DNA of 64,000 nucleotides from Brevundimonas variabilis. GTDB taxonomy: Bacteria > Pseudomonadota > Alphaproteobacteria > Caulobacterales > Caulobacteraceae. The position numbers and the translations under genes are program-made. The notes under the pieces were generated by a model that saw only the letters and a program-made list of their open reading frames with translations, was not told where the DNA came from and ran no database searches. Positions 1 to 64,000 of the stretch are shown one piece after another. Numbering within the stretch: position 1 is the stretch's first letter; each line of letters starts with the position of its first letter. The DNA is taken from assembly GCF_014199945.1 (NCBI RefSeq), contig NZ_JACHOR010000001.1, positions 620,001 through 684,000 on the forward strand, read 5' to 3'.

Positions 1-48
1 CGGCCCCTGCACCACGGCATCCAGACGCTCGTCGAGCGTGGGGGTCAT
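1..48 (-). CDS. glnD: N-terminal fragment, probable PII uridylyltransferase
   Basis: Only the first 16 codons are inside the window; they read MTPTLDERLDAVVQGP and run off the left edge. The ATG overlaps the mutS stop in an ATGA junction (positions 45-48), which supports translational coupling to mutS. The visible residues are too few to name a family. The glnD call rests only on established synteny, since mutS and glnD (the bifunctional uridylyltransferase that senses glutamine and modifies PII proteins) are adjacent in many alphaproteobacteria. Any other gene starting here is possible. Confidence 0.4.
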   Translation of the reverse strand, partial: MTPTLDERLDAVVQGP

Positions 49-2726
49 TTCGCCAGCGCCTTCAGCCGGTAGAGCGCCTCCAGCGCCTCGCGCGGGCTGA
101 GGGCGTCGGGGTCCAGCGCCTCGACCGCCTCGATCACCGCCGACCTGATGGGCGGCGCCGGGGGTTCCATCAGGGCGAACAGGGGCAGGTCATCAAGCCG
201 GACGTGGGCCGCCTTGTCGGTCTCCAGCCGCTCCAGCACGGCACGGGCGCGCGCGACGACGGCCGGCGGCACCCCGGCCAGTTTCGCCACCTGGACGCCA
301 TAGGACCGGTCCGCCGCTCCCGATGTCGCCTCATGCAGGAAGACCAGTTCGCCGTTCCACTCCCGCGCCTTCATGGACAGGTTGCAGACATGGTCCAGCC
401 GCTGCTCCAGCCGCGCCAGCTCATGGTAATGGGTCGCGAACAGGGTCCGGGCCCGGTTGACGTCATGCAGGGCCTCGGCGCAGGCCCAGGCGATGGCCAG
501 CCCGTCATAGGTCGCCGTGCCCCGCCCGATCTCGTCCAGCACCACGAAACTGTGCGGCGTCGCCTGGGTCAGGATGGCGGCAGTCTCGACCATCTCCATC
601 ATGAAGGTGGACCGGCCGCGCGCGAGGTCGTCTCCCGCCCCGACGCGGCTGAACAGGCGGTCCACCACCCCCAGCCGCATGGCGCGCGCCGGGACAAAAG
701 CCCCGGCCTGGGCCAGCACCACCAGCAGGGCGTTCTGGCGCAGAAAGGTCGACTTGCCGGCCATGTTCGGCCCGGTCACGATCGACAGGCGGGCACAGCC
801 CTGGCCTTCGCCATCCGTGCGGCAGTCGTTCGGGGTAAAAGGGTCGCCGGCCTTGCGCACGGCGGCCTCGACCACCGGATGGCGGCCGGCCTGAACGTCG
901 AACACAAGGCTGCCGTCGACCACGGGCCGCACCGCCCCGGTCTCCTCCGCCCATTCCGACAGGGCGGCGGTCGCATCCAGCTCGGCCAGGGCATCGGCCA
1001 CCGCCTGAAGCGGCCGGGCCAGCCGCTGGACCTCTTGTCGCCAGGTCTCGAAGGTCTCGCCCTCCATCGCCAGCGCGCGGTGACCCGCCTGGCTGATCTT
1101 CGCATCCAGTTCCGACAGTTCGACGGTCGTGAACCGGACCTGGGCGGCCAGGGTCTGGCGATGGATGAAGGGGCTCTCGGGCCCGACCCGGAACAGGGGT
1201 TCTGCGTGCTTGGCCGTCGTCTCGAGGAAATAGCCCAGCACGGCATTGTGCTTGATCTTGAACGGCACGCCGCTCTCGCGCACCGCCCGCGCCTCCAGAT
1301 CGGCCACGACCCGGCGGCTGTCGTCGCGCAGCCGCAAAGCCTCGTCCAGTTCCGGCCGGAAACCGGGCCGCACAAAGCCCCCGTCCCGCGCCAGATGCGG
1401 CGGCTCGTCGACCAGCCCCTCGGCCAGGGCCAGCATCAGTCGCGACACCTCGGGCGACAGCGTCAGCCGGTCGAGGCAGCCCATGATCCGCGCCGGCGGT
1501 GCGTTAAGCGGATCGGGCGAGAGGGTGAACAGCCCCGCGATCCCCTCGGCGATCGTCAGCCCCGAGCGGATCGCCGCCAGGTCCCGCGGCCCGCCCCGCC
1601 CCAGCGCCAGTCGCGACACGGCCCGGGCCACATCGGCAGAAGCCTTCAGCCCGTCCCTCAGGTCCCGGCGCAGGTCGCGCCGCTCCAGCAGCCATTCCAC
1701 TGCGTCCAGTCCGGCATTGATCGCGACCGGGTCACGCAGGGGCCGGCTGATCCGCTCGGCCAGCGCCCGCGCCCCGCCGGACGTCACCGTCCGGTCGATA
1801 CAGGCCAGCAGCGATCCCTCGCGCTCGCCCCTCTGGGTCCGGTCGATCTCCAGACTCAGCCGCGTCGCCGGGTCGATGGCCAGGAACCCGCTCTCGCCCG
1901 ACCGGCGCGGCGGCGACAGGGCCGGCACCCGCCCCGCCTGGGTCGTCTCCAGATAGGCCGCGACCAGACCGAGCGCACAGACCTCCGCCTCCTCGAAGGC
2001 CCCGAACCCGTCCAGCGAGGCCACGCCATAGAGCCGCTGCACCCGCTCGCGCGCCGCGCCGGGCTCGGCCACGGCCGAGGCCATGGCCTGGACCACCCCG
2101 CCGGACCCCTCGAGCGCCGTCTTCAGATCGGGATCGCCGAACCCCTTGTCGGTGACCAGCACCTCGGAGGGGCGGAATGCCGCCAGAGTCGTGCCGAGGT
2201 CCGCCAGGTCACAGGCCACCGAATCGACCACCCCCGCCGACAGCTCGACCACCGCCACCGCAGCACGGCCCTTGCGCACACAGACCGCCGCCAGCCGGTT
2301 CGCCCCGCGCGCGTCCAGCAGCGAATCCTCGGTCAGGGTGCCGGGCGTGACGACCCGGACGATCCCCCGGGCCACGATGGATTTCGACCCGCGTTTCCTC
2401 GCCTCCGCCGGGGTTTCGATCTGTTCGCAGATCGCCACCCGGTGCCCGGCCCGGATCAGCCGCGCCAGATAGCCCTCCAGCGCATGCACCGGCACACCGG
2501 CCATCGGGATGTCCTCGCCCTGATGCCGGCCGCGCTTGGTCAGGGTGATGCCCAACACCGCCGAGGCCACCTCGGCATCGGTGAAGAACAGTTCGTAGAA
2601 GTCGCCCATGCGGAAGAAGACGATCGCATCGGGCTGTTCGGCCTTGGCCGCCCAGAACTGCGCCATCACGGGCGTGACGCCCTCGGTCGGGGCGGGCTGC
2701 GGGGGATGGCTGAGGGGGGCGTTCAT
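45..2726 (-). CDS. mutS: DNA mismatch repair protein MutS
   Basis: Cytoplasmic mismatch sensor that binds mispaired or looped DNA and recruits MutL with ATP turnover. The 893-residue protein has the full MutS order. The N-terminal mismatch-binding domain carries the F-x-E wedge (F43-Y-E45 within GDFYELF). Connector, lever and clamp regions follow. The C-terminal ABC ATPase has Walker A TGPNMAGKST near residue 650, Walker B VVLDEIGRGTATYDG and the ATHYHEL switch. Length is normal (E. coli 853). The C-terminus ends in a short helical tail like other alphaproteobacterial MutS. The stop overlaps the next gene by 4 nt. An 846-residue open frame on the opposite strand is a high-GC shadow, not a gene. 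Confidence 0.98.
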   Translation of the reverse strand: MNAPLSHPPQPAPTEGVTPVMAQFWAAKAEQPDAIVFFRMGDFYELFFTDAEVASAVLGITLTKRGRHQGEDIPMAGVPVHALEGYLARLIRAGHRVAICEQIETPAEARKRGSKSIVARGIVRVVTPGTLTEDSLLDARGANRLAAVCVRKGRAAVAVVELSAGVVDSVACDLADLGTTLAAFRPSEVLVTDKGFGDPDLKTALEGSGGVVQAMASAVAEPGAARERVQRLYGVASLDGFGAFEEAEVCALGLVAAYLETTQAGRVPALSPPRRSGESGFLAIDPATRLSLEIDRTQRGEREGSLLACIDRTVTSGGARALAERISRPLRDPVAINAGLDAVEWLLERRDLRRDLRDGLKASADVARAVSRLALGRGGPRDLAAIRSGLTIAEGIAGLFTLSPDPLNAPPARIMGCLDRLTLSPEVSRLMLALAEGLVDEPPHLARDGGFVRPGFRPELDEALRLRDDSRRVVADLEARAVRESGVPFKIKHNAVLGYFLETTAKHAEPLFRVGPESPFIHRQTLAAQVRFTTVELSELDAKISQAGHRALAMEGETFETWRQEVQRLARPLQAVADALAELDATAALSEWAEETGAVRPVVDGSLVFDVQAGRHPVVEAAVRKAGDPFTPNDCRTDGEGQGCARLSIVTGPNMAGKSTFLRQNALLVVLAQAGAFVPARAMRLGVVDRLFSRVGAGDDLARGRSTFMMEMVETAAILTQATPHSFVVLDEIGRGTATYDGLAIAWACAEALHDVNRARTLFATHYHELARLEQRLDHVCNLSMKAREWNGELVFLHEATSGAADRSYGVQVAKLAGVPPAVVARARAVLERLETDKAAHVRLDDLPLFALMEPPAPPIRSAVIEAVEALDPDALSPREALEALYRLKALAK

Positions 2727-2807
2727 GGGGAAACCACAGGGTGACGGATCGCGCCCCCCGGCTCAAGGGTGAACGCCATCTCTTGCAGCCCCTTCCGGCC
2801 CCTGCGA

Positions 2808-2985
2808 TAGGTCCATCAGGCGGTTAAGGGAACGCGGTCGAACACCGCGGCTGTGCCCGCAACTGTAGGCGGGGAGACCCGCGTCCGCTCCGGAGATCCG
2901 TCTCCGGCGCCACTGGGACCCGTCCGCGGGTTCTGGGAAGGCGTGGACGCCGGTCACTGATCCGCAAGCCAGGAGACCTGGCCGC
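2808..2985 (+). promoter_or_regulatory. Cobalamin (adenosylcobalamin) riboswitch upstream of btuB
   Basis: The 440-bp gap between mutS and btuB holds the conserved blocks of the cobalamin riboswitch in the right order. They are GGGAACGCGGT and CTGTGCCCGCAACTGTA near 2828-2868, the B12-box-like GCGCCACTGGG near 2907-2918, and the closing GCCAGGAGACCTGGCC at 2968-2983. It is on the same strand as btuB and ends about 180 nt before its ATG. Family knowledge: cobalamin binding to the aptamer represses expression of the downstream gene, here by hiding the ribosome site or terminating transcription. I did not resolve which. The remainder of the gap holds nothing else I recognise. Confidence 0.95.
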
Positions 2986-3166
2986 CGATGTCGTTCGTCC
3001 GCTGTCCGGGACCAGACAGAGGCGTGGGGCCAACCCTTCCCGATGCGGGAAGACGTTCCGTTGAAGCGACCCGATCTCTGCGCCGTTCCGGACCTCGCTC
3101 CGGAGCGGATTGGTCGCATTCATCGCCCCGCGCGCGCCGTCGCGGGGCCTGACGGAGTACGCCTGC

Positions 3167-5011
3167 ATGCGTCACCTTCTGTATTCGCCTGCCCTTCTGG
3201 CGGTCGGCCTTGCCCTGCCCGCCGTGGCGCAGGACCGCGATCGCGAGACGCCTGAACTGGACGAGGTCATCGTCACGGCCACCCGCCTGCCCGCCATCGT
3301 GTCCGACACTCCCGGTGCCCGCGTCATCGATGCCGAAACGATCCAGCAGCGCGGTGCCGTCTTCGCCGCCGACATCCTGAGCGACATCCCCAGCCTGTCG
3401 GTGGTGCGGGCCGGAGCCTTCGGTGGCGTGGCCCAGGTCCGCATCCGGGGCGCCACGCCCGGCAAGACCCTGACCCTGGTCGATGGCGTACCGGTCAATG
3501 ACCCGGCCGAGGTCAATGGAGCCTTCGATTTCTCGGGCTTCGAACTGGGCGATATCGAGCGGATCGAGGTCCTGTCGGGACCGCAGTCCTCGCTGTGGGG
3601 ATCCGACGCCATCGGTGGCGTCATCGCCTTCACCACCCGCGAGGTGAACGGCGTTCGCGCCGAGGCGGAAGCGGGTTCATACGACACCCGGCGCGGTCGT
3701 CTGGCTGCCGGCGTCGCGAAGGACACCTATGCCTTCGGGGCCTGGGTCTCGCGGTTCGACACCGACGGCATCTCGGCCGCCGACGAAGCCGATGGCAATC
3801 CGGAGGCCGACGGCTTTCGCAGCACCACCGTCGGAGCCCGCGGCCGCTACGCCTTCACGCCGGGGGTCGAGATCGACGGCTCGGTCCGCTGGTCGGACTC
3901 AAGGGCCGACATCGACGGCTTCCCCGCTCCGTCCTTCGCCCTCGCCGACACCCCGGACACGACCGCCAGCGAACAGGTGTCCGGTTTTGCCCGGTTGAAG
4001 GCGCCCCTGTTCGGGCTTTCCCACCAGTTCAGTCTCTCGGCCTCCGACATCGCCCGCGACACCGTTTCCGACTTCCCCTCGTCCTTCGAGGCTGACCGGC
4101 AGGTCTATCGCTGGCAGGCCGACGGCGCGGCCCTGGACGACGCGCTGTCCTATGCGTTCGGGGCGGAGCGCGAGGAGACTGAGGGCAGTCTTTCGGACGG
4201 CACGACGGCCGACCTCGGCAGCACGGCCCTGTTCGGCGTCGCCCGATATGAAGTCTCGGATCGCCTCAGCGTCACGGGGGGCCTGCGGCTGGACCACACC
4301 GACGATTTCGGGTCCGAGACAACGGGCCGCCTGTCGGCGGCCCTGGACCTCGATGGCGGCTTCATCCTGTCGGGGGCCTTCGGAACGGGCTTCAAGGCGC
4401 CGTCGATCAGCCAGGCGGTCTGCGACTTCTGCTTTTCCGCCGCCCCCTTCCCGGTGCTGACGCCGGAAACCGCTGACAGTGGCGAGATCGCACTTGGCTG
4501 GGCCTCTCCCGATGGCCGGTTCGACGGGCGTGCCACCCTGTACCGGCTGAGCGTCCAGGACCAGATCACCTATGTCTTCGACCCGATCACCTTCGACGCG
4601 GCCTACGTCAACATTGCCGAGACGCGGACCGATGGTGTCGAACTCGAAGGCCGTGCGGACCTGGGTTCGGGCTTTGACCTGACGATCGCCTATGCCTGGA
4701 CCGATGCCCGGGACGAGACGACGGGCACCCGGCTGCTGCGTGTTCCGGAACACGCCGGCTCAGCCACGCTGGCCTGGGCCGCAGATCGACTGTCCGGGGC
4801 CCTGACGCTGCGGGCCGAAGGGGACCAGGACGATGCGGGCGGGGTCCGGGACAGTTTTGTCACCGCCAACCTGAATGCCGCCTGGCAGGTCACGGACGAC
4901 GTCGCCCTGACGGCCCGGATCGAGAACCTGGCCGACGCGCGGTATCAGCAGGTGCGAGGCTATGGCGAGCCGGGTCGATCCGCCTATGTCGGGGTCCGTT
5001 TCCAGTACTGA
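3167..5011 (+). CDS. btuB: TonB-dependent vitamin B12 receptor BtuB
   Basis: Outer-membrane gated porin that imports cobalamin using TonB energy. The ATG at 3167 has a GGAG 10 nt upstream and opens a clear signal peptide (LLYSPALLAVGLALPAVAQ). A longer frame starting with TTG at 3110 would bury that signal, so it was rejected. After the signal come a TonB box (DEVIVTATR), the plug domain with IRGATPGKTLTLVDGVPV, and a long beta-barrel ending in an aromatic residue (VGVRFQY). The 614-residue length equals E. coli BtuB. The upstream cobalamin riboswitch fixes the substrate call. No btuCDF or cob genes are adjacent. A GC-rich hairpin follows at 5021-5048. Confidence 0.95.
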   Translation: MRHLLYSPALLAVGLALPAVAQDRDRETPELDEVIVTATRLPAIVSDTPGARVIDAETIQQRGAVFAADILSDIPSLSVVRAGAFGGVAQVRIRGATPGKTLTLVDGVPVNDPAEVNGAFDFSGFELGDIERIEVLSGPQSSLWGSDAIGGVIAFTTREVNGVRAEAEAGSYDTRRGRLAAGVAKDTYAFGAWVSRFDTDGISAADEADGNPEADGFRSTTVGARGRYAFTPGVEIDGSVRWSDSRADIDGFPAPSFALADTPDTTASEQVSGFARLKAPLFGLSHQFSLSASDIARDTVSDFPSSFEADRQVYRWQADGAALDDALSYAFGAEREETEGSLSDGTTADLGSTALFGVARYEVSDRLSVTGGLRLDHTDDFGSETTGRLSAALDLDGGFILSGAFGTGFKAPSISQAVCDFCFSAAPFPVLTPETADSGEIALGWASPDGRFDGRATLYRLSVQDQITYVFDPITFDAAYVNIAETRTDGVELEGRADLGSGFDLTIAYAWTDARDETTGTRLLRVPEHAGSATLAWAADRLSGALTLRAEGDQDDAGGVRDSFVTANLNAAWQVTDDVALTARIENLADARYQQVRGYGEPGRSAYVGVRFQY

Positions 5012-5020
5012 CGCGATCCA

Positions 5021-5048
5021 GGCCCTTTCCCCTCGCGGGGAGAGGGCC
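5021..5048. terminator. Hairpin between convergent btuB and aldo/keto reductase genes
   Basis: A 12-bp stem (GGCCCTTTCCCC pairing with GGGGAGAGGGCC, one mismatch-type pair) closes over a TCGC loop in the 43-nt gap between convergent stops. There is only a TT after it and no real T-tract, so it may be a weak intrinsic terminator or an RNA 3'-end stabiliser for btuB. Confidence 0.55.
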
Positions 5049-5054
5049 TTCGGC

Positions 5055-5975
5055 TCAGGCCGCGCTGCTGATCCGGAAGGGGTCCGACGTCAGGGCTTCC
5101 TGCGTCAGGGCAGCCGGCTCGGGGAAGGCCAGCGCGGCCCAGTCGAGGTCGGGGCGGGGTGCGTGCGCTGCGGCGACGATCGCGCGCAGCTCGGCGGCGG
5201 AGGCCACACTGGCGACCACGGTCTCGACCTCGGGCAGGTTCAGCGCGAATGCGAGGGCGGCCTGCATCGGATCGACCCGGGCTTCGGCCAGACGCCGCCG
5301 CGTGCGCGACAGGGCCAGTGCATAGTCGGCCAGATGCGGTGGCAGGGTCTCGCGGCCCGTGAACATCAGCCCATGGGCAAAGACCGCCGAAAGGTGGATG
5401 GCCACGCCCTGTTTGGCCAGATCGGCGAGCAGTCCCGACGACACGGGCCGCTGGTCGAGGATATTGCAGGGCAGCTGGATCAGATCCGGCTGGAACCGCC
5501 GCGCCAGCAGGGCAGGTCCGTCCTCGAACGTCGCGCAGAAGCCGATCCGCTTGAACAGTCCGCGATCCTTGAGGGCGGAGAGACGATCCCAGAGCGCGCG
5601 GCCTTCGGCTCCGGCAAGATCGCCGGCATTCGTCACGAGCAGGGAATCGCCCCGGGGCAGTCCGAGCCGTTCCAGCGATCGGCGCGCCCTTGCCTCGACG
5701 CGGTCCACGCCGTCCGTGATCGACATGGTGCGAACCGTGACCCGGAAGGGGGAGGGAAAGGGCCAGGCCTGACCCAGCATGCGCTCGCCATCTCCATCCG
5801 GCCGGGTCGCGACCGTCGAGACGCCGGCATCGACGGCCGTCTGCAGCAACAAGCGGATCGCTTCTTCGCGGGCACCCGATGGCGCAGACATGAAGGCGTT
5901 CTGCGCACGCTCTGGTTCGGTCACCACCGCAATGGCAAGTTTTCCGGCCGGAGAATGATCTGACAGCTTCTTCAC
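5055..5975 (-). CDS. Aldo/keto reductase-fold protein with degenerate catalytic tetrad
   Basis: The 306 residues follow the AKR TIM-barrel order: an early strand, the segment ATRPDGDGERMLG matching the usual DTAxxYGxSExxLG, then LFKRIGFCATFED, DLIQLPCNILDQR, and a C-terminal ALAFALNLPEVETVVASV cofactor-strand region. At the tetrad positions the usual Asp and Tyr read as Val and Asp, the Lys strand reads RVTVRTM, and the HD strand reads LLVTNAGD. I therefore see none of the D-Y-K-H residues that normally reduce carbonyls with NADPH. The fold call is good. The activity is doubtful, and it may be a pseudoenzyme or use another chemistry. It stands alone and is convergent with btuB. Confidence 0.75.
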   Translation of the reverse strand: MKKLSDHSPAGKLAIAVVTEPERAQNAFMSAPSGAREEAIRLLLQTAVDAGVSTVATRPDGDGERMLGQAWPFPSPFRVTVRTMSITDGVDRVEARARRSLERLGLPRGDSLLVTNAGDLAGAEGRALWDRLSALKDRGLFKRIGFCATFEDGPALLARRFQPDLIQLPCNILDQRPVSSGLLADLAKQGVAIHLSAVFAHGLMFTGRETLPPHLADYALALSRTRRRLAEARVDPMQAALAFALNLPEVETVVASVASAAELRAIVAAAHAPRPDLDWAALAFPEPAALTQEALTSDPFRISSAA

Positions 5976-6048
5976 CGTCGGATTTTGGCCTGTAAAGTTT
6001 AAGGGAGGCTAACCCAGACTTTGACAGAACCTTACCAGACGACCCCCG

Positions 6049-6681
6049 TTATCCGGCCGCATCGGGCTGCCGATCGGGATGGGCTGCGATAAACGCTGGA
6101 TGTAGCGCGGCTTTTTCGGCAATCGCCTGCAGTCCGGGCCAACGGTCCATCGACAGATTAAATCGACCCGCAGAGTAGATTTGCGGGATCAGGTAACAAT
6201 CCACCAGCGTCGGCGTCTCGCCCCAGGCCCAGCCTTCACCATAGCGTTCGACAAGCGACTGCAGGGCGTCAAACCCCGCCGTGATCCATCGCCCTGCCCA
6301 GGCATCCACCCCGGTCTGATCCGCACCCAGTTCCCTGATGGCTGTCAGGACCCGCAGATTGTTCAGGGGATGGATGTCGCAGCCGATCAGGGCCGCCATG
6401 GCCCGGACCTGGGCCCGGTCGGTCGGGCCTGACGGCAACAGCGGGGGCTCCGGAAAGGTTTCCTCCAGCCACTCGAGGATGGCCGGACTCTGCGTCAGGA
6501 CCAGATCGCCGGTCTCCAGCGCCGGGACCATCCCCTGCGGATTGAGCCGAAGGAAGGCCTCGGATCGCTGGGCTCCGGTGCGCAGGTCGATCCCGCGCTG
6601 CTCATAGCCGAGACCCTTGAGATTGAGCGCAATGCGGGTGCGATAGGACGTCCCCGACCGGAAGAAATCATGCAGGATCAT
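6049..6681 (-). CDS. maiA: Zeta-class glutathione S-transferase / maleylacetoacetate isomerase
   Basis: Cytoplasmic GST of 210 residues. Zeta-class enzymes isomerise maleylacetoacetate to fumarylacetoacetate in tyrosine breakdown and can act on alpha-haloacids. The N-terminal thioredoxin fold opens with MILHDFFRSGTSYRTRIAL, where the class usually shows S-S-x-C-x-W-R-V-R-I-A-L. The glutathione strand is followed by NPQGMVPAL and TQSPAILEWLEE. The helical domain has DIHPLNNLRVL, the hallmark of maleylacetoacetate isomerases. The ATG at 6681 was preferred over an upstream in-frame ATG at 6771 because homology begins here. The classical active-site Cys is Thr/Ser in this copy. No other tyrosine-degradation gene is adjacent, so the physiological substrate is not certain. 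Confidence 0.85.
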   Translation of the reverse strand: MILHDFFRSGTSYRTRIALNLKGLGYEQRGIDLRTGAQRSEAFLRLNPQGMVPALETGDLVLTQSPAILEWLEETFPEPPLLPSGPTDRAQVRAMAALIGCDIHPLNNLRVLTAIRELGADQTGVDAWAGRWITAGFDALQSLVERYGEGWAWGETPTLVDCYLIPQIYSAGRFNLSMDRWPGLQAIAEKAALHPAFIAAHPDRQPDAAG

Positions 6682-6879
6682 GGTTGGACCATAAGGGTGC
6701 GACGGGATGGAAACCCTGGGGCCTGACGGGTGCGCGAAAGTGACGGGACGGCTGCGAACGGGAAATGCCACGGGGTCATGTCGTCGATGTTAGGATGACC
6801 CGCCCCCGGAAGGCGAGAGGCCAAAGGTCGACTACGTGCTGCACGACGGGGCCGCGCTCGCCGCACTGCAGCAAAGTCC

Positions 6880-6904
6880 GGAACCGCAAGCCTGCTCTGG
6901 CGTT
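6880..6904 (+). promoter_or_regulatory. EcfG/SigT-type stress promoter for DUF883 operon
   Basis: GGAAC (6880-6884), exactly 16 nt, then CGTT (6901-6904). This is the established consensus of the alphaproteobacterial general stress sigma factor. Predicted transcription start is near 6911, giving a leader of about 48 nt to the ATG at 6959. The rest of the 277-bp gap back to the GST gene holds nothing else I recognise. Confidence 0.85.
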
Positions 6905-6958
6905 GAGGCCACGACACCTCTATCTAACCGTCAAGCTTACATGACCGGAGATCGCATC

Positions 6959-7303
6959 ATGGCTACGACCAAAGCCCGAGAAGACATCAAGAACGACCTG
7001 AAGACCCTCAAGGAGGACGTCAAGGTCGCAGCACGCGAGGAAACCTCGCGCCTGAAGGAAAAGGCGGCGGAAGCCGAATCCGTCCTTCGCGACAAGACCG
7101 AGGAAGTGCGCGAGCGCGCCCGCGGCTACTATGATCAGGCCCGTCTTCGCGGCCGCGAATATTATGACGATGCGTCGGAGCGTTTCGACGAGGCCCAGCG
7201 CTATGTGACCGAGCGCGTGCAGGAACGTCCGGTCCAGTCCACGGCCATCGCCCTTGGCGTCGGCGTCGTCCTCGGCCTTCTGCTGGCCGGCCGCCGTCGC
7301 TGA
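6959..7303 (+). CDS. DUF883 family (ElaB/YqjD-like) membrane-anchored protein
   Basis: A 114-residue protein. Residues 1-90 are a highly charged helix rich in Glu, Lys and Arg (LKTLKEDVKVAAREETSRLKEK), with later Tyr-rich turns (ARGYYDQARLRGREYYDD). The C-terminus is a single membrane helix (STAIALGVGVVLGLLLAG) ending in RRR. This is the ElaB/YqjD/DUF883 layout; E. coli YqjD tethers ribosomes to the inner membrane in stationary phase. The ATG at 6959 has GGAG 8 nt upstream; the longer frame from 6836 lacks support. The stop overlaps the next gene by 1 nt (TGATG). An EcfG-type promoter at 6880-6904 predicts induction under general stress. Confidence 0.88.
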   Translation: MATTKAREDIKNDLKTLKEDVKVAAREETSRLKEKAAEAESVLRDKTEEVRERARGYYDQARLRGREYYDDASERFDEAQRYVTERVQERPVQSTAIALGVGVVLGLLLAGRRR

Positions 7304-7710
7304 TGATCGGCCGGGGCCTCATCAAGAAACTGGTCGCGGGATTTGCCGCGGCCGGAGCCGCCCTGGTCGCCGTGGTCGCAACAGGGGCCACCCTGTTCTA
7401 CGGCCTGACGCTGCTGATGCATCCCGCCGGAGCCGCCGCCATCACGGCGGGGGTCTTCGCCCTGATTTCGGGCGGCCTCTTCCTTGCCATGTCCGGCAAG
7501 GCGGACGGAGGTCGCGACGAGGATGAGGAAGACGATCACGAACCCGAGGGGCTTGGCGGTCGTGCCTATGCCCTGATCCGCAGCCGCCCCGTTCTCGGGA
7601 CGGTGGCGGCCCTGGCGGGTGGCTGGATCTTCCTTCGGAATCCGGCCCTCGCCACCATGGTCGCAGCGGCCTTTACAGAGCGCACGCGCGGTCCACGCCG
7701 CTATCGCTGA
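7303..7710 (+). CDS. Small multi-pass membrane protein coupled to DUF883 gene
   Basis: A 135-residue inner-membrane protein with no family I can name with certainty. Two membrane helices lie in the first 65 residues (AAGAALVAVVATGATLFYG and ITAGVFALISGGLFLAM), then an acidic linker (DEDEEDDHE), then a third hydrophobic segment (VLGTVAALAGGWIF) and a basic tail. Its ATG overlaps the DUF883 stop by 1 nt, so the two are co-translated. Membrane proteins of the YqjE/holin-like type sit beside YqjD in enterobacteria, and this looks like an analogous partner. It is followed by a strong intrinsic terminator. Confidence 0.8.
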   Translation: MIGRGLIKKLVAGFAAAGAALVAVVATGATLFYGLTLLMHPAGAAAITAGVFALISGGLFLAMSGKADGGRDEDEEDDHEPEGLGGRAYALIRSRPVLGTVAALAGGWIFLRNPALATMVAAAFTERTRGPRRYR

Positions 7711-7730
7711 TCCGGCTCATGCCGGAAAGA

Positions 7731-7762
7731 GCCCCGCGTCCTTCCGGATGCGGGGTTTTTTC
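7731..7762 (+). terminator. Intrinsic terminator after DUF883 operon
   Basis: CCCCGC-GTCC stem pairing with GGA-T-GCGGGG over a short loop, followed immediately by six T (7756-7761). It lies 21 nt after the stop of the membrane protein, before the convergent phosphoesterase stop. Confidence 0.9.
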
Positions 7763-7773
7763 ATGCCCTGAGA

Positions 7774-8625
7774 TCAGACGGCGGCCTGTTCCATGACGCC
7801 CGGCGTCGTCGGGTCGGGGGCCGTTGCGGCCTTGCGGGTGTCCTGACGGCGCGCAAGCTTCCAGTCCGGCCCCGCCTCGAAGGCCTCGCCGTTCCACTCC
7901 ATCGCCGTGACCACGATCTCGTGCGCGCTCCACGACACATCATTGAACGAGGGACGCGCACCGCGCTCACGCTTGGACAGGGTGCCACAGCCCACGGCAT
8001 AGGAGCAGCGGTCTGACAGATCGATGGCGAGGGCAAACGGCACATGCACATGCCCCGTCATGATCAGGTCGACACCGGCCTCGGCAAAGATCAGCGCCGC
8101 CTCGTCACCCCGCTTGACGTCGCCTGTCATCGGCGTGCCGACCATCTCGACGAGGGGATGATGGCAGGCCAGGACCCGCAGCGTACCGATCGGCGCCTGA
8201 CGCAGCGCCTCGGCCGCGCGCCGGGTCTGGTCCAGATCGATGACGCCCTTGGACCAGTTGGCACGCGCCTGCCAGCCGCGCGCCGTGGTCACGCCGCGCA
8301 CCATCACGCTGTCGCCGATGAACTGACCATCGTGGGCGGGATGGCCCGTGGCGGTCTCGAAGGCCTTCCACGGCTCGAACACGCGCGCAAAGGCGTCATA
8401 GTAGGGCACGTCGTGGTTGCCCACGATGACGAACCGGGGCTCGGGCATGGCGCGGATCCAGCGCCCGGCGGCCTCGAATTCCTCCGGCAGGCCCTTCTGC
8501 GTCACATCCCCCGTGATCAGGATAAGGTCCGACGGCGTCGCATGGGCATAAGCCAGCGCCGCCTCGCAGGCATCGGCATGCTCCACCCCGAAATGAATGT
8601 CCGAGAACTGCAGCAGGCGACCCAC
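7774..8625 (-). CDS. Calcineurin-like metallophosphoesterase
   Basis: A 283-residue cytoplasmic phosphoesterase with the five metal-binding blocks in order: FSDIHFG, ITGDVTQKG, VGNHDVPYYD, LACHHPL and MTGHVHVPF. The layout resembles the CpdA/GpdQ class (3',5'-cAMP or glycerophosphodiester hydrolases), but the substrate cannot be read from sequence. The start is GTG at 8625. It shares one base with the TAG stop of the upstream lipid kinase gene (TAGTG), so the pair is translationally coupled. A longer open frame to 9075 overlaps the kinase in another frame and is spurious. The pair lies behind an EcfG-type promoter, pointing to a role in stress-linked lipid or nucleotide turnover. Confidence 0.9.
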   Translation of the reverse strand: MGRLLQFSDIHFGVEHADACEAALAYAHATPSDLILITGDVTQKGLPEEFEAAGRWIRAMPEPRFVIVGNHDVPYYDAFARVFEPWKAFETATGHPAHDGQFIGDSVMVRGVTTARGWQARANWSKGVIDLDQTRRAAEALRQAPIGTLRVLACHHPLVEMVGTPMTGDVKRGDEAALIFAEAGVDLIMTGHVHVPFALAIDLSDRCSYAVGCGTLSKRERGARPSFNDVSWSAHEIVVTAMEWNGEAFEAGPDWKLARRQDTRKAATAPDPTTPGVMEQAAV

Positions 8626-9578
8626 TAGCGGACGGCTCCGGCCGTTTCGGTACGGGGAGCCAGCGCCATGAAGGCCTTTGGGATGAAGGTTATGACGGTC
8701 TCGTGCGGAAGCAGCATCGGTTCTCCGTCGACGACGGCCGGGATCTTCGAACGGCCCCAGGCCTCGATGCGCCGGGCAGACTTGGTCGAGACCGATGGAT
8801 CGTGGCGCCAGTCGCTGAACAGGGCATTGGCGGCCAGACGAAACGCCTGGCTCGTGTCGGACGGATCCATGGCTGCGGCCTCCAGGCCAATGGGTTCGTC
8901 CATGGCCGCGGAAATCATCGGACTGATCAGCACCAGCGCCTCGGTCTTCCGGCGATCCGAACCATCCAGCGAGTAGCGCAGGCGACCGGAGAACGCCCGG
9001 CGCAGGGCCCGGCGACCATATTGCCAGGCCTTCTTCAGCTTGCCGGTCCGCATGGCCTCGCGGGCCGGTGCCCACAGGGCTGGCGAGCCCAGGATGGCTG
9101 CACAGAAGAAGGCCTGGCCTTCGACCGTGCCGCCCGCGACAGGCTGCGGCACACCGTGCTCGAGCGCCTGCCTCAGGGCCAGCTTCCAGTCCGTTGTGCC
9201 ATACAGGGCCTTGGGCAGCATGTTCATGGTGCCGCCCGGCAGCGGCGCGACCAGCGGACCCTTCGGCCCGGCCCTCGAGGCGACCGTCCCGGCCGTGCCG
9301 TCACCGGCCAGCACGAAGATGACGTCGGGCTTGTTCGCGAAGGCCTTCTGGACCTGGGTATCGAACGCGCCGTCCTCCAGCGAGACCACCTCGAAATCCA
9401 GCGGATATTCGCTGAGGATCGCGTCCAGTTCTCCCACGGCCCGGGGCCCGACCGAGCCGGACAGCGGATTCACCAGCACGCTGATGCGCTGGATCGCCAC
9501 GTGGGGAGTCAGGCTTCGCGGCTCGGGCGCCGCTCCGGCCTGTGTCGGGACGTCGAAAGGTGTCATTGTCTCGCTCAT
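8625..9578 (-). CDS. Diacylglycerol kinase catalytic-domain (YegS/DagK-like) lipid kinase
   Basis: A 317-residue soluble lipid kinase. The DAGKc domain starts at IQRISVLVNPLSGSVG, followed by the nucleotide site VLAGDGT (the usual GGDGT with the first Gly replaced by Ala) and APLPGGTMNMLPKAL. A C-terminal beta-sandwich region ends with VVDGEPMLL. Family members phosphorylate diacylglycerol, sphingosine or related lipids with ATP. The substrate here is unknown. ATG 9578 lies about 2 nt from the predicted start of transcription from the EcfG promoter at 9587-9611. An internal ATG at 9566 would leave a 14-nt leader and may be the true start. It is coupled to the phosphoesterase by a 1-nt overlap. 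Confidence 0.9.
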   Translation of the reverse strand: MSETMTPFDVPTQAGAAPEPRSLTPHVAIQRISVLVNPLSGSVGPRAVGELDAILSEYPLDFEVVSLEDGAFDTQVQKAFANKPDVIFVLAGDGTAGTVASRAGPKGPLVAPLPGGTMNMLPKALYGTTDWKLALRQALEHGVPQPVAGGTVEGQAFFCAAILGSPALWAPAREAMRTGKLKKAWQYGRRALRRAFSGRLRYSLDGSDRRKTEALVLISPMISAAMDEPIGLEAAAMDPSDTSQAFRLAANALFSDWRHDPSVSTKSARRIEAWGRSKIPAVVDGEPMLLPHETVITFIPKAFMALAPRTETAGAVR

Positions 9579-9586
9579 CGCCCCCG

Positions 9587-9611
9587 AACGCCCGCCTTGG
9601 CGGACCGTTCC
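9587..9611 (-). promoter_or_regulatory. EcfG/SigT-type promoter for lipid kinase-phosphoesterase operon
   Basis: Read on the minus strand, GGAAC (9611-9607), 16 nt, CGTT (9590-9587). It is a perfect consensus match. Predicted transcription start is about 9580, nearly at the annotated ATG, so the message may be leaderless or use the ATG at 9566. Confidence 0.85.
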
Positions 9612-9694
9612 GCCGCAAGCGTGACTATTGGCACCACAATCGAACTATGGCCATCTGCTCCGGTCACCGGTTCGAGGTTCATCTGGTCGTTCAG

Positions 9695-9719
9695 GGAACA
9701 GTCATTGTGAAGCTGCGTT
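9695..9719 (+). promoter_or_regulatory. EcfG/SigT-type promoter for glycine-zipper lipoprotein
   Basis: GGAAC (9695-9699), 16 nt, CGTT (9716-9719), perfect consensus, divergent from the promoter at 9587-9611. Predicted transcription start is near 9726, about 44 nt before the ATG at 9770. Confidence 0.85.
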
Positions 9720-9769
9720 GATGCGGCATGGGGGCTCGAACTTTCTCCAGACCCAAAAGGGATCTCGTC

Positions 9770-10114
9770 ATGAAACTCGCAATCATCGCCATCGGCGCTG
9801 CCGGTCTGCTGGCCTCGGCCTGCGCAACCGATCCGTACGGCAACACCGGCCTTAGCGAAACCGGCCGCCAGGGCGCCATCGGCGCAGGCCTCGGCGCCGT
9901 CGCCGGTGCCATCATCGGCAACAACGTCGGCAGCGGCAACGCCGGAACCGGCGCCGCCATCGGCGCCCTCGCCGGCGGCGCCGCCGGTGCCATCCGCGGT
10001 TCGAACCAGGACCGTCGCAACCAGCAGCGTTATGGCTCGCAAGGCCAATACTACTACTGCTACGACAACCGTCAGACCGAGTGCTACTGGGAAGACGGTC
10101 GCCGTCGCCAGTAG
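9770..10114 (+). CDS. Glycine-zipper lipoprotein
   Basis: A 114-residue lipoprotein. It opens with a lipoprotein signal peptide (MKLAIIAIGAAGLLASAC, lipid Cys at about 18). Residues 35-80 form a glycine zipper (GAIGAGLGAVAGAIIGNNVG and GAAIGALAGGAAGAI) of the YMGG/17-kDa antigen type. The Tyr- and Cys-rich tail contains YYYCYDNRQTECYW. Family members sit in the outer membrane or periplasm, and exact functions are mostly unknown. The ATG at 9770 has an AAGGGA element 8 nt upstream; an earlier in-frame ATG at 9728 lies before the ribosome site and was rejected. The EcfG-type promoter upstream marks it as a general stress gene. Confidence 0.88.
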   Translation: MKLAIIAIGAAGLLASACATDPYGNTGLSETGRQGAIGAGLGAVAGAIIGNNVGSGNAGTGAAIGALAGGAAGAIRGSNQDRRNQQRYGSQGQYYYCYDNRQTECYWEDGRRRQ

Positions 10115-10155
10115 GCTGAACTTTTCCTGAGCTGATCGCGGTCAGCCGGGTCTGG

Positions 10156-10182
10156 GGGCGGTCCGTCGACGACGGGCCGCCC
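10156..10182 (+). terminator. GC-rich hairpin after glycine-zipper lipoprotein gene
   Basis: GGGCGG-T-CCGTC pairs with GACGG-GCCGCCC over a 3-4 nt loop. It has no T-tract. It lies between two same-strand lipoprotein genes and may be a weak terminator or 3'-end stabiliser. Confidence 0.5.
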
Positions 10183-10247
10183 TCATGCGTTGAGGCGTTG
10201 AATTTGCGGGGCCTGGCCGGGAGCCAGGTGACAGGGAACGATACACG

Positions 10248-10697
10248 ATGCGTTTTGTCATTCTTGCCGCCACGGCGGCTGCGATTGCCGGTCTGTCAGC
10301 CTGTGCCAGCGGAAGGGCCCCGGCGCGGGAGTCCATCGTCGCCGCTCCCACGGACTGTCGATCCCAGACCTTCGAAGTCTATTTTGCCGACGGCGAGGCG
10401 CGACTGACGGAAACGGCGCGTCAGGTGATTGGCCTCACGGCGACCCAGTTGCAGGGATGCGATATCCAGCGGGTGCAGGTGATCGGCCTCGCGGACGCCA
10501 GCGGTGCGGCCAGCCTGAACCAGACCCTGTCACAGCGGCGCGCCACGGCCGTTGCCGAAGCCCTGGCGGCCGCCGGCTGGCCGACGCCGGTCTTCGAAGT
10601 TGCGGCAGCAGGCGGGCAGGGTGCCACCGTGGCCCCCGGGGTGGCCGAGCCTCTGCGTCGTCGGACCGAAGTGATCGTCACGGCCGCGCCGCTCTGA
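10248..10697 (+). CDS. OmpA-family peptidoglycan-associated lipoprotein
   Basis: A 149-residue outer-membrane lipoprotein. The signal peptide ends in a lipobox (GLSACASG, Cys near 19). The rest is an OmpA/MotB C-terminal domain: FEVYFADGEARLTETARQVI, then QVIGLADASGAASLNQTLSQRRA, where the family shows the peptidoglycan-binding NxxLSxxRA motif, and a final RRRTEVIV strand. Such domains bind meso-diaminopimelate in peptidoglycan. GGGA lies 12 nt before the ATG. No EcfG promoter was found for it, although it follows a stress lipoprotein on the same strand. Confidence 0.85.
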   Translation: MRFVILAATAAAIAGLSACASGRAPARESIVAAPTDCRSQTFEVYFADGEARLTETARQVIGLTATQLQGCDIQRVQVIGLADASGAASLNQTLSQRRATAVAEALAAAGWPTPVFEVAAAGGQGATVAPGVAEPLRRRTEVIVTAAPL

Positions 10698-10803
10698 CGG
10701 AACGCGCGCCCGTCTGCGTAACGTCCAGCCCGGCCTGAGCGAAGCGCCGCCTGCGACCCTTCGCCCATTGTGATGGCCCGATCTTCTCGGGGCGGCTAGG
10801 GTC

Positions 10804-13011
10804 GTGACCGCAATCGTCCTGGAACCTGCCCGCTTGTCCCGACTGCTGCCCTTTCTGATCAGCCTGTGTGTGTTTGCCGGTTTCGCGCCGGTCGCGCTCA
10901 CACAGCCCGTCCCGACGGCCTCGCCCATCTCGGCCGCGGAGACGCTCGCGGGTCCCAGGCGCACGGACAGGATCGAAGCGGAGCTGGTGGCGATGTCGGC
11001 CTGGGGTGCACCCGGCTCGACCGCCATCGTCGCCGTCCGGCAGGTCATCCAGCCCGGCTGGCACACCTACTGGCGCAATCCGGGTGACTCCGGCGGCCCC
11101 ACCACCCTCGACTGGTCTCTGCCGGCCGGCGTCAGGGCCGGAGAAATCGTCTGGCCTCTGCCCGAGCGTCAGCGTCTCGCGACCTTGATGAACTATGGCT
11201 ATTCGGGCGAGGTCTTCCTGCCTGTTCCGGTCGAGATCCCGGCCAACGCCAGACCGGGGACCACGATCGCCCTCGTCACGCGCGCGCTCTTCCTGGTGTG
11301 CAGCGACGAGATGTGCGTGCCGGACGAGCTGACGCTGAGGCTGGACCTGCCGATCCGCGCCGGCGCGGCTCCGCTCGACGACCGCTTCGGTGCCGCAATC
11401 CAGACCGTTATCGAGACGGCACCCCGTCCTGCCGGGATCGAGGCCCGCGTGACCCTGGAAGGCCAGACCCTGCGGCTCACGGCGACGGGTGGGCCGCTTT
11501 CCGGTGCCGCGTTCGAACGGGCCTGGTTCTTCCCCGACCGGGGCGGCGTGATCGACCATCCCGCCCCCCAGCCGGGCGAGCGCGGTCCCCGGGGCGTCAC
11601 CCTGCAACTGCCCATTGGCGGCGAGATCCGGGCGAACGGCCTGACCGGTCCGATCAGCGGTGTTCTGGCCACGGACGCCGGGGCCTGGGAGATCGTCGCG
11701 ACGCCCGGCACCGCCCTGCCGGGAGCTGCCGGCGGATCAGCGCTGGATCTGTCGGAAAGCAGCGCGACCGGCGAGCCGACGTCGATCATCGCCTTCCTGC
11801 AGGTCGCCCTGTTTGCCCTGCTGGGCGGGCTCATCCTGAACCTGATGCCCTGCGTGTTTCCGATCCTCGCCATGAAGGCCGCGTCCCTTGCCGGATCGGC
11901 ACATGATGCCCGCGAGGCGCGCCGCGATGGCCTGGCTTTCACCGCCGGGGTTGTGGTCACGTTCCTGTTGCTGGCGGGCACGCTGTTGCTCCTGAGGGCC
12001 GGAGGCGAAGCGATCGGCTGGGGCTTTCAGCTTCAGTCGCCCGGCGTGATCGCCGCCCTGTCGCTGCTGATGCTGGCAATCGGGCTGAACCTGTCCGGCG
12101 TCTTTCACATCGGGGCATCACTTCAGGGGGCGGGCAATGGCCCCCTTTCACGCCTGTCCGGCGGTGCCGGAGCCTTCTTTACCGGTGTGCTGGCCGTGGT
12201 CGTGGCCGCACCCTGTACCGCCCCCTTCATGGCCTTCGCGCTCGGTGCCGCCCTGCTGATGCCAGCCCCGATGGCGCTGGCCGTGTTCCTGATGCTGGGA
12301 CTGGGGCTGGCCCTGCCCTATCTCGCGATCAGCCTTTCGCCCGCCGTGCTGCAGAGACTCCCGCGTCCCGGTCCGTGGATGGACCGTCTGAAAAGCCTGC
12401 TGGCCTTTCCGATGTACGGCGCGGGTCTTTGGCTGGTCTGGGTGTTTTCGCGTCAGGTCGGCGGCGACGGCCTGGCGCTGCTGCTGGCGGCCAGCCTGCT
12501 TCTGGCCTTCGGCCTCTATCTCTGGGGCCTGAGGCAGCAGGCCCGGGCGGAAGGACGAACGGCCGTGCTGGCCTCCGTGACCGCCGCCCTTGCGCTGTTT
12601 TCCGCGATGGCGCTTTCAGGTGTCGCAGCCCTGCGGCCCGTCACGACCGAAACTGCGGAACGCTCGACAAGCCTGCCCTCCCGGCCCTGGTCCGAAGCGG
12701 CCGTCGCAGCCGCGCAGGGCGAAGGCCGTCCGGTCCTCGTCAATTTTACCGCCGACTGGTGCGTGACCTGCAAGATCAACGAGCGGACCTCGCTGTCTTC
12801 GGCCCGGGTTGCCGAGGCGATGACGGCCGCGAATGCCGTCTATCTGGTCGGGGACTGGACCTCGCGCGATGACGCCATCACCCGCGAACTGGAGCGTCAC
12901 GGACGATCGGGCGTCCCCCTGTATCTGGTGTTCCGACCCGGCCAGCCGGAACCCGAGATCCTGCCGCAACTGCTGACCGAGGGGGTCGTCATCGACGCCC
13001 TGAAACCCTGA
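10804..13011 (+). CDS. dsbD: DsbD/ScsB-type protein-disulfide reductase
   Basis: A 735-residue inner-membrane protein that carries electrons from cytoplasmic thioredoxin to periplasmic disulfides. It starts at GTG 10804. A signal-type helix (LLPFLISLCVFAGFAPVAL) leads to a periplasmic domain with a Cys pair near residue 165 (CSDEMC). Eight-helix transmembrane core follows from about 330 to 600, with the two reactive cysteines in LMPCVFP (near 349) and AAPCTAPFMAFA (near 470). The C-terminal thioredoxin domain has ADWCVTCK (near 653). The order is periplasmic-membrane-thioredoxin, as in DsbD and ScsB; the long N-domain favours the ScsB subtype. The thioredoxin-like lipoprotein gene 23 nt downstream is a likely client. 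TrxB, the electron source, is also in the window at 39-40 kb. Confidence 0.92.
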   Translation: MTAIVLEPARLSRLLPFLISLCVFAGFAPVALTQPVPTASPISAAETLAGPRRTDRIEAELVAMSAWGAPGSTAIVAVRQVIQPGWHTYWRNPGDSGGPTTLDWSLPAGVRAGEIVWPLPERQRLATLMNYGYSGEVFLPVPVEIPANARPGTTIALVTRALFLVCSDEMCVPDELTLRLDLPIRAGAAPLDDRFGAAIQTVIETAPRPAGIEARVTLEGQTLRLTATGGPLSGAAFERAWFFPDRGGVIDHPAPQPGERGPRGVTLQLPIGGEIRANGLTGPISGVLATDAGAWEIVATPGTALPGAAGGSALDLSESSATGEPTSIIAFLQVALFALLGGLILNLMPCVFPILAMKAASLAGSAHDAREARRDGLAFTAGVVVTFLLLAGTLLLLRAGGEAIGWGFQLQSPGVIAALSLLMLAIGLNLSGVFHIGASLQGAGNGPLSRLSGGAGAFFTGVLAVVVAAPCTAPFMAFALGAALLMPAPMALAVFLMLGLGLALPYLAISLSPAVLQRLPRPGPWMDRLKSLLAFPMYGAGLWLVWVFSRQVGGDGLALLLAASLLLAFGLYLWGLRQQARAEGRTAVLASVTAALALFSAMALSGVAALRPVTTETAERSTSLPSRPWSEAAVAAAQGEGRPVLVNFTADWCVTCKINERTSLSSARVAEAMTAANAVYLVGDWTSRDDAITRELERHGRSGVPLYLVFRPGQPEPEILPQLLTEGVVIDALKP

Positions 13012-13034
13012 CGATCTTCACAGAGGAGACGACC

Positions 13035-13706
13035 ATGATCCGCATCCCTGCCTTCGCCACTGTCGCCGCCATCCTGACGCTCGCCGCCTGCAATCAGGCC
13101 GAGGCCCCGGCTGCATCTGCCACAACCGAGACCGCTGCAGCCACAGCGGCCACCCCGGGCCAGCCGCAAGCGGCCCCGGCCTTCACCCTGGTCGACAGCG
13201 ACGGCGTCGAGCGCTCGCTGGCCGATTTCCGCGGCAAGACCGTCGTCCTCGAATGGACCAATGAGGGCTGTCCCTATGTCCAGAAACACTATTCCGCCGG
13301 CGCTATGCAGGCTCTGCAGGCCGAGGCCGTGGCCGACGGCGTGGTCTGGCTGACCATCATCTCGTCCGAGCCCGGGGCCCAGGGCTATGTCGAGGGCGAT
13401 GCGGCGCGCGCCTGGAAGGCCCGGAACAAGGCCGGGTCATCGCACCTGCTGCTCGATCCGACCGGCGAGGTGGGCAAGCGGTTCGGTGCCGTGACGACAC
13501 CGGACATGCGGGTGATCGATACCGAAGGCCGCATCCTGTTCACCGGCGGGATCGATGATCGGCCGACCAACAAAGTCGAGGATCTGGCCGGAGCCAACAA
13601 TTTCGTCCGCGCGGCCCTGACCGACATCGAGGCCGGGCGGCCGGTCCAGACCGCCTATGCCAAGCCGTATGGCTGTTCGATCAAATACGCCGGCACCGAC
13701 GCCTGA
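13035..13706 (+). CDS. Thioredoxin-fold (redoxin) lipoprotein, single N-terminal active-site Cys
   Basis: A 223-residue lipoprotein. The signal peptide ends in ILTLAAC, followed by an Ala/Thr-rich linker to about residue 45. The thioredoxin/AhpC-TSA fold follows: PAFTLVDSDG, FRGKTVVLEWTNEGCPYVQKHY, then a cis-Pro region near TTPDMRVID. The active site has one cysteine (GCPYV) where thioredoxins have CxxC. A second cysteine lies far away near the C-terminus (KPYGCSIKY). It probably acts as a peroxiredoxin-like or disulfide-handling periplasmic protein reduced by the DsbD-type protein encoded 23 nt upstream. RBS GAGGAG lies 9 nt before the ATG. It is convergent with, and directly abuts, the next gene. 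Confidence 0.85.
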   Translation: MIRIPAFATVAAILTLAACNQAEAPAASATTETAAATAATPGQPQAAPAFTLVDSDGVERSLADFRGKTVVLEWTNEGCPYVQKHYSAGAMQALQAEAVADGVVWLTIISSEPGAQGYVEGDAARAWKARNKAGSSHLLLDPTGEVGKRFGAVTTPDMRVIDTEGRILFTGGIDDRPTNKVEDLAGANNFVRAALTDIEAGRPVQTAYAKPYGCSIKYAGTDA

Positions 13707-14180
13707 TCAGACTTCCGGCTGAGGCGGCGCGGTGATGACCTCGACGTTGTCATTGAGCAGATAGGACAGCTCCGAAAGCGCCACGTCACGCTCGGCCTTG
13801 GACGCTGCGCCTTCGACGGCGGCCAGTTTGAGCGGCATGTCCTCGGAGATGCCGCGCAGGATGCATTTCAGGTCTCCGTCGGTGCCGCGGTCCTTCAGAA
13901 CCAGATGCCCCTGCAGGTCACGCGCCGCCAGTTCGACGATCTGGGCCTTGAAGCCCGTGAAGACGGGGCTGGCGGTGAACCCTTCGGCATCGGCGGCACC
14001 GGAGGCCATCCAGCCATCGACGACGGCCTTCAGCCCACCAGAGCGGGCGACGATATCGGCGAACAGCGGCTCGCTGGCGACCGAAGCCGGCGCGGTGGCC
14101 GAAGCGGGCTGGGCAGCGGCAACCGCCACGGCAGGATCGCTGAGCAGCAGGGAGACGGCGAGGGCCAGGCTGCAAGACAT
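13707..14180 (-). CDS. Secreted protein of unknown function
   Basis: A 157-residue protein I do not recognise. It begins with a signal peptide (CSLALAVSLLLSDPAVAVAAA) and an Ala-rich stretch to about residue 38. A mostly helical domain follows with one Cys (DLKCILRGISED) and ends in ELSYLLNDNVEVIT. It is probably periplasmic. Its stop lies directly against the stop of the convergent redoxin gene. It is divergent from pgi with a 99-bp shared upstream region in which I see no clear operator. Confidence 0.7.
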   Translation of the reverse strand: MSCSLALAVSLLLSDPAVAVAAAQPASATAPASVASEPLFADIVARSGGLKAVVDGWMASGAADAEGFTASPVFTGFKAQIVELAARDLQGHLVLKDRGTDGDLKCILRGISEDMPLKLAAVEGAASKAERDVALSELSYLLNDNVEVITAPPQPEV

Positions 14181-14279
14181 GACGATATTCCCGGATTCTT
14201 CGATTGAAACGGTTTAGGCCCCAGACGTAAACGAGCCCTTGCGTCCGCCCTGCAAAAGCCGTGCTAGATCGAGCTGCCC

Positions 14280-15902
14280 ATGACCCTGTCCACCCAGACC
14301 CCAATCGCCGACGCCTGGTCCGCCTTCGACGCTGCTGCGGCGCGTGACGGTCAGGCCCGGATCGTGGATCAGTTCGCCGCCGACCCCGGGCGGCTGGCGC
14401 GGATGACGGTCGAGGCCGCCGGACTGTATCTCGACCTGTCGAAACAGAGCTGGACCCGCGAGGCGTTCGGGACCTGCCTCGATCTGGCCCGCGCGGCCGA
14501 TGTCGAGGGCCGTCGCTCCGCCCTGTTCGCCGGCGAGGCCATCAATGGCACCGAGGGCCGCGCGGTCCTGCACCCGGCCCTGAGGGCTGCACGAGGGAGC
14601 AACTTCCATGCGCTTGGCGAGGCGGTGTCTTCGGAAGTGGATGCCGTGCGCGCCGACATGGCCGCCTATGCCGAAGCGGTGCGCGCCGGCACTGAAACCG
14701 GTGCGACCGGGAAAGCCTTCACTGCGATCGTCCATATCGGGATCGGCGGATCCGATCTGGGGCCGCGTGTCGTCTGGGACGCGCTCAGGCCGCTTGCCCC
14801 CGCGATCGACCTGCGGTTCGTCGCCAATATCGATCCGCGCGACATGGCCGAGGCCCTGACCGGGCTGGATCCCGAAACCACCCTCGTCATCGTCGTGTCC
14901 AAGACCTTCACGACCCAGGAAACCCTGGCCAACGCCGAGGCGGCCCGGGCCTGGCTGGCGTCAGCCCTGCCCGAAGACGGTCAAGACCGGCATTTCATCG
15001 GCGTGACGGCTGCGCCGGACCGGGCAAAGGCCTTTGGCTGTGCCCGGACCTTTGCCTTCCGCGACTGGGTCGGCGGGCGATACTCGCTTTGGTCGGCCGT
15101 CAGCCTGAGCTGCGTCATCGCCCTGGGGCCCGACGTGTTCGACGGCCTGCTGGCCGGGGCGGCCGCCATGGACGACCATTTTGCCGAAGCGCCGCTGGAC
15201 CGGAACGCGCCGGTCCTGATGGCCCTGGCGCAGATCTGGAACGTCGATGGCCTTGGCCGTCCCGCCCGGACCGTTGCCCCCTATGCCCACGCCCTGCGGC
15301 GCCTGCCGGCCTTCCTGCAGCAGCTGGAGATGGAGTCGAACGGCAAGCGGGTCCATCGCGACGGATCGCCTGTCACGCGCCAGACCTGCCCCGTCGTATT
15401 CGGCGAGCCTGGCACCAATGGCCAGCACGCCTTCTTCCAGCAGATCCATCAGGGACCCCAGGTCGTGCCGGCCGAGTTCGTCATCGTCCGGGCGACCCAT
15501 GAGGACGCTCCGGAGAGCCCGCTCTGGTCCAATGCCCTGGCCCAGGGGCAGGCCCTGATGCTCGGCAAGACGACGGAGCAGGCGCACGCCGAACTGATCG
15601 CATCCGGCGCGGATACGGCCGAGGCCGATAGGCTGGCCTCACACAAGACCTTCCCCGGCAACCGCCCCTCGACCGCGATCGTCATGGAACGGGTGACGCC
15701 GGAGACCGTCGGGGCCCTGCTGGCGCTTTACGAGCACAAGACTTTCGTCGAGGGCGTGATCTGGGACATCAACAGCTTCGACCAGTGGGGGGTCGAACTG
15801 GGCAAGGTGCTGGCCAAGGCCATCCTGAAGGACGTCGCGGCCGGCGGGCCCTCCGATGCGCTCGATCCCTCGACAGCCGGGCTTCTGAGCCGGTTGATCT
15901 GA
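14280..15902 (+). CDS. pgi: Glucose-6-phosphate isomerase
   Basis: Cytoplasmic enzyme that interconverts glucose-6-phosphate and fructose-6-phosphate. The 540 residues carry the family signatures: the phosphate site HIGIGGSDLGPRVVWD, SKTFTTQETLANA, GGRYSLWSAVSLS, the PGI block with QQLEMESNGKRV, FGEPGTNGQHAFFQ (catalytic Glu and His), and the C-terminal FDQWGVELGKVLA with the catalytic Lys. Length matches E. coli Pgi (549). The gene is followed after 9 nt by a VOC-family gene on the same strand. In a Caulobacter-type organism it would feed Entner-Doudoroff and surface-sugar pathways. Confidence 0.97.
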   Translation: MTLSTQTPIADAWSAFDAAAARDGQARIVDQFAADPGRLARMTVEAAGLYLDLSKQSWTREAFGTCLDLARAADVEGRRSALFAGEAINGTEGRAVLHPALRAARGSNFHALGEAVSSEVDAVRADMAAYAEAVRAGTETGATGKAFTAIVHIGIGGSDLGPRVVWDALRPLAPAIDLRFVANIDPRDMAEALTGLDPETTLVIVVSKTFTTQETLANAEAARAWLASALPEDGQDRHFIGVTAAPDRAKAFGCARTFAFRDWVGGRYSLWSAVSLSCVIALGPDVFDGLLAGAAAMDDHFAEAPLDRNAPVLMALAQIWNVDGLGRPARTVAPYAHALRRLPAFLQQLEMESNGKRVHRDGSPVTRQTCPVVFGEPGTNGQHAFFQQIHQGPQVVPAEFVIVRATHEDAPESPLWSNALAQGQALMLGKTTEQAHAELIASGADTAEADRLASHKTFPGNRPSTAIVMERVTPETVGALLALYEHKTFVEGVIWDINSFDQWGVELGKVLAKAILKDVAAGGPSDALDPSTAGLLSRLI

Positions 15903-15911
15903 GGTCTCGAC

Positions 15912-16277
15912 ATGGCCGATCACGCCACGCCCAACCTGCCGGCCCGGGACTTCGATGCGACTGCCGAATTCTATGGTGCGCTGGGCTTCGAGACCGGCTG
16001 GCGTGACGACGGCTGGATGATCCTTGAGCGCGGCGAGCTGATGCTGGAGTTCTTCCCCTATCCGGACCTGGACCCGTTCTCGAGCAGCTTTTCCTGCTGC
16101 CTCCGCCTCGATGCTATCGATCCGCTCTATGCGGCGGCGGTGTCCGCGGGCGTGCCCGAGGCCAGGACCGGCCATCCCCGCCTGCATCCTGCTACGGTCG
16201 AGGCCAGCGGCATGCGGATCGCCTATCTGATCGACCCCGACGGGACCCTGCTCAGGCTCGTCGAGAACAGGGACTGA
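15912..16277 (+). CDS. VOC-family (bleomycin resistance/glyoxalase fold) protein
   Basis: A 121-residue single-domain VOC protein. It shows the paired beta-alpha-beta-beta-beta units with NLPARDFDATAEFYGALGFE, WMILERGELMLEFFPYP and a closing MRIAYLIDPDGTLLRLVEN. The layout is closest to bleomycin-binding resistance proteins, which sequester glycopeptide antibiotics as dimers. The many chromosomal relatives have no proven substrate, so antibiotic resistance is only a possibility. It lies 9 nt after pgi and before a bidirectional terminator, so it is likely cotranscribed with pgi. Confidence 0.85.
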   Translation: MADHATPNLPARDFDATAEFYGALGFETGWRDDGWMILERGELMLEFFPYPDLDPFSSSFSCCLRLDAIDPLYAAAVSAGVPEARTGHPRLHPATVEASGMRIAYLIDPDGTLLRLVENRD

Positions 16278-16286
16278 CCGACAGCA

Positions 16287-16313
16287 AAAGGGGGCCCGAA
16301 AGGCCCCCTTTCT
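16287..16313. terminator. Bidirectional intrinsic terminator
   Basis: GGGGGCC (16290-16296) and GGCCCCC (16302-16308) form a 7-bp stem over CGAAA. AAAA precedes it and TTTCTCTT follows. It serves the VOC gene on the plus strand and the convergent glycine-zipper gene on the minus strand. Confidence 0.85.
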
Positions 16314-16331
16314 CTTCTGCTGGCCTGACGA

Positions 16332-16730
16332 CTACCAGCGACGGTCGTAGCGATAGTCCCGGCGCGTATCGCGACGCTCTTGTCGCTCATAGCGGCGGAT
16401 TTCCCGGCGATTGTAGCCATCCCGACTGTTGATGTTGTGCTCCCGCTCCCAGTGTCCCTGGTTCCGGTAACAGCGGCCACCGCGGTAGTAGTCGCAGTCC
16501 GACCGGCCACTCGACACACCTACACCGAGTGCGGCACCGGCCAGGGCGCCACCCGCAATATAGGTCGTGTCGCCATTGCCGATGGCTGCGCCAGCGATGC
16601 CGCCGACGACGGCGCCCAGGATCGCATTGCGCGTGCCGTCATCGCGATCGCGGTTCTGGGCCGAGGCGGGGCTGGCGGCCATCAGGGTCAGGGCAAGGGT
16701 GCCGACGGCGAATGTGCTGAGGGTCTTCAT
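16332..16730 (-). CDS. Secreted glycine-zipper protein with Arg/Tyr-rich tail
   Basis: A 132-residue protein. The signal peptide (TLALTLMAASPASA) is followed by a YMGG-like glycine zipper (AILGAVVGGIAGAAIGNG and AGGALAGAALGVGV). A Cys pair comes next (DCDYYRGGRCYRN), and the tail is rich in Arg, Tyr and Asp (RRYERQERRDTRRDYRYD). Glycine-zipper proteins of this type insert in or line the envelope. GGAG lies 9 nt before the ATG on the minus strand. It is one of four glycine-zipper proteins in this window (9.8, 16.5, 38.8 and 44.9 kb). I found no EcfG-type promoter upstream of this one. Confidence 0.82.
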   Translation of the reverse strand: MKTLSTFAVGTLALTLMAASPASAQNRDRDDGTRNAILGAVVGGIAGAAIGNGDTTYIAGGALAGAALGVGVSSGRSDCDYYRGGRCYRNQGHWEREHNINSRDGYNRREIRRYERQERRDTRRDYRYDRRW

Positions 16731-16896
16731 GATCGGTCTCCTTTTTTCGGGACGCCGAACCCGGCGTTGATGCGGCCCTTGTAGCGTCCGCTGGCTGAAC
16801 GTTCCTGCAGGCCACCATTCACCGGACGTTCATGTCGCCCCCCCCCTGGCGGGCCGCGTCATCAAAAATTCACCACCCTGCTTCCCGAAGCCGAGC

Positions 16897-16925
16897 TTGA
16901 CGCTGCAAGGGCCGGACCCTACTTG
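16897..16925 (+). promoter_or_regulatory. Probable groESL promoter
   Basis: TTGACG at 16897-16902 with TACTTG at 16920-16925 (17-nt spacer) is a fair housekeeping-type promoter ending just before the CIRCE-like element. The CTTGA core also fits a sigma-32 -35 box. The -10 is poor, so the sigma factor is not settled. Confidence 0.5.
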
Positions 16926-16934
16926 CAGGGCGCG

Positions 16935-16961
16935 TTAGCACTCTCGGGGTCCGGCTGCCAA
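16935..16961. promoter_or_regulatory. CIRCE element (HrcA operator), degenerate right half
   Basis: TTAGCACTC (16935-16943) is a perfect CIRCE left half. After the canonical 9-nt spacer, GGCTGCCAA (16953-16961) matches GAGTGCTAA at 6 of 9 positions. It sits 59 nt before the groES ATG and just downstream of the promoter, where HrcA repressor normally binds. Confidence 0.8.
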
Positions 16962-17019
16962 AAGTCGGTGGCCCGGGTGCTGGCGGAAAAATCCTGAGTC
17001 CAAACCGGAGAACACACAG

Positions 17020-17304
17020 ATGGCGTTTCGTCCCCTCGGCGACCGCGTGCTGGTCAAGCGCGTTGAAGAAGAATCCAAGACCAAGGGCGGGATCATCATC
17101 CCCGACACCGCCAAGGAAAAGCCCCAGGAAGGCGAAGTCGTCGCCGTCGGACCCGGCGTCCGTGACGAGCGCGGCACGGTCAACGCCCTGGAACTGAAGG
17201 CCGGCGACCGCATCCTGTTCGGCAAATGGTCGGGCACGGAGGTCAAGCTGGAAGGCGAAGACCTGATCATCATGAAAGAGTCGGACGTTCTCGGCGTCCT
17301 CTGA
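17020..17304 (+). CDS. groES: Co-chaperonin GroES
   Basis: A 94-residue cap subunit that closes the GroEL folding chamber as a heptamer. It is a full-length match to the family: [20 protein letters not shown] with the mobile loop [26 protein letters not shown], and [21 protein letters not shown]. It is followed by groEL after 115 nt, forming the usual heat-shock operon. Regulation is suggested by the CIRCE-like element at 16935-16961 and a possible heat-shock promoter immediately before it. Confidence 0.98.
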
Positions 17305-17407
17305 GTGATCCGTCGCCGGCGATGAGCGGCTGGCGCGACCGACACCGGTTCGCCGCCGCCGCTGATCCCGGCCATCCCTGATCACCAAACCCAAACCCCT
17401 ACTTTGA

Positions 17408-19072
<1,665 letters not shown>

Positions 19073-19101
19073 TCCTCGCTCAGATCCGTCTGAACGAACA
19101 G

Positions 19102-19132
19102 GGGGCGGGTCCGGCAACGGACCCGCCCTTTT
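19102..19132 (+). terminator. Intrinsic terminator of groESL
   Basis: GGGCGGGTCCG pairs perfectly with CGGACCCGCCC over GCAA and is followed by TTTT. It begins 30 nt after the groEL stop. Confidence 0.92.
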
Positions 19133-19204
19133 CGCTGGCCGAAGGCCTCCGCCTTGCCTTTGCCGCCCTTTTCCCGCATAAGCCCGCGCTTCCGGCGCAA
19201 GTGA

Positions 19205-19362
19205 ACCTCGCGTCTCCACCGGGACGACCTCTTTCCTGGTGCTGTCGCGCTCCGCGCTGCCTGAGCACAGCCCTTCGGGCTCAGGCAGGCCGCAAGACCG
19301 ATAGCCCACAAAGAACGAGCCCGGCGAGAACCCCCTGCCGACGTGAGCGTCGCCAGGGGCCG
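19205..19362. ncRNA. Candidate structured RNA or leader upstream of ffh
   Basis: The 331-bp gap between groEL and ffh holds, after the groESL terminator, two strong hairpins. One is CTGCCTGAGC...GGCTCAGGCAG (about 19258-19289, 10-bp stem). The other is CCCCTG-C-CGACG-TGAG-CGTCG-C-CAGGGG (about 19332-19359, 6 plus 5 bp). They are separated by about 45 nt of unpaired, less GC-rich sequence. It could be an ffh 5' leader, a small RNA on either strand, or a folded intergenic repeat. It lacks the SRP RNA core GGTCAGGTCCGGAAGGAAGCA and I cannot match it to 6S, tmRNA or RNase P RNA. The strand is undetermined. Confidence 0.35.
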
Positions 19363-19403
19363 TTGTCGTATGGAGCCGCGTCACCCGCCCCATGAGGTAG
19401 CGA

Positions 19404-20930
19404 ATGTTCGAGGCTCTGAACGAGCGACTGTCAGGCGTCTTCGACCGGATCACCGGTCGCGGCGCCCTGTCCGAGAAGGACGTGGCGGAGGCGATGCGCG
19501 AGGTGCGCGTGGCCCTGCTGGAGGCCGACGTCGCCCTGCCGGTCGTCAAGGACTTCATCGCCTTCGCCACCGAGCGTGCCACCGGCGAGGAGGTCATCCG
19601 CTCGGTGCGGCCCGCCGACCAGGTCATCAAGATCGTCTATGACGGTCTGATCGAGATGCTGGGCGGCGAGGAGCCGACGCCGCTCAACACCAATGCCACC
19701 CCGCCCGCCGTGATCCTGATGGCCGGCCTGCAGGGCTCGGGCAAGACGACGACCTCGGCCAAGCTGGCGCTGCGGTTGACGAAATTCGATCGCAAGAAGG
19801 TCATGATGGCCTCGCTGGACACGCGGCGTCCGGCGGCCATGGAGCAGCTGGCCACGCTGGGCAAGCAGATCGAGGTCGCCACCCTGCCGATCGTGGCGGG
19901 TGAGAGCGCGGTCCAGATCGCAAAGCGGGCCCTGACCTCGGCCAAACTCCAGGGCTTTGACGTCCTGATCCTCGACACCGCCGGCCGGATCACCCTGGAC
20001 GAGGCCCTGATGGCCGAGGTGGCCGAGGTCGCCCGGGTGTCGAACCCGGTCGAGACCCTGCTGGTCGCCGACAGCCTGACCGGTCAGGACGCCGTGCGGA
20101 CGGCCAAGGCCTTCCACGAGCGCCTGCCGCTGACCGGCCTGATCCTGACCCGCGCCGATGGCGATGGTCGTGGTGGGGCCATGCTGTCGATGCGGGCCGT
20201 CACCGGCCTGCCCATCAAATACATGGGCTCGGGCGAGAAGGTCGACGCGCTCGACGTGTTCGACGCCCGCCGCGTGGCCGGCCGTATCCTGGGCCAGGGC
20301 GATATCGTCGCCCTGGTCGAAAAAGCCTCGCAGGACCTGGACCAGTCCAAGGCCGAGGCGATGGCCCGCAAGCTGTCCAAGGGTCAGTTCGACCTGAACG
20401 ACCTGGCGACCCAGCTTCAGCAGATGAAGAAGATGGGCGGGCTCCAGGGCATCATGGGCATGCTGCCCGGCGTGGCCAAGATGAAGTCCCAGATGGCCGA
20501 CAGCGGCATCGACGACCGGATGATCGCCCGTCAGGAAGCCATCATCAGCTCCATGACCAAGGCCGAGCGCAAGAAGCCTGACCTCCTGAACGCCAGCCGC
20601 CGCAAGCGGATCGCCGCCGGTGCCGGGGTCGAGGTGCAGGACATCAACCGCCTGCTGAAACAGCACCGGCAGATGGCCGACATGGTCAAGTCGATGTCCA
20701 AGGGCGGCGGCAAAAAGATGCAGCAGATGGCCGCCATGATGGGTGGCCTCGGCGGCGGTGGCGGCATGGGCGGACCCGACATGGCCCGCCTCAAGGCGCT
20801 GGGCGGCGGCAAGATCGAGCCCAGTGCAGACGAAATGAAAGCCCTCCAGGACCGGCTCTCCGGCCTGGGCGGCGGTTCCATGCCGGGAGGGCTTCCCGGC
20901 CTGCCCGGCTTCCCTCCCAAGAAAAACTGA
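19404..20930 (+). CDS. ffh: Signal recognition particle protein Ffh
   Basis: A 508-residue SRP54 GTPase that binds signal sequences of nascent membrane proteins with 4.5S RNA and docks at FtsY. The N domain comes first (residues 1-90). The G domain follows, with GLQGSGKTTTSAKLA (G1), DTRRPAAMEQL, LDTAGR (G3) and TRADGDGRGG (G4 region, where the usual TKxD reads TRAD). The M domain from about 320 is Met- and Gly-rich (MKKMGGLQGIMGMLPG), with a low-complexity GGLGGGGGMGGPDM stretch near the end. It sits 21 nt before rpsP, and the two probably share a transcript. The upstream gap holds a strongly folding segment. Confidence 0.98.
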   Translation: MFEALNERLSGVFDRITGRGALSEKDVAEAMREVRVALLEADVALPVVKDFIAFATERATGEEVIRSVRPADQVIKIVYDGLIEMLGGEEPTPLNTNATPPAVILMAGLQGSGKTTTSAKLALRLTKFDRKKVMMASLDTRRPAAMEQLATLGKQIEVATLPIVAGESAVQIAKRALTSAKLQGFDVLILDTAGRITLDEALMAEVAEVARVSNPVETLLVADSLTGQDAVRTAKAFHERLPLTGLILTRADGDGRGGAMLSMRAVTGLPIKYMGSGEKVDALDVFDARRVAGRILGQGDIVALVEKASQDLDQSKAEAMARKLSKGQFDLNDLATQLQQMKKMGGLQGIMGMLPGVAKMKSQMADSGIDDRMIARQEAIISSMTKAERKKPDLLNASRRKRIAAGAGVEVQDINRLLKQHRQMADMVKSMSKGGGKKMQQMAAMMGGLGGGGGMGGPDMARLKALGGGKIEPSADEMKALQDRLSGLGGGSMPGGLPGLPGFPPKKN

Positions 20931-20951
20931 TTACCCAGAAAGAGACTGAAA

Positions 20952-21506
20952 ATGCTTAAGATTCGTCTGGCCCGCGGTGGTGCCAAGAAGCGTCCCTACT
21001 ACTACATCGTCGTTGCCGACAGCCACGCTCCCCGCGACGGCAAATTCATCGAGCGCGTCGGCACCTACAACCCGATGCTGCCGCGCGACGGCGAAAAGCC
21101 CCGCGTCAGCCTGAAGGCCGACCGGATCTCGGAGTGGCTGTCCAAGGGCGCCCAGCCGACCGACCGCGTCGCGCGCTTCATCTCGCAGGACGAAAGCCTG
21201 GCCGGCAAGGTCAAGTGGAGCCAGTCCAACAACCCGAACAAGGGCACCCCGGGCAAGAAGGCCCAGGAACGTGCTGCCGAGCGCGCACAGCGCGAGGCCG
21301 ACCGTGCCGAAGCCGAGGCCGCTGCCAAGATCGAAGCCGCTGAAGCCGCCCAGAAGGCCAAGGAAGAAGCCGCCGCTGCTGCTGAAGCTGCCAAGAACGC
21401 ACCGCCGGCTGAAGAGCCTGCTGCAGAAGAGGCCGCACCGGAAGCCGCTGCTGAAGAGGCTCCGGCCGCTGAAGAGCCCGCTGCCGAAGACAAGACCGAG
21501 GCCTGA
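20952..21506 (+). CDS. rpsP: 30S ribosomal protein S16 with long acidic C-terminal extension
   Basis: Residues 1-80 are a standard S16: [32 protein letters not shown] and [13 protein letters not shown]16 binds 16S rRNA early in 30S assembly. The E. coli protein has 82 residues. This one has 184, because an Ala/Glu/Lys-rich tail of about 90 residues follows ([20 protein letters not shown], then Ala-Glu-Pro repeats). Alphaproteobacterial S16 proteins often carry a shorter extension of this type. Downstream is a palindromic repeat and then rimM, the S16-linked maturation factor. trmD and rplS, which usually complete this operon, are not here. Confidence 0.96.
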
Positions 21507-21519
21507 TCCCTCTTTTTAT

Positions 21520-21614
21520 CCGCTCACCCCGGCGAAAGCCGGGGCCCAGTGCTTTTGCCTTGAACGCGCTGCCATACGATAGAACTGGGTCCCGGCTTTC
21601 GCCGGGATGAGCGG
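21520..21614. repeat. 95-bp palindromic intergenic repeat between rpsP and rimM
   Basis: Two 31-nt arms (21520-21550 and 21584-21614) are inverted copies identical at 29 of 31 positions, separated by 33 nt. Each arm contains its own small hairpin, CCCGGCGAAAGCCGGG. The element fills almost the whole gap and ends on the base before the rimM ATG. The same core occurs once more in the window at 59418-59436. It looks like the dispersed REP-type palindromes of Caulobacterales. Confidence 0.85.
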
Positions 21615-22160
21615 ATGAACGGGTTCCTCGACATGACCGAAAAATCCAGTCTCGTCCTCGTCGGCCAGGTCGGCGGAGGTTTTGGTGTCAAGGGCGAGGT
21701 CAAGGTCACGGCCTTCACCGCCGACCCTCTGGCCCTGAGGGCCTATGGCCCCCTGCTCCGTGCGGACGGCTCACCTGGCCTGACGCTGAGTTCCGCCCGT
21801 CCGACGAAGGAGGGCATCGTCGGTCGCGCCGCCGAAATCCAGACCAAGGAACAGGCCGACGCCCTGCGCGGGCTCAAGCTCTATGTCCCCCGTGACCGGT
21901 TCCCGGCCCCGGACGAGGACGAATTCTATCTGGCCGACCTTATCGGGGTCGAGGCCCGCGATCCTGAAGGGCAGGTCCTCGGCACCGTTCGTGCGGTGCA
22001 GAATTTCGGCGCCGACGACATGCTGGAGATCACCCCGGCCGCCGGGGGCCAGACCTGGTATCTGCCGTTCACCAAGGTCTGCGTTCCCGACCTGCATCTG
22101 TCGGACGGCTGGCTGCTGGCCGTGCGTCCGACCGAAGTCGGCGAGCGCGAGCCGGACTAG
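21615..22160 (+). CDS. rimM: Ribosome maturation factor RimM
   Basis: A 181-residue protein (175 from the second ATG) that binds S19 in the 30S head and helps 16S rRNA processing. The N-terminal RimM domain has LVLVGQVGGGFGVKGEVKV. The C-terminal PRC-barrel has DEFYLADLIGVEARD, LGTVRAVQNFGADDMLEI and WYLPFTKVCVP. Two starts are possible. ATG 21615 directly abuts the palindromic repeat. ATG 21633 gives a better family N-terminus, but neither has a strong ribosome site. The stop overlaps the convergent DUF1508 stop in a CTAG palindrome. trmD is missing downstream. Confidence 0.95.
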   Translation: MNGFLDMTEKSSLVLVGQVGGGFGVKGEVKVTAFTADPLALRAYGPLLRADGSPGLTLSSARPTKEGIVGRAAEIQTKEQADALRGLKLYVPRDRFPAPDEDEFYLADLIGVEARDPEGQVLGTVRAVQNFGADDMLEITPAAGGQTWYLPFTKVCVPDLHLSDGWLLAVRPTEVGEREPD

Positions 22161-22336
22161 TCGGTGGTGTCGTCGATCGGCGCGTCCGGGCCATTCTTCT
22201 TGATCGACTCGATCGCATTCCTGGCGGACGCCTTGGAGGCATAACCCTCGGTCGAGAACATCGTCTCGGAATTGTACTTGAACCGGACCCGGAACTCGCC
22301 GGCCTTGTCCTTGTAGATCTCGAATTTGTGCGCCAC
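22157..22336 (-). CDS. DUF1508 (YegP-like) small protein
   Basis: A 59-residue cytoplasmic protein made of one DUF1508 unit: KFEIYKDKAGEFRVRFKYNS, then TEGYASKASARNAIESIKKN, and an acidic tail. E. coli YegP has two such units; single-unit copies are common in alphaproteobacteria. The function is unknown. The GTG at 22336 was chosen because a perfect GGAGG lies 5 nt upstream on the minus strand; a longer frame from 22399 has no ribosome site. Its last bases overlap the rimM stop. Confidence 0.85.
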   Translation of the reverse strand: MAHKFEIYKDKAGEFRVRFKYNSETMFSTEGYASKASARNAIESIKKNGPDAPIDDTTD

Positions 22337-22500
22337 GTCCGCCTCCACGGGTCGACGATCGACCGGGGCGTAAACTGCCACAGTGACGCTTCTCGTCAAT
22401 CATGGATATGCCGCAAACGGGGATGCGACCCGGCGGTGATGCGACACCCGCCGTGATCTGTGCTATCGTCCTGTCTTCCCCGTTTTTCAGGATCTTCGTC

Positions 22501-23655
22501 TTGAGCATCACGCTCGATCTGTCACGCGCTACAGCCTCTGCCCCCAGGCCTCCCGTCAATCTGTCCGGACTGACGCGCGAAGGCCTGCGTCAGGCCCTGA
22601 TCGACGCCGACATCTGCCCGCCGGACAAGGCGCGGATGCGCGCGAGCCAGGTCTGGGGCTGGATCCATCATTTCGGGGTGACCGACTTTGCCGCCATGTC
22701 GAACGTGGCGAAGGACACCCAGGCGAAACTGGCCGCCGCCTTCACCCTGGCCCGGCCCGAGATCGTCGAGCGCCAGGTGTCGAAGGACGGCACCCGCAAA
22801 TGGCTGATCCGCACCGCCCCGGGCATCGAGGTCGAGGCCGTCTATATTCCCGACGTCGGCCGGGCCGGGGCCCTGTGCGTGTCGTCCCAGGTCGGCTGCA
22901 CCCTGAACTGCACCTTCTGCCACACGGGCACCCAGGCCCTGGTCCGCAACCTGACCGCCGCCGAAATTGTGGCCCAGGTCCAGGTCGCGCGCGATGATCT
23001 GGAAGAATGGCCGTCCCCCAAGGAAGACCGTCGCCTGTCCAACATCGTCTTCATGGGCATGGGCGAGCCACTCTACAATCTCGACCACGTCTCGGACGCG
23101 ATCGACATCATTTCGGACAATGAGGGTATCGCCCTGTCGCGGCGGCGGATCACGGTCTCGACCTCCGGCGTCGTGCCGATGCTGGAGCCGCTGGGCACGC
23201 GGACCCAGGCCATGCTGGCCATCAGCCTGCACGCCACGAACGACGCCCTGCGCGACGTCCTCGTGCCGTTGAACAAGAAATACGATCTCGCCCAGCTGAT
23301 GGACGGCATCCGGGCCTATCCAGGCATCTCCAACGCCCGCCGGGTCACCTTCGAATACGTCATGCTGAAGGGCATCAACGACAGCCCGGACGAGGCCCGC
23401 GCCCTGGTCAAGCTGATCGAGGGCATCCCCGCCAAGGTCAATCTGATCCCGTTCAATCCCTGGCCCGGCACGGACTACGAGTGCTCGGACTGGAAGACGA
23501 TCGAACGCTTCGCCGCGATCCTGAACAAGGCGGGCTATGCCTCGCCGATCCGGACGCCCCGGGGCCGCGACATCCTGGCGGCCTGCGGCCAGCTGAAGTC
23601 CGAAAGCGAAAAGATCCGCGCCAGTGTCCGGCGCGCGGAGAAGGCGGCGGCCTAA
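22501..23655 (+). CDS. rlmN: 23S rRNA (A2503-C2)/tRNA (A37-C2) methyltransferase RlmN
   Basis: Radical SAM enzyme that methylates C2 of A2503 in 23S rRNA and A37 in some tRNAs. The 384-residue protein has the radical SAM cluster motif [11 protein letters not shown] (C-x3-C-x2-C), [22 protein letters not shown] with the SAM-binding region, [11 protein letters not shown], and [12 protein letters not shown] with the methyl-carrying Cys near the C-terminus. The TTG at 22501 has AGGA 8 nt upstream and gives the usual N-terminus. An in-frame ATG at 22402 adds 33 unrelated residues and was rejected. The stop overlaps the convergent small gene by 3 nt. Confidence 0.96.
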
Positions 23656-23906
23656 GCAACCCTGCGACGAGCATCCCATGAGGGTGCGTCGAAATCCGTG
23701 GCCTTGGCAACGGCGATCAAAGGTGCATCGTCATCATGGCTGCTGCGCTCGGCGACCACGATGTCGCCCGGCTGAAAACTCCACGTTTCGTCGTCTGGCA
23801 CGGGGATGCTGGCCAAACGATATGTTGTTTCGCCCAGTCGCTCCGCCGCGACAGGTCGCCAGACGTCCGTGCCTTCATCCAGCAGGCGCACGTGGACCGT
23901 GCTCAT
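23652..23906 (-). CDS. Small partner (putative immunity/antitoxin) of colicin E5-like gene
   Basis: An 84-residue acidic cytoplasmic protein: [37 protein letters not shown], then [13 protein letters not shown] recognise the conserved [12 protein letters not shown]...PGD pattern as a widespread small family of unknown function but cannot name it. Its ATG lies 1 nt after the TGA of the colicin E5-like gene, so the two are one operon. The toxin-first, small-acidic-protein-second layout fits a toxin-immunity pair. That role is inference only. An alternative start at 23936 would overlap the upstream gene and was not chosen. The stop overlaps the rlmN stop on the other strand. Confidence 0.75.
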
Positions 23907-23907
23907 T

Positions 23908-24132
23908 TCAGTAGATGAAACCATCGCCGCCGACATGGATCACGCCTCCCGAGGCATCGTCGATCACGACGGATCGCCCTGTTTGTGGATGAACATAGCG
24001 CGTGGCCGTGCCACCTGTCTCGTGACTGACCGCCATATGACGCTCACCAAGGGAGAGGGCTTCCTCGATTTGAGCCATGGTCCAGCCTCGACTCACCATC
24101 TGGCGGGAAAGCCTACCGGGAGATTTGACCAT
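23908..24132 (-). CDS. Colicin E5-like ribonuclease-domain protein
   Basis: A 74-residue protein. The pattern RGWTMAQIEEAL, then ATRYVHPQTGRSVVIDD and ASGGVIHVG matches the layout of the colicin E5 C-terminal ribonuclease domain (RGW...AT-x-Y-x(2)-P-x-TG-x-x-V-V-x-(N/D)-D...G-x-(V/I)-x-x-V). Colicin E5 cuts the anticodon of queuosine tRNAs (Tyr, His, Asn, Asp). Here the domain stands alone with no translocation or receptor domain, so it is more likely an intracellular toxin or a tamed RNA-binding relative than a secreted bacteriocin. Basic residues are few compared with the toxin, so catalysis is uncertain. It is followed after 1 nt by a small acidic partner. A perfect 13-bp palindrome lies 40 nt upstream. 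Confidence 0.7.
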   Translation of the reverse strand: MVKSPGRLSRQMVSRGWTMAQIEEALSLGERHMAVSHETGGTATRYVHPQTGRSVVIDDASGGVIHVGGDGFIY

Positions 24133-24171
24133 TCAAGACCCCCCGATCACACCGATCCAATAGGCACAAAC

Positions 24172-24184
24172 CTATCCAGGATAG
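24172..24184. promoter_or_regulatory. Candidate operator upstream of colicin E5-like pair
   Basis: CTATCC-A-GGATAG is a perfect palindrome (6-1-6) at 24172-24184. It lies in an AT-rich stretch between the minus-strand toxin-like gene and the divergent polyamine operon. On the minus strand, TTGAAG about 10 nt upstream of it could be the -35 of a promoter whose spacer contains the palindrome. This placement would suit autoregulation. Confidence 0.45.
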
Positions 24185-24330
24185 AGAATATCTTCAAACA
24201 CCATTATTGGTAGACTGCTTCGCGGATTGTTTGCCCGCCGCAGTTAGCCCCGCGACTGTCATCATGTTATGAGCCCCGCCCCTTATAGTGACGGCATGTC
24301 CGTCGTGGTCGAGCCGTCAGGAGTGCGTGA

Positions 24331-25536
24331 ATGAGCAGGGTGTTGGTTATCGGTGCCGGTGGCGTCGGATCGGTCGCGGTCCACAAGATGGCGATGAACG
24401 CCGACATTTTTTCGCACATCACCCTGGCGTCGCGCACGAAGTCGAAATGCGACGCCATCGCCGCCTCGGTGAAGGACCGGACCGGTGTCGTCATCGACAC
24501 CGCGGCGCTGGATGCCGATGATGTGGCCGCGACCACGGCCATGATCCGCGCGGTAAAGCCGGCGCTGGTCGTCAACCTGGCCCTGCCCTACCAGGACCTG
24601 AACATCATGGACGCCTGTCTGGCGGCCGGCGTGAACTATCTCGACACGGCCAATTACGAGCCGCGCGAGGAGGCGAAATTCGAATACAAATGGCAGTGGG
24701 CCTATCAGGACCGCTTCCGCGAGGCGGGCCTGATGGCGCTGCTGGGCTCCGGCTTCGACCCCGGCGTCACCTCGGTGTTCACGACCTATACGAAGAAACA
24801 CCTGCTGGACCGGATCGACACGCTCGACATTCTGGACTGCAACGGCGGCGACACGGGCCTGCCGTTCGCGACCAATTTCAATCCCGAGATCAACCTGCGT
24901 GAAGTGACGGCCCCGTCGCGGCACTGGGAAAACGGCCAGTGGGTCGAGGGTCCGGCCCTGAGCCACAAACAGGTCTTCGACTTCGACCAGGTCGGGCCGA
25001 AGAACATGTATCTGATGTATCACGAAGAGCTGGAATCGCTGGCGAAATTCTATCCGGAGATCAAGCGGATCCGGTTCTGGATGACGTTCGGCGACTCCTA
25101 TCTGAAGCATCTGGAAGTGCTCGAGAACATCGGCATGACCCGGATCGAGCCGATGATGTTCCAGGGCCGCGAGATCATCCCGATCGAGTTCCTCAAGGCC
25201 CTGCTGCCCGAGCCCTCGTCGCTGGGCCCGATCACGCGCGGCAAGACCAATATCGGCACCATCGCCACCGGCGAGAAGGACGGCGTGGCGCGCACCGTCT
25301 ACGTCAACAATATCTGCGACCACGAAGAGGCCTATGCCGAGACCGGCAACCAGGCGGTCAGCTACACCACCGGCGTCCCGGCCATGATCGGGGCGGCCCT
25401 GATGCTGACCGGTCAGTGGACGGGGGCGGGCGTGTTCAACATGGAGCAGCTGGATCCCGATCCCTTCATGGACATGCTGAACCGCCACGGCCTGCCCTGG
25501 AAGGTGCAGGATCTCGACGCCCCGCTCGCCTTCTGA
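24331..25536 (+). CDS. Carboxynorspermidine/carboxyspermidine dehydrogenase
   Basis: A 401-residue member of the saccharopine dehydrogenase family. It joins aspartate-semialdehyde to diaminopropane or putrescine, with NADPH reduction, to make carboxynorspermidine or carboxyspermidine. It has the N-terminal Rossmann motif VLVIGAGGVGSVAVHK, VNLALPYQDLNIMDAC, YLDTANYEP and GFDPGVTSVF, all typical of this branch. Next comes nspC, the decarboxylase of the same pathway, after a 13-nt gap. This is the alternative spermidine route that replaces SpeD/SpeE in many alphaproteobacteria. asd, which supplies aspartate-semialdehyde, lies 29 kb away. AGGAG lies 7 nt before the ATG. Confidence 0.93.
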   Translation: MSRVLVIGAGGVGSVAVHKMAMNADIFSHITLASRTKSKCDAIAASVKDRTGVVIDTAALDADDVAATTAMIRAVKPALVVNLALPYQDLNIMDACLAAGVNYLDTANYEPREEAKFEYKWQWAYQDRFREAGLMALLGSGFDPGVTSVFTTYTKKHLLDRIDTLDILDCNGGDTGLPFATNFNPEINLREVTAPSRHWENGQWVEGPALSHKQVFDFDQVGPKNMYLMYHEELESLAKFYPEIKRIRFWMTFGDSYLKHLEVLENIGMTRIEPMMFQGREIIPIEFLKALLPEPSSLGPITRGKTNIGTIATGEKDGVARTVYVNNICDHEEAYAETGNQAVSYTTGVPAMIGAALMLTGQWTGAGVFNMEQLDPDPFMDMLNRHGLPWKVQDLDAPLAF

Positions 25537-25549
25537 CCCGGACCGTTTG

Positions 25550-26728
25550 ATGGCTATGCAGACCCAGGCCGGTGATCCCGGTGCCTTCGCACGCTTCGAC
25601 CTGAACCGGGTGCCGTCGCCCTGTTTTGTCGTCGACGAGGTCGCGGTGCGCCGGAACCTGGCGATCCTGAAGGACATCGGGGACCGCAGCGGCGCCCGGG
25701 TCCTGCTGGCGCTCAAGGCCTTTTCGATGTGGTCGCTGGCCGATGTGGTGGGCGAATATCTGGACGGATGCTGTGCCTCCGGCCTATGGGAAGCGCGGCT
25801 GGCCCGCGAACACTACAGGGGCGAGCTGAGCACCTATTCGCCCGCCTACAAGCGCGACGACATGATGGAGGTCCTGACCCTGTCGGACCACGTCATCTTC
25901 AACTCGCCGGGCCAGATGGCGCAGTTCTCGGACCTGATCGCCGAAGCGCGGGCGGGTGGGGCCGTGTTCGAGATCGGCCTGCGGCTGAACCCCGAACATT
26001 CCGAGGCCGAGGTCGCCAAGTACGACCCCTGCCAGATCGGCTCGCGGCTGGGCTTTCCGGTGTCGCAGCTACGCCCGGAGCATCTGGAAGGCGTTGACGG
26101 CCTGCACATGCATGCCCTGTGCGAACAGGGCTATGAGCCGCTGGAGCGGCTCTGGGCCTCGCTGGAGCCCAAGATCGCCGGCGTCGCCCGATCGCTGAAA
26201 TGGCTGAACCTCGGCGGCGGGCATCACATCACCCGGGCGGATTACCGGCGCGACGACCTGGTCGCCCTGCTGCGCGGCATTCACGAGCGCCATGGCGTCC
26301 AGGTCTATCTGGAACCGGGCGAGGCCATTGCGCTGGATGCCGGGATCCTGATCGGGGAGGTGCTGGACACCCTCGAAAACGGCCAGGCCATCGGCATCGT
26401 CGACATCTCGGCCACCTGCCACATGCCCGATGTGATCGAGGCCCCCTACCGACCCGCCATGCTGAACGAGGTCGAGGACGGGGTCGCGGTCCGGCTGGGC
26501 GGGCCGTCCTGTCTGGCCGGGGACATCATCGGCGACTACGGCTTCGCTTCGGTGCCAGCGCCCGGCACCCGCATCGCCTTCCTCGATCAGGCCCACTATT
26601 CGATGGTCAAGACCAACACCTTCAACGGCGTCCCCCTGCCCGCGATCGCGCTCTGGAACAGTGACACCGACGCCTTGAGGGTCGTGCGGGCCTTCGACTA
26701 TCCGGAATTCCGCGACAGGCTGTCCTGA
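25550..26728 (+). CDS. nspC: Carboxynorspermidine decarboxylase
   Basis: A PLP enzyme of the alanine-racemase-fold decarboxylase family. It removes CO2 from carboxynorspermidine or carboxyspermidine to give norspermidine or spermidine. The 392-residue protein has the PLP lysine in LLALKAFSMWSLAD, GLRLNPEHSE, LHMHALCEQG, LNLGGGHHIT, YLEPGEAIALDAG and the C-terminal DQAHYSMVKTNTFNG. ATG 25550 is used; a TTG one codon earlier and an ATG at 25556 are also possible. It is preceded by the dehydrogenase at 24331, forming a two-gene polyamine operon. Confidence 0.95.
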   Translation: MAMQTQAGDPGAFARFDLNRVPSPCFVVDEVAVRRNLAILKDIGDRSGARVLLALKAFSMWSLADVVGEYLDGCCASGLWEARLAREHYRGELSTYSPAYKRDDMMEVLTLSDHVIFNSPGQMAQFSDLIAEARAGGAVFEIGLRLNPEHSEAEVAKYDPCQIGSRLGFPVSQLRPEHLEGVDGLHMHALCEQGYEPLERLWASLEPKIAGVARSLKWLNLGGGHHITRADYRRDDLVALLRGIHERHGVQVYLEPGEAIALDAGILIGEVLDTLENGQAIGIVDISATCHMPDVIEAPYRPAMLNEVEDGVAVRLGGPSCLAGDIIGDYGFASVPAPGTRIAFLDQAHYSMVKTNTFNGVPLPAIALWNSDTDALRVVRAFDYPEFRDRLS

Positions 26729-26810
26729 GGGGCCGATACCCGACCATTGGCTAATGGCTTTGTGGGACCGCAGGGTCTGATACCGTCCGGACAGCCGACC
26801 GGAGCCGATC

Positions 26811-28124
26811 ATGACCCAAGCCTTGTATGCCGCGCGCCTCATGTCCGCCGCCGAGGCCGTGGCCCTGATCCCCTCAGGGGCCCGTGTGGCCATGGGGCTG
26901 GGGGTGTCGCAGCCACCGGCCATCCTGAAGGCCCTCGCCGACCGGGCCGAGGCGCGGCAGGTGGAGGGGCTCCGGCTCTACTATCTGCTGTCAACCGCCA
27001 TCGCGGGCGACACCGTGCTCCGTTACGACCTGATGGACCGGATCCAGCCGAACAGCCTGTTCTACGGCAAGGTCGAGCGGGCGCTGGAGGTGCAGGCCCG
27101 GGCGGACGGTCGGCGGGTCGTGGAGCTGATCCCCACCGGCTTCCAGCAGACGCCGCGCCTGCTGACCCACGAGATCGGCGTCGACACCCTGCTGACCACG
27201 GTCTCGCCCATGGACGCAGAGGGCTACTTCAGCTTCGGCACCAACACCGACTACAACCAGCCGGTCTCCAGAACGGCGAAGCGGGTGATCCTCGAGGTCA
27301 ATCCCCACATGCCGCGCGTGTTCGGCGACTGCACCATCCATGTCAGCCAGGTCACGGCCCTGGTCGAGCATGCCGTGCCCCTGCTGCAGGTTCCGAAGGC
27401 TGCGCCCCAGCCGGCGGACACCCTGATCGGCGGGATCATTGCCGGGCTGATCGAGGACGGATCGACCCTGCAGATGGGCATCGGGGCCCTGCCGGACGCT
27501 GTCTGCGCCGCCCTGCACGACCATCGCGACCTCGGGATCCACACCGAGATGATGACGCCCGGCCTGGTCGCCCTGATGAAGGCCGGTGTCGTCAACGGCG
27601 CTCGCAAGTCCCTGCACCCCGGCAAGGCAGTCTTCGCCTTCTGCATGGGGGATCAGGACACCTATGATCACCTGCACGAGAACCCGGATCTGGAAGGTCA
27701 TCCGGTCAGCTACACCAACGATCCCGCCGTGATCGCCCGGAACGACCGGATGATTTCCGTCAATGCGACCCTGGAGATCGACCTGCACGGGGCCTGCTGT
27801 TCCGAATATCTGAACGGCAGCCAGTTCACGGGCTCCGGCGGCCAGCTGGACTTCGTGCGCGGTGCCTACCGGTCCGACGGCGGGCGTTCGATCATCGCCT
27901 GTCATGCGACGGCCGCGAAGGGGACCGTCTCGCGGATCGTGCCCCGGCTGGCAGGCCCGGTGACCACGCCGCGCAACGACACCCACATCGTCGTCACCGA
28001 ATACGGCCGCGTGGATCTGAAGGGTCTGGGATCCTCGGACCGGGCAATGGCCCTGATCGGCCTGGCCCATCCAGATTTTCGCGATGGCCTTCAGCAGGCC
28101 GCAAGCCAGCAGGGGCTGATCTGA
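26811..28124 (+). CDS. Acetyl-CoA hydrolase/transferase family protein
   Basis: A 437-residue CoA-transferase of the Cat1/4-hydroxybutyrate CoA-transferase family. It has the N-terminal half with GLGVSQPPAILKALA, then LQMGIGALPDAVCAAL. The C-terminal half has GSGGQLDFVRGAYRS and the catalytic Glu in VVTEYGRVDLKG. The glutamate forms a covalent CoA thioester during transfer between acyl groups. The donor and acceptor acids cannot be read from sequence; acetate, butyrate, 4-hydroxybutyrate and succinate are family substrates. It lies 82 nt after nspC on the same strand, with no obvious functional link. The ATG at 26811 is the first in frame and gives the family N-terminus. Confidence 0.9.
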   Translation: MTQALYAARLMSAAEAVALIPSGARVAMGLGVSQPPAILKALADRAEARQVEGLRLYYLLSTAIAGDTVLRYDLMDRIQPNSLFYGKVERALEVQARADGRRVVELIPTGFQQTPRLLTHEIGVDTLLTTVSPMDAEGYFSFGTNTDYNQPVSRTAKRVILEVNPHMPRVFGDCTIHVSQVTALVEHAVPLLQVPKAAPQPADTLIGGIIAGLIEDGSTLQMGIGALPDAVCAALHDHRDLGIHTEMMTPGLVALMKAGVVNGARKSLHPGKAVFAFCMGDQDTYDHLHENPDLEGHPVSYTNDPAVIARNDRMISVNATLEIDLHGACCSEYLNGSQFTGSGGQLDFVRGAYRSDGGRSIIACHATAAKGTVSRIVPRLAGPVTTPRNDTHIVVTEYGRVDLKGLGSSDRAMALIGLAHPDFRDGLQQAASQQGLI

Positions 28125-28232
28125 ACGAAAAGGCTCCAGATTTCAGCCTTGGCTAACAGGGTTGCACGAGTGTGCGGAGCCGCCTAGACGCGCCGCCGGT
28201 CCTCGCTGGGAGGGCCCGAAAGTGCATCTGCC

Positions 28233-28796
28233 GTGGAAGCTTTCCTGATCTCGACCGGCCTCGTCTCCATTGCGGAGATCGGCGACAAGACCATGCTGCT
28301 GGCCATCATGCTGTCGGCGACCTGGCGGCGGCCGCTGCCGATCATCCTGGGCATTCTGGCAGCGACCCTGGCCAACCATCTGTTCGCCGCCATCGCCGGC
28401 TCCGTGCTGGCCCGGTTCATGGACGGGGAGTGGCTGCGCTGGGTGGTCGGCATCGCCTTTCTGGGCTTTGCAGCCTGGGCCCTGATCCCGGACAAGTTCG
28501 AGGAAAAGGCCGAGGTCGTCGAGAAGACCTTCATGGGCATCTTCTGGACCACGACTGCGGCCTTCTTCGTCATCGAGATGGGCGACAAGACCCAGGTCGC
28601 CACCGCCATGATGGCCGCCCGGTTCGAGACCGTCCTGCCCGTCCTGGCCGGATCGACCCTGGGGATGATGCTGGTCAACGGCCCCGCTGTCCTGCTGGGC
28701 GAGGTCGCGGCACGCAAACTTCCGCTGGCCTGGATCCGGCTGGCGGCGGCGGCTGGCTTTGCTTTGACCGGTCTCTGGGTCTTGGTGTTCGGTTAG
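28233..28796 (+). CDS. mneA: UPF0016/GDT1-family (MneA-like) manganese or calcium exporter
   Basis: A 187-residue inner-membrane protein with six predicted helices in two inverted halves. Each half has the family signature E-x-G-D-K-(T/S): AEIGDKTMLLAIML near residue 15 and IEMGDKTQVATAMM near residue 111. Bacterial members (MneA of Vibrio cholerae and relatives) export Mn2+; eukaryotic TMEM165/GDT1 transport Mn2+, Ca2+ and H+. The start is GTG 28233, which gives the usual first helix (FLISTGLVSIAEIGDK). I looked for a Mn2+ (yybP-ykoY) riboswitch in the 108-bp gap and could not support one. Confidence 0.9.
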   Translation: MEAFLISTGLVSIAEIGDKTMLLAIMLSATWRRPLPIILGILAATLANHLFAAIAGSVLARFMDGEWLRWVVGIAFLGFAAWALIPDKFEEKAEVVEKTFMGIFWTTTAAFFVIEMGDKTQVATAMMAARFETVLPVLAGSTLGMMLVNGPAVLLGEVAARKLPLAWIRLAAAAGFALTGLWVLVFG

Positions 28797-28872
28797 GAGT
28801 TTTGATCTAGGTTATCAACAGTTGACCATCAGGCCCGTCGGGCAGCCGAATGTTCACGGGGGATTGGGCGGG

Positions 28873-31002
28873 ATGAAGGGTCGCTGGCGACTGTTCAGAC
28901 ACGAGGCGGGACAGGCGGCGGGACCGCCGCCCCTGGCCTATGTGGCCTTGTACTGCGTCTGCATCCTGGTCGGACTCTGGAGCGCCCGGACCTTTGGCGA
29001 AATCGTCATCTGGCCGACCAATGGCGTGATGCTGGCCGCCCTCCTGCAGCTGCATCGTCGTCAGGCCATCGGAACGGTGGCGGTCTGTTTCGCGATCAAT
29101 CTGGCCAGCAATCTCTGGCGGGGCGATCCGATGCCGTTCCTGCTGTTGAACCCGGTGATGAACCTGTTCCAGGTCGTGCTGGCCGCCGTTCTGGTGCGGC
29201 GCGTCGGCGGAGCGGCCCTGGACCTGCGTCGTCCACGCCGTCTGTTCGCCGTGAGCCTTCTGGCCATTCTGCCCGCCGTTCTGGCATCGGCCGTGATCAT
29301 GGTCAGTCTGGCGGCCGCTGTGCGGGACTATAGCCTGCCGGTCTATATCTTTACCCTGCAGCGCTACTTCGGAATGGAGTTGCTGGGCCTGCTGATCGTC
29401 ACGCCCACGCTGCTTCTCATCGCCCGCGCCCATCGCTTCCGGGGGGTCGCCAAGGCCTCACGCCTCGAAGTTGCCGGCCTGATGCTGCTGTTGACGGTCG
29501 TGACGACCGGGGTGTTCAGCCAGAACGTTGCGCCACTGCTCTTTCTGGTCTTTCCGCCGATCGTGCTGATCGTGTTTCGCCTTTCGCCGCCCTGGGTCGC
29601 GGCTTCGATCATGATCGTGGCCATCATCGGGGCGATCGGCTCGCTCTCCGGGCAAGGGCCCGTGATGATGACGCGGCTGCTGGACATTGCCGGCCTCGAA
29701 TCCGTCCAGGATCTTCAGAGGCGGTTGAGCCTCTATTACCTGTTCCTTCTGGTCCTGATCCTGACCGCCGTGCCGCTCAGCACCCTGATGTCCGAGCGGC
29801 GTCGCCTGATCGCGCGGCTCGAAGCCCGGACTCTGGCGGCTCAGGTCGCGCGTCGCCAGGCGGAACAGTCGGCGGCGACCAAGTCGCGCTTCCTGGCCCT
29901 GATGAGCCATGAGATGCGCACGCCGCTGCACAGCGTCGTCGGCTATGCCGAGGTGCTGGGACGCAGATCGGACCTCAAGGCCGATGCCCGCCGCCAGGCC
30001 GATCTCATCCAGGAGGCCGGAAACGCATTGCTGGTGCTGGTCGAGGACGTGCTGCAGGTTTCGCGCGGCACCGACGCCCTGTGTCTGGGTCGGGCGCATC
30101 TGCCGGATCTTCTGGCCCAGGCCACTGTACCCTTCCGCGAGATCGCCGAGCTCAAGGGCCTGACCCTTCGGATCGAGATCGATCCGGGCGCAGACCTGCC
30201 AGTCTGGACGGACGCCAAACGCCTTCGACAAGCCATCCACAAACTGGTCGACAACGCCGTGAAATTCACCCGGGTCGGCCACGTCCTGGTCCATGCCGCG
30301 CGGGATGGGGACATGCTCACCCTGACCGTGTCCGACACCGGATGCGGCATCGACGTCGCCATCCTGCCGGATGTCTTTGACCCCTTTGTCCAGAGCGATG
30401 ATTCCATCGCTCGCGACCATGTGGGTGCCGGTCTCGGGCTGGCCGTCGCGCGACAGCTGGTCGAGCGACTGGGTGGTCGCCTGACGGTCGAAAGTCGCGC
30501 CGACCACGGGTCAGCCTTCACCATCACCCTGCTCCTGCCGGCGCTTGAAGCACAGGTCGACAGTGCGGCGATGAAGGCGGTGGACGACGGCCCCAGGGTT
30601 GCCCCGCCCCGGGTACTGGTCGTCGATGACCATTCAGGCAATCGCGAGGTTGCGCGCCTGATGCTGGCACCGACCGGCGCCGAGATTGTGGAAGCCTGCG
30701 ACGGACTCGAGGCCGTCGAGATGGCGAAGACCCAGTCCTTTGATCTGATCCTGATGGATGTACGCATGCCCCGCATGGACGGGCTGGCCGCGACACGCGC
30801 CATCCGGGCTCTGGGCGCGCCGTCGAGTACGGTTCCGATTCTCGCCGTGACGGCGGATGCCATGCCCGAGGACGCCGAGCGCTGTCTTTCTGCCGGCATG
30901 AACGGGCATCTGGCCAAGCCGATCACCCATACCGCTCTCTATGCCGCTATAGACCGGGTGATGACGGACTCCGAAGCGACGGCAGCCGCCGAAGCCGCCT
31001 AA
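28873..31002 (+). CDS. MASE1-type hybrid sensor histidine kinase/response regulator
   Basis: A 709-residue inner-membrane hybrid kinase. Residues 1-290 are an eight-to-ten helix MASE1-like sensor (WPTNGVMLAALLQLHRR and NPVMNLFQVVLAAVLV). A coiled segment leads to HisKA with the phospho-His in LMSHEMRTPLHSVVGY near 350. HATPase follows (LVDNAVKFTRVGH, SDTGCGID, GAGLGLAVARQLVERLGG). A C-terminal REC domain has VVDDHSGNREVA, the phospho-Asp in LILMDVRMPRMDG, and the Lys in LAKPITH. ATG 28873, after GGGCGGG, was preferred over a TTG at 28822. No partner regulator is adjacent and the signal is unknown. Confidence 0.92.
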   Translation: MKGRWRLFRHEAGQAAGPPPLAYVALYCVCILVGLWSARTFGEIVIWPTNGVMLAALLQLHRRQAIGTVAVCFAINLASNLWRGDPMPFLLLNPVMNLFQVVLAAVLVRRVGGAALDLRRPRRLFAVSLLAILPAVLASAVIMVSLAAAVRDYSLPVYIFTLQRYFGMELLGLLIVTPTLLLIARAHRFRGVAKASRLEVAGLMLLLTVVTTGVFSQNVAPLLFLVFPPIVLIVFRLSPPWVAASIMIVAIIGAIGSLSGQGPVMMTRLLDIAGLESVQDLQRRLSLYYLFLLVLILTAVPLSTLMSERRRLIARLEARTLAAQVARRQAEQSAATKSRFLALMSHEMRTPLHSVVGYAEVLGRRSDLKADARRQADLIQEAGNALLVLVEDVLQVSRGTDALCLGRAHLPDLLAQATVPFREIAELKGLTLRIEIDPGADLPVWTDAKRLRQAIHKLVDNAVKFTRVGHVLVHAARDGDMLTLTVSDTGCGIDVAILPDVFDPFVQSDDSIARDHVGAGLGLAVARQLVERLGGRLTVESRADHGSAFTITLLLPALEAQVDSAAMKAVDDGPRVAPPRVLVVDDHSGNREVARLMLAPTGAEIVEACDGLEAVEMAKTQSFDLILMDVRMPRMDGLAATRAIRALGAPSSTVPILAVTADAMPEDAERCLSAGMNGHLAKPITHTALYAAIDRVMTDSEATAAAEAA

Positions 31003-31053
31003 GCGGCCCGAGCGGCCCGTCCCCAGGATCGTCCCCAGATCCCTGCAGGCTCC

Positions 31054-31100
31054 ACGCTACATCTGGTGTCCGCGACAAAATTGACCGCTACATAGCCGCT
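31054..31100. promoter_or_regulatory. Tandem NrdR-like boxes upstream of nrdB
   Basis: Box 1 at 31054-31069 reads ACGCTACATCTGGTGT and matches 12 of 16 positions of the NrdR consensus acaCwAtATaTwGtgt. Box 2 at 31085-31100 shares the GCTACAT left half but is degenerate on the right. The two copies are exactly 31 nt apart, three helical turns, the spacing typical of NrdR box pairs. They lie 72-118 nt before the nrdB ATG. Confidence 0.6.
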
Positions 31101-31171
31101 TTTGGACTTGCTGACGGATGAAGTTGGCCGCATGGTGAACGCCTGTTTCGACGTGCCATGCGGGGACCACC

Positions 31172-32224
31172 ATGACCATCCACACGCCGATCATCCGGGC
31201 CGACGCGCCGGGCCTGCTGACCGCGTCAGCCGCCTACAAGCCCTTCCGCTATCCGTGGGCGTTCGACATGTGGAAAAAGCAGCAGCAGGTCCACTGGATG
31301 CCCGAAGAGGTGCCGCTGGGCGAGGACTGCAAGGACTGGGCGGCCAATCTGAACGACGGCGAGCGGAACCTGCTGACGCAGATCTTCCGGTTCTTCACCC
31401 AGGCCGATATCGAGGTGCAGGACAACTACATGGAAAAATACGGTCGGGTGTTCAAACCGACCGAGGTCAAGATGATGCTGGCGTCGTTCGGCAATATGGA
31501 GACGATCCATATCGCGGCCTACGCCCTGCTGCTCGAGACGATCGGCATGCCCGAGAGCGAGTTCGGCGCCTTCATGGAATATGAGGCCATGCGGGACAAG
31601 CACGACTATATGGGCAAGTTCGGGGTCGAGACCGACGCCGACATCGTGCGGACCCTGGCCATGTTCGGCGGCTTTGCCGAAGGGCTTCAGCTGTTCGCGT
31701 CATTCGCCATGCTGATGAATTTCCCGCGCCAGAACAAGATGAAGGGCATGGGCCAGATCGTCAGCTGGTCGGTGCGTGACGAGAGCCTGCACTGCGAGGG
31801 CATCATCAAGCTCTACCACGCCTTCAACCAGGAAACCGGTGCGGTGACCAAGTCCGTGGCCAGCGACATCGTCGAATGCTGCCGTACCGTGGTCGAGATG
31901 GAAGACAAATTCATCGACCTGGCCTTCGAGATGGGGCCGGTCAACGGCATGGTGCCGGACGACATCAAGAAATACATCCGCTTCATCGCCGACTGGCGCC
32001 TGCGCCAGCTGCAGCTGCCGGAACTCTACGGCGGCTCGCGCGAGAACCCGCTGCCGTGGCTCCAGTCGCTGCTGTCGGGCGTCGAGCACGCCAATTTCTT
32101 CGAGGCGCGCGCCACGGAATACTCCAAGGCCGCGACCCAGGGGTCCTGGCACGGCGCGGACGGCGTCTGGGGCGAGTTCGACAAGATGATGGCCCGTCGC
32201 GACATGAGCCTGGTCCCGAACTGA
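31172..32224 (+). CDS. nrdB: Ribonucleotide reductase class Ia subunit beta
   Basis: A 350-residue R2 subunit that holds the di-iron tyrosyl radical for aerobic dNTP synthesis. Metal ligands and the radical Tyr can be read directly: E in QADIEVQDNYMEKYG, then METIHIAAYALLLE (Glu, His and the Tyr four residues after His, as in E. coli E115-H118-Y122), and DESLHCEGIIKLYH for the later Glu and His. The C-terminus has YSKAATQGSWHG before a short tail for binding NrdA. nrdA is not adjacent in this window. NrdR-like boxes sit upstream. Confidence 0.97.
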   Translation: MTIHTPIIRADAPGLLTASAAYKPFRYPWAFDMWKKQQQVHWMPEEVPLGEDCKDWAANLNDGERNLLTQIFRFFTQADIEVQDNYMEKYGRVFKPTEVKMMLASFGNMETIHIAAYALLLETIGMPESEFGAFMEYEAMRDKHDYMGKFGVETDADIVRTLAMFGGFAEGLQLFASFAMLMNFPRQNKMKGMGQIVSWSVRDESLHCEGIIKLYHAFNQETGAVTKSVASDIVECCRTVVEMEDKFIDLAFEMGPVNGMVPDDIKKYIRFIADWRLRQLQLPELYGGSRENPLPWLQSLLSGVEHANFFEARATEYSKAATQGSWHGADGVWGEFDKMMARRDMSLVPN

Positions 32225-32294
32225 ATTCACGGGCCGGGACTCGCCAGACCGGCGTGTTCCGGCTACGTTCTCTTCAAGCACGGGGGAACGCGCC

Positions 32295-32921
32295 ATGACC
32301 GACGAGATCGTCTTCTACACAAATCCGATGTCACGCGGACGCATCGTCCGCTGGATGCTCGAGGAGGTCGGTCAGCCTTATCGGACCGAGATCCTGGAAT
32401 ACGGCACCACGATGAAGTCGCCTGAGTATCTGGCGGTCAATCCGATGGGGAAGGTCCCCGCCGTGACCTGGCAGGGTGTGACCATCACGGAATGTGCGGC
32501 CATCTGCGCCTGGCTGGCCGACGCCTTTCCGCAGGCCGGACTGGCCCCGGCGCTCGGTGATCCCGGGCGTGGGACCTATCTGCGCTGGATGTTCTTTGCC
32601 GCCGGGCCGATGGAGGCTGCGGTGACCGCCAAATCCCTGGGACTTCTGGCCCCCGAGGACAAGCAGGGGATGGCCGGCTACGGCACCTTCGACCACGTTG
32701 TGGGGGCTCTGGAGCGCGCCGTCAGCGAGGGTGACTACATCTGCGGCGACCGGTTCACGGCGGCGGACGTCTATGTCGGCAGCCAGATCCAGTGGGGGCT
32801 GATGTTCAAGTCCCTGCCCGACCGCCCGGCCTTCATCGACTATGCGGCGCGGATCGGCGGTCGACCGGCCGCCGCAAGGGCCCGGGCCCTGGATGACGCC
32901 CTGATGCCGAAACCGGACTGA
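32295..32921 (+). CDS. Glutathione S-transferase family protein
   Basis: A 208-residue cytoplasmic GST. The thioredoxin-fold domain has NPMSRGRIVRWMLEEVG, with Ser as the likely thiol-activating residue, then NPMGKVPAVTWQGVTITECA. The helical domain has YICGDRFTAADVYVGS (N-capping motif). The specific substrate is unknown. RBS GGGGGA lies 8 nt before the ATG. It ends 3 nt before the convergent oxyR-like stop, which is suggestive company but not proof of co-regulation. Confidence 0.9.
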   Translation: MTDEIVFYTNPMSRGRIVRWMLEEVGQPYRTEILEYGTTMKSPEYLAVNPMGKVPAVTWQGVTITECAAICAWLADAFPQAGLAPALGDPGRGTYLRWMFFAAGPMEAAVTAKSLGLLAPEDKQGMAGYGTFDHVVGALERAVSEGDYICGDRFTAADVYVGSQIQWGLMFKSLPDRPAFIDYAARIGGRPAAARARALDDALMPKPD

Positions 32922-32924
32922 GCC

Positions 32925-33812
32925 TCAGTCCAGACGCATGGCCTCGGCGAGAAGCCGGGCGTCGGCGGCGCGGCTGGATCCGGTTCGCCAGGCCACCACG
33001 ATTTCGCGGCGCGGGGCATCTGCCGCGATGTGACGGATCACGACATTGGCATTGTCGGCCAGACCGGCCCGCACGGCCATCTCGGGCAGGAAGCTGACCC
33101 CGAGGCCCGAGCCGATCATCTGCACGAGCGTATGCAGGCTGGTGGCGGCAAAGACATCGTCGCCGCGCGGGATGTTGATGTCGAAGGCGGCGAGGGCCTG
33201 ATCGCGCAGGCAGTGGCCATCCTCGAGCAAGATCAGGTCATCCGCCTTCAGCGACCCGGGCTGGATCGGGCCGGGAGCGGCCAGAGGATGGCCGACGGGA
33301 GCCGCCGCAAGGATCTCGTCGTCACCGATCCGGGCATGGTCGATGCCGCTGGCCTCGTACGGCAGGGCGATGACGGCACAATCCAGCTGTCCGGCCTTGA
33401 GGGCGGCGATCAGGCGGGGCGTCAGGTCCTCGCGGATGAACAGCCGAAGCGCCGGATGATTGGCCTTCAGCGCCGGCAGGGTCGCGGGCAGAAGAAAGGG
33501 AGCCACCGTCGGGATGATACCCATGCGCAGACGCCCGGAGAGCGGTCGCCCCGCATTGCGCGCCGCCTCGACCAGATCCTCCGTCCGCGCGAGCACATCC
33601 TCGCCCCTTCGGCAGGCCTCTGCCCCGACCGCGGTGAGCTGGACGTTGCCCCGCGTGCGCTCCACGACCGGGGCGCCGAGGATCCGCTCCAGCTCCTGCA
33701 CGCCCGAGCTGAGGGCGGGCTGGCTCACGTGCGCCGCCTCGGCCGCGCGACTGAATGAGCCATGCTCGGACAGGAGTTTCAGATACTGGAGCTGACGCAG
33801 GGTCGGGAGCAT
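32925..33812 (-). CDS. oxyR: OxyR-like LysR-family regulator lacking resolving Cys
   Basis: A 295-residue LysR regulator. The N-terminal winged helix has FSRAAEAAHVSQPALSSGVQ (residues 20-39). The C-terminal periplasmic-binding-fold domain carries ILLEDGHCLRDQAL, the OxyR peroxide-sensing block, with the peroxidatic Cys at 201. The position of the usual resolving Cys (E. coli C208) is Phe210. The only other cysteines are at 67 and 145. The regulator probably still senses peroxide but must form sulfenic acid, a mixed disulfide or another pair. It is not adjacent to katG or ahpC here. The gene might also be a close OxyR paralogue. Confidence 0.88.
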   Translation of the reverse strand: MLPTLRQLQYLKLLSEHGSFSRAAEAAHVSQPALSSGVQELERILGAPVVERTRGNVQLTAVGAEACRRGEDVLARTEDLVEAARNAGRPLSGRLRMGIIPTVAPFLLPATLPALKANHPALRLFIREDLTPRLIAALKAGQLDCAVIALPYEASGIDHARIGDDEILAAAPVGHPLAAPGPIQPGSLKADDLILLEDGHCLRDQALAAFDINIPRGDDVFAATSLHTLVQMIGSGLGVSFLPEMAVRAGLADNANVVIRHIAADAPRREIVVAWRTGSSRAADARLLAEAMRLD

Positions 33813-33884
33813 TCGACATCCATAGCGAAAAGCTCTGGTGATGCACGCTTTAATCGACCAGATTTATGGTTCGATTCACCAAAG

Positions 33885-36011
33885 TCATCTCGTTCCCGAG
33901 ATCAGGGCTCCGCAATTGGCATCCTCTGCCAGACCCGGATCGATGAAGGGCAGCAAGGCCACCAGAGGGTTGATCAGAGCGCCCAGAATGCCTGCGATCC
34001 CGACCTGCCCGGCTATGGCCGATCCCTCTATGCCGATGTTCGGGCGGTTCAGCGCGCCGCGGATCGTGACCGGGGCCCAGACCCGCAGCAGTCTCGGCTT
34101 CTTGGTCTCTCCGTCGAACCGAAGATCAAAGGTCTCCGCACCCAGATCGATCGTCCCACGGCCGGTGGCGATCACGACATCGGTATCCACGACCAGAGTG
34201 CGCGCCGTCGCCACCCCGCCCGCGACCGTAAAGTCCCCCACGGCACAGCGAACACCCGAAATGCCCTGATCGCCTGACAGCAAGAGCCTGAGCCCCCGTC
34301 CGGCATTGATGCCAAGAAGTTCGGCAAAGGCTGTTCGCATCTGGCCCTGTGGCATGACCACGCTCATCGTGCCTTTGGAGGCTGCAGCGAACGCATGCAA
34401 TGACGCCCCGGGCCCCTCCAGTCTTGCCCTGCCAAGCGCTCGACCCGTCAGCGGTTGAGCGCCGCCTCTTGCAGGGATCACGGACTCGACCGGATAGCCC
34501 GCCAGCCGGAAGTCGATCTCGCTATAGGGCACAGCCTTTGTCGCATCGACCCGGGCCGTGCCGATCAGAGTGCCGCGTTCAAAGGCGAATGCCACCGGAT
34601 TCAGTTTCAGGATCCCGTCCTGAAGTTCGGCTCCCAGCCGGACCTGACGCAGGGCAAAATCGTTTCGCTTCACGGAGGCCGCCCGAAAACTGAGCGTCCC
34701 GTCCATGGCCCGCAGCCGCTCCACCTGCAGCGGTGCATCGGGCAGCAATTTGCCGGGCAGGCCCGAGCCGACCACCGTATCGTCGTTGCTGGTCGACTGC
34801 ACCTTCGCCCCGAGCACCACGGACAGGTCGTCGATGTCCATGGACCGTGACGAGAGGTCCGCCGTGACCCTCAGGCGCTCGCCGGTTCGGTCGACCTCGA
34901 CGCGCCCCGCCAGGTCGCTGGCCCCGACCTTTCCCTCGACATCGTTCAACATCCATCGGTCGCCATCGCGGGTCAGAGCCGCCGTCAGGCGGTAGGGGGG
35001 CGTGTCGGGCGTGGCGACACCGGTCAGCGGAAACTGGTCGGCCATGTTCAGACCGCTCAGGGTCAGGGTCGCATCGAACCGCCCGAAATTGAACGGCCTC
35101 AGGAGACGCCCCTCGGCAGCCAGCGATGACCCAGCCCCTTCAAGGATGGCGCTGAAGGCATAGGGGCGGTCGCGGCGGATATTGACGAAAGCGCCCCCCT
35201 GCACGGCCAGGGTCAGGGGCTGACCATTGCGCGTCCCCTTGCCGTCTAGATGAAAGCCCGTCCGTCCTTCCACGCCCGGGGCCGTCTCCCTCGCGGTGAT
35301 CCGGGCATCGAGCGCGATGTCACGGGAGAGGTCGCGATACAGCATCCGGCCGTCGGTGATGGTCAGCCGCTGGATCAGCGGCAGGGTCGTCGGCTCATCG
35401 TCCCGGTTATCGGGATCGAGGACCCAACTCCGGCGACCCTGCTGATCCACGATCATGACAGCCACCGGCCGGGTTATCGCGAGCCGCACCAGCTCGATCT
35501 GGCCGACCAGCAGCCTGGACAGTCGAACGGTGGCATCGATCCGACCCACATCCAGCGTATCCGCACCGCGGGCCCACGCGGGTCCACCGACTTTCAGCCG
35601 GGAGATACTCAAGGACGGCGTGGGGCTGAACAGCCGCACATCCAGATCGCCAGCGATGACGATGTTGCGGTCGTAGTGGCTCGAGGCCCAGCGCCCGACC
35701 GGACCCCGCAGCAGGTTCCAGTCGAACAGGGCCAGCGTCAGAAACAGGACGGCGATCAGTCCCAGAGCAACCGAAGACGCCCATGCCTCCGCCAGGCCAG
35801 GCTTCCGCCATCCCCGATAGACCGGATCGTTTTCAGCCAGCCAGTCACCCTGGCGGCGTCCCCAGGCCGCTGCGGGTGCCAGGGCCCCATCCCTCAGGGG
35901 AGACCAGTCCGTCAGTTTTTTCAGCGGGTTGGTCAAGCAGCAGCGTCCAGGGTTGGATGGGGCAACGCGCAGAAGGCCACTTAGCGCCACGCCGCGACGA
36001 GCGGTCTCCAA
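33885..36011 (-). CDS. AsmA-family protein
   Basis: A 708-residue (maximum) inner-membrane-anchored protein of the AsmA/TamB-like lipid-transport superfamily. A single membrane helix (SVALGLIAVLFLTLALF) lies near residue 85. The DUF748/AsmA N-domain follows (YDRNIVIAGDLDVRLFSPTP, LSISRLKVGG), with a long periplasmic beta-rich region. The C-terminal AsmA block is LLGINAGRGLRLLLSG, then TVAGGVATARTLVVDT and LRVWAPVTIRGALNRPNIGI. AsmA proteins influence outer-membrane lipid assembly. The start is unsettled: TTG 36011, GTG 35990 and TTG 35936 are all possible with weak ribosome sites. The helix lies unusually far in for this family. A 20-codon uORF (36040-35981) overlaps the GTG candidate. Confidence 0.9.
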   Translation of the reverse strand: METARRGVALSGLLRVAPSNPGRCCLTNPLKKLTDWSPLRDGALAPAAAWGRRQGDWLAENDPVYRGWRKPGLAEAWASSVALGLIAVLFLTLALFDWNLLRGPVGRWASSHYDRNIVIAGDLDVRLFSPTPSLSISRLKVGGPAWARGADTLDVGRIDATVRLSRLLVGQIELVRLAITRPVAVMIVDQQGRRSWVLDPDNRDDEPTTLPLIQRLTITDGRMLYRDLSRDIALDARITARETAPGVEGRTGFHLDGKGTRNGQPLTLAVQGGAFVNIRRDRPYAFSAILEGAGSSLAAEGRLLRPFNFGRFDATLTLSGLNMADQFPLTGVATPDTPPYRLTAALTRDGDRWMLNDVEGKVGASDLAGRVEVDRTGERLRVTADLSSRSMDIDDLSVVLGAKVQSTSNDDTVVGSGLPGKLLPDAPLQVERLRAMDGTLSFRAASVKRNDFALRQVRLGAELQDGILKLNPVAFAFERGTLIGTARVDATKAVPYSEIDFRLAGYPVESVIPARGGAQPLTGRALGRARLEGPGASLHAFAAASKGTMSVVMPQGQMRTAFAELLGINAGRGLRLLLSGDQGISGVRCAVGDFTVAGGVATARTLVVDTDVVIATGRGTIDLGAETFDLRFDGETKKPRLLRVWAPVTIRGALNRPNIGIEGSAIAGQVGIAGILGALINPLVALLPFIDPGLAEDANCGALISGTR

Positions 36012-36138
36012 AAATCCAGGGAAGGCTCGATTGTCGCCATCTCTTCTTTTTTTTGTCGCATAACATTTACAATCGCGAAATTGCGCGCATTATTGCTCCG
36101 AACCCTGATCGTATTCGGGACTTTTGAGGAGCCCGCCC

Positions 36139-36444
36139 ATGACCCGTATCGCTGCCATCACCGTCGCTGCCGCGACCCTCGTCGCCGCCCTGCCCGCCTT
36201 TGCGGCAGACGGTCCCCAGACCAGTCCGGTCAAGCTTCAGCGCGTGGTCATGCAGTGCGATACCGACCAGGCCACGCGCCGCGGCTTCATGCGTCAGCAC
36301 GGAGTGGCCCCGACCTTCATCACGGCCGATCAGGCTCTAGCCGCCCGCGCTGCGGGCGAGACCTGGGCAGCGCCCCGCTGCATGACCGCGCGCGAGCATG
36401 CCCGGCTGAGCCAGGTGCTGACCAGCTACGCCGCCGTTCGCTAG
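36139..36444 (+). CDS. Small secreted protein of unknown function
   Basis: A 101-residue protein. It opens with a signal peptide (ITVAAATLVAALPAFAA). The mature part is basic with two cysteines (VVMQCDTDQATRRGF and WAAPRCMTAREHARL), which could form one disulfide in the periplasm. I do not recognise the family. ATG 36139 has GAGGAG 8 nt upstream; an earlier ATG-like start at 36124 precedes the ribosome site. It is followed by a strong intrinsic terminator. Confidence 0.8.
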   Translation: MTRIAAITVAAATLVAALPAFAADGPQTSPVKLQRVVMQCDTDQATRRGFMRQHGVAPTFITADQALAARAAGETWAAPRCMTAREHARLSQVLTSYAAVR

Positions 36445-36465
36445 ATCGGCGATGGCCTGACAAAG

Positions 36466-36502
36466 AAAGGGGCGCGGTCCGGATCGGATCGCGCCCCTTT
36501 TT
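36466..36502. terminator. Intrinsic terminator between convergent genes
   Basis: GGGGCGCG (36469-36476) pairs with CGCGCCCC (36490-36497), with TCCG/CGGA extending the stem, followed by TTTTT. AAAGAAA on the left makes it usable in both directions for the convergent S9 peptidase gene. Confidence 0.9.
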
Positions 36503-36514
36503 CGTGTCCGCTGC

Positions 36515-38620
36515 CTATTCGGCCTTCAGATGCTGGTCCAGCCAGCCGAAGACCTGATTGTGCCATTCCAGGCTGTTGGCCGGCTTGAGCACCCAGTGGT
36601 TCTCGTCGGGGAAGACGACAAGGCGACTTTCGATGCCGCGCCGCTGAAGCGCGGTGAAGGTCGACAGCGCCTGGGTGGTGGGAACGCGGAAGTCGCGGTC
36701 GCCCTGTATGACCAGCATCGGCGTCTGCCAGTTGCGGACATGGTTGGCCGGGTTGAATTGCTGATAGCCCTGCGGATTCTCGTAAGGTGTCCCGCCCGAG
36801 TCCCATTCGGTGAACCAGAGTTCCTCGGTTGCATAGCCCATGCCGAAGGTGTCGAAGATGCCGTCGTGGTTCACCAGGCAGTCGAACTCGTCATTCCAGC
36901 GCCCGGCGATCCAGTTGATCATATAGCCGCCGTATGAAGCCCCCAGCGCGCAGGCCTTTTCGCCATCGATGAAGTCGTACTGTGTCTGGGCGGCCGCCCA
37001 GCCCTTCTGCAGGTCTTCCAGCGGGCGATCGCCCCAGTGCTGGCTGATCGCGTCCGTGAATTCCTGGCCGTATCCGGTCGAGCCATGGAAATCGATCATC
37101 ACCACGGCATAGCCGGCCCCGGCATAGGTCTGGGCGTTCCAGCGGAACGACCAGGCATTGGCCAGCGAGCTCTGGGGTCCACCATGGATGATGAAGGCGG
37201 TCGGGTATTTCTGGCCCGGGACGGCGTTCGCCGGCTTGATGACATAGCCGTGCACGGTCTCGCCATTCCACCCTTCGAAGGTGAACTGCTCGGCCTCGCC
37301 GAAGGTCCGCTCGTCCAGCAACGGGTTGATGGTGGTCAGGCGGCGCGGCATCTCGCGACCCAGATAGGTCTTGGCATACAGATCGCCGGGCGAGGTCAGG
37401 CTGTCCTGGGCAAAGACGAAGCCCGAGGGTGTCAGGCCAAAGGCGGAGACATGGCCGGGGCCGGTGACCGGCGTGACAACCCCGTTCCGCACGTCGACCG
37501 CGAACAGCCGGGTCTGCCCGATGTCCCCTGCCGTTGTGTACAGGGTATTGCCGTCCGCCGACCATTTCAGCCCGTCCGCCGAGCGATCCCAGTTGGCGGC
37601 GATCTGGCGAGTCTGCCCGGTTTCGACGTCCTTCAGCAGGATGGCATATTTGTCGGCTTCGAAGCCGGGACGGGCCATGGCGCGATAGGCCATCGTGCGG
37701 CCGTCCGGCGAGAAGACCGGCCCGGTGTCCCAGGCATCATTGTCATCCGTCAGATTGGTAAAGGTGCCGTCGCCGCTGAGGCCATTGGTGCGCCACAGGT
37801 CGAAATTCGTGCTCCAGGGCTCGCTCTGGCCTGCGACACGGGCCGAAAAGACGATCGCATCGCCGGAGGGGGTGAAGGTGAACTCGTTCTCGTCACCAAA
37901 CGGCTTTGAGGGGGTATCGCCATCAAAGCCCTTCGTCACCCAGACGGGTGTGCCCATCGCTGTGGCGTCGGCCCCGATGCCCATGACGAACAGATGGTTC
38001 TGGGTTCCGTCGGCCCATGTGTCCCAGTGGCGCACGAACATCCGGTCATAGACCTGGGCCGTGGTCTTGCGCTCCGACACCGCCTTCGCCCGTTCGACGG
38101 AGCAGGCAATGTCGGGGCAGTCCGGGAAGACCGCGAGCGACACGGCGACCGCGTCGGCGGCGGGGTTGAGACGATAGGCATTGATGTCGAGCGGAAGGTC
38201 GGTCAGCTGGACCCCCGCGGTCAGGGCCGCATTGGCCCGCCACAGCTGGGTCGTCCCGGACTTGGCCGACAGATAGTAGAGCCGCCCGTCCGAGCCCCAG
38301 CGCGCCGTATTGGCTCCATCATCGGAAATGGCCAGCCGTCTGGGCTCGCCGCCGGCATTCAGGTCCAGCAGATAGAGGCTGCCTCTCCGGCGGTTCTGGG
38401 CCACATCGGTCGCTGTCACCGTATAGACGACCTGTCGGCCGTCCGGTGAGACCTGCGGATCACCCAGCCGGTTCAACGCGATCATGTCGCGATAGGTGAA
38501 GGCCGGGTCCGCCGCTGCCGGCGCCCGGGCAGCGACGGGAAGGGCTTCGGCCATTGCGGGGACAGCAGCCCCCAGAACGGCGAGAGCGCAGGCCGCGGAC
38601 AGGATGGATCGAAGGCGCAT
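36515..38620 (-). CDS. S9-family prolyl oligopeptidase (acylaminoacyl/dipeptidyl peptidase-like)
   Basis: A 701-residue secreted serine peptidase. A signal peptide opens it (LRSILSAACALAVLGAAVPAMA). An N-terminal beta-propeller of WD/TolB-like repeats follows (DPQVSPDGRQVVYTV, PVFSPDGRTMAYRAM). The C-terminal alpha/beta hydrolase has IIHGGPQSSLANAWSFRWNA, the nucleophile in CALGASYGGYM, the Asp in VIQGDRDFRVP, and the His in FPDENHWVLKP. It removes dipeptides or acyl-amino acids from short peptides in the periplasm. ATG 38620 was chosen because the signal peptide starts there, with GGAG about 10 nt upstream. It lies alone. Confidence 0.94.
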   Translation of the reverse strand: MRLRSILSAACALAVLGAAVPAMAEALPVAARAPAAADPAFTYRDMIALNRLGDPQVSPDGRQVVYTVTATDVAQNRRRGSLYLLDLNAGGEPRRLAISDDGANTARWGSDGRLYYLSAKSGTTQLWRANAALTAGVQLTDLPLDINAYRLNPAADAVAVSLAVFPDCPDIACSVERAKAVSERKTTAQVYDRMFVRHWDTWADGTQNHLFVMGIGADATAMGTPVWVTKGFDGDTPSKPFGDENEFTFTPSGDAIVFSARVAGQSEPWSTNFDLWRTNGLSGDGTFTNLTDDNDAWDTGPVFSPDGRTMAYRAMARPGFEADKYAILLKDVETGQTRQIAANWDRSADGLKWSADGNTLYTTAGDIGQTRLFAVDVRNGVVTPVTGPGHVSAFGLTPSGFVFAQDSLTSPGDLYAKTYLGREMPRRLTTINPLLDERTFGEAEQFTFEGWNGETVHGYVIKPANAVPGQKYPTAFIIHGGPQSSLANAWSFRWNAQTYAGAGYAVVMIDFHGSTGYGQEFTDAISQHWGDRPLEDLQKGWAAAQTQYDFIDGEKACALGASYGGYMINWIAGRWNDEFDCLVNHDGIFDTFGMGYATEELWFTEWDSGGTPYENPQGYQQFNPANHVRNWQTPMLVIQGDRDFRVPTTQALSTFTALQRRGIESRLVVFPDENHWVLKPANSLEWHNQVFGWLDQHLKAE

Positions 38621-38697
38621 GGGGATTTTCTCCGGAACAGGTCGCTGGCGTAGCACCGCCACCCGATCTGGCAAGAGCGACCTGTCCCGGGGCCGTT

Positions 38698-39006
38698 TTA
38701 GTCCCCGCCGCCGCCGTCTCCGCCAGCACCATCGGAGCCCGTGTCATGGCCGCCGCTATCCTTTCCGGACCGCGAACCGCCGCCATCCATGATGAAAGGC
38801 ACACTGCCGTCGGCGCCGCCGCCATCCTTGCGAACCGTCTGTTTGCGAGCCGCAGCGGCCTGAACATCCAGCACCCACCCAATACCGCCGCCGAGCACCG
38901 TGCCAATCAGGACTCCGGCCGCCAGCTGCCCGATCGCGATCCCGAGTGTGGCCCCAAACACCAGACCCAGCACCAGTCCGATCCCGATATAGCTGCGTCC
39001 CGTCAT
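38698..39006 (-). CDS. Small glycine-zipper membrane protein with Gly/Asp-rich tail
   Basis: A 102-residue protein. A hydrophobic hairpin with glycine-zipper spacing fills residues 5-46 (IGIGLVLGLVFGATLGIAIG and AAGVLIGTVLGGGIGWVL). A charged stretch follows (AAARKQTVRKDGG). The tail is low-complexity Gly/Asp/Ser. It is probably an inner-membrane protein. I do not recognise a named family. GGAT lies 8 nt before the ATG on the minus strand. It is divergent from trxB with a 74-bp shared upstream region. Confidence 0.72.
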   Translation of the reverse strand: MTGRSYIGIGLVLGLVFGATLGIAIGQLAAGVLIGTVLGGGIGWVLDVQAAAARKQTVRKDGGGADGSVPFIMDGGGSRSGKDSGGHDTGSDGAGGDGGGGD

Positions 39007-39080
39007 GCGATGATCCTTTTGGCCGTTCTGGCGGACAGCTTACCATCGCGCGAAGCAGAATCAGCGCCTAAATAGAGGCC

Positions 39081-40088
39081 ATGAACACGCCCCGTAATGT
39101 CCGCCTCGCCATCATCGGTTCCGGCCCTGCCGGCTGGACCGCCGCCATCTATGCGGCCCGCGCCAGTCTGAACCCGGTCATCATCGCGGGTATCCAGCCG
39201 GGTGGCCAGTTGACCATCACAACCGATGTCGAGAACTACCCCGGCTTTGCCGACGTCATCCAGGGCCCCTGGCTGATGGAGCAGATGCAGAAACAGGCCG
39301 AGCATGTCGGGACCGAGGTCCTGCACGACATCGTGGTCTCGGCGGACCTGTCGAAACGCCCGTTCCATCTGAAGCTGGATTCGGGGGCCGAGATGCTGGC
39401 CGAGACTGTGATCATCTCGACCGGAGCCCAGGCCAAATGGCTGGGGCTGGAATCCGAACATGCCTACCAGGGGTTCGGCGTCAGCGCCTGCGCGACCTGT
39501 GACGGCTTCTTCTATCGCGGCAAGGACGTCGTGGTCGTCGGTGGCGGCAACACGGCGGTCGAAGAGGCGCTGTTCCTGACCAATTTCGCCGCCAAGGTCA
39601 CCGTCGTGCATCGCCGCGACGAGTTCCGGGCCGAGAAGATCCTGCAGGAGCGGCTGTTTGCCAATTCAAAGGTCGAGGTGGTCTGGAACCACGCCGTCGA
39701 GGAGATCGTCGGGGTGGTCGATGGCGTGGCGCGCAATGTCACGGGCGTACGGCTTAAGAACACGGTCGACGGTTCGACCCGCGAAGTCCCTGCCGACGGC
39801 GTCTTCATCGCGATCGGACACGCCCCCTCATCCGAGCTGTTCCTTGGACAGCTGGAGACCAAGTCCGGTGGCTATCTGGTCGTTCGCCCGGGCACGACGT
39901 CGACCGAGATCGAAGGCGTCTATGCAGCCGGTGACGTGACCGACGATGTCTATCGCCAGGCTGTCACGGCGGCAGGCATGGGCTGCATGGCGGCGCTGGA
40001 AGCGGCGCGTTTCCTGGCCGAAGTCGATCACGCTGCCCGGGGCGAACCGATCAGCCATGCCGAGGCGGAAAAGATCGGCGCCTGGTAG
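39081..40088 (+). CDS. trxB: Thioredoxin-disulfide reductase
   Basis: Cytoplasmic FAD/NADPH enzyme that keeps thioredoxin reduced. The 335-residue protein has the FAD motif IIGSGPAGWTAAIYAARA, the redox pair in SACATCDGFFY, and the NADPH motif VVVGGGNTAVEEALFL. The second FAD block reads GVYAAGDVTDDVYRQAVTAA. Length is slightly above E. coli TrxB (321) because of a short C-terminal tail. It is the upstream electron donor for the DsbD-type protein encoded at 10.8-13 kb. Confidence 0.97.
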   Translation: MNTPRNVRLAIIGSGPAGWTAAIYAARASLNPVIIAGIQPGGQLTITTDVENYPGFADVIQGPWLMEQMQKQAEHVGTEVLHDIVVSADLSKRPFHLKLDSGAEMLAETVIISTGAQAKWLGLESEHAYQGFGVSACATCDGFFYRGKDVVVVGGGNTAVEEALFLTNFAAKVTVVHRRDEFRAEKILQERLFANSKVEVVWNHAVEEIVGVVDGVARNVTGVRLKNTVDGSTREVPADGVFIAIGHAPSSELFLGQLETKSGGYLVVRPGTTSTEIEGVYAAGDVTDDVYRQAVTAAGMGCMAALEAARFLAEVDHAARGEPISHAEAEKIGAW

Positions 40089-40097
40089 ACCCGACGG

Positions 40098-40505
40098 TCA
40101 GCCGAACAGGCGCAGCTCGGGCGGGGCAAACTCGGTCGGCTGCCCGTTCCGGCGACGCAGGGCGTAGTCGACAGCCGTCTGGACAGCCCGCTCGTCGGTC
40201 GGTTTGGACAGGACGCCGATCGTCCCCGCAACGCCTGCTCCGAGCATCCCGGGATTGGCCGTCATGTAAAGAACGGTAACCCCCTGATCCTGGGCCAGCT
40301 GGCGCCCGATTTCGATCCCGGTCGGCCCGTCCGAGAGGTGGATATCGACCAGCGCCAGATCGACACCACCGGAATCGACCGCCTTGCGGGCAGCACGGGC
40401 ATCCGAGGCCATACCGATCACCTCGTGACCCAGGTCCTCCAGCACGAAGCGGAGTTCCATGGCCACAAGGGCCTCGTCCTCGATGATCAGTATACGCGCC
40501 GTCAT
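40098..40505 (-). CDS. Single-domain response regulator
   Basis: A 135-residue CheY-like receiver with no output domain. It has ILIIEDEALVAMEL (acidic pocket), the phospho-Asp in LALVDIHLSDGPTG, the Thr in VLYMTANPG, and the Lys in VLSKPTDE. It is encoded 57 nt downstream of an HWE-type kinase on the same strand and is probably its partner. Single-domain regulators paired with HWE kinases tune the general stress response or photosensory pathways in alphaproteobacteria. Which of these applies here is not visible. Confidence 0.9.
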   Translation of the reverse strand: MTARILIIEDEALVAMELRFVLEDLGHEVIGMASDARAARKAVDSGGVDLALVDIHLSDGPTGIEIGRQLAQDQGVTVLYMTANPGMLGAGVAGTIGVLSKPTDERAVQTAVDYALRRRNGQPTEFAPPELRLFG

Positions 40506-40562
40506 ATCCCCTCGGGGGCTTGAGTGATCGATGGGCCAGAACGCCGTTCGGCTCGTCCGGTT

Positions 40563-42149
40563 TCAAAAGGTCTTCAGGGCTGCCCTGCGACGCGACAGCG
40601 CAGTGGCTGGCAGGTCGGCAACGACAAGCAAACCATTCGCACGCCAGGTTCGTTCCAGCCGCCCGCCCAATTGCCCCTCCACCGACACCGTCGCGAGGGA
40701 CGAGCCGAAGCCGGTTCGGGTCGGCTCCGCGTCGATCGGAGGGCCGCCCTGCTCGTCCCAGGTCAGGATGAAACGGTCGTCAACACCGTTCGTGGTCAGA
40801 TGCACGCGGCCGGCCGGAACCGAAAGAGCCCCGTATTTGGCGGCATTGGTTGCCAGCTCGTGAAACAGAAGAGCCACAGATGTCGCGGCCTGATCGTCGA
40901 AGACCGCATCTTCGCCCTGCAGGATGATCCGCGGCTGACCCGTATCGTCGGCATAGGGGCGGAACAGCGCATCCAGAAAGGCATGCAGCGTCATGGAGCC
41001 AACGCTGGGGCGCGAGGCCTCCGTATGCGGGCGGACGAATTCGTGCGCGCGGGCAAGGGCGGCGACCCTGTCGCGCACGGCCCTGGCAAACGGCTGTGCC
41101 TGCGGGAACTCCCGCGCCGACAGGGCGATCAGGGCCGAGACGACGGCGAAGATGTTCTTGATCCGATGGCTCAGTTCCTGGCTCAGCAGGTCCTTGCCGT
41201 CTTGCAGCCTCTTCAGTTCGTCGATGTCGGTGCAGGTACCGAACCAGCGGATGATGCGACCGCTCGCATCCCGGATCGGTCGGGCACGGCCGAGAACCCA
41301 GCGATAGGCTCCCGAGGCATGGCGCAAGCGGTATTCGATTTCATAGGGCTCGCCCGTGGCCAGACAGTGCCCCCAGAGCGCCCGCGCCCGTTCCTGGTCT
41401 TCGTCGTGGAACATTCCGGCCCACCCCTCGCCGTCGGTGGACCCCTCCGGCATGCCGGTGAATTCGTACCAACGGGCGTTATAGTAGTCGTGAAACCCGT
41501 CAGGCAGCGTCGACCAGACCATCTGGGGCATCGATTCGGTGATCGCCCGGAACTTCTGCTCGCTCTCCGCCAGCGCCCCGATCGTCGCGGCGAGTTCGGC
41601 CTCGACCGCGTGCCGGGACGACAGTTCCAGCGCACGCGCGCGTAGCGATCGACGAAGCTCCATCTGGTCCATGACCTGCCCGGCCAGCACCTCCAGGGCC
41701 GAGGCCTCGATCGGGGTCAGGGTCGCACTGCGGGGCTTGAGATCGTGCACGCACAGAGCGCCAAGCGGTAGACCCTCGGGTGTCCTGAGCAGCCGTCCGG
41801 CATAGAACCGCAAACCCGGCTCGCCGGAGACGAAGGCGTTATTGGCAAAGCGCGGATCCTGGGTTGCGTCTGCAACGACCATCACATCGCCCTCGCCCTC
41901 ACGGATATTCACGGCACAGAAGGAGGTCTCGATCGTCCCCCCGGTCATCCCGGTACCGACCTCGGCCTTGAACCAGGCCCGGTCACTGTCGATCAGGTTC
42001 ACCAGCGCGATGGGGGCGTCGAAGATCTGGGCCAGAAGGCGGGCGATGCCGTCGAATGCAGGCTCGCGCGGCGTGTCGAGAATGTCATAGGCCGCGAGGG
42101 CGCTCAGCCGGTCGGCTTCGGTCCATGATCGCGTCGTCCGTTCCGTCAC
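40563..42149 (-). CDS. GAF-PAS HWE-family sensor histidine kinase
   Basis: A 528-residue soluble kinase. A GAF domain fills about 20-175 (RLLAQIFDAPIALVNLID, ETSFCAVNIREG). A PAS/PAC unit lies at 195-310 (FRAITESMPQMVWSTLPDG, and a PAC tail IIRWFGTCTDIDELKRLQ). The HWE kinase region has the phospho-His in LLSQELSHRIKNIFAVVSAL. The ATPase has FHELATNAAKYGALS and the W-x-E-like block ILTWDEQGGPPI. There are no membrane helices, so it senses a cytoplasmic cue, perhaps a ligand or redox state through GAF/PAS. The partner regulator lies just downstream. The HWE kinase type is common in the general stress network of this group. Confidence 0.92.
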   Translation of the reverse strand: MTERTTRSWTEADRLSALAAYDILDTPREPAFDGIARLLAQIFDAPIALVNLIDSDRAWFKAEVGTGMTGGTIETSFCAVNIREGEGDVMVVADATQDPRFANNAFVSGEPGLRFYAGRLLRTPEGLPLGALCVHDLKPRSATLTPIEASALEVLAGQVMDQMELRRSLRARALELSSRHAVEAELAATIGALAESEQKFRAITESMPQMVWSTLPDGFHDYYNARWYEFTGMPEGSTDGEGWAGMFHDEDQERARALWGHCLATGEPYEIEYRLRHASGAYRWVLGRARPIRDASGRIIRWFGTCTDIDELKRLQDGKDLLSQELSHRIKNIFAVVSALIALSAREFPQAQPFARAVRDRVAALARAHEFVRPHTEASRPSVGSMTLHAFLDALFRPYADDTGQPRIILQGEDAVFDDQAATSVALLFHELATNAAKYGALSVPAGRVHLTTNGVDDRFILTWDEQGGPPIDAEPTRTGFGSSLATVSVEGQLGGRLERTWRANGLLVVADLPATALSRRRAALKTF

Positions 42150-42242
42150 GCCATCTCCTGTGTCTGCGGCACCATTCCGTCGCTGCGCTAAATGCGTCGG
42201 TCTCCACGACGTTGCAATCCGGTACCCGGCGCTATCCGCACC

Positions 42243-43418
42243 TCAGGATACCGGCCTGCCGACCTCCTCGACATCCATGGGCACGGCCCCCTGGACCGGT
42301 ACAGTGGTAATCGCGGGCGCGACGGCCTGCGGTTCTTCGAACGCTTTCAGCCGCGCGTTGATGGCGGCGATGTCGGTCGCCGTCGGCTGGCGGCGTCCCC
42401 CCAGGCTGGCGATGCCCACGACGCGGGTCTGTCCATCGATCTCGACCGACTTCATCGTTGCGTCACCCTCCGAGGTCGCGGGAGCGGGGTCGGTCACACC
42501 TGCCAGCATGATGCGGGGTTTCGAGAAGCGGGCTTCGTCAATCACCGGCTCGCGGCCCGCATAGGCCTGACGGAACGCAGCCGTCTCGCCATAGACGCCC
42601 TTCCAGCGATAGAAGATGTGGGCCCCGATCTGGTCGATCTTGGCCAGGGTCGGCGACCACCAGGGAGAGACGTAGTCGGCGTGATAGTGGGTCGCCGTGC
42701 CCACACGGGCGGCGACATGGCCCGCAAGCGCCCGCTCGGCGACGCTGGACGCGCGGTCCCATGCCCAGGCCACGGGCGGCTGACTGAGCGCGCCATCGCA
42801 GGTGAAACTGAACTGGCATCCGGTGCTGCGCTCGGCACCCTGGAACACCACGCCACAGATGGTGTTCGGATAGTTGGGATCGCGCACCCGGTTCAGGATC
42901 ACCTGGGCCACAGCTTCCTGACCCTGGGTGCTTTCGAGCGCCGCCTCGTAATAGACGGCCTGGCTGAGGCAGCGCAGGGCCCGGCGTCGATCCGCCTCCG
43001 TGGCCGCCTTGAACACAAACGGCCGAGCAGGTTGCAGGGCACCGGTGGCCGTCGGCATGGAGGCATTGCGTTTGCGGGCATCGAGGCCGGATGCCCCCAG
43101 TTCGAGGATGGGCTTGCCCGCCAGGGTCAGGCTCTCCCACCCGGGCGTCAGTCCATACGGCGCGACTGCACCCTCGGGGTCGTGTCGTGCCGCAAGCGCC
43201 CGTTGAGCCGGATCGAACCGGGCCAGAAGTGCGGTCAGCCCGACGCTGCCGAAATCGCCTCCAGTGACGCGGGCCACAGCCTCCGCCCGGAGGTCATCGT
43301 CGGAGCGCGTGGTCGAGCCTGCGGCCATGCCGACGCCCAGCGCTGCGACGAGGGCTGGCGCAGCGGCGGCGAAATGCCGACACCGCGATTTCAATCCGGC
43401 CCAGTCGAGCGTGATCAT
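42243..43418 (-). CDS. SleB-like cell wall hydrolase (copy 1)
   Basis: A 391-residue protein with an N-terminal signal-anchor (AAAAPALVAALGVGMAAG) and a central SleB/Hydrolase_2 domain. The domain reads LSQAVYYEAALESTQGQEAV, VILNRVRDPNYPNTICGVV, GCQFSFTCDG, ATHYHADYVSPWW and GAHIFYRW. SleB-type enzymes are lytic transglycosylases; the YYEA Glu is the expected catalytic acid. The C-terminal 100 residues are Ala/Pro-rich and probably disordered. ATG 43418 has GGAG 11 nt upstream; a longer frame from 43526 overlaps the dps terminator region. A second copy lies 3 kb away at 45445-46566. It likely cleaves peptidoglycan during growth rather than spore germination. Confidence 0.9.
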   Translation of the reverse strand: MITLDWAGLKSRCRHFAAAAPALVAALGVGMAAGSTTRSDDDLRAEAVARVTGGDFGSVGLTALLARFDPAQRALAARHDPEGAVAPYGLTPGWESLTLAGKPILELGASGLDARKRNASMPTATGALQPARPFVFKAATEADRRRALRCLSQAVYYEAALESTQGQEAVAQVILNRVRDPNYPNTICGVVFQGAERSTGCQFSFTCDGALSQPPVAWAWDRASSVAERALAGHVAARVGTATHYHADYVSPWWSPTLAKIDQIGAHIFYRWKGVYGETAAFRQAYAGREPVIDEARFSKPRIMLAGVTDPAPATSEGDATMKSVEIDGQTRVVGIASLGGRRQPTATDIAAINARLKAFEEPQAVAPAITTVPVQGAVPMDVEEVGRPVS

Positions 43419-43446
43419 CGAGCTTGCGTCTCCTGACGTGACAAAC

Positions 43447-43492
43447 GCCGAAGGCCGGGCTTGTGCCCGACCTTCTGGGCCCTTTTCGGGCC
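43447..43492 (-). terminator. Double hairpin after dps
   Basis: Two GC-rich hairpins follow the dps stop on the minus strand: GGGCC-CTTTTC-GGGCC-type near 43478-43492 and GAAGGCCGGGC...GCCCGACCTTC at 43450-43475 (11-bp stem, one mismatch). T-runs are short, so efficiency is uncertain. Confidence 0.6.
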
Positions 43493-43515
43493 TGACGATT
43501 GACGTTCGGTTAGAG

Positions 43516-43995
43516 TCAGCGTCCACCGAGCGTGGAGCGCAGCATCCAGGCGAACTTTTCGTGGGCGGCGAGACGCTGGGTCAGAAGATCGACGGTCGCC
43601 TCGTCGGAGGCCGAGTCGGCCACCTCGATGGCGGCACGCGAGGTCGCAATCAGCGTTTCATGGTCCTTCATCAGCTCTTTCAGCATCTCCAGAGCCTCCT
43701 TGTCCGGATCCCCGTCCTTGATGGAGGTCAGGTTGGCAAAGGTGGCGTGGCCCTGAGGGGCGACAACACCCAGAGCACGAATGCGTTCGGCGATATCATC
43801 CAGCGCCGCCCACATATCGCGGTACTGTTGCTCGAGCAGATTGTGGAAGCTGAAGAACTCGGGGCCACGCACATTCCAGTGATAGCCGTGGGTCTTCATG
43901 TAGACGGCAAAACTGTCGGCCAGAACCTTGGTCAGTTCCTGCGCGACGTCGGTGCGTTCAGCCTTGGTAAAGCCCGTGTCGATGGTGGCAGTCAT
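43516..43995 (-). CDS. dps: Dps-family DNA-binding ferritin-like protein
   Basis: A 159-residue dodecameric mini-ferritin that oxidises and stores iron and shields DNA in starvation and oxidative stress. The intersubunit ferroxidase residues are visible: TKVLADSFAVYMKTHGYHWNV (His) and EQQYRDMWAALDDIAERIRA (Asp, Glu). The end is LAAHEKFAWMLRSTLG. The N-terminus is short and has few Lys, so DNA binding may be weak. AGGAG lies 8 nt before the ATG on the minus strand. An EcfG-like promoter with one mismatch lies at 44116-44140. Confidence 0.95.
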   Translation of the reverse strand: MTATIDTGFTKAERTDVAQELTKVLADSFAVYMKTHGYHWNVRGPEFFSFHNLLEQQYRDMWAALDDIAERIRALGVVAPQGHATFANLTSIKDGDPDKEALEMLKELMKDHETLIATSRAAIEVADSASDEATVDLLTQRLAAHEKFAWMLRSTLGGR

Positions 43996-44115
43996 GCTGC
44001 TTGCTCCTGAGTGAAACCAGTAGGGTTCGTGAAAAATGCAGGCACCCGGACTCCCCCGGCCCAGGCACCTCGGTGCCGGACTGCGGGAAAGCCACCCGGT
44101 CCTTCAGGAGCATGA

Positions 44116-44140
44116 ACGCCTCTCCGGACAAACCGTTGCC
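44116..44140 (-). promoter_or_regulatory. Near-consensus EcfG/SigT-type promoter, candidate for dps
   Basis: On the minus strand GCAAC (44140-44136), 16 nt, CGTT (44119-44116). There is one mismatch to GGAAC in the -35. It lies 121 nt upstream of dps, a gene often under general stress control. Confidence 0.5.
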
Positions 44141-44190
44141 GTTCGCGATGACGATCGACAAACGCATGCGCCGCCCGACGAGCGGAGCCT

Positions 44191-44553
44191 CTAGCGCTGG
44201 CGCGCCTTGCGGGCCGCATACCGGGCGTCTCGCGCTGCCTTCTGGTCTTCCTTGCTGAGCGCCTTGCGCTCCTTCCGGGCCGCACGCTTCTCGGCGTCCA
44301 CGGCCTCTTCGGCCTCCCGCTCGGCGGCCAGACGCGCGGCTTCCTTCTCGGCCTTCTCGCGACGCTCTTCGGCCTTGGCCAATTCGTGCTGCTGGCGCAG
44401 GGCTTCCTTTTCAGCCGCGCGCTTCTCGGCGAGCTTCTCGAATTCGGGGTCGGGCGCGGCGGGCTTGGGCTTGAACTTGGCCAGCAACGCCTTCTTGGCT
44501 TCCTGCTGGGTCGAAATTCGGTCGTTGAAGCCGGTCTGTTTCAGATCTCTCAT
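44191..44553 (-). CDS. DUF6481 family charged coiled-coil protein
   Basis: A 120-residue very charged cytoplasmic protein. The N-terminal signature is LKQTGFNDRISTQQEAKKALLAKFK, then a Pro-rich hinge (KPKPAAPDP). A long Lys/Glu/Arg/Ala helix or coiled coil fills the rest (EREAEEAVDAEKRAARKERKA). This matches the DUF6481 proteins of alphaproteobacteria, whose function is unknown. It lies between dps and a stress-promoter lipoprotein gene on the same strand but has its own 235-bp upstream gap, in which I found no consensus EcfG site. Confidence 0.82.
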   Translation of the reverse strand: MRDLKQTGFNDRISTQQEAKKALLAKFKPKPAAPDPEFEKLAEKRAAEKEALRQQHELAKAEERREKAEKEAARLAAEREAEEAVDAEKRAARKERKALSKEDQKAARDARYAARKARQR

Positions 44554-44788
44554 GCGCGAGGTCGGTTGTCCTTGTTGGAGCAGTTAGGTCTTTTATCGAA
44601 TGAAGCGATGGTCCGGCCTTTGGGCCGGCGGACCGCAGGCGGTCGAAGTCGTGATCGTGACCGCACGGGGCGTTGCCAAAGCCCAATCCCGGCCAAAAAT
44701 CAAGGTTTGCCGTGCTCAAATCCGGTTTACGCGTCACATTGATGCGGATCGTCGCCCCGACATCACGCTGCAGCGCGTTCTCAAACCC

Positions 44789-44974
44789 CTAGTTTGGTTT
44801 CTGAGCCTGTCCCACGGCCGTCCCTGCGGCAGCCCCCACCGCAGCACCGACAGGTCCACCGACGACGGCACCCGCCACGGCACCGGTTGCGGCACGCTGT
44901 TCGATCGTCGTTCCACAGGCCGCCAGACCAAGGGCGGAAACGAATGCGACAATGATAGCGACAGGACGGGTCAT
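44789..44974 (-). CDS. Short glycine-zipper lipoprotein
   Basis: A 61-residue lipoprotein. The signal peptide ends in ALGLAACGTT (lipid Cys near 20). The mature part is almost wholly a glycine zipper (AVAGAVVGGPVGAAVGAAAG), like the entericidin/Slp-small lipoproteins that sit in the outer membrane. ATG 44974 has GGAG 6 nt upstream; the longer frame from 45058 is rejected because it precedes the promoter-proximal ribosome site. A perfect EcfG-type promoter at 45000-45024 would start the message about 20 nt before the ATG. It belongs with the 9.8 kb gene as a general-stress lipoprotein. Confidence 0.85.
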   Translation of the reverse strand: MTRPVAIIVAFVSALGLAACGTTIEQRAATGAVAGAVVGGPVGAAVGAAAGTAVGQAQKPN

Positions 44975-44999
44975 GACAGGCTCCAGAACAGGTCGGATC

Positions 45000-45024
45000 A
45001 ACGCAACCCCGCCACCACGGTTCC
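45000..45024 (-). promoter_or_regulatory. EcfG/SigT-type promoter for short lipoprotein
   Basis: On the minus strand GGAAC (45024-45020), 16 nt, CGTT (45003-45000), perfect consensus. Predicted transcription start is near 44993. Confidence 0.85.
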
Positions 45025-45444
45025 GCTGGTCAGGCGAAGCCTGCGCAGACGCTTTCATCTGAAACAGGGTAAAGCAATATTAACCCGGTCATCAGGTCGC
45101 ATCGAAACACGACATTGAAGCTAACCAGAGGACCTTCGAACAACATCTGCCCGAATGTAGAATGTCGATTGTAGTCAATCGGCAATCAACTTGTGTCGTT
45201 TCAACCCGCCTGCTGGCACCCGACTTTGCGTGGATGCCAGGCTGCGACGTCGTGTTGCACTGCACTCGAATTCATTTTTGCGAACACATTGGCGTCACAA
45301 ACAGGTGGCTTAAGGCCGCCCTCGACGGCAGGCGTTCGCCCACCGTTGATTTCCGCATCCGGTTTACGGGGCTTGCAGTAGCCCGTCCGGCCGCGTGATC
45401 GACCCGGGGGCGGCGTACTCGCCCTGCTGAACAGGACGACGCCT
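45025..45444. other. 420-bp intergenic region of lower GC
   Basis: The region between the lipoprotein promoter and the second SleB-like gene is clearly less GC-rich than its surroundings. A small open frame (45162-45398) has no ribosome site and no coding character. The only structure I see is a short inverted repeat, CGATTG-TAGT-CAATCG (45166-45181). It presumably holds the promoter of the downstream gene, which I could not place. Confidence 0.5.
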
Positions 45445-46566
45445 TTGTCAGAACGCCTTTCGACGGATGCGGCCGCTCGCGCGGATCGCAAGGCGCCACT
45501 TCGGCCTCTCACCGCGACGCTGGTGCTGGGTGCCATGGTGGGCGTTGCCGTCGGATGCGGATGGCTTGGCAACACAGTCGCGCAGGCAACCACGATCCGC
45601 GCCCAGGCCGAGCGGATCGCGGCGGCTTCCTCCGCCGGCTTCACGGACGAGGCCCTGAACGCTGCCGCTGGGGGCCTTGATGCCAGTGCGCTTGCGATCG
45701 CCCGTCGTCATGATCCCTATACGGTCGCAGGGTCTGCCCAGCGCGATCGCCAGGCGGAACTTCTGACGGCCCGGCTGGAGACACTCCGTGGCAGCACGCG
45801 TCCCACAGGCCTTCGCCAGATCAACCTGACATCCACGCCCGACCCGGCGCGTCCGTTCCGCCTTGGTGGTGCCCTTGACCAGTCGCGCGACCTCGAATGC
45901 CTGACCCAGGCCGCCTACTATGAAGCGCGGGGCGAGGGCCGCGACGGCATGCGGGCCGTAGCCCAGGTGGTTCTGAACCGTGTCCGTCACTCGGCCTTCC
46001 CAAAGACTGTCTGCGGTGTCGTCTATCAGGGTGCCAACCGGCGCGTCGGCTGCCAGTTCAGCTTTACCTGCAACGGTTCGATGCGTGGAACCGTCAACCG
46101 GACAGCCTGGAATCGGGCGCGTGCCGTAGCCTCCAGCGCCCTTTCGGGTGACGTCTATCCGGCCGTCGGCAATGCCACCTTCTTCCACACGACCGGCGTG
46201 GCTCCCGGATGGCGCAACAGCATGATCCGGGTCGGCCAGGTCGGGGATCATCTGTTCTATCGTTTCGGTGGCCGCACAGGCAGCCGGGACGCCTTCCGCT
46301 ACCAGCCCTCGCCGTCGGCTACGGTCGAACCGCGGCTCATCCAGGCCGGTATCGATCCCACGACGCCCGTCCGTCAGGCCGGTCAGGCGATCGCCTATTC
46401 CGTCCTTCTGGCCCAGGAAGACCGTACAGCCCCGCGGGGCGAGAGCGTCACCCCGGCCGAAAAAGGCGCAGATTCGCAGCCGATCCCGGTAGCGAAGCCC
46501 GAGCCGGTGACCCCGTCGGCACCTTCTGAGCCCGAAACAGCCTCGGTCGCTTCGCCGTCGGTCTGA
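45445..46566 (+). CDS. SleB-like cell wall hydrolase (copy 2)
   Basis: A 373-residue protein. An N-terminal signal-anchor (TATLVLGAMVGVAVGCGWLG) is followed by a helical linker. The Hydrolase_2 domain reads LTQAAYYEARGEGRDGMRAV, VVLNRVRHSAFPKTVCGVV, GCQFSFTCNG, ATFFHTTGVAPGW and GDHLFYRF. The YYEARGE form is the canonical SleB active site, more so than in copy 1 (YYEAALES). A Pro/Glu-rich tail ends the protein. The start is TTG 45445 with AGGA 9 nt upstream, and no ATG precedes the membrane helix. It is convergent with nadC and directly abuts it. The two copies are related but clearly diverged, an old duplication. Confidence 0.88.
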   Translation: MSERLSTDAAARADRKAPLRPLTATLVLGAMVGVAVGCGWLGNTVAQATTIRAQAERIAAASSAGFTDEALNAAAGGLDASALAIARRHDPYTVAGSAQRDRQAELLTARLETLRGSTRPTGLRQINLTSTPDPARPFRLGGALDQSRDLECLTQAAYYEARGEGRDGMRAVAQVVLNRVRHSAFPKTVCGVVYQGANRRVGCQFSFTCNGSMRGTVNRTAWNRARAVASSALSGDVYPAVGNATFFHTTGVAPGWRNSMIRVGQVGDHLFYRFGGRTGSRDAFRYQPSPSATVEPRLIQAGIDPTTPVRQAGQAIAYSVLLAQEDRTAPRGESVTPAEKGADSQPIPVAKPEPVTPSAPSEPETASVASPSV

Positions 46567-47430
46567 TCAGACCGCGTCCAGCCCGATGTCGAGTGTCGCG
46601 GCCGAGTGGGTAAGAGCGCCCACCGAGATCACGTTGACCCCCGTCTCGGCAATCGCCCGCACCGTCTGCAGATTGACCCCGCCGGAGGCCTCGAGGGTCA
46701 CCCGGCCGGCAGTCCGGAGAACCGCCGTCCTCAGATCGTCGAGGCCGAAATTGTCCAGCATGACCACGTCCGGGCCAACACCGGCTTCGATCAGTGCCAG
46801 CGCCTCCGCCAGCTGATCCAACCCGTCGACCTCGACCTCGACCTTCATGAGATGGCCGACCGCTGCCCGCGCGCGCCGCACGGCAGGACCGATGCCGCCA
46901 CAGACGGCGACATGGTTGTCCTTGATCAGGATGGCGTCATCCAGCCCGAAGCGGTGATTGGTCCCGCCCCCGCAGAGCACCGCATGTTTTTCCAGAGCCC
47001 GCAGGCCGGGCGTGGTCTTGCGGGTATCCGCGATCCGCGCCGAGGTGCCCGCGATGGCATCGACATAGGCCCGGGTCAGGGTGGCGATCCCGCACATCCG
47101 TCCCAGAAGGTTCAGCGCTGTCCGCTCCGCCGCCAGAAAGGCGCGGGCATCGGCCTCGACCTCGGCCAGAACCGCACCGGTCTCAAACGATGCGCCATCC
47201 CGAAGCCGCAGCGTCACGCGCGCCGCCGGATCGAGCGCCAGGACACTCAGCCGCACGCAGTCGATCCCGGCCAGCACCCCCGGCTGCCGGGCAGCAAAGA
47301 CGGCGTGCAGTCTCGCGTCCTCGGGGATACAGGCCTGGCCGGTCGCATCGCCAGCTCGCCCCAGATCCTCGGCCAGGGCGGCGCGCACGATCGGTTCGAT
47401 CAGGATGTCGGGAAGAGACCGCAGCGTCAT
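46567..47430 (-). CDS. nadC: Nicotinate-nucleotide pyrophosphorylase (quinolinate phosphoribosyltransferase)
   Basis: Makes nicotinate mononucleotide from quinolinate and PRPP, the last step of de novo NAD ring synthesis. The 287-residue protein has the helical N-domain, [16 protein letters not shown], the catalytic block [46 protein letters not shown] and [13 protein letters not shown] 47430 shares one base with the nadB stop (TGATG), and it is the last gene of the nadA-M50-nadB-nadC operon. A longer open frame to 48663 is nadB read in the wrong phase joined to nadC. Confidence 0.96.
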
Positions 47431-48938
47431 CAGGCCGCCATAGCCGAAGCCGTTACGCCGCGACGCAGGCGCGTGTGAACCGCCACCGGATGGGTCAGGG
47501 GCCAGTCCGAGCGCCAGTGTCCACCGCGGCTCTCCTGCCGTGCGAGGGCCGCTTCCGCGATCAGCCGAGCCGTGATCAGAGGCAGCGCTGGGCCGTGCTC
47601 GGCGTCCAGCGCCGCGATCGTGGCAATCAGGCCCGACAGACCCTTCGCGTCCCGCACCAGCCCGGCATGGTCGCTCATCGCCGTGCGCAGGGTCAGCAAG
47701 GCGTCGTCCGGAAGGTCTGACAGGACAGGTCCTGCGATAAAGCCTGCCGCCGTCAGTCCCACATCGGCTCCAGCCGCTCGCCCCGTTCGCCGCCCGAAGG
47801 CTGCGGCTTCGAGGAGCGAGTTGGATGCCAGCCGATTGGCCCCGTGCACGCCGGTCGCGGCGCACTCGCCGACGGCAAACAGCCCCGGCACGCTGGTCCG
47901 GCCATCCGGATCGGCGGCAATCCCGCCCATATGGTAGTGAGCTGCGGCCGCGACCGGGATCGGTGTCTCGCGCGGATCCAGCCCGGCACGCATGCAGGCG
48001 GCAAAGACGGCCGGGAACTCGTGCGGAAAACTCGCGCCTATCGCCTTCCGGGCATCCAGAAAGGCCCCGCGACCGGCCGAGCGAGCGGCATGCACCGCTC
48101 GCGCGACAACGTCGCGGGGAGCCAGATCCGCGTCGTCGGCCTCGCCCAGAAGGAACCGGCCTTCGGTATCGATCAGCCGGGCCCCCTCGCCGCGCAGGGC
48201 CTCGGTCGCCAGCGGCATCGGGTCCAGCCCCACATCGATCGCGGTGGGGTGGAACTGCACGAACTCGGGATCCAGGATTTCGGCTCCGGCCAGCCAGGCG
48301 GCCGCCAGACCTTCGCCCAGCAGCGCGACCGGGGTCGTCGTCTTGCCAAACAGCCCGCCCGCGCCACCCGTGGCCAGCACGACGGCGGGGGCGATGACCT
48401 CGAACAGTCGTCCGGCCCGATCCACCACGGCACCGCAGACGCGCCCGGACGCATCCTGGATCAGCGATCTGAGACGACCGTCCTCCCAGACCTCGATGTT
48501 CGACGCGGCCCTGACGGATGTGACAAGCGCGCTCAGAATGGCGCGGCCTGCGCCGTCGCCGCCGACCCGCGCAACCCGGGCCCGGGAATGTGCGGCCTCG
48601 AGGCTGACGGAAAAGCCGCCCTGTTCGTCGCGATCGAAAGGCGCCCCCAGCGATGCCAGCCATTCGACCGTCGCCCGGCCGTCCTCGGTCAGGGCGCGGG
48701 TAGCTTCGACCTCGACCAGACCGGCTCCGGCAGCGAGGGTATCGGCCGCGTGAAGCGCCGGGGCATCGTCAGCGGACAGGGCGGCAGCCACCCCGCCCTG
48801 GGCCCAGGCGCTGGACGCGGCCTGCAACAGGGGCACCGGACTGACGACCAGCGCCTTGCCCGGAACCGATAGTGCCACCGAAAGGCCGGCCAGGCCTCCG
48901 CCGATGATCAACGGGCCGTCGTGATGGATCCGCTTCAC
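47430..48938 (-). CDS. nadB: L-aspartate oxidase
   Basis: FAD enzyme that oxidises aspartate to iminoaspartate for quinolinate synthesis. The 502 residues have the dinucleotide motif [72 protein letters not shown] and AAHYHMGGI, then [26 protein letters not shown]. All are NadB/succinate dehydrogenase flavoprotein signatures. It is slightly shorter than E. coli NadB (540) because the C-terminal domain is reduced. The start overlaps the upstream protease gene by 4 nt (ATGA) and the stop overlaps nadC by 1 nt. Confidence 0.96.
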
Positions 48939-49786
48939 CGTTCAACCCCGATATAGCGCAGGGCGACGTCCACAGCCTGGGTCGGCGATCCCTCGGCGAG
49001 GGGCAGCAGCACGCCCATCGCCGCTGCGGCACAGGCCATTGCCGTGATGATGAACAGTGCGAGGCTCTGGCCCGCCTGGCCCCAGCTCAGTCGAGCGCCA
49101 TCCGACGGTCGCCATGCGCCCGCCCTGAGGTGTCCCAGCAGGGCAATCCCCAGGAAGACCGCAAGGATATAGCGCCCGGTGGCCACGCCCCACCAGACGA
49201 CCAGGCCCCCGATGGCGATCAGGGCCACCTTCTCCAGCATCGGATCGACACGCGCGAGGACCGGCCCCAGCGCCTTCGACCCGTCGAGGGGCGGGGCGGG
49301 GGCCAGATTGACCAGATTGATCATGGCAATGAAGAAGGCCCCCATCAGCCATTCGGGATCGCGGGTCACGAACCAGAGGCCGACGACGGGAAGGACTGCC
49401 AGCAGACCGAACGCGGGCCCGGCGAGCGCCACCAGAACGCCGTCCCACTCGCTTCTGGGATTGCGCTGCCCCTTCGCCAGCCCACCGAGGAATGGGATGA
49501 TATAGATCCGCGCAGGGCCCATGCCGAGGCGGTTCATCGCCAGCACATGGCCGTACTCGTGCACGAACAGGCCGAAGATCGCCGATCCCGCGACGATCGC
49601 ACTGCCCGAGAACAGCCAGATCATCCCGCCGAGCAGAAGGGTCGAGACGACCGCCCAGGTCGGATTCTGGCCCTTGTCATCGGTGTCGGCCTGACGAGCG
49701 GGGCGCGGGGCGTCGTCGGCACTCAGATTCGCCACGGGAGGCGGCGCACGTCCGTCCCGATACCCCCAGGGTCCCGTCTCGCTCAT
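48935..49786 (-). CDS. M50 site-2-protease-like membrane metalloprotease in nad operon
   Basis: A 283-residue inner-membrane protein. The cytoplasmic N-terminus (about 45 residues) leads to about six helices. The zinc motif FVHEYGHVLAMN (HExxH) lies near residue 77 and the third ligand in NLAPAPPLDGSKALG (the NPDG-like LDG motif) near 165. The family makes intramembrane cuts in regulators or cleaned-up signal peptides. It overlaps nadA by 1 nt and nadB by 4 nt, so it is translated with the NAD biosynthesis genes. A role in NAD metabolism is not established; it might tune a membrane regulator, or be a passenger. Confidence 0.88.
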   Translation of the reverse strand: MSETGPWGYRDGRAPPPVANLSADDAPRPARQADTDDKGQNPTWAVVSTLLLGGMIWLFSGSAIVAGSAIFGLFVHEYGHVLAMNRLGMGPARIYIIPFLGGLAKGQRNPRSEWDGVLVALAGPAFGLLAVLPVVGLWFVTRDPEWLMGAFFIAMINLVNLAPAPPLDGSKALGPVLARVDPMLEKVALIAIGGLVVWWGVATGRYILAVFLGIALLGHLRAGAWRPSDGARLSWGQAGQSLALFIITAMACAAAAMGVLLPLAEGSPTQAVDVALRYIGVER

Positions 49787-50865
49787 CAGATCAGTTCCAC
49801 GGCGACATGGTGCCGGGCCTTGAACAGGTCATAGCGGGCCGGGATGGCGGGCGGCGGCAGGTCGATCATGCGCTGGACCGCCAGCCGCCCCTTTTCGATC
49901 ATGTCCTCGGGCACCGTCACCTCGAACTGCAGCTTCAGCAGGCAGTCCCGGATGTTCTCGAGCGTGATCCGCTTCATGTGCGGGCACATGTTGCAGGGCC
50001 CGATAAAATTCACATCCGGCACATCGCCCTTGATGTTGGAGGCCATCGAACACTCGGTGATCAGCACGACCTGCCGGGGCTTTCTGGCCATGACGTAGTC
50101 GGTCATGGCCGCTGTCGAGCCGGCGAAATCCGACGCCGCCAGCACATCCTCGGGACACTCCGGATGGGCCAGGATTTCCGCGCCGGGATAGGCCGCCCGC
50201 ATCTCGGCGATGTCGTCGGCGGTGAAGCGCTCATGCACTTCGCAGCGGCCCTTCCAGGCGATGATGCCGACGGTCGTCTGGGCCGCGACATTGCGCGCCA
50301 GGAATTCGTCCGGGATCAGGATGACGCGATCGACGCCCCACTCGCGCGCAGCCCACTCCACCACCTGGACGGCGTTGGCGCTCGTGCAGCAGATGTCGGT
50401 CTCGGCCTTCACGTCTGCCGTGGTGTTCACATAGGTAACTACGGGCAGGCCGGGGTGGCGCTGCTTGATCAGCCGCACATCCGCCCCGGTGATCGACGCC
50501 GCCAGTGAACAGCCCGCCCTCAGGTCCGGAATGAGAACCATCTTGTCCGGAGACAGGATCTTGGAAGTCTCGGCCATGAAATGCACGCCGGCCTGGACGA
50601 TGACCCGCGCATCCGAGCGCGCCGCCTCCTTCGCCAGGCCCAGGCTGTCGCCGACATAGTCGCCGACGCCATGGAAGATTTCGGGCGTCATATAGTTGTG
50701 AGCCAGGATCACGGCGTCGCGCTCGCGTTTCAGGGCATTGATCTCGCTGATCAATGTCGCCTGGGCGGGCCACTCCATCGGGGTGACGAAATCCTTGACC
50801 TTGGCCCAGACGGGTGCGGTCTCGTTCGCCACCGCACTCGACAACCCGAACGTCCCGTCCGCCAT
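49786..50865 (-). CDS. nadA: Quinolinate synthase
   Basis: A [4Fe-4S] enzyme that condenses iminoaspartate with dihydroxyacetone phosphate to quinolinate. The 359-residue protein has the three-fold repeat structure and cluster cysteines in DLRAGCSLAAS, ETDICCTSANAV and FIGPCNMCPHMKR. Substrate residues sit in LAHNYMTPEIFHGVGDYVGDSLGLA. GGAGG lies about 9 nt before the ATG. It is the first gene of a tightly overlapped nadA-M50-nadB-nadC operon. A perfect 27-bp palindrome 34 nt upstream of the start is the likely operator. Confidence 0.97.
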   Translation of the reverse strand: MADGTFGLSSAVANETAPVWAKVKDFVTPMEWPAQATLISEINALKRERDAVILAHNYMTPEIFHGVGDYVGDSLGLAKEAARSDARVIVQAGVHFMAETSKILSPDKMVLIPDLRAGCSLAASITGADVRLIKQRHPGLPVVTYVNTTADVKAETDICCTSANAVQVVEWAAREWGVDRVILIPDEFLARNVAAQTTVGIIAWKGRCEVHERFTADDIAEMRAAYPGAEILAHPECPEDVLAASDFAGSTAAMTDYVMARKPRQVVLITECSMASNIKGDVPDVNFIGPCNMCPHMKRITLENIRDCLLKLQFEVTVPEDMIEKGRLAVQRMIDLPPPAIPARYDLFKARHHVAVELI

Positions 50866-50898
50866 CTGGCACTTCCTCCCGCGAGCGTTGTCGCCAAT

Positions 50899-50925
50899 GA
50901 CTTATGCTCAACATTAGCATAAGTC
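50899..50925. promoter_or_regulatory. 27-bp palindromic operator of nad operon
   Basis: GACTTATGCT (50899-50908), 7-nt centre, AGCATAAGTC (50916-50925), with perfect 10-bp arms. It lies 34 nt upstream of nadA, overlapping the expected promoter, and about 170 nt from divergent ilvA. The ATGCT...AGCAT half-sites resemble, from memory, operators of the NadQ NAD-biosynthesis repressor of alphaproteobacteria. Confidence 0.75.
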
Positions 50926-51009
50926 GGGATCAAGATAATCCCACCTGCGGCGAACGCAAGGGTTGCCGCAGCATGTGTGGGCCACGCCTGCAGACCCGCT
51001 TGCAAAAAA

Positions 51010-51081
51010 TGCAGGCGGAGCAAGAATATTTGTTCCAGAAGAGCAGTGATTGCGGTTAAATATTTCGTTGATCCGCCTGCA
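51010..51081 (+). promoter_or_regulatory. Nested inverted-repeat leader upstream of ilvA
   Basis: Outer arms TGCAGGCGGA (51010-51019) and TCCGCCTGCA (51072-51081) are perfect 10-bp complements. Inside them AATATTT (51025-51031) and AAATATT (51058-51064) are perfect 7-bp complements. The right outer arm ends 12 nt before the ilvA ATG, where the ribosome site should be, and no good Shine-Dalgarno is seen. It may be an RNA hairpin that controls initiation, or two operators. Confidence 0.5.
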
Positions 51082-51093
51082 GAACCCCTCCCC

Positions 51094-52614
51094 ATGCAAG
51101 AGACTCTCCGCCGCATCCTGACCGCGCGCGTCTATGATGTCGCTGTCGAGACCCCCCTGGACCCGTTGCCGCGTCTGACCGCCCGGCTCGGTCGCCCGGT
51201 GCTGCAGAAACGCGAGGACCTGCAGCCGATCTTTTCGTTCAAGATCCGCGGGGCCTACAACAAGATCGCGACCCTGGATGCGGAGCAACTGGCGCGCGGC
51301 GTGATCTGCGCCTCGGCCGGCAATCACGCCCAGGGCGTGGCCTTTGCGGCCACCCGGCGCGGAGCCGTCTCCACGATCGTGATGCCGGTCACGACGCCGC
51401 CGATCAAGGTGGCCGCCGTCCGCGCGCTTGGGGGCACGGTCGTGCTGCATGGCGACGCCTTCGACGAAGCCTTTGCAGAGGCCAGTCGCCAGGCGGCCGA
51501 GACCGGGGCCGTCTTCATCCACCCGTTCGACGACCCCCACGTGATCGCCGGTCAGGGCACGGTCGGGCTCGAGATCACGCGCCAGCACTCCGAGCCCATC
51601 GCGGCCATCTTCGTGCCCATCGGCGGTGGAGGGCTGGCGGCGGGTGTGGCCACCATCGTCAAATTCCTGCGTCCCGGGACGCGCGTCATCGGCGTCGAAC
51701 CGGCCGATGCGGCCTGCATGAAGGCGGCGATCGCGGCGGGCGAGGTCGTCACCCTCGATCAGGTCGGCCTGTTCTGCGACGGCGTCGCCGTGCGTCGTGC
51801 CGGTAGCGAGACGTTCCGTCTGTGCCGGGACCAGCTGGACGGGATCGTCACGGTCGACAACGACGCCATCTGCGCCGCAATCAAGGACATCTTCGACGAC
51901 AGCCGTGCCGTGGCGGAGCCATCAGGCGCCCTCGCTCTGGCCGGGCTCAAGGCCTGGGCCGCCGCCAACCCGGACGTCGGCGAGGGTGCCCTGATCGCCG
52001 TCAACTCCGGGGCCAATGTGAATTTCGACCGGCTGCGCCACATCGCCGAACGGGCCGAGATCGGCGAGGGCACCGAGGCCCTGCTGGCCGTGGCCATGGC
52101 CGATGACCGCGAGACCTACAGCCGTTTCCTGACCAGCCTCGACGGCCGCTCGGTGACCGAGTTCAACTACCGCTGGTCCAGCGAGGGGACAGCCAACATC
52201 TTCGTCGGCGTGGCCCTGAAACAGGGCCCTCACGAAAAGGATGACTTGATCACCACCCTGCGTTCGGGTGGCTACGGCGTCGAAGACATGAGCGACAACG
52301 AGACGGCCAAGCTGCATGTCCGTTACATGGTCGGCGGCCGGGCCACCGGGCTGCCGCACGAGCGGATCCTGCGATTCCAGTTTCCCGAACGCCCGGGAGC
52401 CTTCCTGCGTTTCCTGAACAGTCTCCAGCCGGCCTGGGCTCTCACCCTGTTCCACTATCGAAACCACGGCGACGATGTCGGCCGGGTTCTGGCCGGGATT
52501 TCGGTGCCCCCCTCCGAACAGCAGGCGCTCGACGCGGCCCTGGCGACCCTCGGCTATCCCTATGTCGACGAGACCGACAATCCGGCCAGTCGCCTGTTCC
52601 TCGACGGCGTGTGA
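51094..52614 (+). CDS. ilvA: Threonine ammonia-lyase, biosynthetic
   Basis: PLP enzyme that deaminates threonine to 2-oxobutyrate, the first step toward isoleucine. The 506 residues start with the catalytic domain, PLP Lys50 in FSFKIRGAYNKIA, ICASAGNHAQGVAFAA, and PIGGGGLAAGVATIV for the phosphate. Two C-terminal ACT-like domains (from about 335) are the isoleucine/valine regulatory part, as in E. coli IlvA (514), not the short catabolic TdcB. ATG 51094 gives the family N-terminus. A GTG at 51046 extends it by 16 residues and is less likely. It is divergent from nadA. A nested inverted repeat lies just before the start. Confidence 0.94.
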   Translation: MQETLRRILTARVYDVAVETPLDPLPRLTARLGRPVLQKREDLQPIFSFKIRGAYNKIATLDAEQLARGVICASAGNHAQGVAFAATRRGAVSTIVMPVTTPPIKVAAVRALGGTVVLHGDAFDEAFAEASRQAAETGAVFIHPFDDPHVIAGQGTVGLEITRQHSEPIAAIFVPIGGGGLAAGVATIVKFLRPGTRVIGVEPADAACMKAAIAAGEVVTLDQVGLFCDGVAVRRAGSETFRLCRDQLDGIVTVDNDAICAAIKDIFDDSRAVAEPSGALALAGLKAWAAANPDVGEGALIAVNSGANVNFDRLRHIAERAEIGEGTEALLAVAMADDRETYSRFLTSLDGRSVTEFNYRWSSEGTANIFVGVALKQGPHEKDDLITTLRSGGYGVEDMSDNETAKLHVRYMVGGRATGLPHERILRFQFPERPGAFLRFLNSLQPAWALTLFHYRNHGDDVGRVLAGISVPPSEQQALDAALATLGYPYVDETDNPASRLFLDGV

Positions 52615-52695
52615 GCGCGCACTGTTCGTTGTCCGCAAAGCCCGCTAAAGGCTCGCCACCCAAAGACGCAAAGTCCAAGAAGATAGAGACCGACC

Positions 52696-53232
52696 ATGAA
52701 CCTCGACGCCCTCTCGATCGGCGAGCACGCCCCCAATGACGTCAATGTCGTGATCGAGGTGCCGATCGGAGGCGAGCCGATCAAATACGAGATGGACAAG
52801 GCCTCCGGGGCCCTGGTGGTCGACCGGTTCCTCTACACCTCGATGCGGTATCCCGGGAACTACGGCTTCGTGCCCCATACGCTGTCGGGTGATGGCGATC
52901 CCTGCGACGTCATCGTGGCCAACACGCGCGCCCTGATGCCCGGTTCGGTCATCTCCGCACGAGTCGTGGGCGTCCTGCTGATGGAAGACGAGGCCGGTCA
53001 GGACGAGAAGATCCTTGCTGTCCCGTCGTCATGGCTGACGCAGCGTTATGACGGTGTGCAGAACTACACCGACATGCCCGAGATCACGATCAAGCAGATC
53101 GAGCATTTCTTCGCCCACTACAAGGATCTGGAAGGATCCAAATGGGTCAAGGTTCTGGGCTGGGCCGACGCTGCCCGCGCTCGCGAACTGATCCAGGAAG
53201 GCATCGAACGGGCGGCTGCCGCCAAGGCCTGA
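52696..53232 (+). CDS. ppa: Inorganic pyrophosphatase
   Basis: Family I soluble pyrophosphatase that hydrolyses PPi and pulls biosynthetic reactions forward. The 178-residue protein has [37 protein letters not shown], the signature DGDPCDVIV with metal-binding aspartates, [16 protein letters not shown] and [13 protein letters not shown]. Length matches bacterial family I enzymes (about 175). It is a single gene, convergent with rarD with only 1 nt between stops. Confidence 0.97.
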
Positions 53233-53233
53233 C

Positions 53234-54157
53234 CTAGAGCGGCCCGGGGGTCTCGATCACGACCTGCCGGGCCGCTCTCGACCGATGCCAGGCCGCCGCG
53301 GCGAACACGGCGGCCCCGGTCCAGATGAAGGCGAAGGAGGCGATGCGCAGCGGCGTCAACGCCTCGCCAGCCCAGACGCCGATGGCGAACTGCAATGTCG
53401 GGGCGAGGAATTGCACAAAGCCGATGGTCGAAAGCGGCAGGCGCCGCGCAGACCAGGCGAATAGCGCAAGGGGCAGCACCGTCACGGGCCCGTTCAGCAT
53501 GGCCCAGCCCAGATGGCTCGGGTCGTCGAAGGCCACCCCCTGTCCCGTCCAGGCCAGCCAGACCACCCAGGCGATGCCGAAGGGTACGAGAAACAGGCAT
53601 TCGATCAGCAGCCCCGCCTGGGCTTCGATCGGGACGCGTTTGCGGATGATGCCGTAGCTCGCGAAGCTGAAGGCCAGGATCAGCGAGATCCAGGGCGGGC
53701 GGCCGAGCGCCACCGCCTGGAACAGCACGCCGACGGCAGCCAGCCCGATGGCGACCCAGCCCCATCGGTCGATCTTCTCCCGAAACAGCCACAGTCCCAC
53801 GACCATGTTGAGGAGCGGGTTGATGTAGTAGCCAAGGCTGGCTTCCAGGGTGGCGCCGTGGGTCGTGGCCCAGACGTAGCCGCCCCAGTTGACAGCGATC
53901 AGAAGCGTGGAAAGGCCCAGCCAGGCCAGCGTCCGGGGCTGACGCAGCGCGGCCTGGACGGTCGCGGATTGGCCTGCAAGCCAGACCAGACCGGCCGCGA
54001 AGAGCACCGACCAGAGCGCTCGATGGGCCAGGATCTCGAAGGCATCAAAGCCTGCGCGCGCCTGGCCCATGAACAGCAGGGGCATGAACCCCCAGATGAC
54101 GTAGCATCCGACCGCCGAAAGGAGCGCCGGCCGGGAGTCGACCGCCGGGCCGGTCAC
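53234..54157 (-). CDS. rarD: EamA-family transporter RarD
   Basis: A 307-residue inner-membrane protein with ten helices in two EamA halves. It opens with CYVIWGFMPLLFMG and has FEILAHRALWSVLF and GYYINPLLNMVVGLWLF, the RarD-type signatures. Substrates of RarD are unproven, though chloramphenicol sensitivity has been linked to it. The start is GTG 54157, overlapping the asd stop by 4 nt (GTGA), so the two are co-translated. RarD proteins as such have no known link to aspartate-family amino acids; the coupling suggests export of such a metabolite, which is inference. Confidence 0.92.
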   Translation of the reverse strand: MTGPAVDSRPALLSAVGCYVIWGFMPLLFMGQARAGFDAFEILAHRALWSVLFAAGLVWLAGQSATVQAALRQPRTLAWLGLSTLLIAVNWGGYVWATTHGATLEASLGYYINPLLNMVVGLWLFREKIDRWGWVAIGLAAVGVLFQAVALGRPPWISLILAFSFASYGIIRKRVPIEAQAGLLIECLFLVPFGIAWVVWLAWTGQGVAFDDPSHLGWAMLNGPVTVLPLALFAWSARRLPLSTIGFVQFLAPTLQFAIGVWAGEALTPLRIASFAFIWTGAAVFAAAAWHRSRAARQVVIETPGPL

Positions 54158-55200
54158 ACCGTGAGCGTGCGATAGCCGCTCTTGGGCTTGATCGTGCCGG
54201 TTTCGTCCAGCAGCTGGGCGATCTGGACGGCGTTCAGGGCCGCACCCTTGCGCAGGTTGTCCGAGACGACCCAGAACACCAGGCCATTCTCGACCGTGTG
54301 ATCCTTGCGGATGCGCGAGACATAGACAGCATGTTCGCCCGCCGCATCGACGGGGGTGATGTAGCCGTCATGCTCCTGCTTATCGACCACCAGAATGCCG
54401 GGGGCTTCGCGCAGGATGGCGCGCGCCTCGTCCGGGCTGATGGGCCGATCGAACTCGACCGTCACCGCCTCGGAGTGGCCGACGAACACGGGAACCCGGA
54501 CACAGGTCACCGTCAGCTTGATGTCCGGATCCAGCATCTTGTGGGTCTCATCCCACATCTTGGCTTCCTCGTCGGTGTAGCCGTCCTCGTTGAAGGAGCC
54601 GATGTAGGGGATGACATTGAAGGCGATCTGCTTGGGGAATTTCTTCGGGCGGGCGTCACCCAGGCCGTAGATGGCCTTGGTCTGGGTCCAGAGCTCGTCC
54701 ATGCCCTCCTTGCCCGCGCCGGACACCGACTGATAGGTCGCGACGACGCACCGCTTGATCTTTGCGGCATCGTGCAGGGGCTTCAGGGCGACGACCAGTT
54801 GCGCCGTCGAGCAGTTGGGATTGGCGACGATGTTCTTGCGCGACACCAGCTTGACGGCGTCGGGGTTCACCTCCGGCACGATCAGCGGCACGTCCGGGTC
54901 CTTGCGGAAGGCCGAGGAGTTGTCGATCACGACGGGACCCAGCTTCCCGATCTTCTCGGACCAGGCCCGCGACACGTCTCCGCCCGCGCTCATCAGCACG
55001 ATGTCGACGGTCGAGAAATCGAACGCCTCGATGTCCTGGCATTTGATGGTCTTGTCCCCCCAGGCGACATCCATCCCCTTGGATTTTCGCGAGGCGATGG
55101 CGTGCATCGTATCGACCGGGAAGTTCAGCTCTTCCAGAATGGTCAGCATTTCGCGACCGACATTGCCGGTGGCACCCACGATGGCGACGTTGTAGCCCAT
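54154..55200 (-). CDS. asd: Aspartate-semialdehyde dehydrogenase
   Basis: Reduces aspartyl phosphate to aspartate-semialdehyde for lysine, diaminopimelate, methionine and threonine, and here also for the carboxynorspermidine pathway. The 348-residue protein has the NADP motif VAIVGATGNVGREML, DNSSAFRKD, the catalytic Cys in VANPNCSTAQLV, TYQSVSGAGKEGMDEL, and the substrate-binding CVRVPVFVGHSE. ATG 55200 gives the exact family start with GGA 8 nt upstream; a longer frame to 55338 is spurious. It is followed by an overlapping rarD. Confidence 0.97.
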   Translation of the reverse strand: MGYNVAIVGATGNVGREMLTILEELNFPVDTMHAIASRKSKGMDVAWGDKTIKCQDIEAFDFSTVDIVLMSAGGDVSRAWSEKIGKLGPVVIDNSSAFRKDPDVPLIVPEVNPDAVKLVSRKNIVANPNCSTAQLVVALKPLHDAAKIKRCVVATYQSVSGAGKEGMDELWTQTKAIYGLGDARPKKFPKQIAFNVIPYIGSFNEDGYTDEEAKMWDETHKMLDPDIKLTVTCVRVPVFVGHSEAVTVEFDRPISPDEARAILREAPGILVVDKQEHDGYITPVDAAGEHAVYVSRIRKDHTVENGLVFWVVSDNLRKGAALNAVQIAQLLDETGTIKPKSGYRTLTV

Positions 55201-55366
55201 CTTCTGCAGTCCTTCGGACGCGCTGTTGCTCGCCGCGCGGCGGCTCGCGGCTTCAGCGCGGTTTGATGTGGAAGATCCGGAAATCCGGACCGCGACTGGC
55301 ATATGGCCTTTCGCAACCGCGAAGCAACGGCTTTTCATGCCGGATTGGCACGTCTAAGCCTGCGCC

Positions 55367-56521
55367 ATGCCTTCCAGAGTGTCCCGCGCCTATCACAAGC
55401 GCCTCGCCGACGGTCGCCTGACGGCCGATCCGGCCCAGTCGAAAGCCCTGGATGTCCTGTCGCGCGTCGAGCGTGAGCTGGGCCACAAGGGGCTGTTCGG
55501 GGGCCGGCCGGAGGTCAGGGGCGTCTACCTCTGGGGGCCGCCGGGCCGGGGCAAGTCCATGCTGATGGACCTGTTCTTCGCCTGTGCGCCCGAGCCGCGT
55601 AAGACCCGCGCCCATTTCCACGCCTTCATGGCCCGGGTCCACGACCTGATCCGGCAATGGCGCGAGGGCGATCGCAAGAGCCGTCAGGCCGTCTTCGGTT
55701 CTCACAAGGGGGATGACCCGATCGAGCCGGTCGCCGAATTGATCGCCTCCGAGGCCCGCCTCCTGTGCTTCGACGAGCTTCAGGTCACCGACATCGCCGA
55801 CGCCATGATCCTGGGGCGGCTGTTCGAGGCTCTGTTCGAGCGGAAGGTGGTGCTGGCCATCACCTCGAACCGGGTACCGTCGGACCTTTACAAGGACGGG
55901 ATCAACCGCCCGCTCTTCACCCCCTTCATCGACCAGATCACGGCGCGCTGCGAGGTCGTGGAGGTTTCGGGCGAACGGGACTGGCGCCGGGACCGGCTGG
56001 CCGGGGCCCCGGTCTGGTTCAGCCCCGCAGGGCCCGAGGCTCGCGCAGGGTTCGAGACCCTGTGGTCCGACCTCAGGGGTGATGAACCCGAAGAGGCAAC
56101 CCACCTGACGGTCCTCGGCCGGGACGTGGCTGTCCAGCGCACCGTAGGCAGTCTGGCGCGCGCCACCTTTGACGAGCTCTGCGCCCGCCCTCTGGGGCCA
56201 CAGGACTATCTGGCCATGGCCGGGCGGTTTCACACCCTCTTCCTCGAGGCCTTGCCGACGCTGGGCCCGGACCGGCGGCAGGAGGCCCGGCGCCTGGTGA
56301 CCCTGATCGACGCCCTTTACGAGGCCCGGACCCGGCTGGTCGTCCTTGCCGAGGCCGAGCCGGAAGCCCTGTATCCGACCGGGGACGGGGCCTTCGAATT
56401 CGAACGGACTATCTCGCGCTTGCGTGAAATGGCCAGCGCGTCCTGGATCGAGGGCGAGGCTGCCCATACGCTTGACACAAACGGCGCTAAGCTCGTCCCA
56501 CACCCGGAGACCACCCGATGA
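55367..56521 (+). CDS. zapE: ZapE/AFG1-like cell division ATPase
   Basis: A 384-residue AFG1-type P-loop ATPase. It has the Walker A VYLWGPPGRGKSMLMDLFF, HFHAFMARVHDLIR, Walker B LLCFDELQVTDIADAM, and LAITSNRVPSDLYKDG with FTPFIDQI. In E. coli, ZapE destabilises FtsZ filaments late in division. Mitochondrial AFG1 handles respiratory chain subunits, and this gene lies close to the cytochrome oxidase cluster. The stop overlaps the next gene by 4 nt (ATGA). Confidence 0.94.
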   Translation: MPSRVSRAYHKRLADGRLTADPAQSKALDVLSRVERELGHKGLFGGRPEVRGVYLWGPPGRGKSMLMDLFFACAPEPRKTRAHFHAFMARVHDLIRQWREGDRKSRQAVFGSHKGDDPIEPVAELIASEARLLCFDELQVTDIADAMILGRLFEALFERKVVLAITSNRVPSDLYKDGINRPLFTPFIDQITARCEVVEVSGERDWRRDRLAGAPVWFSPAGPEARAGFETLWSDLRGDEPEEATHLTVLGRDVAVQRTVGSLARATFDELCARPLGPQDYLAMAGRFHTLFLEALPTLGPDRRQEARRLVTLIDALYEARTRLVVLAEAEPEALYPTGDGAFEFERTISRLREMASASWIEGEAAHTLDTNGAKLVPHPETTR

Positions 56522-57033
56522 TCGTCGCAACTGCTGCCGCCCTGATGCTTCTGGCATCGCCGACGTCCCCGGTCTCCCAGTCCCAGCCCCCCGCGGCAGC
56601 GCAGCCTGCCACCATCGGCCTGTCGATCCCGGCCATGACGGGCTTTCTGACGGCACAGGGCCTTACCGTCGGGCCGCTGGAACAGGATGGCCAGCGGCGG
56701 TTCGTCTCCGTCACCGATGGCCCGGTCCGCTGGGTCCTGTTCTTCCAGTCCTGCGAGGGCGACGTTTGTTCCGACCTGCAGTTCAGCTTCGGCTTTGCCA
56801 ACGCGGGCGTGACGATGGACGGGGTCAATCGCTGGAACCGCGAGCGCCGCTTTCTCAAGGCCTTTTTCGAACCGGGGGCCACACCCCAGGCCCCGGCGGC
56901 CGCCGCGACCCAGTTCGATGTCCTGATCAATGGCGTTCAGGGCGTCGAGCAGCTGTCGGACCCGCTCTCGGTGTGGCGCAGTTCGATCCTGGAATTCCCC
57001 GCCGTCGTGATCAGCCCGCCGCCTGCGGCCTGA
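56518..57033 (+). CDS. Secreted YbjN-domain protein
   Basis: A 171-residue protein. A signal peptide (VATAAALMLLASPTSPVS) is followed by a YbjN/type III chaperone-like sensory domain: IPAMTGFLTAQGLTVGPLEQDG, WVLFFQSCEGDVCSDLQFSF, VNRWNRERRFLKAFFEPG. Two cysteines in SCEGDVCSDL could form a disulfide in the periplasm. The function is unknown. Its ATG overlaps the zapE stop by 4 nt, so both are made together even though they act on opposite sides of the membrane. It is convergent with the M16 peptidase gene. Confidence 0.85.
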   Translation: MIVATAAALMLLASPTSPVSQSQPPAAAQPATIGLSIPAMTGFLTAQGLTVGPLEQDGQRRFVSVTDGPVRWVLFFQSCEGDVCSDLQFSFGFANAGVTMDGVNRWNRERRFLKAFFEPGATPQAPAAAATQFDVLINGVQGVEQLSDPLSVWRSSILEFPAVVISPPPAA

Positions 57034-57039
57034 CCGGGA

Positions 57040-58311
57040 TCAGGCCCCGCGGCTCAGGGTCCGCGTGAAGGCAGCGCCGGCACCATTGGCCGCCTTGGGT
57101 CCCAGGACGGCGGTGGCCGCGACCCCGGGTGCGATCAGGGCCTGACCCACCTCGCGCAGATCGTCGATCGTCGCGGCATCGATCCTTCCGGCGCTGGCTT
57201 CCGATGACACCAGTTGCCCGTAGATCAGGGTCTGGGCCGCGATCCGGCCCGCGCGGCTGGCCGGGCTCTCGTCCGACATCCAGAGCCCGCCCTTGAGCAC
57301 CGCCTTGGCGCGGGACAGTTCGGCCGCGGTCGGGCCCTGCTCGGCAAGCCCCACGACCTCTGTGGCGCAAAGCTCGGCCAGCTCGACCGACCGGTCCGCA
57401 GCGGCACCGGCATAGATGCCGACGATGCCGGTCTCCTCATAGGCTTCCTGGTAGGCGTCGACGGCATAGGCCAGCCCCCGGTCCTCGCGGGCGCTCTGGA
57501 ACAGGCGAGAGGCCATGCCGCCCCCGAGGATTTCCGTGAACAGCCGCAGGCTCGACAGGCGCGGGTCCGTGGCCGACAGCGACGGCATCTGGAAGACCAC
57601 ATTGGCCTGTTCGATCCGGCGCGCCAGTTTCGCATCGCCACCCACGAATGTGGCAGGCTGCGCGGCATCGGCCGGCATGGCCACAGCGTCGCCGAACCAG
57701 CGCTCACTCAGGGCCAGCAACTCGTCCTCGTCGACCGAGCCGGAGACCGCGACCACCATCCGGTCCGGCGAATACAGGCGCGCGCGCCAGGCCTCGATAG
57801 AGGCGCGGTCGACCGGCTTCAGGCTCTCGACCGATCCCAGGATCGGCCGTCCCAGGGGCTGGCCGGTAAAGGCCCGGGTCTGGGCCATTTCGAAGACATG
57901 GTCGTCGGGGGTGTCGAAGGCCTCGGCGATCTCCTGGGCCACGACGTCCTTCTCGCGCTCGATCTCCGCGGGATCGAGCCGCGGCCGGAAGACGAGGTCG
58001 GAAACGACCTGCATCGCCAGCGGCAGCGACCCGTCGAGCGCGCGGACTTCATAGCTGGTACGCTCATAGCCGGTGGCGGCATTGATCGATCCGCCTTCGG
58101 CTTCGATCCGCTCGACGATATCGCGCGCACCCATGTCGCCCGCACCCTTGAACACCAGATGTTCCAGCAGGTGCGACCAGCCCGACTGGGCCTCGGTTTC
58201 CCATCGCGCCCCGCCACGCACGGCCACCGTCAGCGCCAGGGTGCGCAGACCGGGCATGGGATCGCAGACGACGCGGACGCCATTGGACAGGGTATGGAGA
58301 CGCGCGGTCAG
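57040..58311 (-). CDS. M16-family zinc peptidase (processing-peptidase-like), CTG start
   Basis: A 423-residue peptidase related to mitochondrial processing peptidase. The inverted zinc motif is HLLEHLVFKGAG (HxxEH) near residue 54, and a downstream Glu lies in VVAQEIAEAFDTPDD. An inactive-half C-domain holds FTEILGGGMASRLFQ and GLAYAVDAYQ. An ATG occurs only at codon 19 (58257), which would delete the conserved first strand RLHTLSNGVRVVCDPM. The frame extends to CTG at 58311, overlapping the SURF1 TGA in CTGA with AGAAGGA upstream, so CTG is the likely start. It is the last gene of the oxidase cluster. Confidence 0.9.
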   Translation of the reverse strand: MTARLHTLSNGVRVVCDPMPGLRTLALTVAVRGGARWETEAQSGWSHLLEHLVFKGAGDMGARDIVERIEAEGGSINAATGYERTSYEVRALDGSLPLAMQVVSDLVFRPRLDPAEIEREKDVVAQEIAEAFDTPDDHVFEMAQTRAFTGQPLGRPILGSVESLKPVDRASIEAWRARLYSPDRMVVAVSGSVDEDELLALSERWFGDAVAMPADAAQPATFVGGDAKLARRIEQANVVFQMPSLSATDPRLSSLRLFTEILGGGMASRLFQSAREDRGLAYAVDAYQEAYEETGIVGIYAGAAADRSVELAELCATEVVGLAEQGPTAAELSRAKAVLKGGLWMSDESPASRAGRIAAQTLIYGQLVSSEASAGRIDAATIDDLREVGQALIAPGVAATAVLGPKAANGAGAAFTRTLSRGA

Positions 58312-59045
58312 GGGATGTCCTTCTTCCCGGGGGCCGTACTGCCGGATCGTGAACTCGAACGGCTGCGGCCGAGCATCGCCACATAGACACCGACCAGGGC
58401 CAGCGCCAGTCCGAACCAGGTCAGCGCATAGCCCAGATGGTTGTTGGAAAAGCTGGCGGGTGGAGCAGACGGCCGCAGCGCGGCGAACCCGGGATTGGTC
58501 GAGACGGTGGCAAAGATCATCACGGGGCCCGCCGGTCCGGGCGCACCCAGTGCCTTGGCCATGGCGGCGGGCTCGGGCGCGTAGAAGGTCTTGCCGTCCG
58601 ACGCCGGCGTCAGCCAGCTTGCGGCCGGGACCTGGCGAAGCTCACCCTCGATGGCCAGGGGGGTGTCCGAGACAGCCACCGGTGGACGCTCCGTGACATC
58701 ATCGGCAACAAAACCCCGGTCGACCAGCAGAGGCGTCTTGATGCCCTCACTACGGCAGAGGGAGTAGAGGCGCACGCCCCCGTCGCCGTCGACGATAGAG
58801 CGCATCTCGACGAAAGGCGCGCTGGCCAGGCCGGCGCACTCCACGGTGATGCGACGAAACTCCAGGCTGGTACCGTCGCCATAGATGTCGAGGAGAGGGA
58901 CGCGGGGCTGTGTCGCGGCGACGCCCGACCCGGCGATCAGACCGTTCTTCCAGGCCAGCCGCTGCAGCTGCCAGCTGCCGAGGCCGATCAGGACGGCCAC
59001 GGCCGGGACCACCACCAGCGTGAGCCCCCACGGAAACCGTTTCAT
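58308..59045 (-). CDS. SURF1-family cytochrome oxidase assembly protein
   Basis: A 245-residue inner-membrane protein. A helix at each end (LTLVVVPAVAVLIGLGSWQL and ALTWFGLALALVGVYVAML) flanks a periplasmic domain, with the family ends GSWQLQRLAWKNGLI and NNHLGYALTWFGLA. SURF1 helps insert heme a into subunit I of aa3 oxidase. ATG 59045 overlaps the DUF983 stop by 4 nt; the longer frame to 59159 was rejected. The stop overlaps the CTG of the M16 peptidase. Confidence 0.93.
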   Translation of the reverse strand: MKRFPWGLTLVVVPAVAVLIGLGSWQLQRLAWKNGLIAGSGVAATQPRVPLLDIYGDGTSLEFRRITVECAGLASAPFVEMRSIVDGDGGVRLYSLCRSEGIKTPLLVDRGFVADDVTERPPVAVSDTPLAIEGELRQVPAASWLTPASDGKTFYAPEPAAMAKALGAPGPAGPVMIFATVSTNPGFAALRPSAPPASFSNNHLGYALTWFGLALALVGVYVAMLGRSRSSSRSGSTAPGKKDIP

Positions 59046-59419
59046 GGCTGATCCCTCTGATTGCGGAACTGGAGGGCCATCATCAGCCCCTTGCCCGGTC
59101 GCATGAGCCCCAGCGACAGAGCGGCGACCAGCGGGATCCAGACGATGAAATGCAGCCACATCGGGGGGCTGAAGGCGATCTCGACGTAGAGGGCGGAGAA
59201 CCCCACCAGAAAGCCCGCGATCTGCATGATGAAGGTGGCCGGACCATCCCCTGTCTCGATGGTCATGCGGTCAAAGCCGCAGACCGGGCAGATCGGGATC
59301 ACCTTGAGAAAGCCGGTGAACAGCGCGCCCTTGCCGCAGTTGGGACAGCGCGAACGCAGACCGGCCCGGATCGGATCGATCCGGACCGGCTCGGGCGGCT
59401 TGATCAGGGACTCTGGCAC
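59042..59419 (-). CDS. DUF983 zinc-ribbon membrane protein
   Basis: A 125-residue protein. A cytoplasmic zinc ribbon (RCPNCGKGALF and PICPVCGFDRM) precedes two to three membrane helices (IMQIAGFLVGFSALYVEIAF, LHFIVWIPLVAALSLGLM). DUF983 genes sit beside ctaE and SURF1 in most alphaproteobacteria and are thought to act in oxidase assembly or copper handling; direct proof is lacking. The start is GTG 59419, directly behind a repeat-derived hairpin and without a Shine-Dalgarno. The stop overlaps the SURF1 start by 4 nt. Confidence 0.9.
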   Translation of the reverse strand: MPESLIKPPEPVRIDPIRAGLRSRCPNCGKGALFTGFLKVIPICPVCGFDRMTIETGDGPATFIMQIAGFLVGFSALYVEIAFSPPMWLHFIVWIPLVAALSLGLMRPGKGLMMALQFRNQRDQP

Positions 59420-59436
59420 CCCGGCGAAAGCCGGGA
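59418..59436. repeat. Half-copy of palindromic repeat between ctaE and DUF983
   Basis: CCCCGGCGAAAGCCGGGA matches the hairpin core of the repeat at 21520-21614. It fills the whole gap between the ctaE stop and the DUF983 start codon. Confidence 0.75.
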
Positions 59437-60315
59437 TCAGCCGAAGACGACGTAGACGAAGGCGAACAGGAACAGCCAGACCACGTCCACGAAATGCCAG
59501 TACCAGGCAGCCGCCTCGAACCCGAAATGCTTCTCGGGCGTGAACTGACCGGCCAGCAGGCGAACGAGGCAGACGATCAGGAAGATGGTGCCGAGCAGGA
59601 CGTGGAAGCCGTGGAAGCCCGTGGCCATGAAGAAGATCGAACCATAGAGGCCCGAGTTGACGGCTTCCTCGTTAAAGAACAGATTTTCATGGACAATGTG
59701 GTAGTATTCGTAGGCCTGAACCGCCGTGAAGAGCAGACCCAGCGCAACCGTAATGCCAAGCGCCAGCTTGGCACCGGCGCGGTCGTTCACCTGCAGGGCA
59801 TGGTGAGCCCAGGTCACCGTGGTTCCCGAAAGCAGCAGAATGACGGTGTTCAGAAGCGGAAGCTGCCAGGCCGACAGGACCTCGATGCCCTTGGGTGGCC
59901 AGGTCGACCAGGCCGATGCCGTATCCGCCCACATCGAGATCTCGGGGATATTGGCCCGGGCCTCGTTGAAGACCGCCATCTCGAAGAAGATCCAGAAGAA
60001 GGCGGCGAAGAACATGACCTCGGAGGCGATGAACAGCACCATGCCGTAACGCAGGCCGATCGAAACCACAGGCGTATGATCGCCCGCACGGCTCTCCTTG
60101 ATGACGTCAGCCCACCAGCCGAATGCCGAATACAGAACCCCGGCCAGGCCGGCGAAGAACAGCCAGCTTGTCCCCTCGGGCAGGCCGAAGAGACCCTTCA
60201 TCCACATCACCGCACCCACCATCATGACGGTGGCAGCCGCGGAGGACACCAGAGGCCAGGGGCTGGGATCAACCAGATGATAGTCGTGATGCGGAGTGGC
60301 GTGGGCGTCGGCCAT
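59437..60315 (-). CDS. ctaE: Cytochrome c oxidase subunit III
   Basis: A 292-residue inner-membrane subunit with seven helices that supports the catalytic core and proton uptake. Typical blocks are DPSPWPLVSSAAATVMMVG, the conserved Glu in FIASEVMFFAAFFWIFFE, NTVILLLSGTTVTWAHHAL, TAVQAYEYYH, FFMATGFHGFHVLLGTIFL, and WHFVDVVWLFLFAFVYV at the end. The order ctaB-small ORF-ctaG-ctaE-DUF983-SURF1 is that of aa3-type oxidase clusters. Confidence 0.97.
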   Translation of the reverse strand: MADAHATPHHDYHLVDPSPWPLVSSAAATVMMVGAVMWMKGLFGLPEGTSWLFFAGLAGVLYSAFGWWADVIKESRAGDHTPVVSIGLRYGMVLFIASEVMFFAAFFWIFFEMAVFNEARANIPEISMWADTASAWSTWPPKGIEVLSAWQLPLLNTVILLLSGTTVTWAHHALQVNDRAGAKLALGITVALGLLFTAVQAYEYYHIVHENLFFNEEAVNSGLYGSIFFMATGFHGFHVLLGTIFLIVCLVRLLAGQFTPEKHFGFEAAAWYWHFVDVVWLFLFAFVYVVFG

Positions 60316-60364
60316 TCTTGGGTCTCTCAGGCGGTCAGGCGTATGGACGGGGCTATAGCGTCGC

Positions 60365-60919
60365 TCAACCCGCCGCGCCAGTGGCAGCAGCAGAGGGATC
60401 GAAGCCTTTGGTCGGATAGAAGGTGTAGCTCAGGGTGATTTCGGTCACGCCCTTGCTCTCGGCATCGGTGGCGATCTCGGGGGCCACGAAATACTGGACT
60501 GGAAACTGCTTGGTCTCGCCCGGCGCGATTGTCTGCCCCGCAAAGCAGAAGCACTGCAGTTTCTGGAAGTAGGGACCTGCCCGTTCAGGAACCACATTAT
60601 AGGCAGCGGTTGCGCCGATCGGCTGGTCCGACGTGTTGGTCACGTCGAAATAGGCAATGCCGGTCTCGCCGATCCGGACCCTCTGACTGACCTGTTCTGC
60701 GCGAAAGGTCATCGGCAGGCCCCGCACATTGGTGTCGAAACGCACCAGAACCGTCTGGTCAAGAACCGTGTCAGGCGCGGCCTCTGCCTTGCGGACCGTG
60801 CCGTCGAAGCCGGTGACCTGGCAGAACAGCTGATACAGAGGGACGGCAGCAAAGGCGGCACCGGTCATGAACATGACCCCGCCGGCACAGGCCAGGGCGA
60901 TCAGATTCTTGCGGTTCAT
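60365..60919 (-). CDS. ctaG: Cytochrome c oxidase assembly protein CtaG (Cox11)
   Basis: A 184-residue copper chaperone that delivers CuB to subunit I. The N-terminal helix (LIALACAGGVMFMTGAAFAA) anchors it, followed by VPLYQLFCQVTGFDGTV. A periplasmic Ig-like domain carries the copper motif KLQCFCFAGQTI and ends in TLSYTFYP. ATG 60919 overlaps the small membrane gene by 4 nt (ATGA). Length and motifs match Rhodobacter/Paracoccus CtaG. Confidence 0.96.
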   Translation of the reverse strand: MNRKNLIALACAGGVMFMTGAAFAAVPLYQLFCQVTGFDGTVRKAEAAPDTVLDQTVLVRFDTNVRGLPMTFRAEQVSQRVRIGETGIAYFDVTNTSDQPIGATAAYNVVPERAGPYFQKLQCFCFAGQTIAPGETKQFPVQYFVAPEIATDAESKGVTEITLSYTFYPTKGFDPSAAATGAAG

Positions 60920-61119
60920 GGCCGGGCCTCCTGAGGCGCCGTCGGCAGATCGAGCGCGGTCGAACGCGCGAGGTTCGCTTCCCGGGCCATCTCGGCATTG
61001 TGCTGCATGCGAAGGAAGGTCGTCGAGAAGATCATCACGATGAAGCCGACGAGCGCGAGGGCAATCCAGAGATTGCGTCGGCTGCGGGCGGTCATCTGCG
61101 TGTCGGTCAGGCGGTTCAT
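60916..61119 (-). CDS. Small single-helix protein of oxidase cluster
   Basis: A 67-residue protein with one membrane helix (LWIALALVGFIVMIFSTTFL) and a short charged periplasmic tail (RMQHNAEMAREANLARST). A tiny membrane gene between ctaB and ctaG is usual in alphaproteobacterial oxidase clusters (called CoxF or hypothetical) and probably aids assembly. ATG 61119 overlaps the ctaB stop by 4 nt, which fixes the start, and the stop overlaps ctaG by 4 nt. Coupling on both sides argues for a real gene. Confidence 0.88.
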   Translation of the reverse strand: MNRLTDTQMTARSRRNLWIALALVGFIVMIFSTTFLRMQHNAEMAREANLARSTALDLPTAPQEARP

Positions 61120-62090
61120 CCAGGCAGTCCCATCAGGGTCAGGTTTTCGACCAGCAGGGCCGCGAACAGGGCCATCAGGTACAGGATCGAAAAGGCAAAC
61201 AGGTTGCGAGCCGGTTTGGCCTGTGCCCGCACGTCATACAATGCGGCCTCTCGCCCCACAGCATCAGCCTTGTCCGGCTCGTCGCCTGCCCGCGACCCCC
61301 ACAAACGGGCTGCAAGCGCAAGGAACGCCAGTCCACCGATGATCGAGACACTGAGATAGACCGCCCCTCCCATGCCCAACAGCCCGGGCAGGATCGCAAC
61401 AGGGACGAGGATCAGGCTGTAGACAAGGATCTGCAAACGGGTCGATTTCGCCCCCTTGGCCACGGGCATCATGGGGATGCCGGCCTTGGCGTAGTCCCCG
61501 GTCGAGTACAGGGCCAGGGCCCAGCTGTGAGGCGGCGTCCAGAGGAAGATGATGGCGAACAGCAGCCAGGCTTCCCAGGGCGCTGTTCCGGTTGCGGCAG
61601 CCCAGCCGATCACCGGCGGAAAGGCTCCGGCAGCGCCGCCGATGACGATGTTCTGCGGCGTCCGGCGCTTCAGCATCATCGTGTAGAAGGCGGCATAATA
61701 AACGATCGTCAGGGCGAGGAGACCCGCCGCGATCCAGTTGGTGTTCATCCCCAGAAGCATGACCGAAAAGATCGACAGGATGACCCCGAACGTCAGGGCA
61801 TCATCCTTGTTGACCCGACCCGCGGCGACCGGCCGCCCGCGGGTCCGCCGCATCAGGGCGTCCGTCTCGCCCTCCAGCGCCATGTTCAACGCCCCGGCGG
61901 CACCCGCCCCGACGGCGATGCACAGGATGGCAATGGCGGCGACGAACGGATTGATCTCGCCGGGTGCGACGACCAGCCCGGTCACGGCTGTGAAGATCAC
62001 CAGCGACATCACGCGCGGCTTCAGCAGCTGGAAGAAGTCTTCCGGCTGGGCCAGCGTGACGGCGGAGGGGGCTGTGGACTGGTCGGTCAT
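61116..62090 (-). CDS. ctaB: Protoheme IX farnesyltransferase (heme O synthase)
   Basis: A 324-residue UbiA-family prenyltransferase with about nine membrane helices that adds farnesyl to heme b for the aa3 oxidase. It has FFQLLKPRVMSLVIFTAV, the prenyl-diphosphate motif NMALEGETDALMRRTRGRP (NxxxxxxD...RTxxRP) and the second Asp-containing region LYSTGDYAKAGIPMMPV. ATG 62090 gives the family start; the longer frame to 62270 would run into the ctaD stop region. A terminator-like hairpin separates it from ctaD, so expression may be stepped down here. Confidence 0.96.
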   Translation of the reverse strand: MTDQSTAPSAVTLAQPEDFFQLLKPRVMSLVIFTAVTGLVVAPGEINPFVAAIAILCIAVGAGAAGALNMALEGETDALMRRTRGRPVAAGRVNKDDALTFGVILSIFSVMLLGMNTNWIAAGLLALTIVYYAAFYTMMLKRRTPQNIVIGGAAGAFPPVIGWAAATGTAPWEAWLLFAIIFLWTPPHSWALALYSTGDYAKAGIPMMPVAKGAKSTRLQILVYSLILVPVAILPGLLGMGGAVYLSVSIIGGLAFLALAARLWGSRAGDEPDKADAVGREAALYDVRAQAKPARNLFAFSILYLMALFAALLVENLTLMGLPG

Positions 62091-62125
62091 CGGGACTCGA
62101 ATGCCGTTTGAGGCGGCAGGTTTCA

Positions 62126-62175
62126 AAAAAGGCCGAGGCCGCTCCTTCGTCGTCGAAAGAGCGGCCCCGGTTCGG
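62126..62175 (-). terminator. Intrinsic terminator or attenuator after ctaD
   Basis: On the minus strand GGCCGCTC (62166-62159) pairs with GAGCGGCC (62144-62137), and the stem can extend through CGG/CCG. A run of six T follows (62130-62125). It lies between ctaD and ctaB and could reduce read-through into the assembly genes. Confidence 0.75.
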
Positions 62176-62197
62176 TCTGGCGTCGCGCGTGACGCGT

Positions 62198-64000
<1,803 letters not shown>

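What the first reader, a model, noticed from the sequence alone, without database searches (positions are those of the whole stretch)
6880..9719. Three perfect general-stress promoters in 2.9 kb
GGAAC-N16-CGTT occurs without mismatch at 6880-6904 (+), 9587-9611 (-) and 9695-9719 (+). Each is placed correctly before a gene: the DUF883 membrane operon, the lipid kinase-phosphoesterase pair and a glycine-zipper lipoprotein. The last two are divergent in one 191-bp gap. This marks a small envelope and lipid stress island and gives a condition for genes of unknown role.
Basis: partly seen in the sequence, partly recalled or inferred. Interest (0 to 1): 0.7.

Follow-up and report, generated by a model that had tools for sequence, protein, structure and literature searches.

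The report
Conserved stress-promoter island, one leaderless
Three perfect general-stress switches in a Brevundimonas genome sit before membrane and lipid genes, recur at the same genes in nearly all relatives examined, and one lies so close to its gene that the message probably begins at the start codon.

Summary
GGAAC-N16-CGTT is exact at 6880-6904 (+), 9587-9611 (-) and 9695-9719 (+); chance expectation 0.35 per window. A fourth copy was missed at 45000-45024 (-). Raw genome counts equal a reversed control (35 v 37), but 22 of 35 sites v 1 of 30 controls lie outside genes within 200 nt of a start. The genome has PhyR, NepR and EcfG, with two sites divergently before them. In the genus (Brevundimonas) the exact motif, with changing spacers, precedes DUF883 in 41 of 41 loci, the lipid kinase in 56 of 57 and the lipoprotein in 54 of 57. 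In 30 of 41 loci another site lies in a gap where the window has none, before a DUF1328 gene where readable. The kinase promoter abuts its start codon (CGTT-N8-ATG), predicting a leaderless mRNA; a PAP2 gene elsewhere is alike. ATG 7-9 nt after CGTT occurs 397 times, against 91 and 51 at neighbouring spacings, in 61 genomes. Verdict: real EcfG-type promoters, a known kind, with a leaderless branch. Outside the genus the kinase site is less constant (20 of 40). No expression data.

The parts
6880..6904 (+). EcfG-type promoter (GGAAC-N16-CGTT) of the DUF883 operon; 54 nt before the ATG at 6959
   Evidence: exact site in 41 of 41 genus loci, in 30 of 30 loci of a partly overlapping set, and in 21 of 25 loci of other genera
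6959..7303 (+). DUF883 (YqjD-like) small membrane protein, 114 aa
   Evidence: PF19029 E 1.1e-8; profile of its relatives matches E. coli YqjD, E 6.6e-10 in a set of 8 proteins
7303..7710 (+). 135-aa membrane protein, start overlaps DUF883 stop; sub-threshold Phage_holin_3_6 match; homology to YqjE not shown
7774..8625 (-). calcineurin-like metallophosphoesterase, overlaps the lipid kinase stop
   Evidence: PF00149 E 1.9e-15; adjacent to the kinase in 39 of 40 loci of other genera
8625..9578 (-). diacylglycerol-kinase-family lipid kinase, predicted leaderless mRNA starting at or next to the ATG
   Evidence: PF00781 E 6.1e-13; in-frame start 5-9 nt after CGTT in 54 of 57 genus loci
9587..9611 (-). 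EcfG-type promoter abutting the lipid kinase start (CGTT-N8-ATG)
   Evidence: 56 of 57 genus loci
9695..9719 (+). EcfG-type promoter of the glycine-zipper lipoprotein; 50 nt before the ATG at 9770
   Evidence: 54 of 57 genus loci
9770..10114 (+). glycine-zipper lipoprotein, 114 aa
   Evidence: PF13441, PF13488 above cut-off; lipoprotein from the sequence
10248..10697 (+). OmpA-family lipoprotein, neighbour without its own EcfG site; served as negative control gene
   Evidence: PF00691 E 6.2e-14; site in 1 of 26 loci of other genera
   Evidence: exact site in 30 of 30 genus loci examined
44789..44974 (-). 61-aa lipoprotein with a glycine-zipper-like stretch (below Pfam cut-off)

Best explanation
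The three sites (and a fourth at 45 kb) are promoters of the EcfG (sigma-T) general stress sigma factor. When stress activates PhyR, NepR is titrated, EcfG is freed and its RNA polymerase transcribes the DUF883 membrane operon to the right, the lipid kinase-phosphoesterase operon to the left, and a glycine-zipper lipoprotein to the right. Together with PAP2, OmpA-like, entericidin-like and other small envelope genes this would reinforce the cell envelope and adjust lipid phosphates. The lipid kinase message begins at or within a base or two of its start codon, so it is leaderless and needs no Shine-Dalgarno site. Shown here: motif, position, conservation, presence of the PhyR-NepR-EcfG module, start-codon spacing. 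Inferred: EcfG dependence, the start sites, the physiological role.
For: Exact motif against chance. Position: 22 of 35 v 1 of 30 controls. PhyR and EcfG domains, and NepR, with motif sites divergently before them in the same genome. Genus: 41/41, 56/57, 54/57 with free spacers, 30/30 for the fourth site. Other genera: DUF883 21/25, DUF1328 18/18, lipoprotein 6/6, against 1/26 for the neighbouring OmpA gene and 0 for the reversed motif in each set. Leaderless: 47 ATG at 8 nt, 4 ATG at 9, 2 GTG at 8, 1 GTG at 5 among 57 loci; PAP2 30 of 30 with an in-frame start 5-11 nt after CGTT; ATG at 7-9 nt 397 times v 91 at 10-12 and 51 at 4-6 in 61 genomes (summed in 59). In Caulobacter the SigT motif lies at the -35 region of mapped starts; a variant (GGAAC-N16-TGCT) is placed at -34 of one antisense start (PMC4287350, passages). 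Allowing one base either way, this puts +1 here at 9576-9578, on the ATG.
Against: No RNA data for this organism. Raw motif counts equal the reversed control. In other genera only 20 of 40 loci keep an exact site within 260 nt of the lipid kinase and only 12 of 40 have a start within 11 nt of CGTT. No lipid kinase, phosphoesterase or DUF883 gene is named in the C. crescentus SigT carbon-starvation table (PMC3073932, section 8 read), though that table holds many hypothetical proteins which I did not map. Related species are not independent counts.
Confidence: 0.87

Rival explanations
1. Chance matches in a GC-rich genome that happen to fall before genes.
For: Genome-wide the exact pattern (35) is no commoner than its reversal (37).
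Against: Position, conservation of the two boxes with changing spacers across species at 52-89% kinase identity, and the OmpA neighbour control.
Confidence: 0.02
2. The sites are recognised mainly by another ECF sigma factor with a similar promoter (a SigU-like factor or a second EcfG), not by the EcfG beside NepR.
For: ECF -35 boxes share a nearly invariant AAC core (PMC7083833, passages). I did not count the ECF sigma genes of this genome.
Against: Both boxes are exact, the same motif precedes phyR and nepR-ecfG here, and GGAAC-N16-CGTT is the published SigT motif (PMC4287350, passages).
Confidence: 0.08
3. The lipid kinase is translated from a start codon further in, and the ATG 8 nt after the promoter is not used.
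For: My codon-usage caller slightly preferred a GTG at 9500, and many alignments to relatives begin only at residues 8-26.
Against: An in-frame open start 5-9 nt after CGTT in 54 of 57 loci, including GTG at 8 nt in two; the same spacing at PAP2 and as a genus-wide peak.
Confidence: 0.12

Closest known systems
EcfG (sigma-T / RpoE2) general stress regulon of Alphaproteobacteria
   Same: GGAAC-N16/17-CGTT boxes; PhyR-NepR-EcfG module with divergent sites before phyR and nepR; targets include small envelope proteins
   Different: These target genes are not named as targets in the passages and section read here; several promoters abut the start codon
E. coli DUF883 proteins (ElaB, YqjD)
   Same: DUF883 membrane protein under a general stress regulator (ElaB and RpoS: title of PMC6389858, listing only); profile match to YqjD
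   Different: Different sigma factor; the second gene was not shown to be YqjE
Leaderless mRNAs of Alphaproteobacteria
   Same: 375 leaderless mRNAs, 9.6% of coding sequences, in C. crescentus (PMC4117421, passages); 171 leaderless starts in S. meliloti (PMC3616915, passages)
   Different: Here a class is tied to one stress sigma motif and kept at given genes across a genus; 'SigT' does not occur in the main text of PMC4117421. The S. meliloti paper assigned promoters to its leaderless starts and may hold RpoE2 cases in figures and tables I did not see

Membership tests
EcfG/sigma-T promoters | -35 GGAAC and -10 CGTT, 16-17 nt apart | tested here: met
   exact at all four sites
EcfG/sigma-T promoters | located just upstream of a gene start on the same strand | tested here: met
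   54, 8, 50 and 25 nt
EcfG/sigma-T promoters | genome encodes PhyR, NepR and EcfG | tested here: met
EcfG/sigma-T promoters | boxes conserved while the spacer drifts | tested here: met
EcfG/sigma-T promoters | transcription lost without EcfG | not testable with these tools
   needs a mutant and RNA
Leaderless mRNA (lipid kinase) | predicted +1 on the start codon | tested here: met
   CGTT-N8-ATG with the -34/-35 geometry of PMC4287350 (passages); the one-base tolerance is mine
Leaderless mRNA (lipid kinase) | mapped 5' end at the ATG | not testable with these tools
   no RNA data
E. coli yqjDE operon | first gene DUF883 | tested here: met
E. coli yqjDE operon | second gene homologous to YqjE | tested here: not met
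   ExuR, an unrelated protein of the same set, scored higher than YqjE

The most novel reading that the evidence does not exclude
The general stress response of Brevundimonas and several sister genera has a dedicated leaderless branch: EcfG promoters are merged with start codons at fixed spacing, notably at the lipid kinase and the PAP2 lipid phosphatase, so that envelope-lipid enzymes are translated from 5'-terminal AUGs by a route that persists when ordinary initiation is limited under stress.
Probability: 0.3. Interest if true: 0.62.

Novelty: new member of a known kind. Interest (0 to 1): 0.45.

Tried and rejected
Raw genome-wide enrichment of the motif: none, so I used position and conservation. 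A palindrome-like AAGCTTG near EcfG sites looked like a second operator, but the full 12-mer GTCAAGCTTGAC is found in only 11 of 61 genomes, and intergenic base composition was not controlled; left unexplained. YqjE homology of the second operon gene: not supported. A known RNA at motif sites without an ORF: the Rfam search at gathering threshold of window, L037, L017, L019, L028, L029 and L022 gave one match, a cobalamin riboswitch in the window. The lipid kinase has only weak PDB relatives, so its lipid substrate stays open. In one search, 17 of 30 DUF883 loci (and the minus-strand kinase loci) were read in the wrong orientation; one search repeated both sets in the right one (30 of 30 and 30 of 30 with a site).

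Literature: searches; most lists were capped (for EcfG with leaderless, one search showed 15 of 31 papers and one search showed 12 of 48). By title, abstract start and term counts, none of those listed has EcfG promoters of leaderless genes as its theme. PMC3616915 treats both RpoE2 promoters and leaderless starts; I saw passages only. The S. melonis table (PMC6599016, passages) shows several EcfG motifs 2-10 nt from predicted starts, and the word leaderless does not occur in its main text.

Full report
Observation. The exact motif GGAAC-N16-CGTT occurs four times in the window: the three sites named and one more at 45000-45024 (-). Dinucleotide shuffles give 0.35 on average and at most 2 in 100 runs. 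The sites lie 54 nt before the DUF883 start (6959), 8 nt before the lipid kinase start (9578), 50 nt before the lipoprotein start (9770) and 25 nt before the small lipoprotein start (44974).

Genome control. The window lies at C1:620001-684000 of a 3.40 Mb genome. The pattern with N16 or N17 occurs 35 times; its reversal 37 times. So the count alone says nothing. With a home-made gene caller, 30 of 35 motif sites lie outside called genes against 5 of 30 control sites (30 of the 37 control sites had loci), and 22 of 35 against 1 of 30 lie outside genes and at most 200 nt before a same-strand start (Fisher p = 2.4e-7). The caller missed some small genes, the 61-aa lipoprotein among them, so 22 is probably low.

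The machinery. NepR is at C1:740940-741041 (PF18557, E 3e-15). Sites at 740717-740741 (-) and 740785-740809 (+) face apart, before a protein with PhyR sigma-like and receiver domains and before nepR and an ECF sigma factor gene. This is the expected autoregulated layout and an internal positive control.

Conservation in the genus. Named contigs, some with the lengths of the unnamed ones, show the genus to be Brevundimonas. Of 61 genomes searched, 59 have the lipid kinase; besides the window I fetched 56 loci, leaving out two genomes with fragmentary matches. Exact motif with varying spacer: DUF883 41 of 41 (the gene was in the fetched stretch in 41 of 57), lipid kinase 56 of 57, lipoprotein 54 of 57. 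A second reading of the 30 best loci each gave 30 of 30 for DUF883, 13 of them in genomes outside the set of 41, and 30 of 30 for the kinase. In 30 of 41 loci holding both genes, a further exact site lies between the 135-aa gene and the phosphoesterase gene; in 23 of these 30 the ORF that my script picked reads by eye as a DUF1328-type small membrane protein, in 7 it picked another frame. One of them was tested and is DUF1328 (PF07043 E 4.2e-12). The window has no such site or gene in this gap. The fourth window site is kept in 30 of 30 loci examined (best 30 of 59 genomes with the gene).

Conservation in the family. Forty loci that I picked from the matches cover 16 other genera. The phosphoesterase is next to the lipid kinase in 39 of 40. 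Counting plus-strand genes with enough upstream sequence, an exact site precedes DUF883 in 21 of 25, DUF1328 in 18 of 18 and the lipoprotein in 6 of 6, but the neighbouring OmpA gene in only 1 of 26; the reversed motif gives 0 in each set. The lipid kinase has a site within 260 nt in 20 of 40, and a start within 11 nt of CGTT in 12 of 40. So the island is old, and the lipid-kinase promoter is the less constant part outside Brevundimonas.

The leaderless promoter. In 54 of 57 genus loci the first in-frame open start lies 5-9 nt after CGTT (47 ATG at 8, 4 ATG at 9, 2 GTG at 8, 1 GTG at 5); one locus was not resolved by the script and two had no site within its limits. In Caulobacter the SigT motif lies at the -35 region of mapped starts, and a variant is placed at -34 of one antisense start (PMC4287350, passages). 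Applied here with one base of tolerance, transcription begins at 9576-9578, on the ATG. The design is not unique. A PAP2-family phosphatase (PF01569 E 8.9e-21), about 110 kb from the island, has an exact site and an in-frame start 5-11 nt after CGTT in 30 of 30 loci (best 30 of 56 genomes with a match), 19 of them ATG at 8 nt. Over 61 genomes GGAAC-N16/17-CGTT is followed by ATG at 7-9 nt 397 times, at 10-12 nt 91 times and at 4-6 nt 51 times; reversed-pattern controls 24, 13 and 27 (sums). In a sample of four genomes 27 of 38 such ATGs open a coding-like frame of 60 aa or more, against 2 of 10 at 4-6 nt and 5 of 10 at 10-12 nt; at least one of the latter five is PAP2 itself with spacing 10. 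These counts share ancestry and are not independent. Leaderless mRNAs are common in this family (9.6% of coding sequences in C. crescentus, and there translated about as well as others; PMC4117421, passages), which lowers the surprise.

Gene content. Besides phyR and nepR-ecfG, the genes behind motif sites include an OmpA/glycine-zipper lipoprotein, an entericidin-like lipoprotein, a Crp-type regulator, PAP2 and several small membrane proteins or lipoproteins (those not read by eye). DUF883 matches E. coli YqjD; the RpoS link of ElaB is taken from the title of PMC6389858 (listing only). The lipid kinase (PF00781) and phosphoesterase (PF00149) genes overlap, and their substrate is unknown; weak PDB relatives are BmrU-type and other diacylglycerol kinases.

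Mechanism. Stress activates PhyR, which removes NepR from EcfG; EcfG polymerase then transcribes this island in both directions. The step from motif to EcfG dependence, and from lipid kinase and lipoproteins to envelope protection, is inference from known members of the regulon.

Verdict. The finding is right and stronger than stated: not one genome's coincidence but a conserved general-stress envelope island. Promoters of this type are well known, so it is a new member of a known kind; the recurrent abutting of EcfG promoters on start codons is the part a specialist may not expect.

Noticed in passing
45000-45024 (-): Fourth exact EcfG-type site before a small glycine-zipper-like lipoprotein, near a Dps-like gene (43516-43995, -; NCBIfam match below cut-off).
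   Followed up: yes
2780-2999 (+): Cobalamin riboswitch (RF00174, 70.3 bits) before an ORF at 3110-5011 that reads by eye as a TonB-dependent receptor.
   Followed up: no
6920-6939 (+): Conserved block CTATYTAAC..CAAGCTT about 15-20 nt after the -10 box in the DUF883 leader of many relatives; AAGCTTG-like words also recur near other EcfG sites, but the full palindrome is not regulon-wide.
   Followed up: partly
L178 5141-5167: In one relative the lipid-kinase promoter is an overlapping exact match on both strands, a possible bidirectional EcfG promoter.
   Followed up: no
G000:C1:778903-779051 (L017, L018): Two tandem exact sites, 124 nt from start to start, with no convincing ORF downstream; candidate stress-induced small RNA, no Rfam match at gathering threshold.
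   Followed up: partly
L339, L342, L349, L352, L361, L373, L374: Other genes with ATG 7-9 nt after an EcfG box in relatives: by eye YihY-like membrane proteins, an AarF/UbiB-like kinase and MgtC-like proteins. Names are recalled; only a 70-aa piece of L342 was searched, without a Pfam hit.
   Followed up: partly
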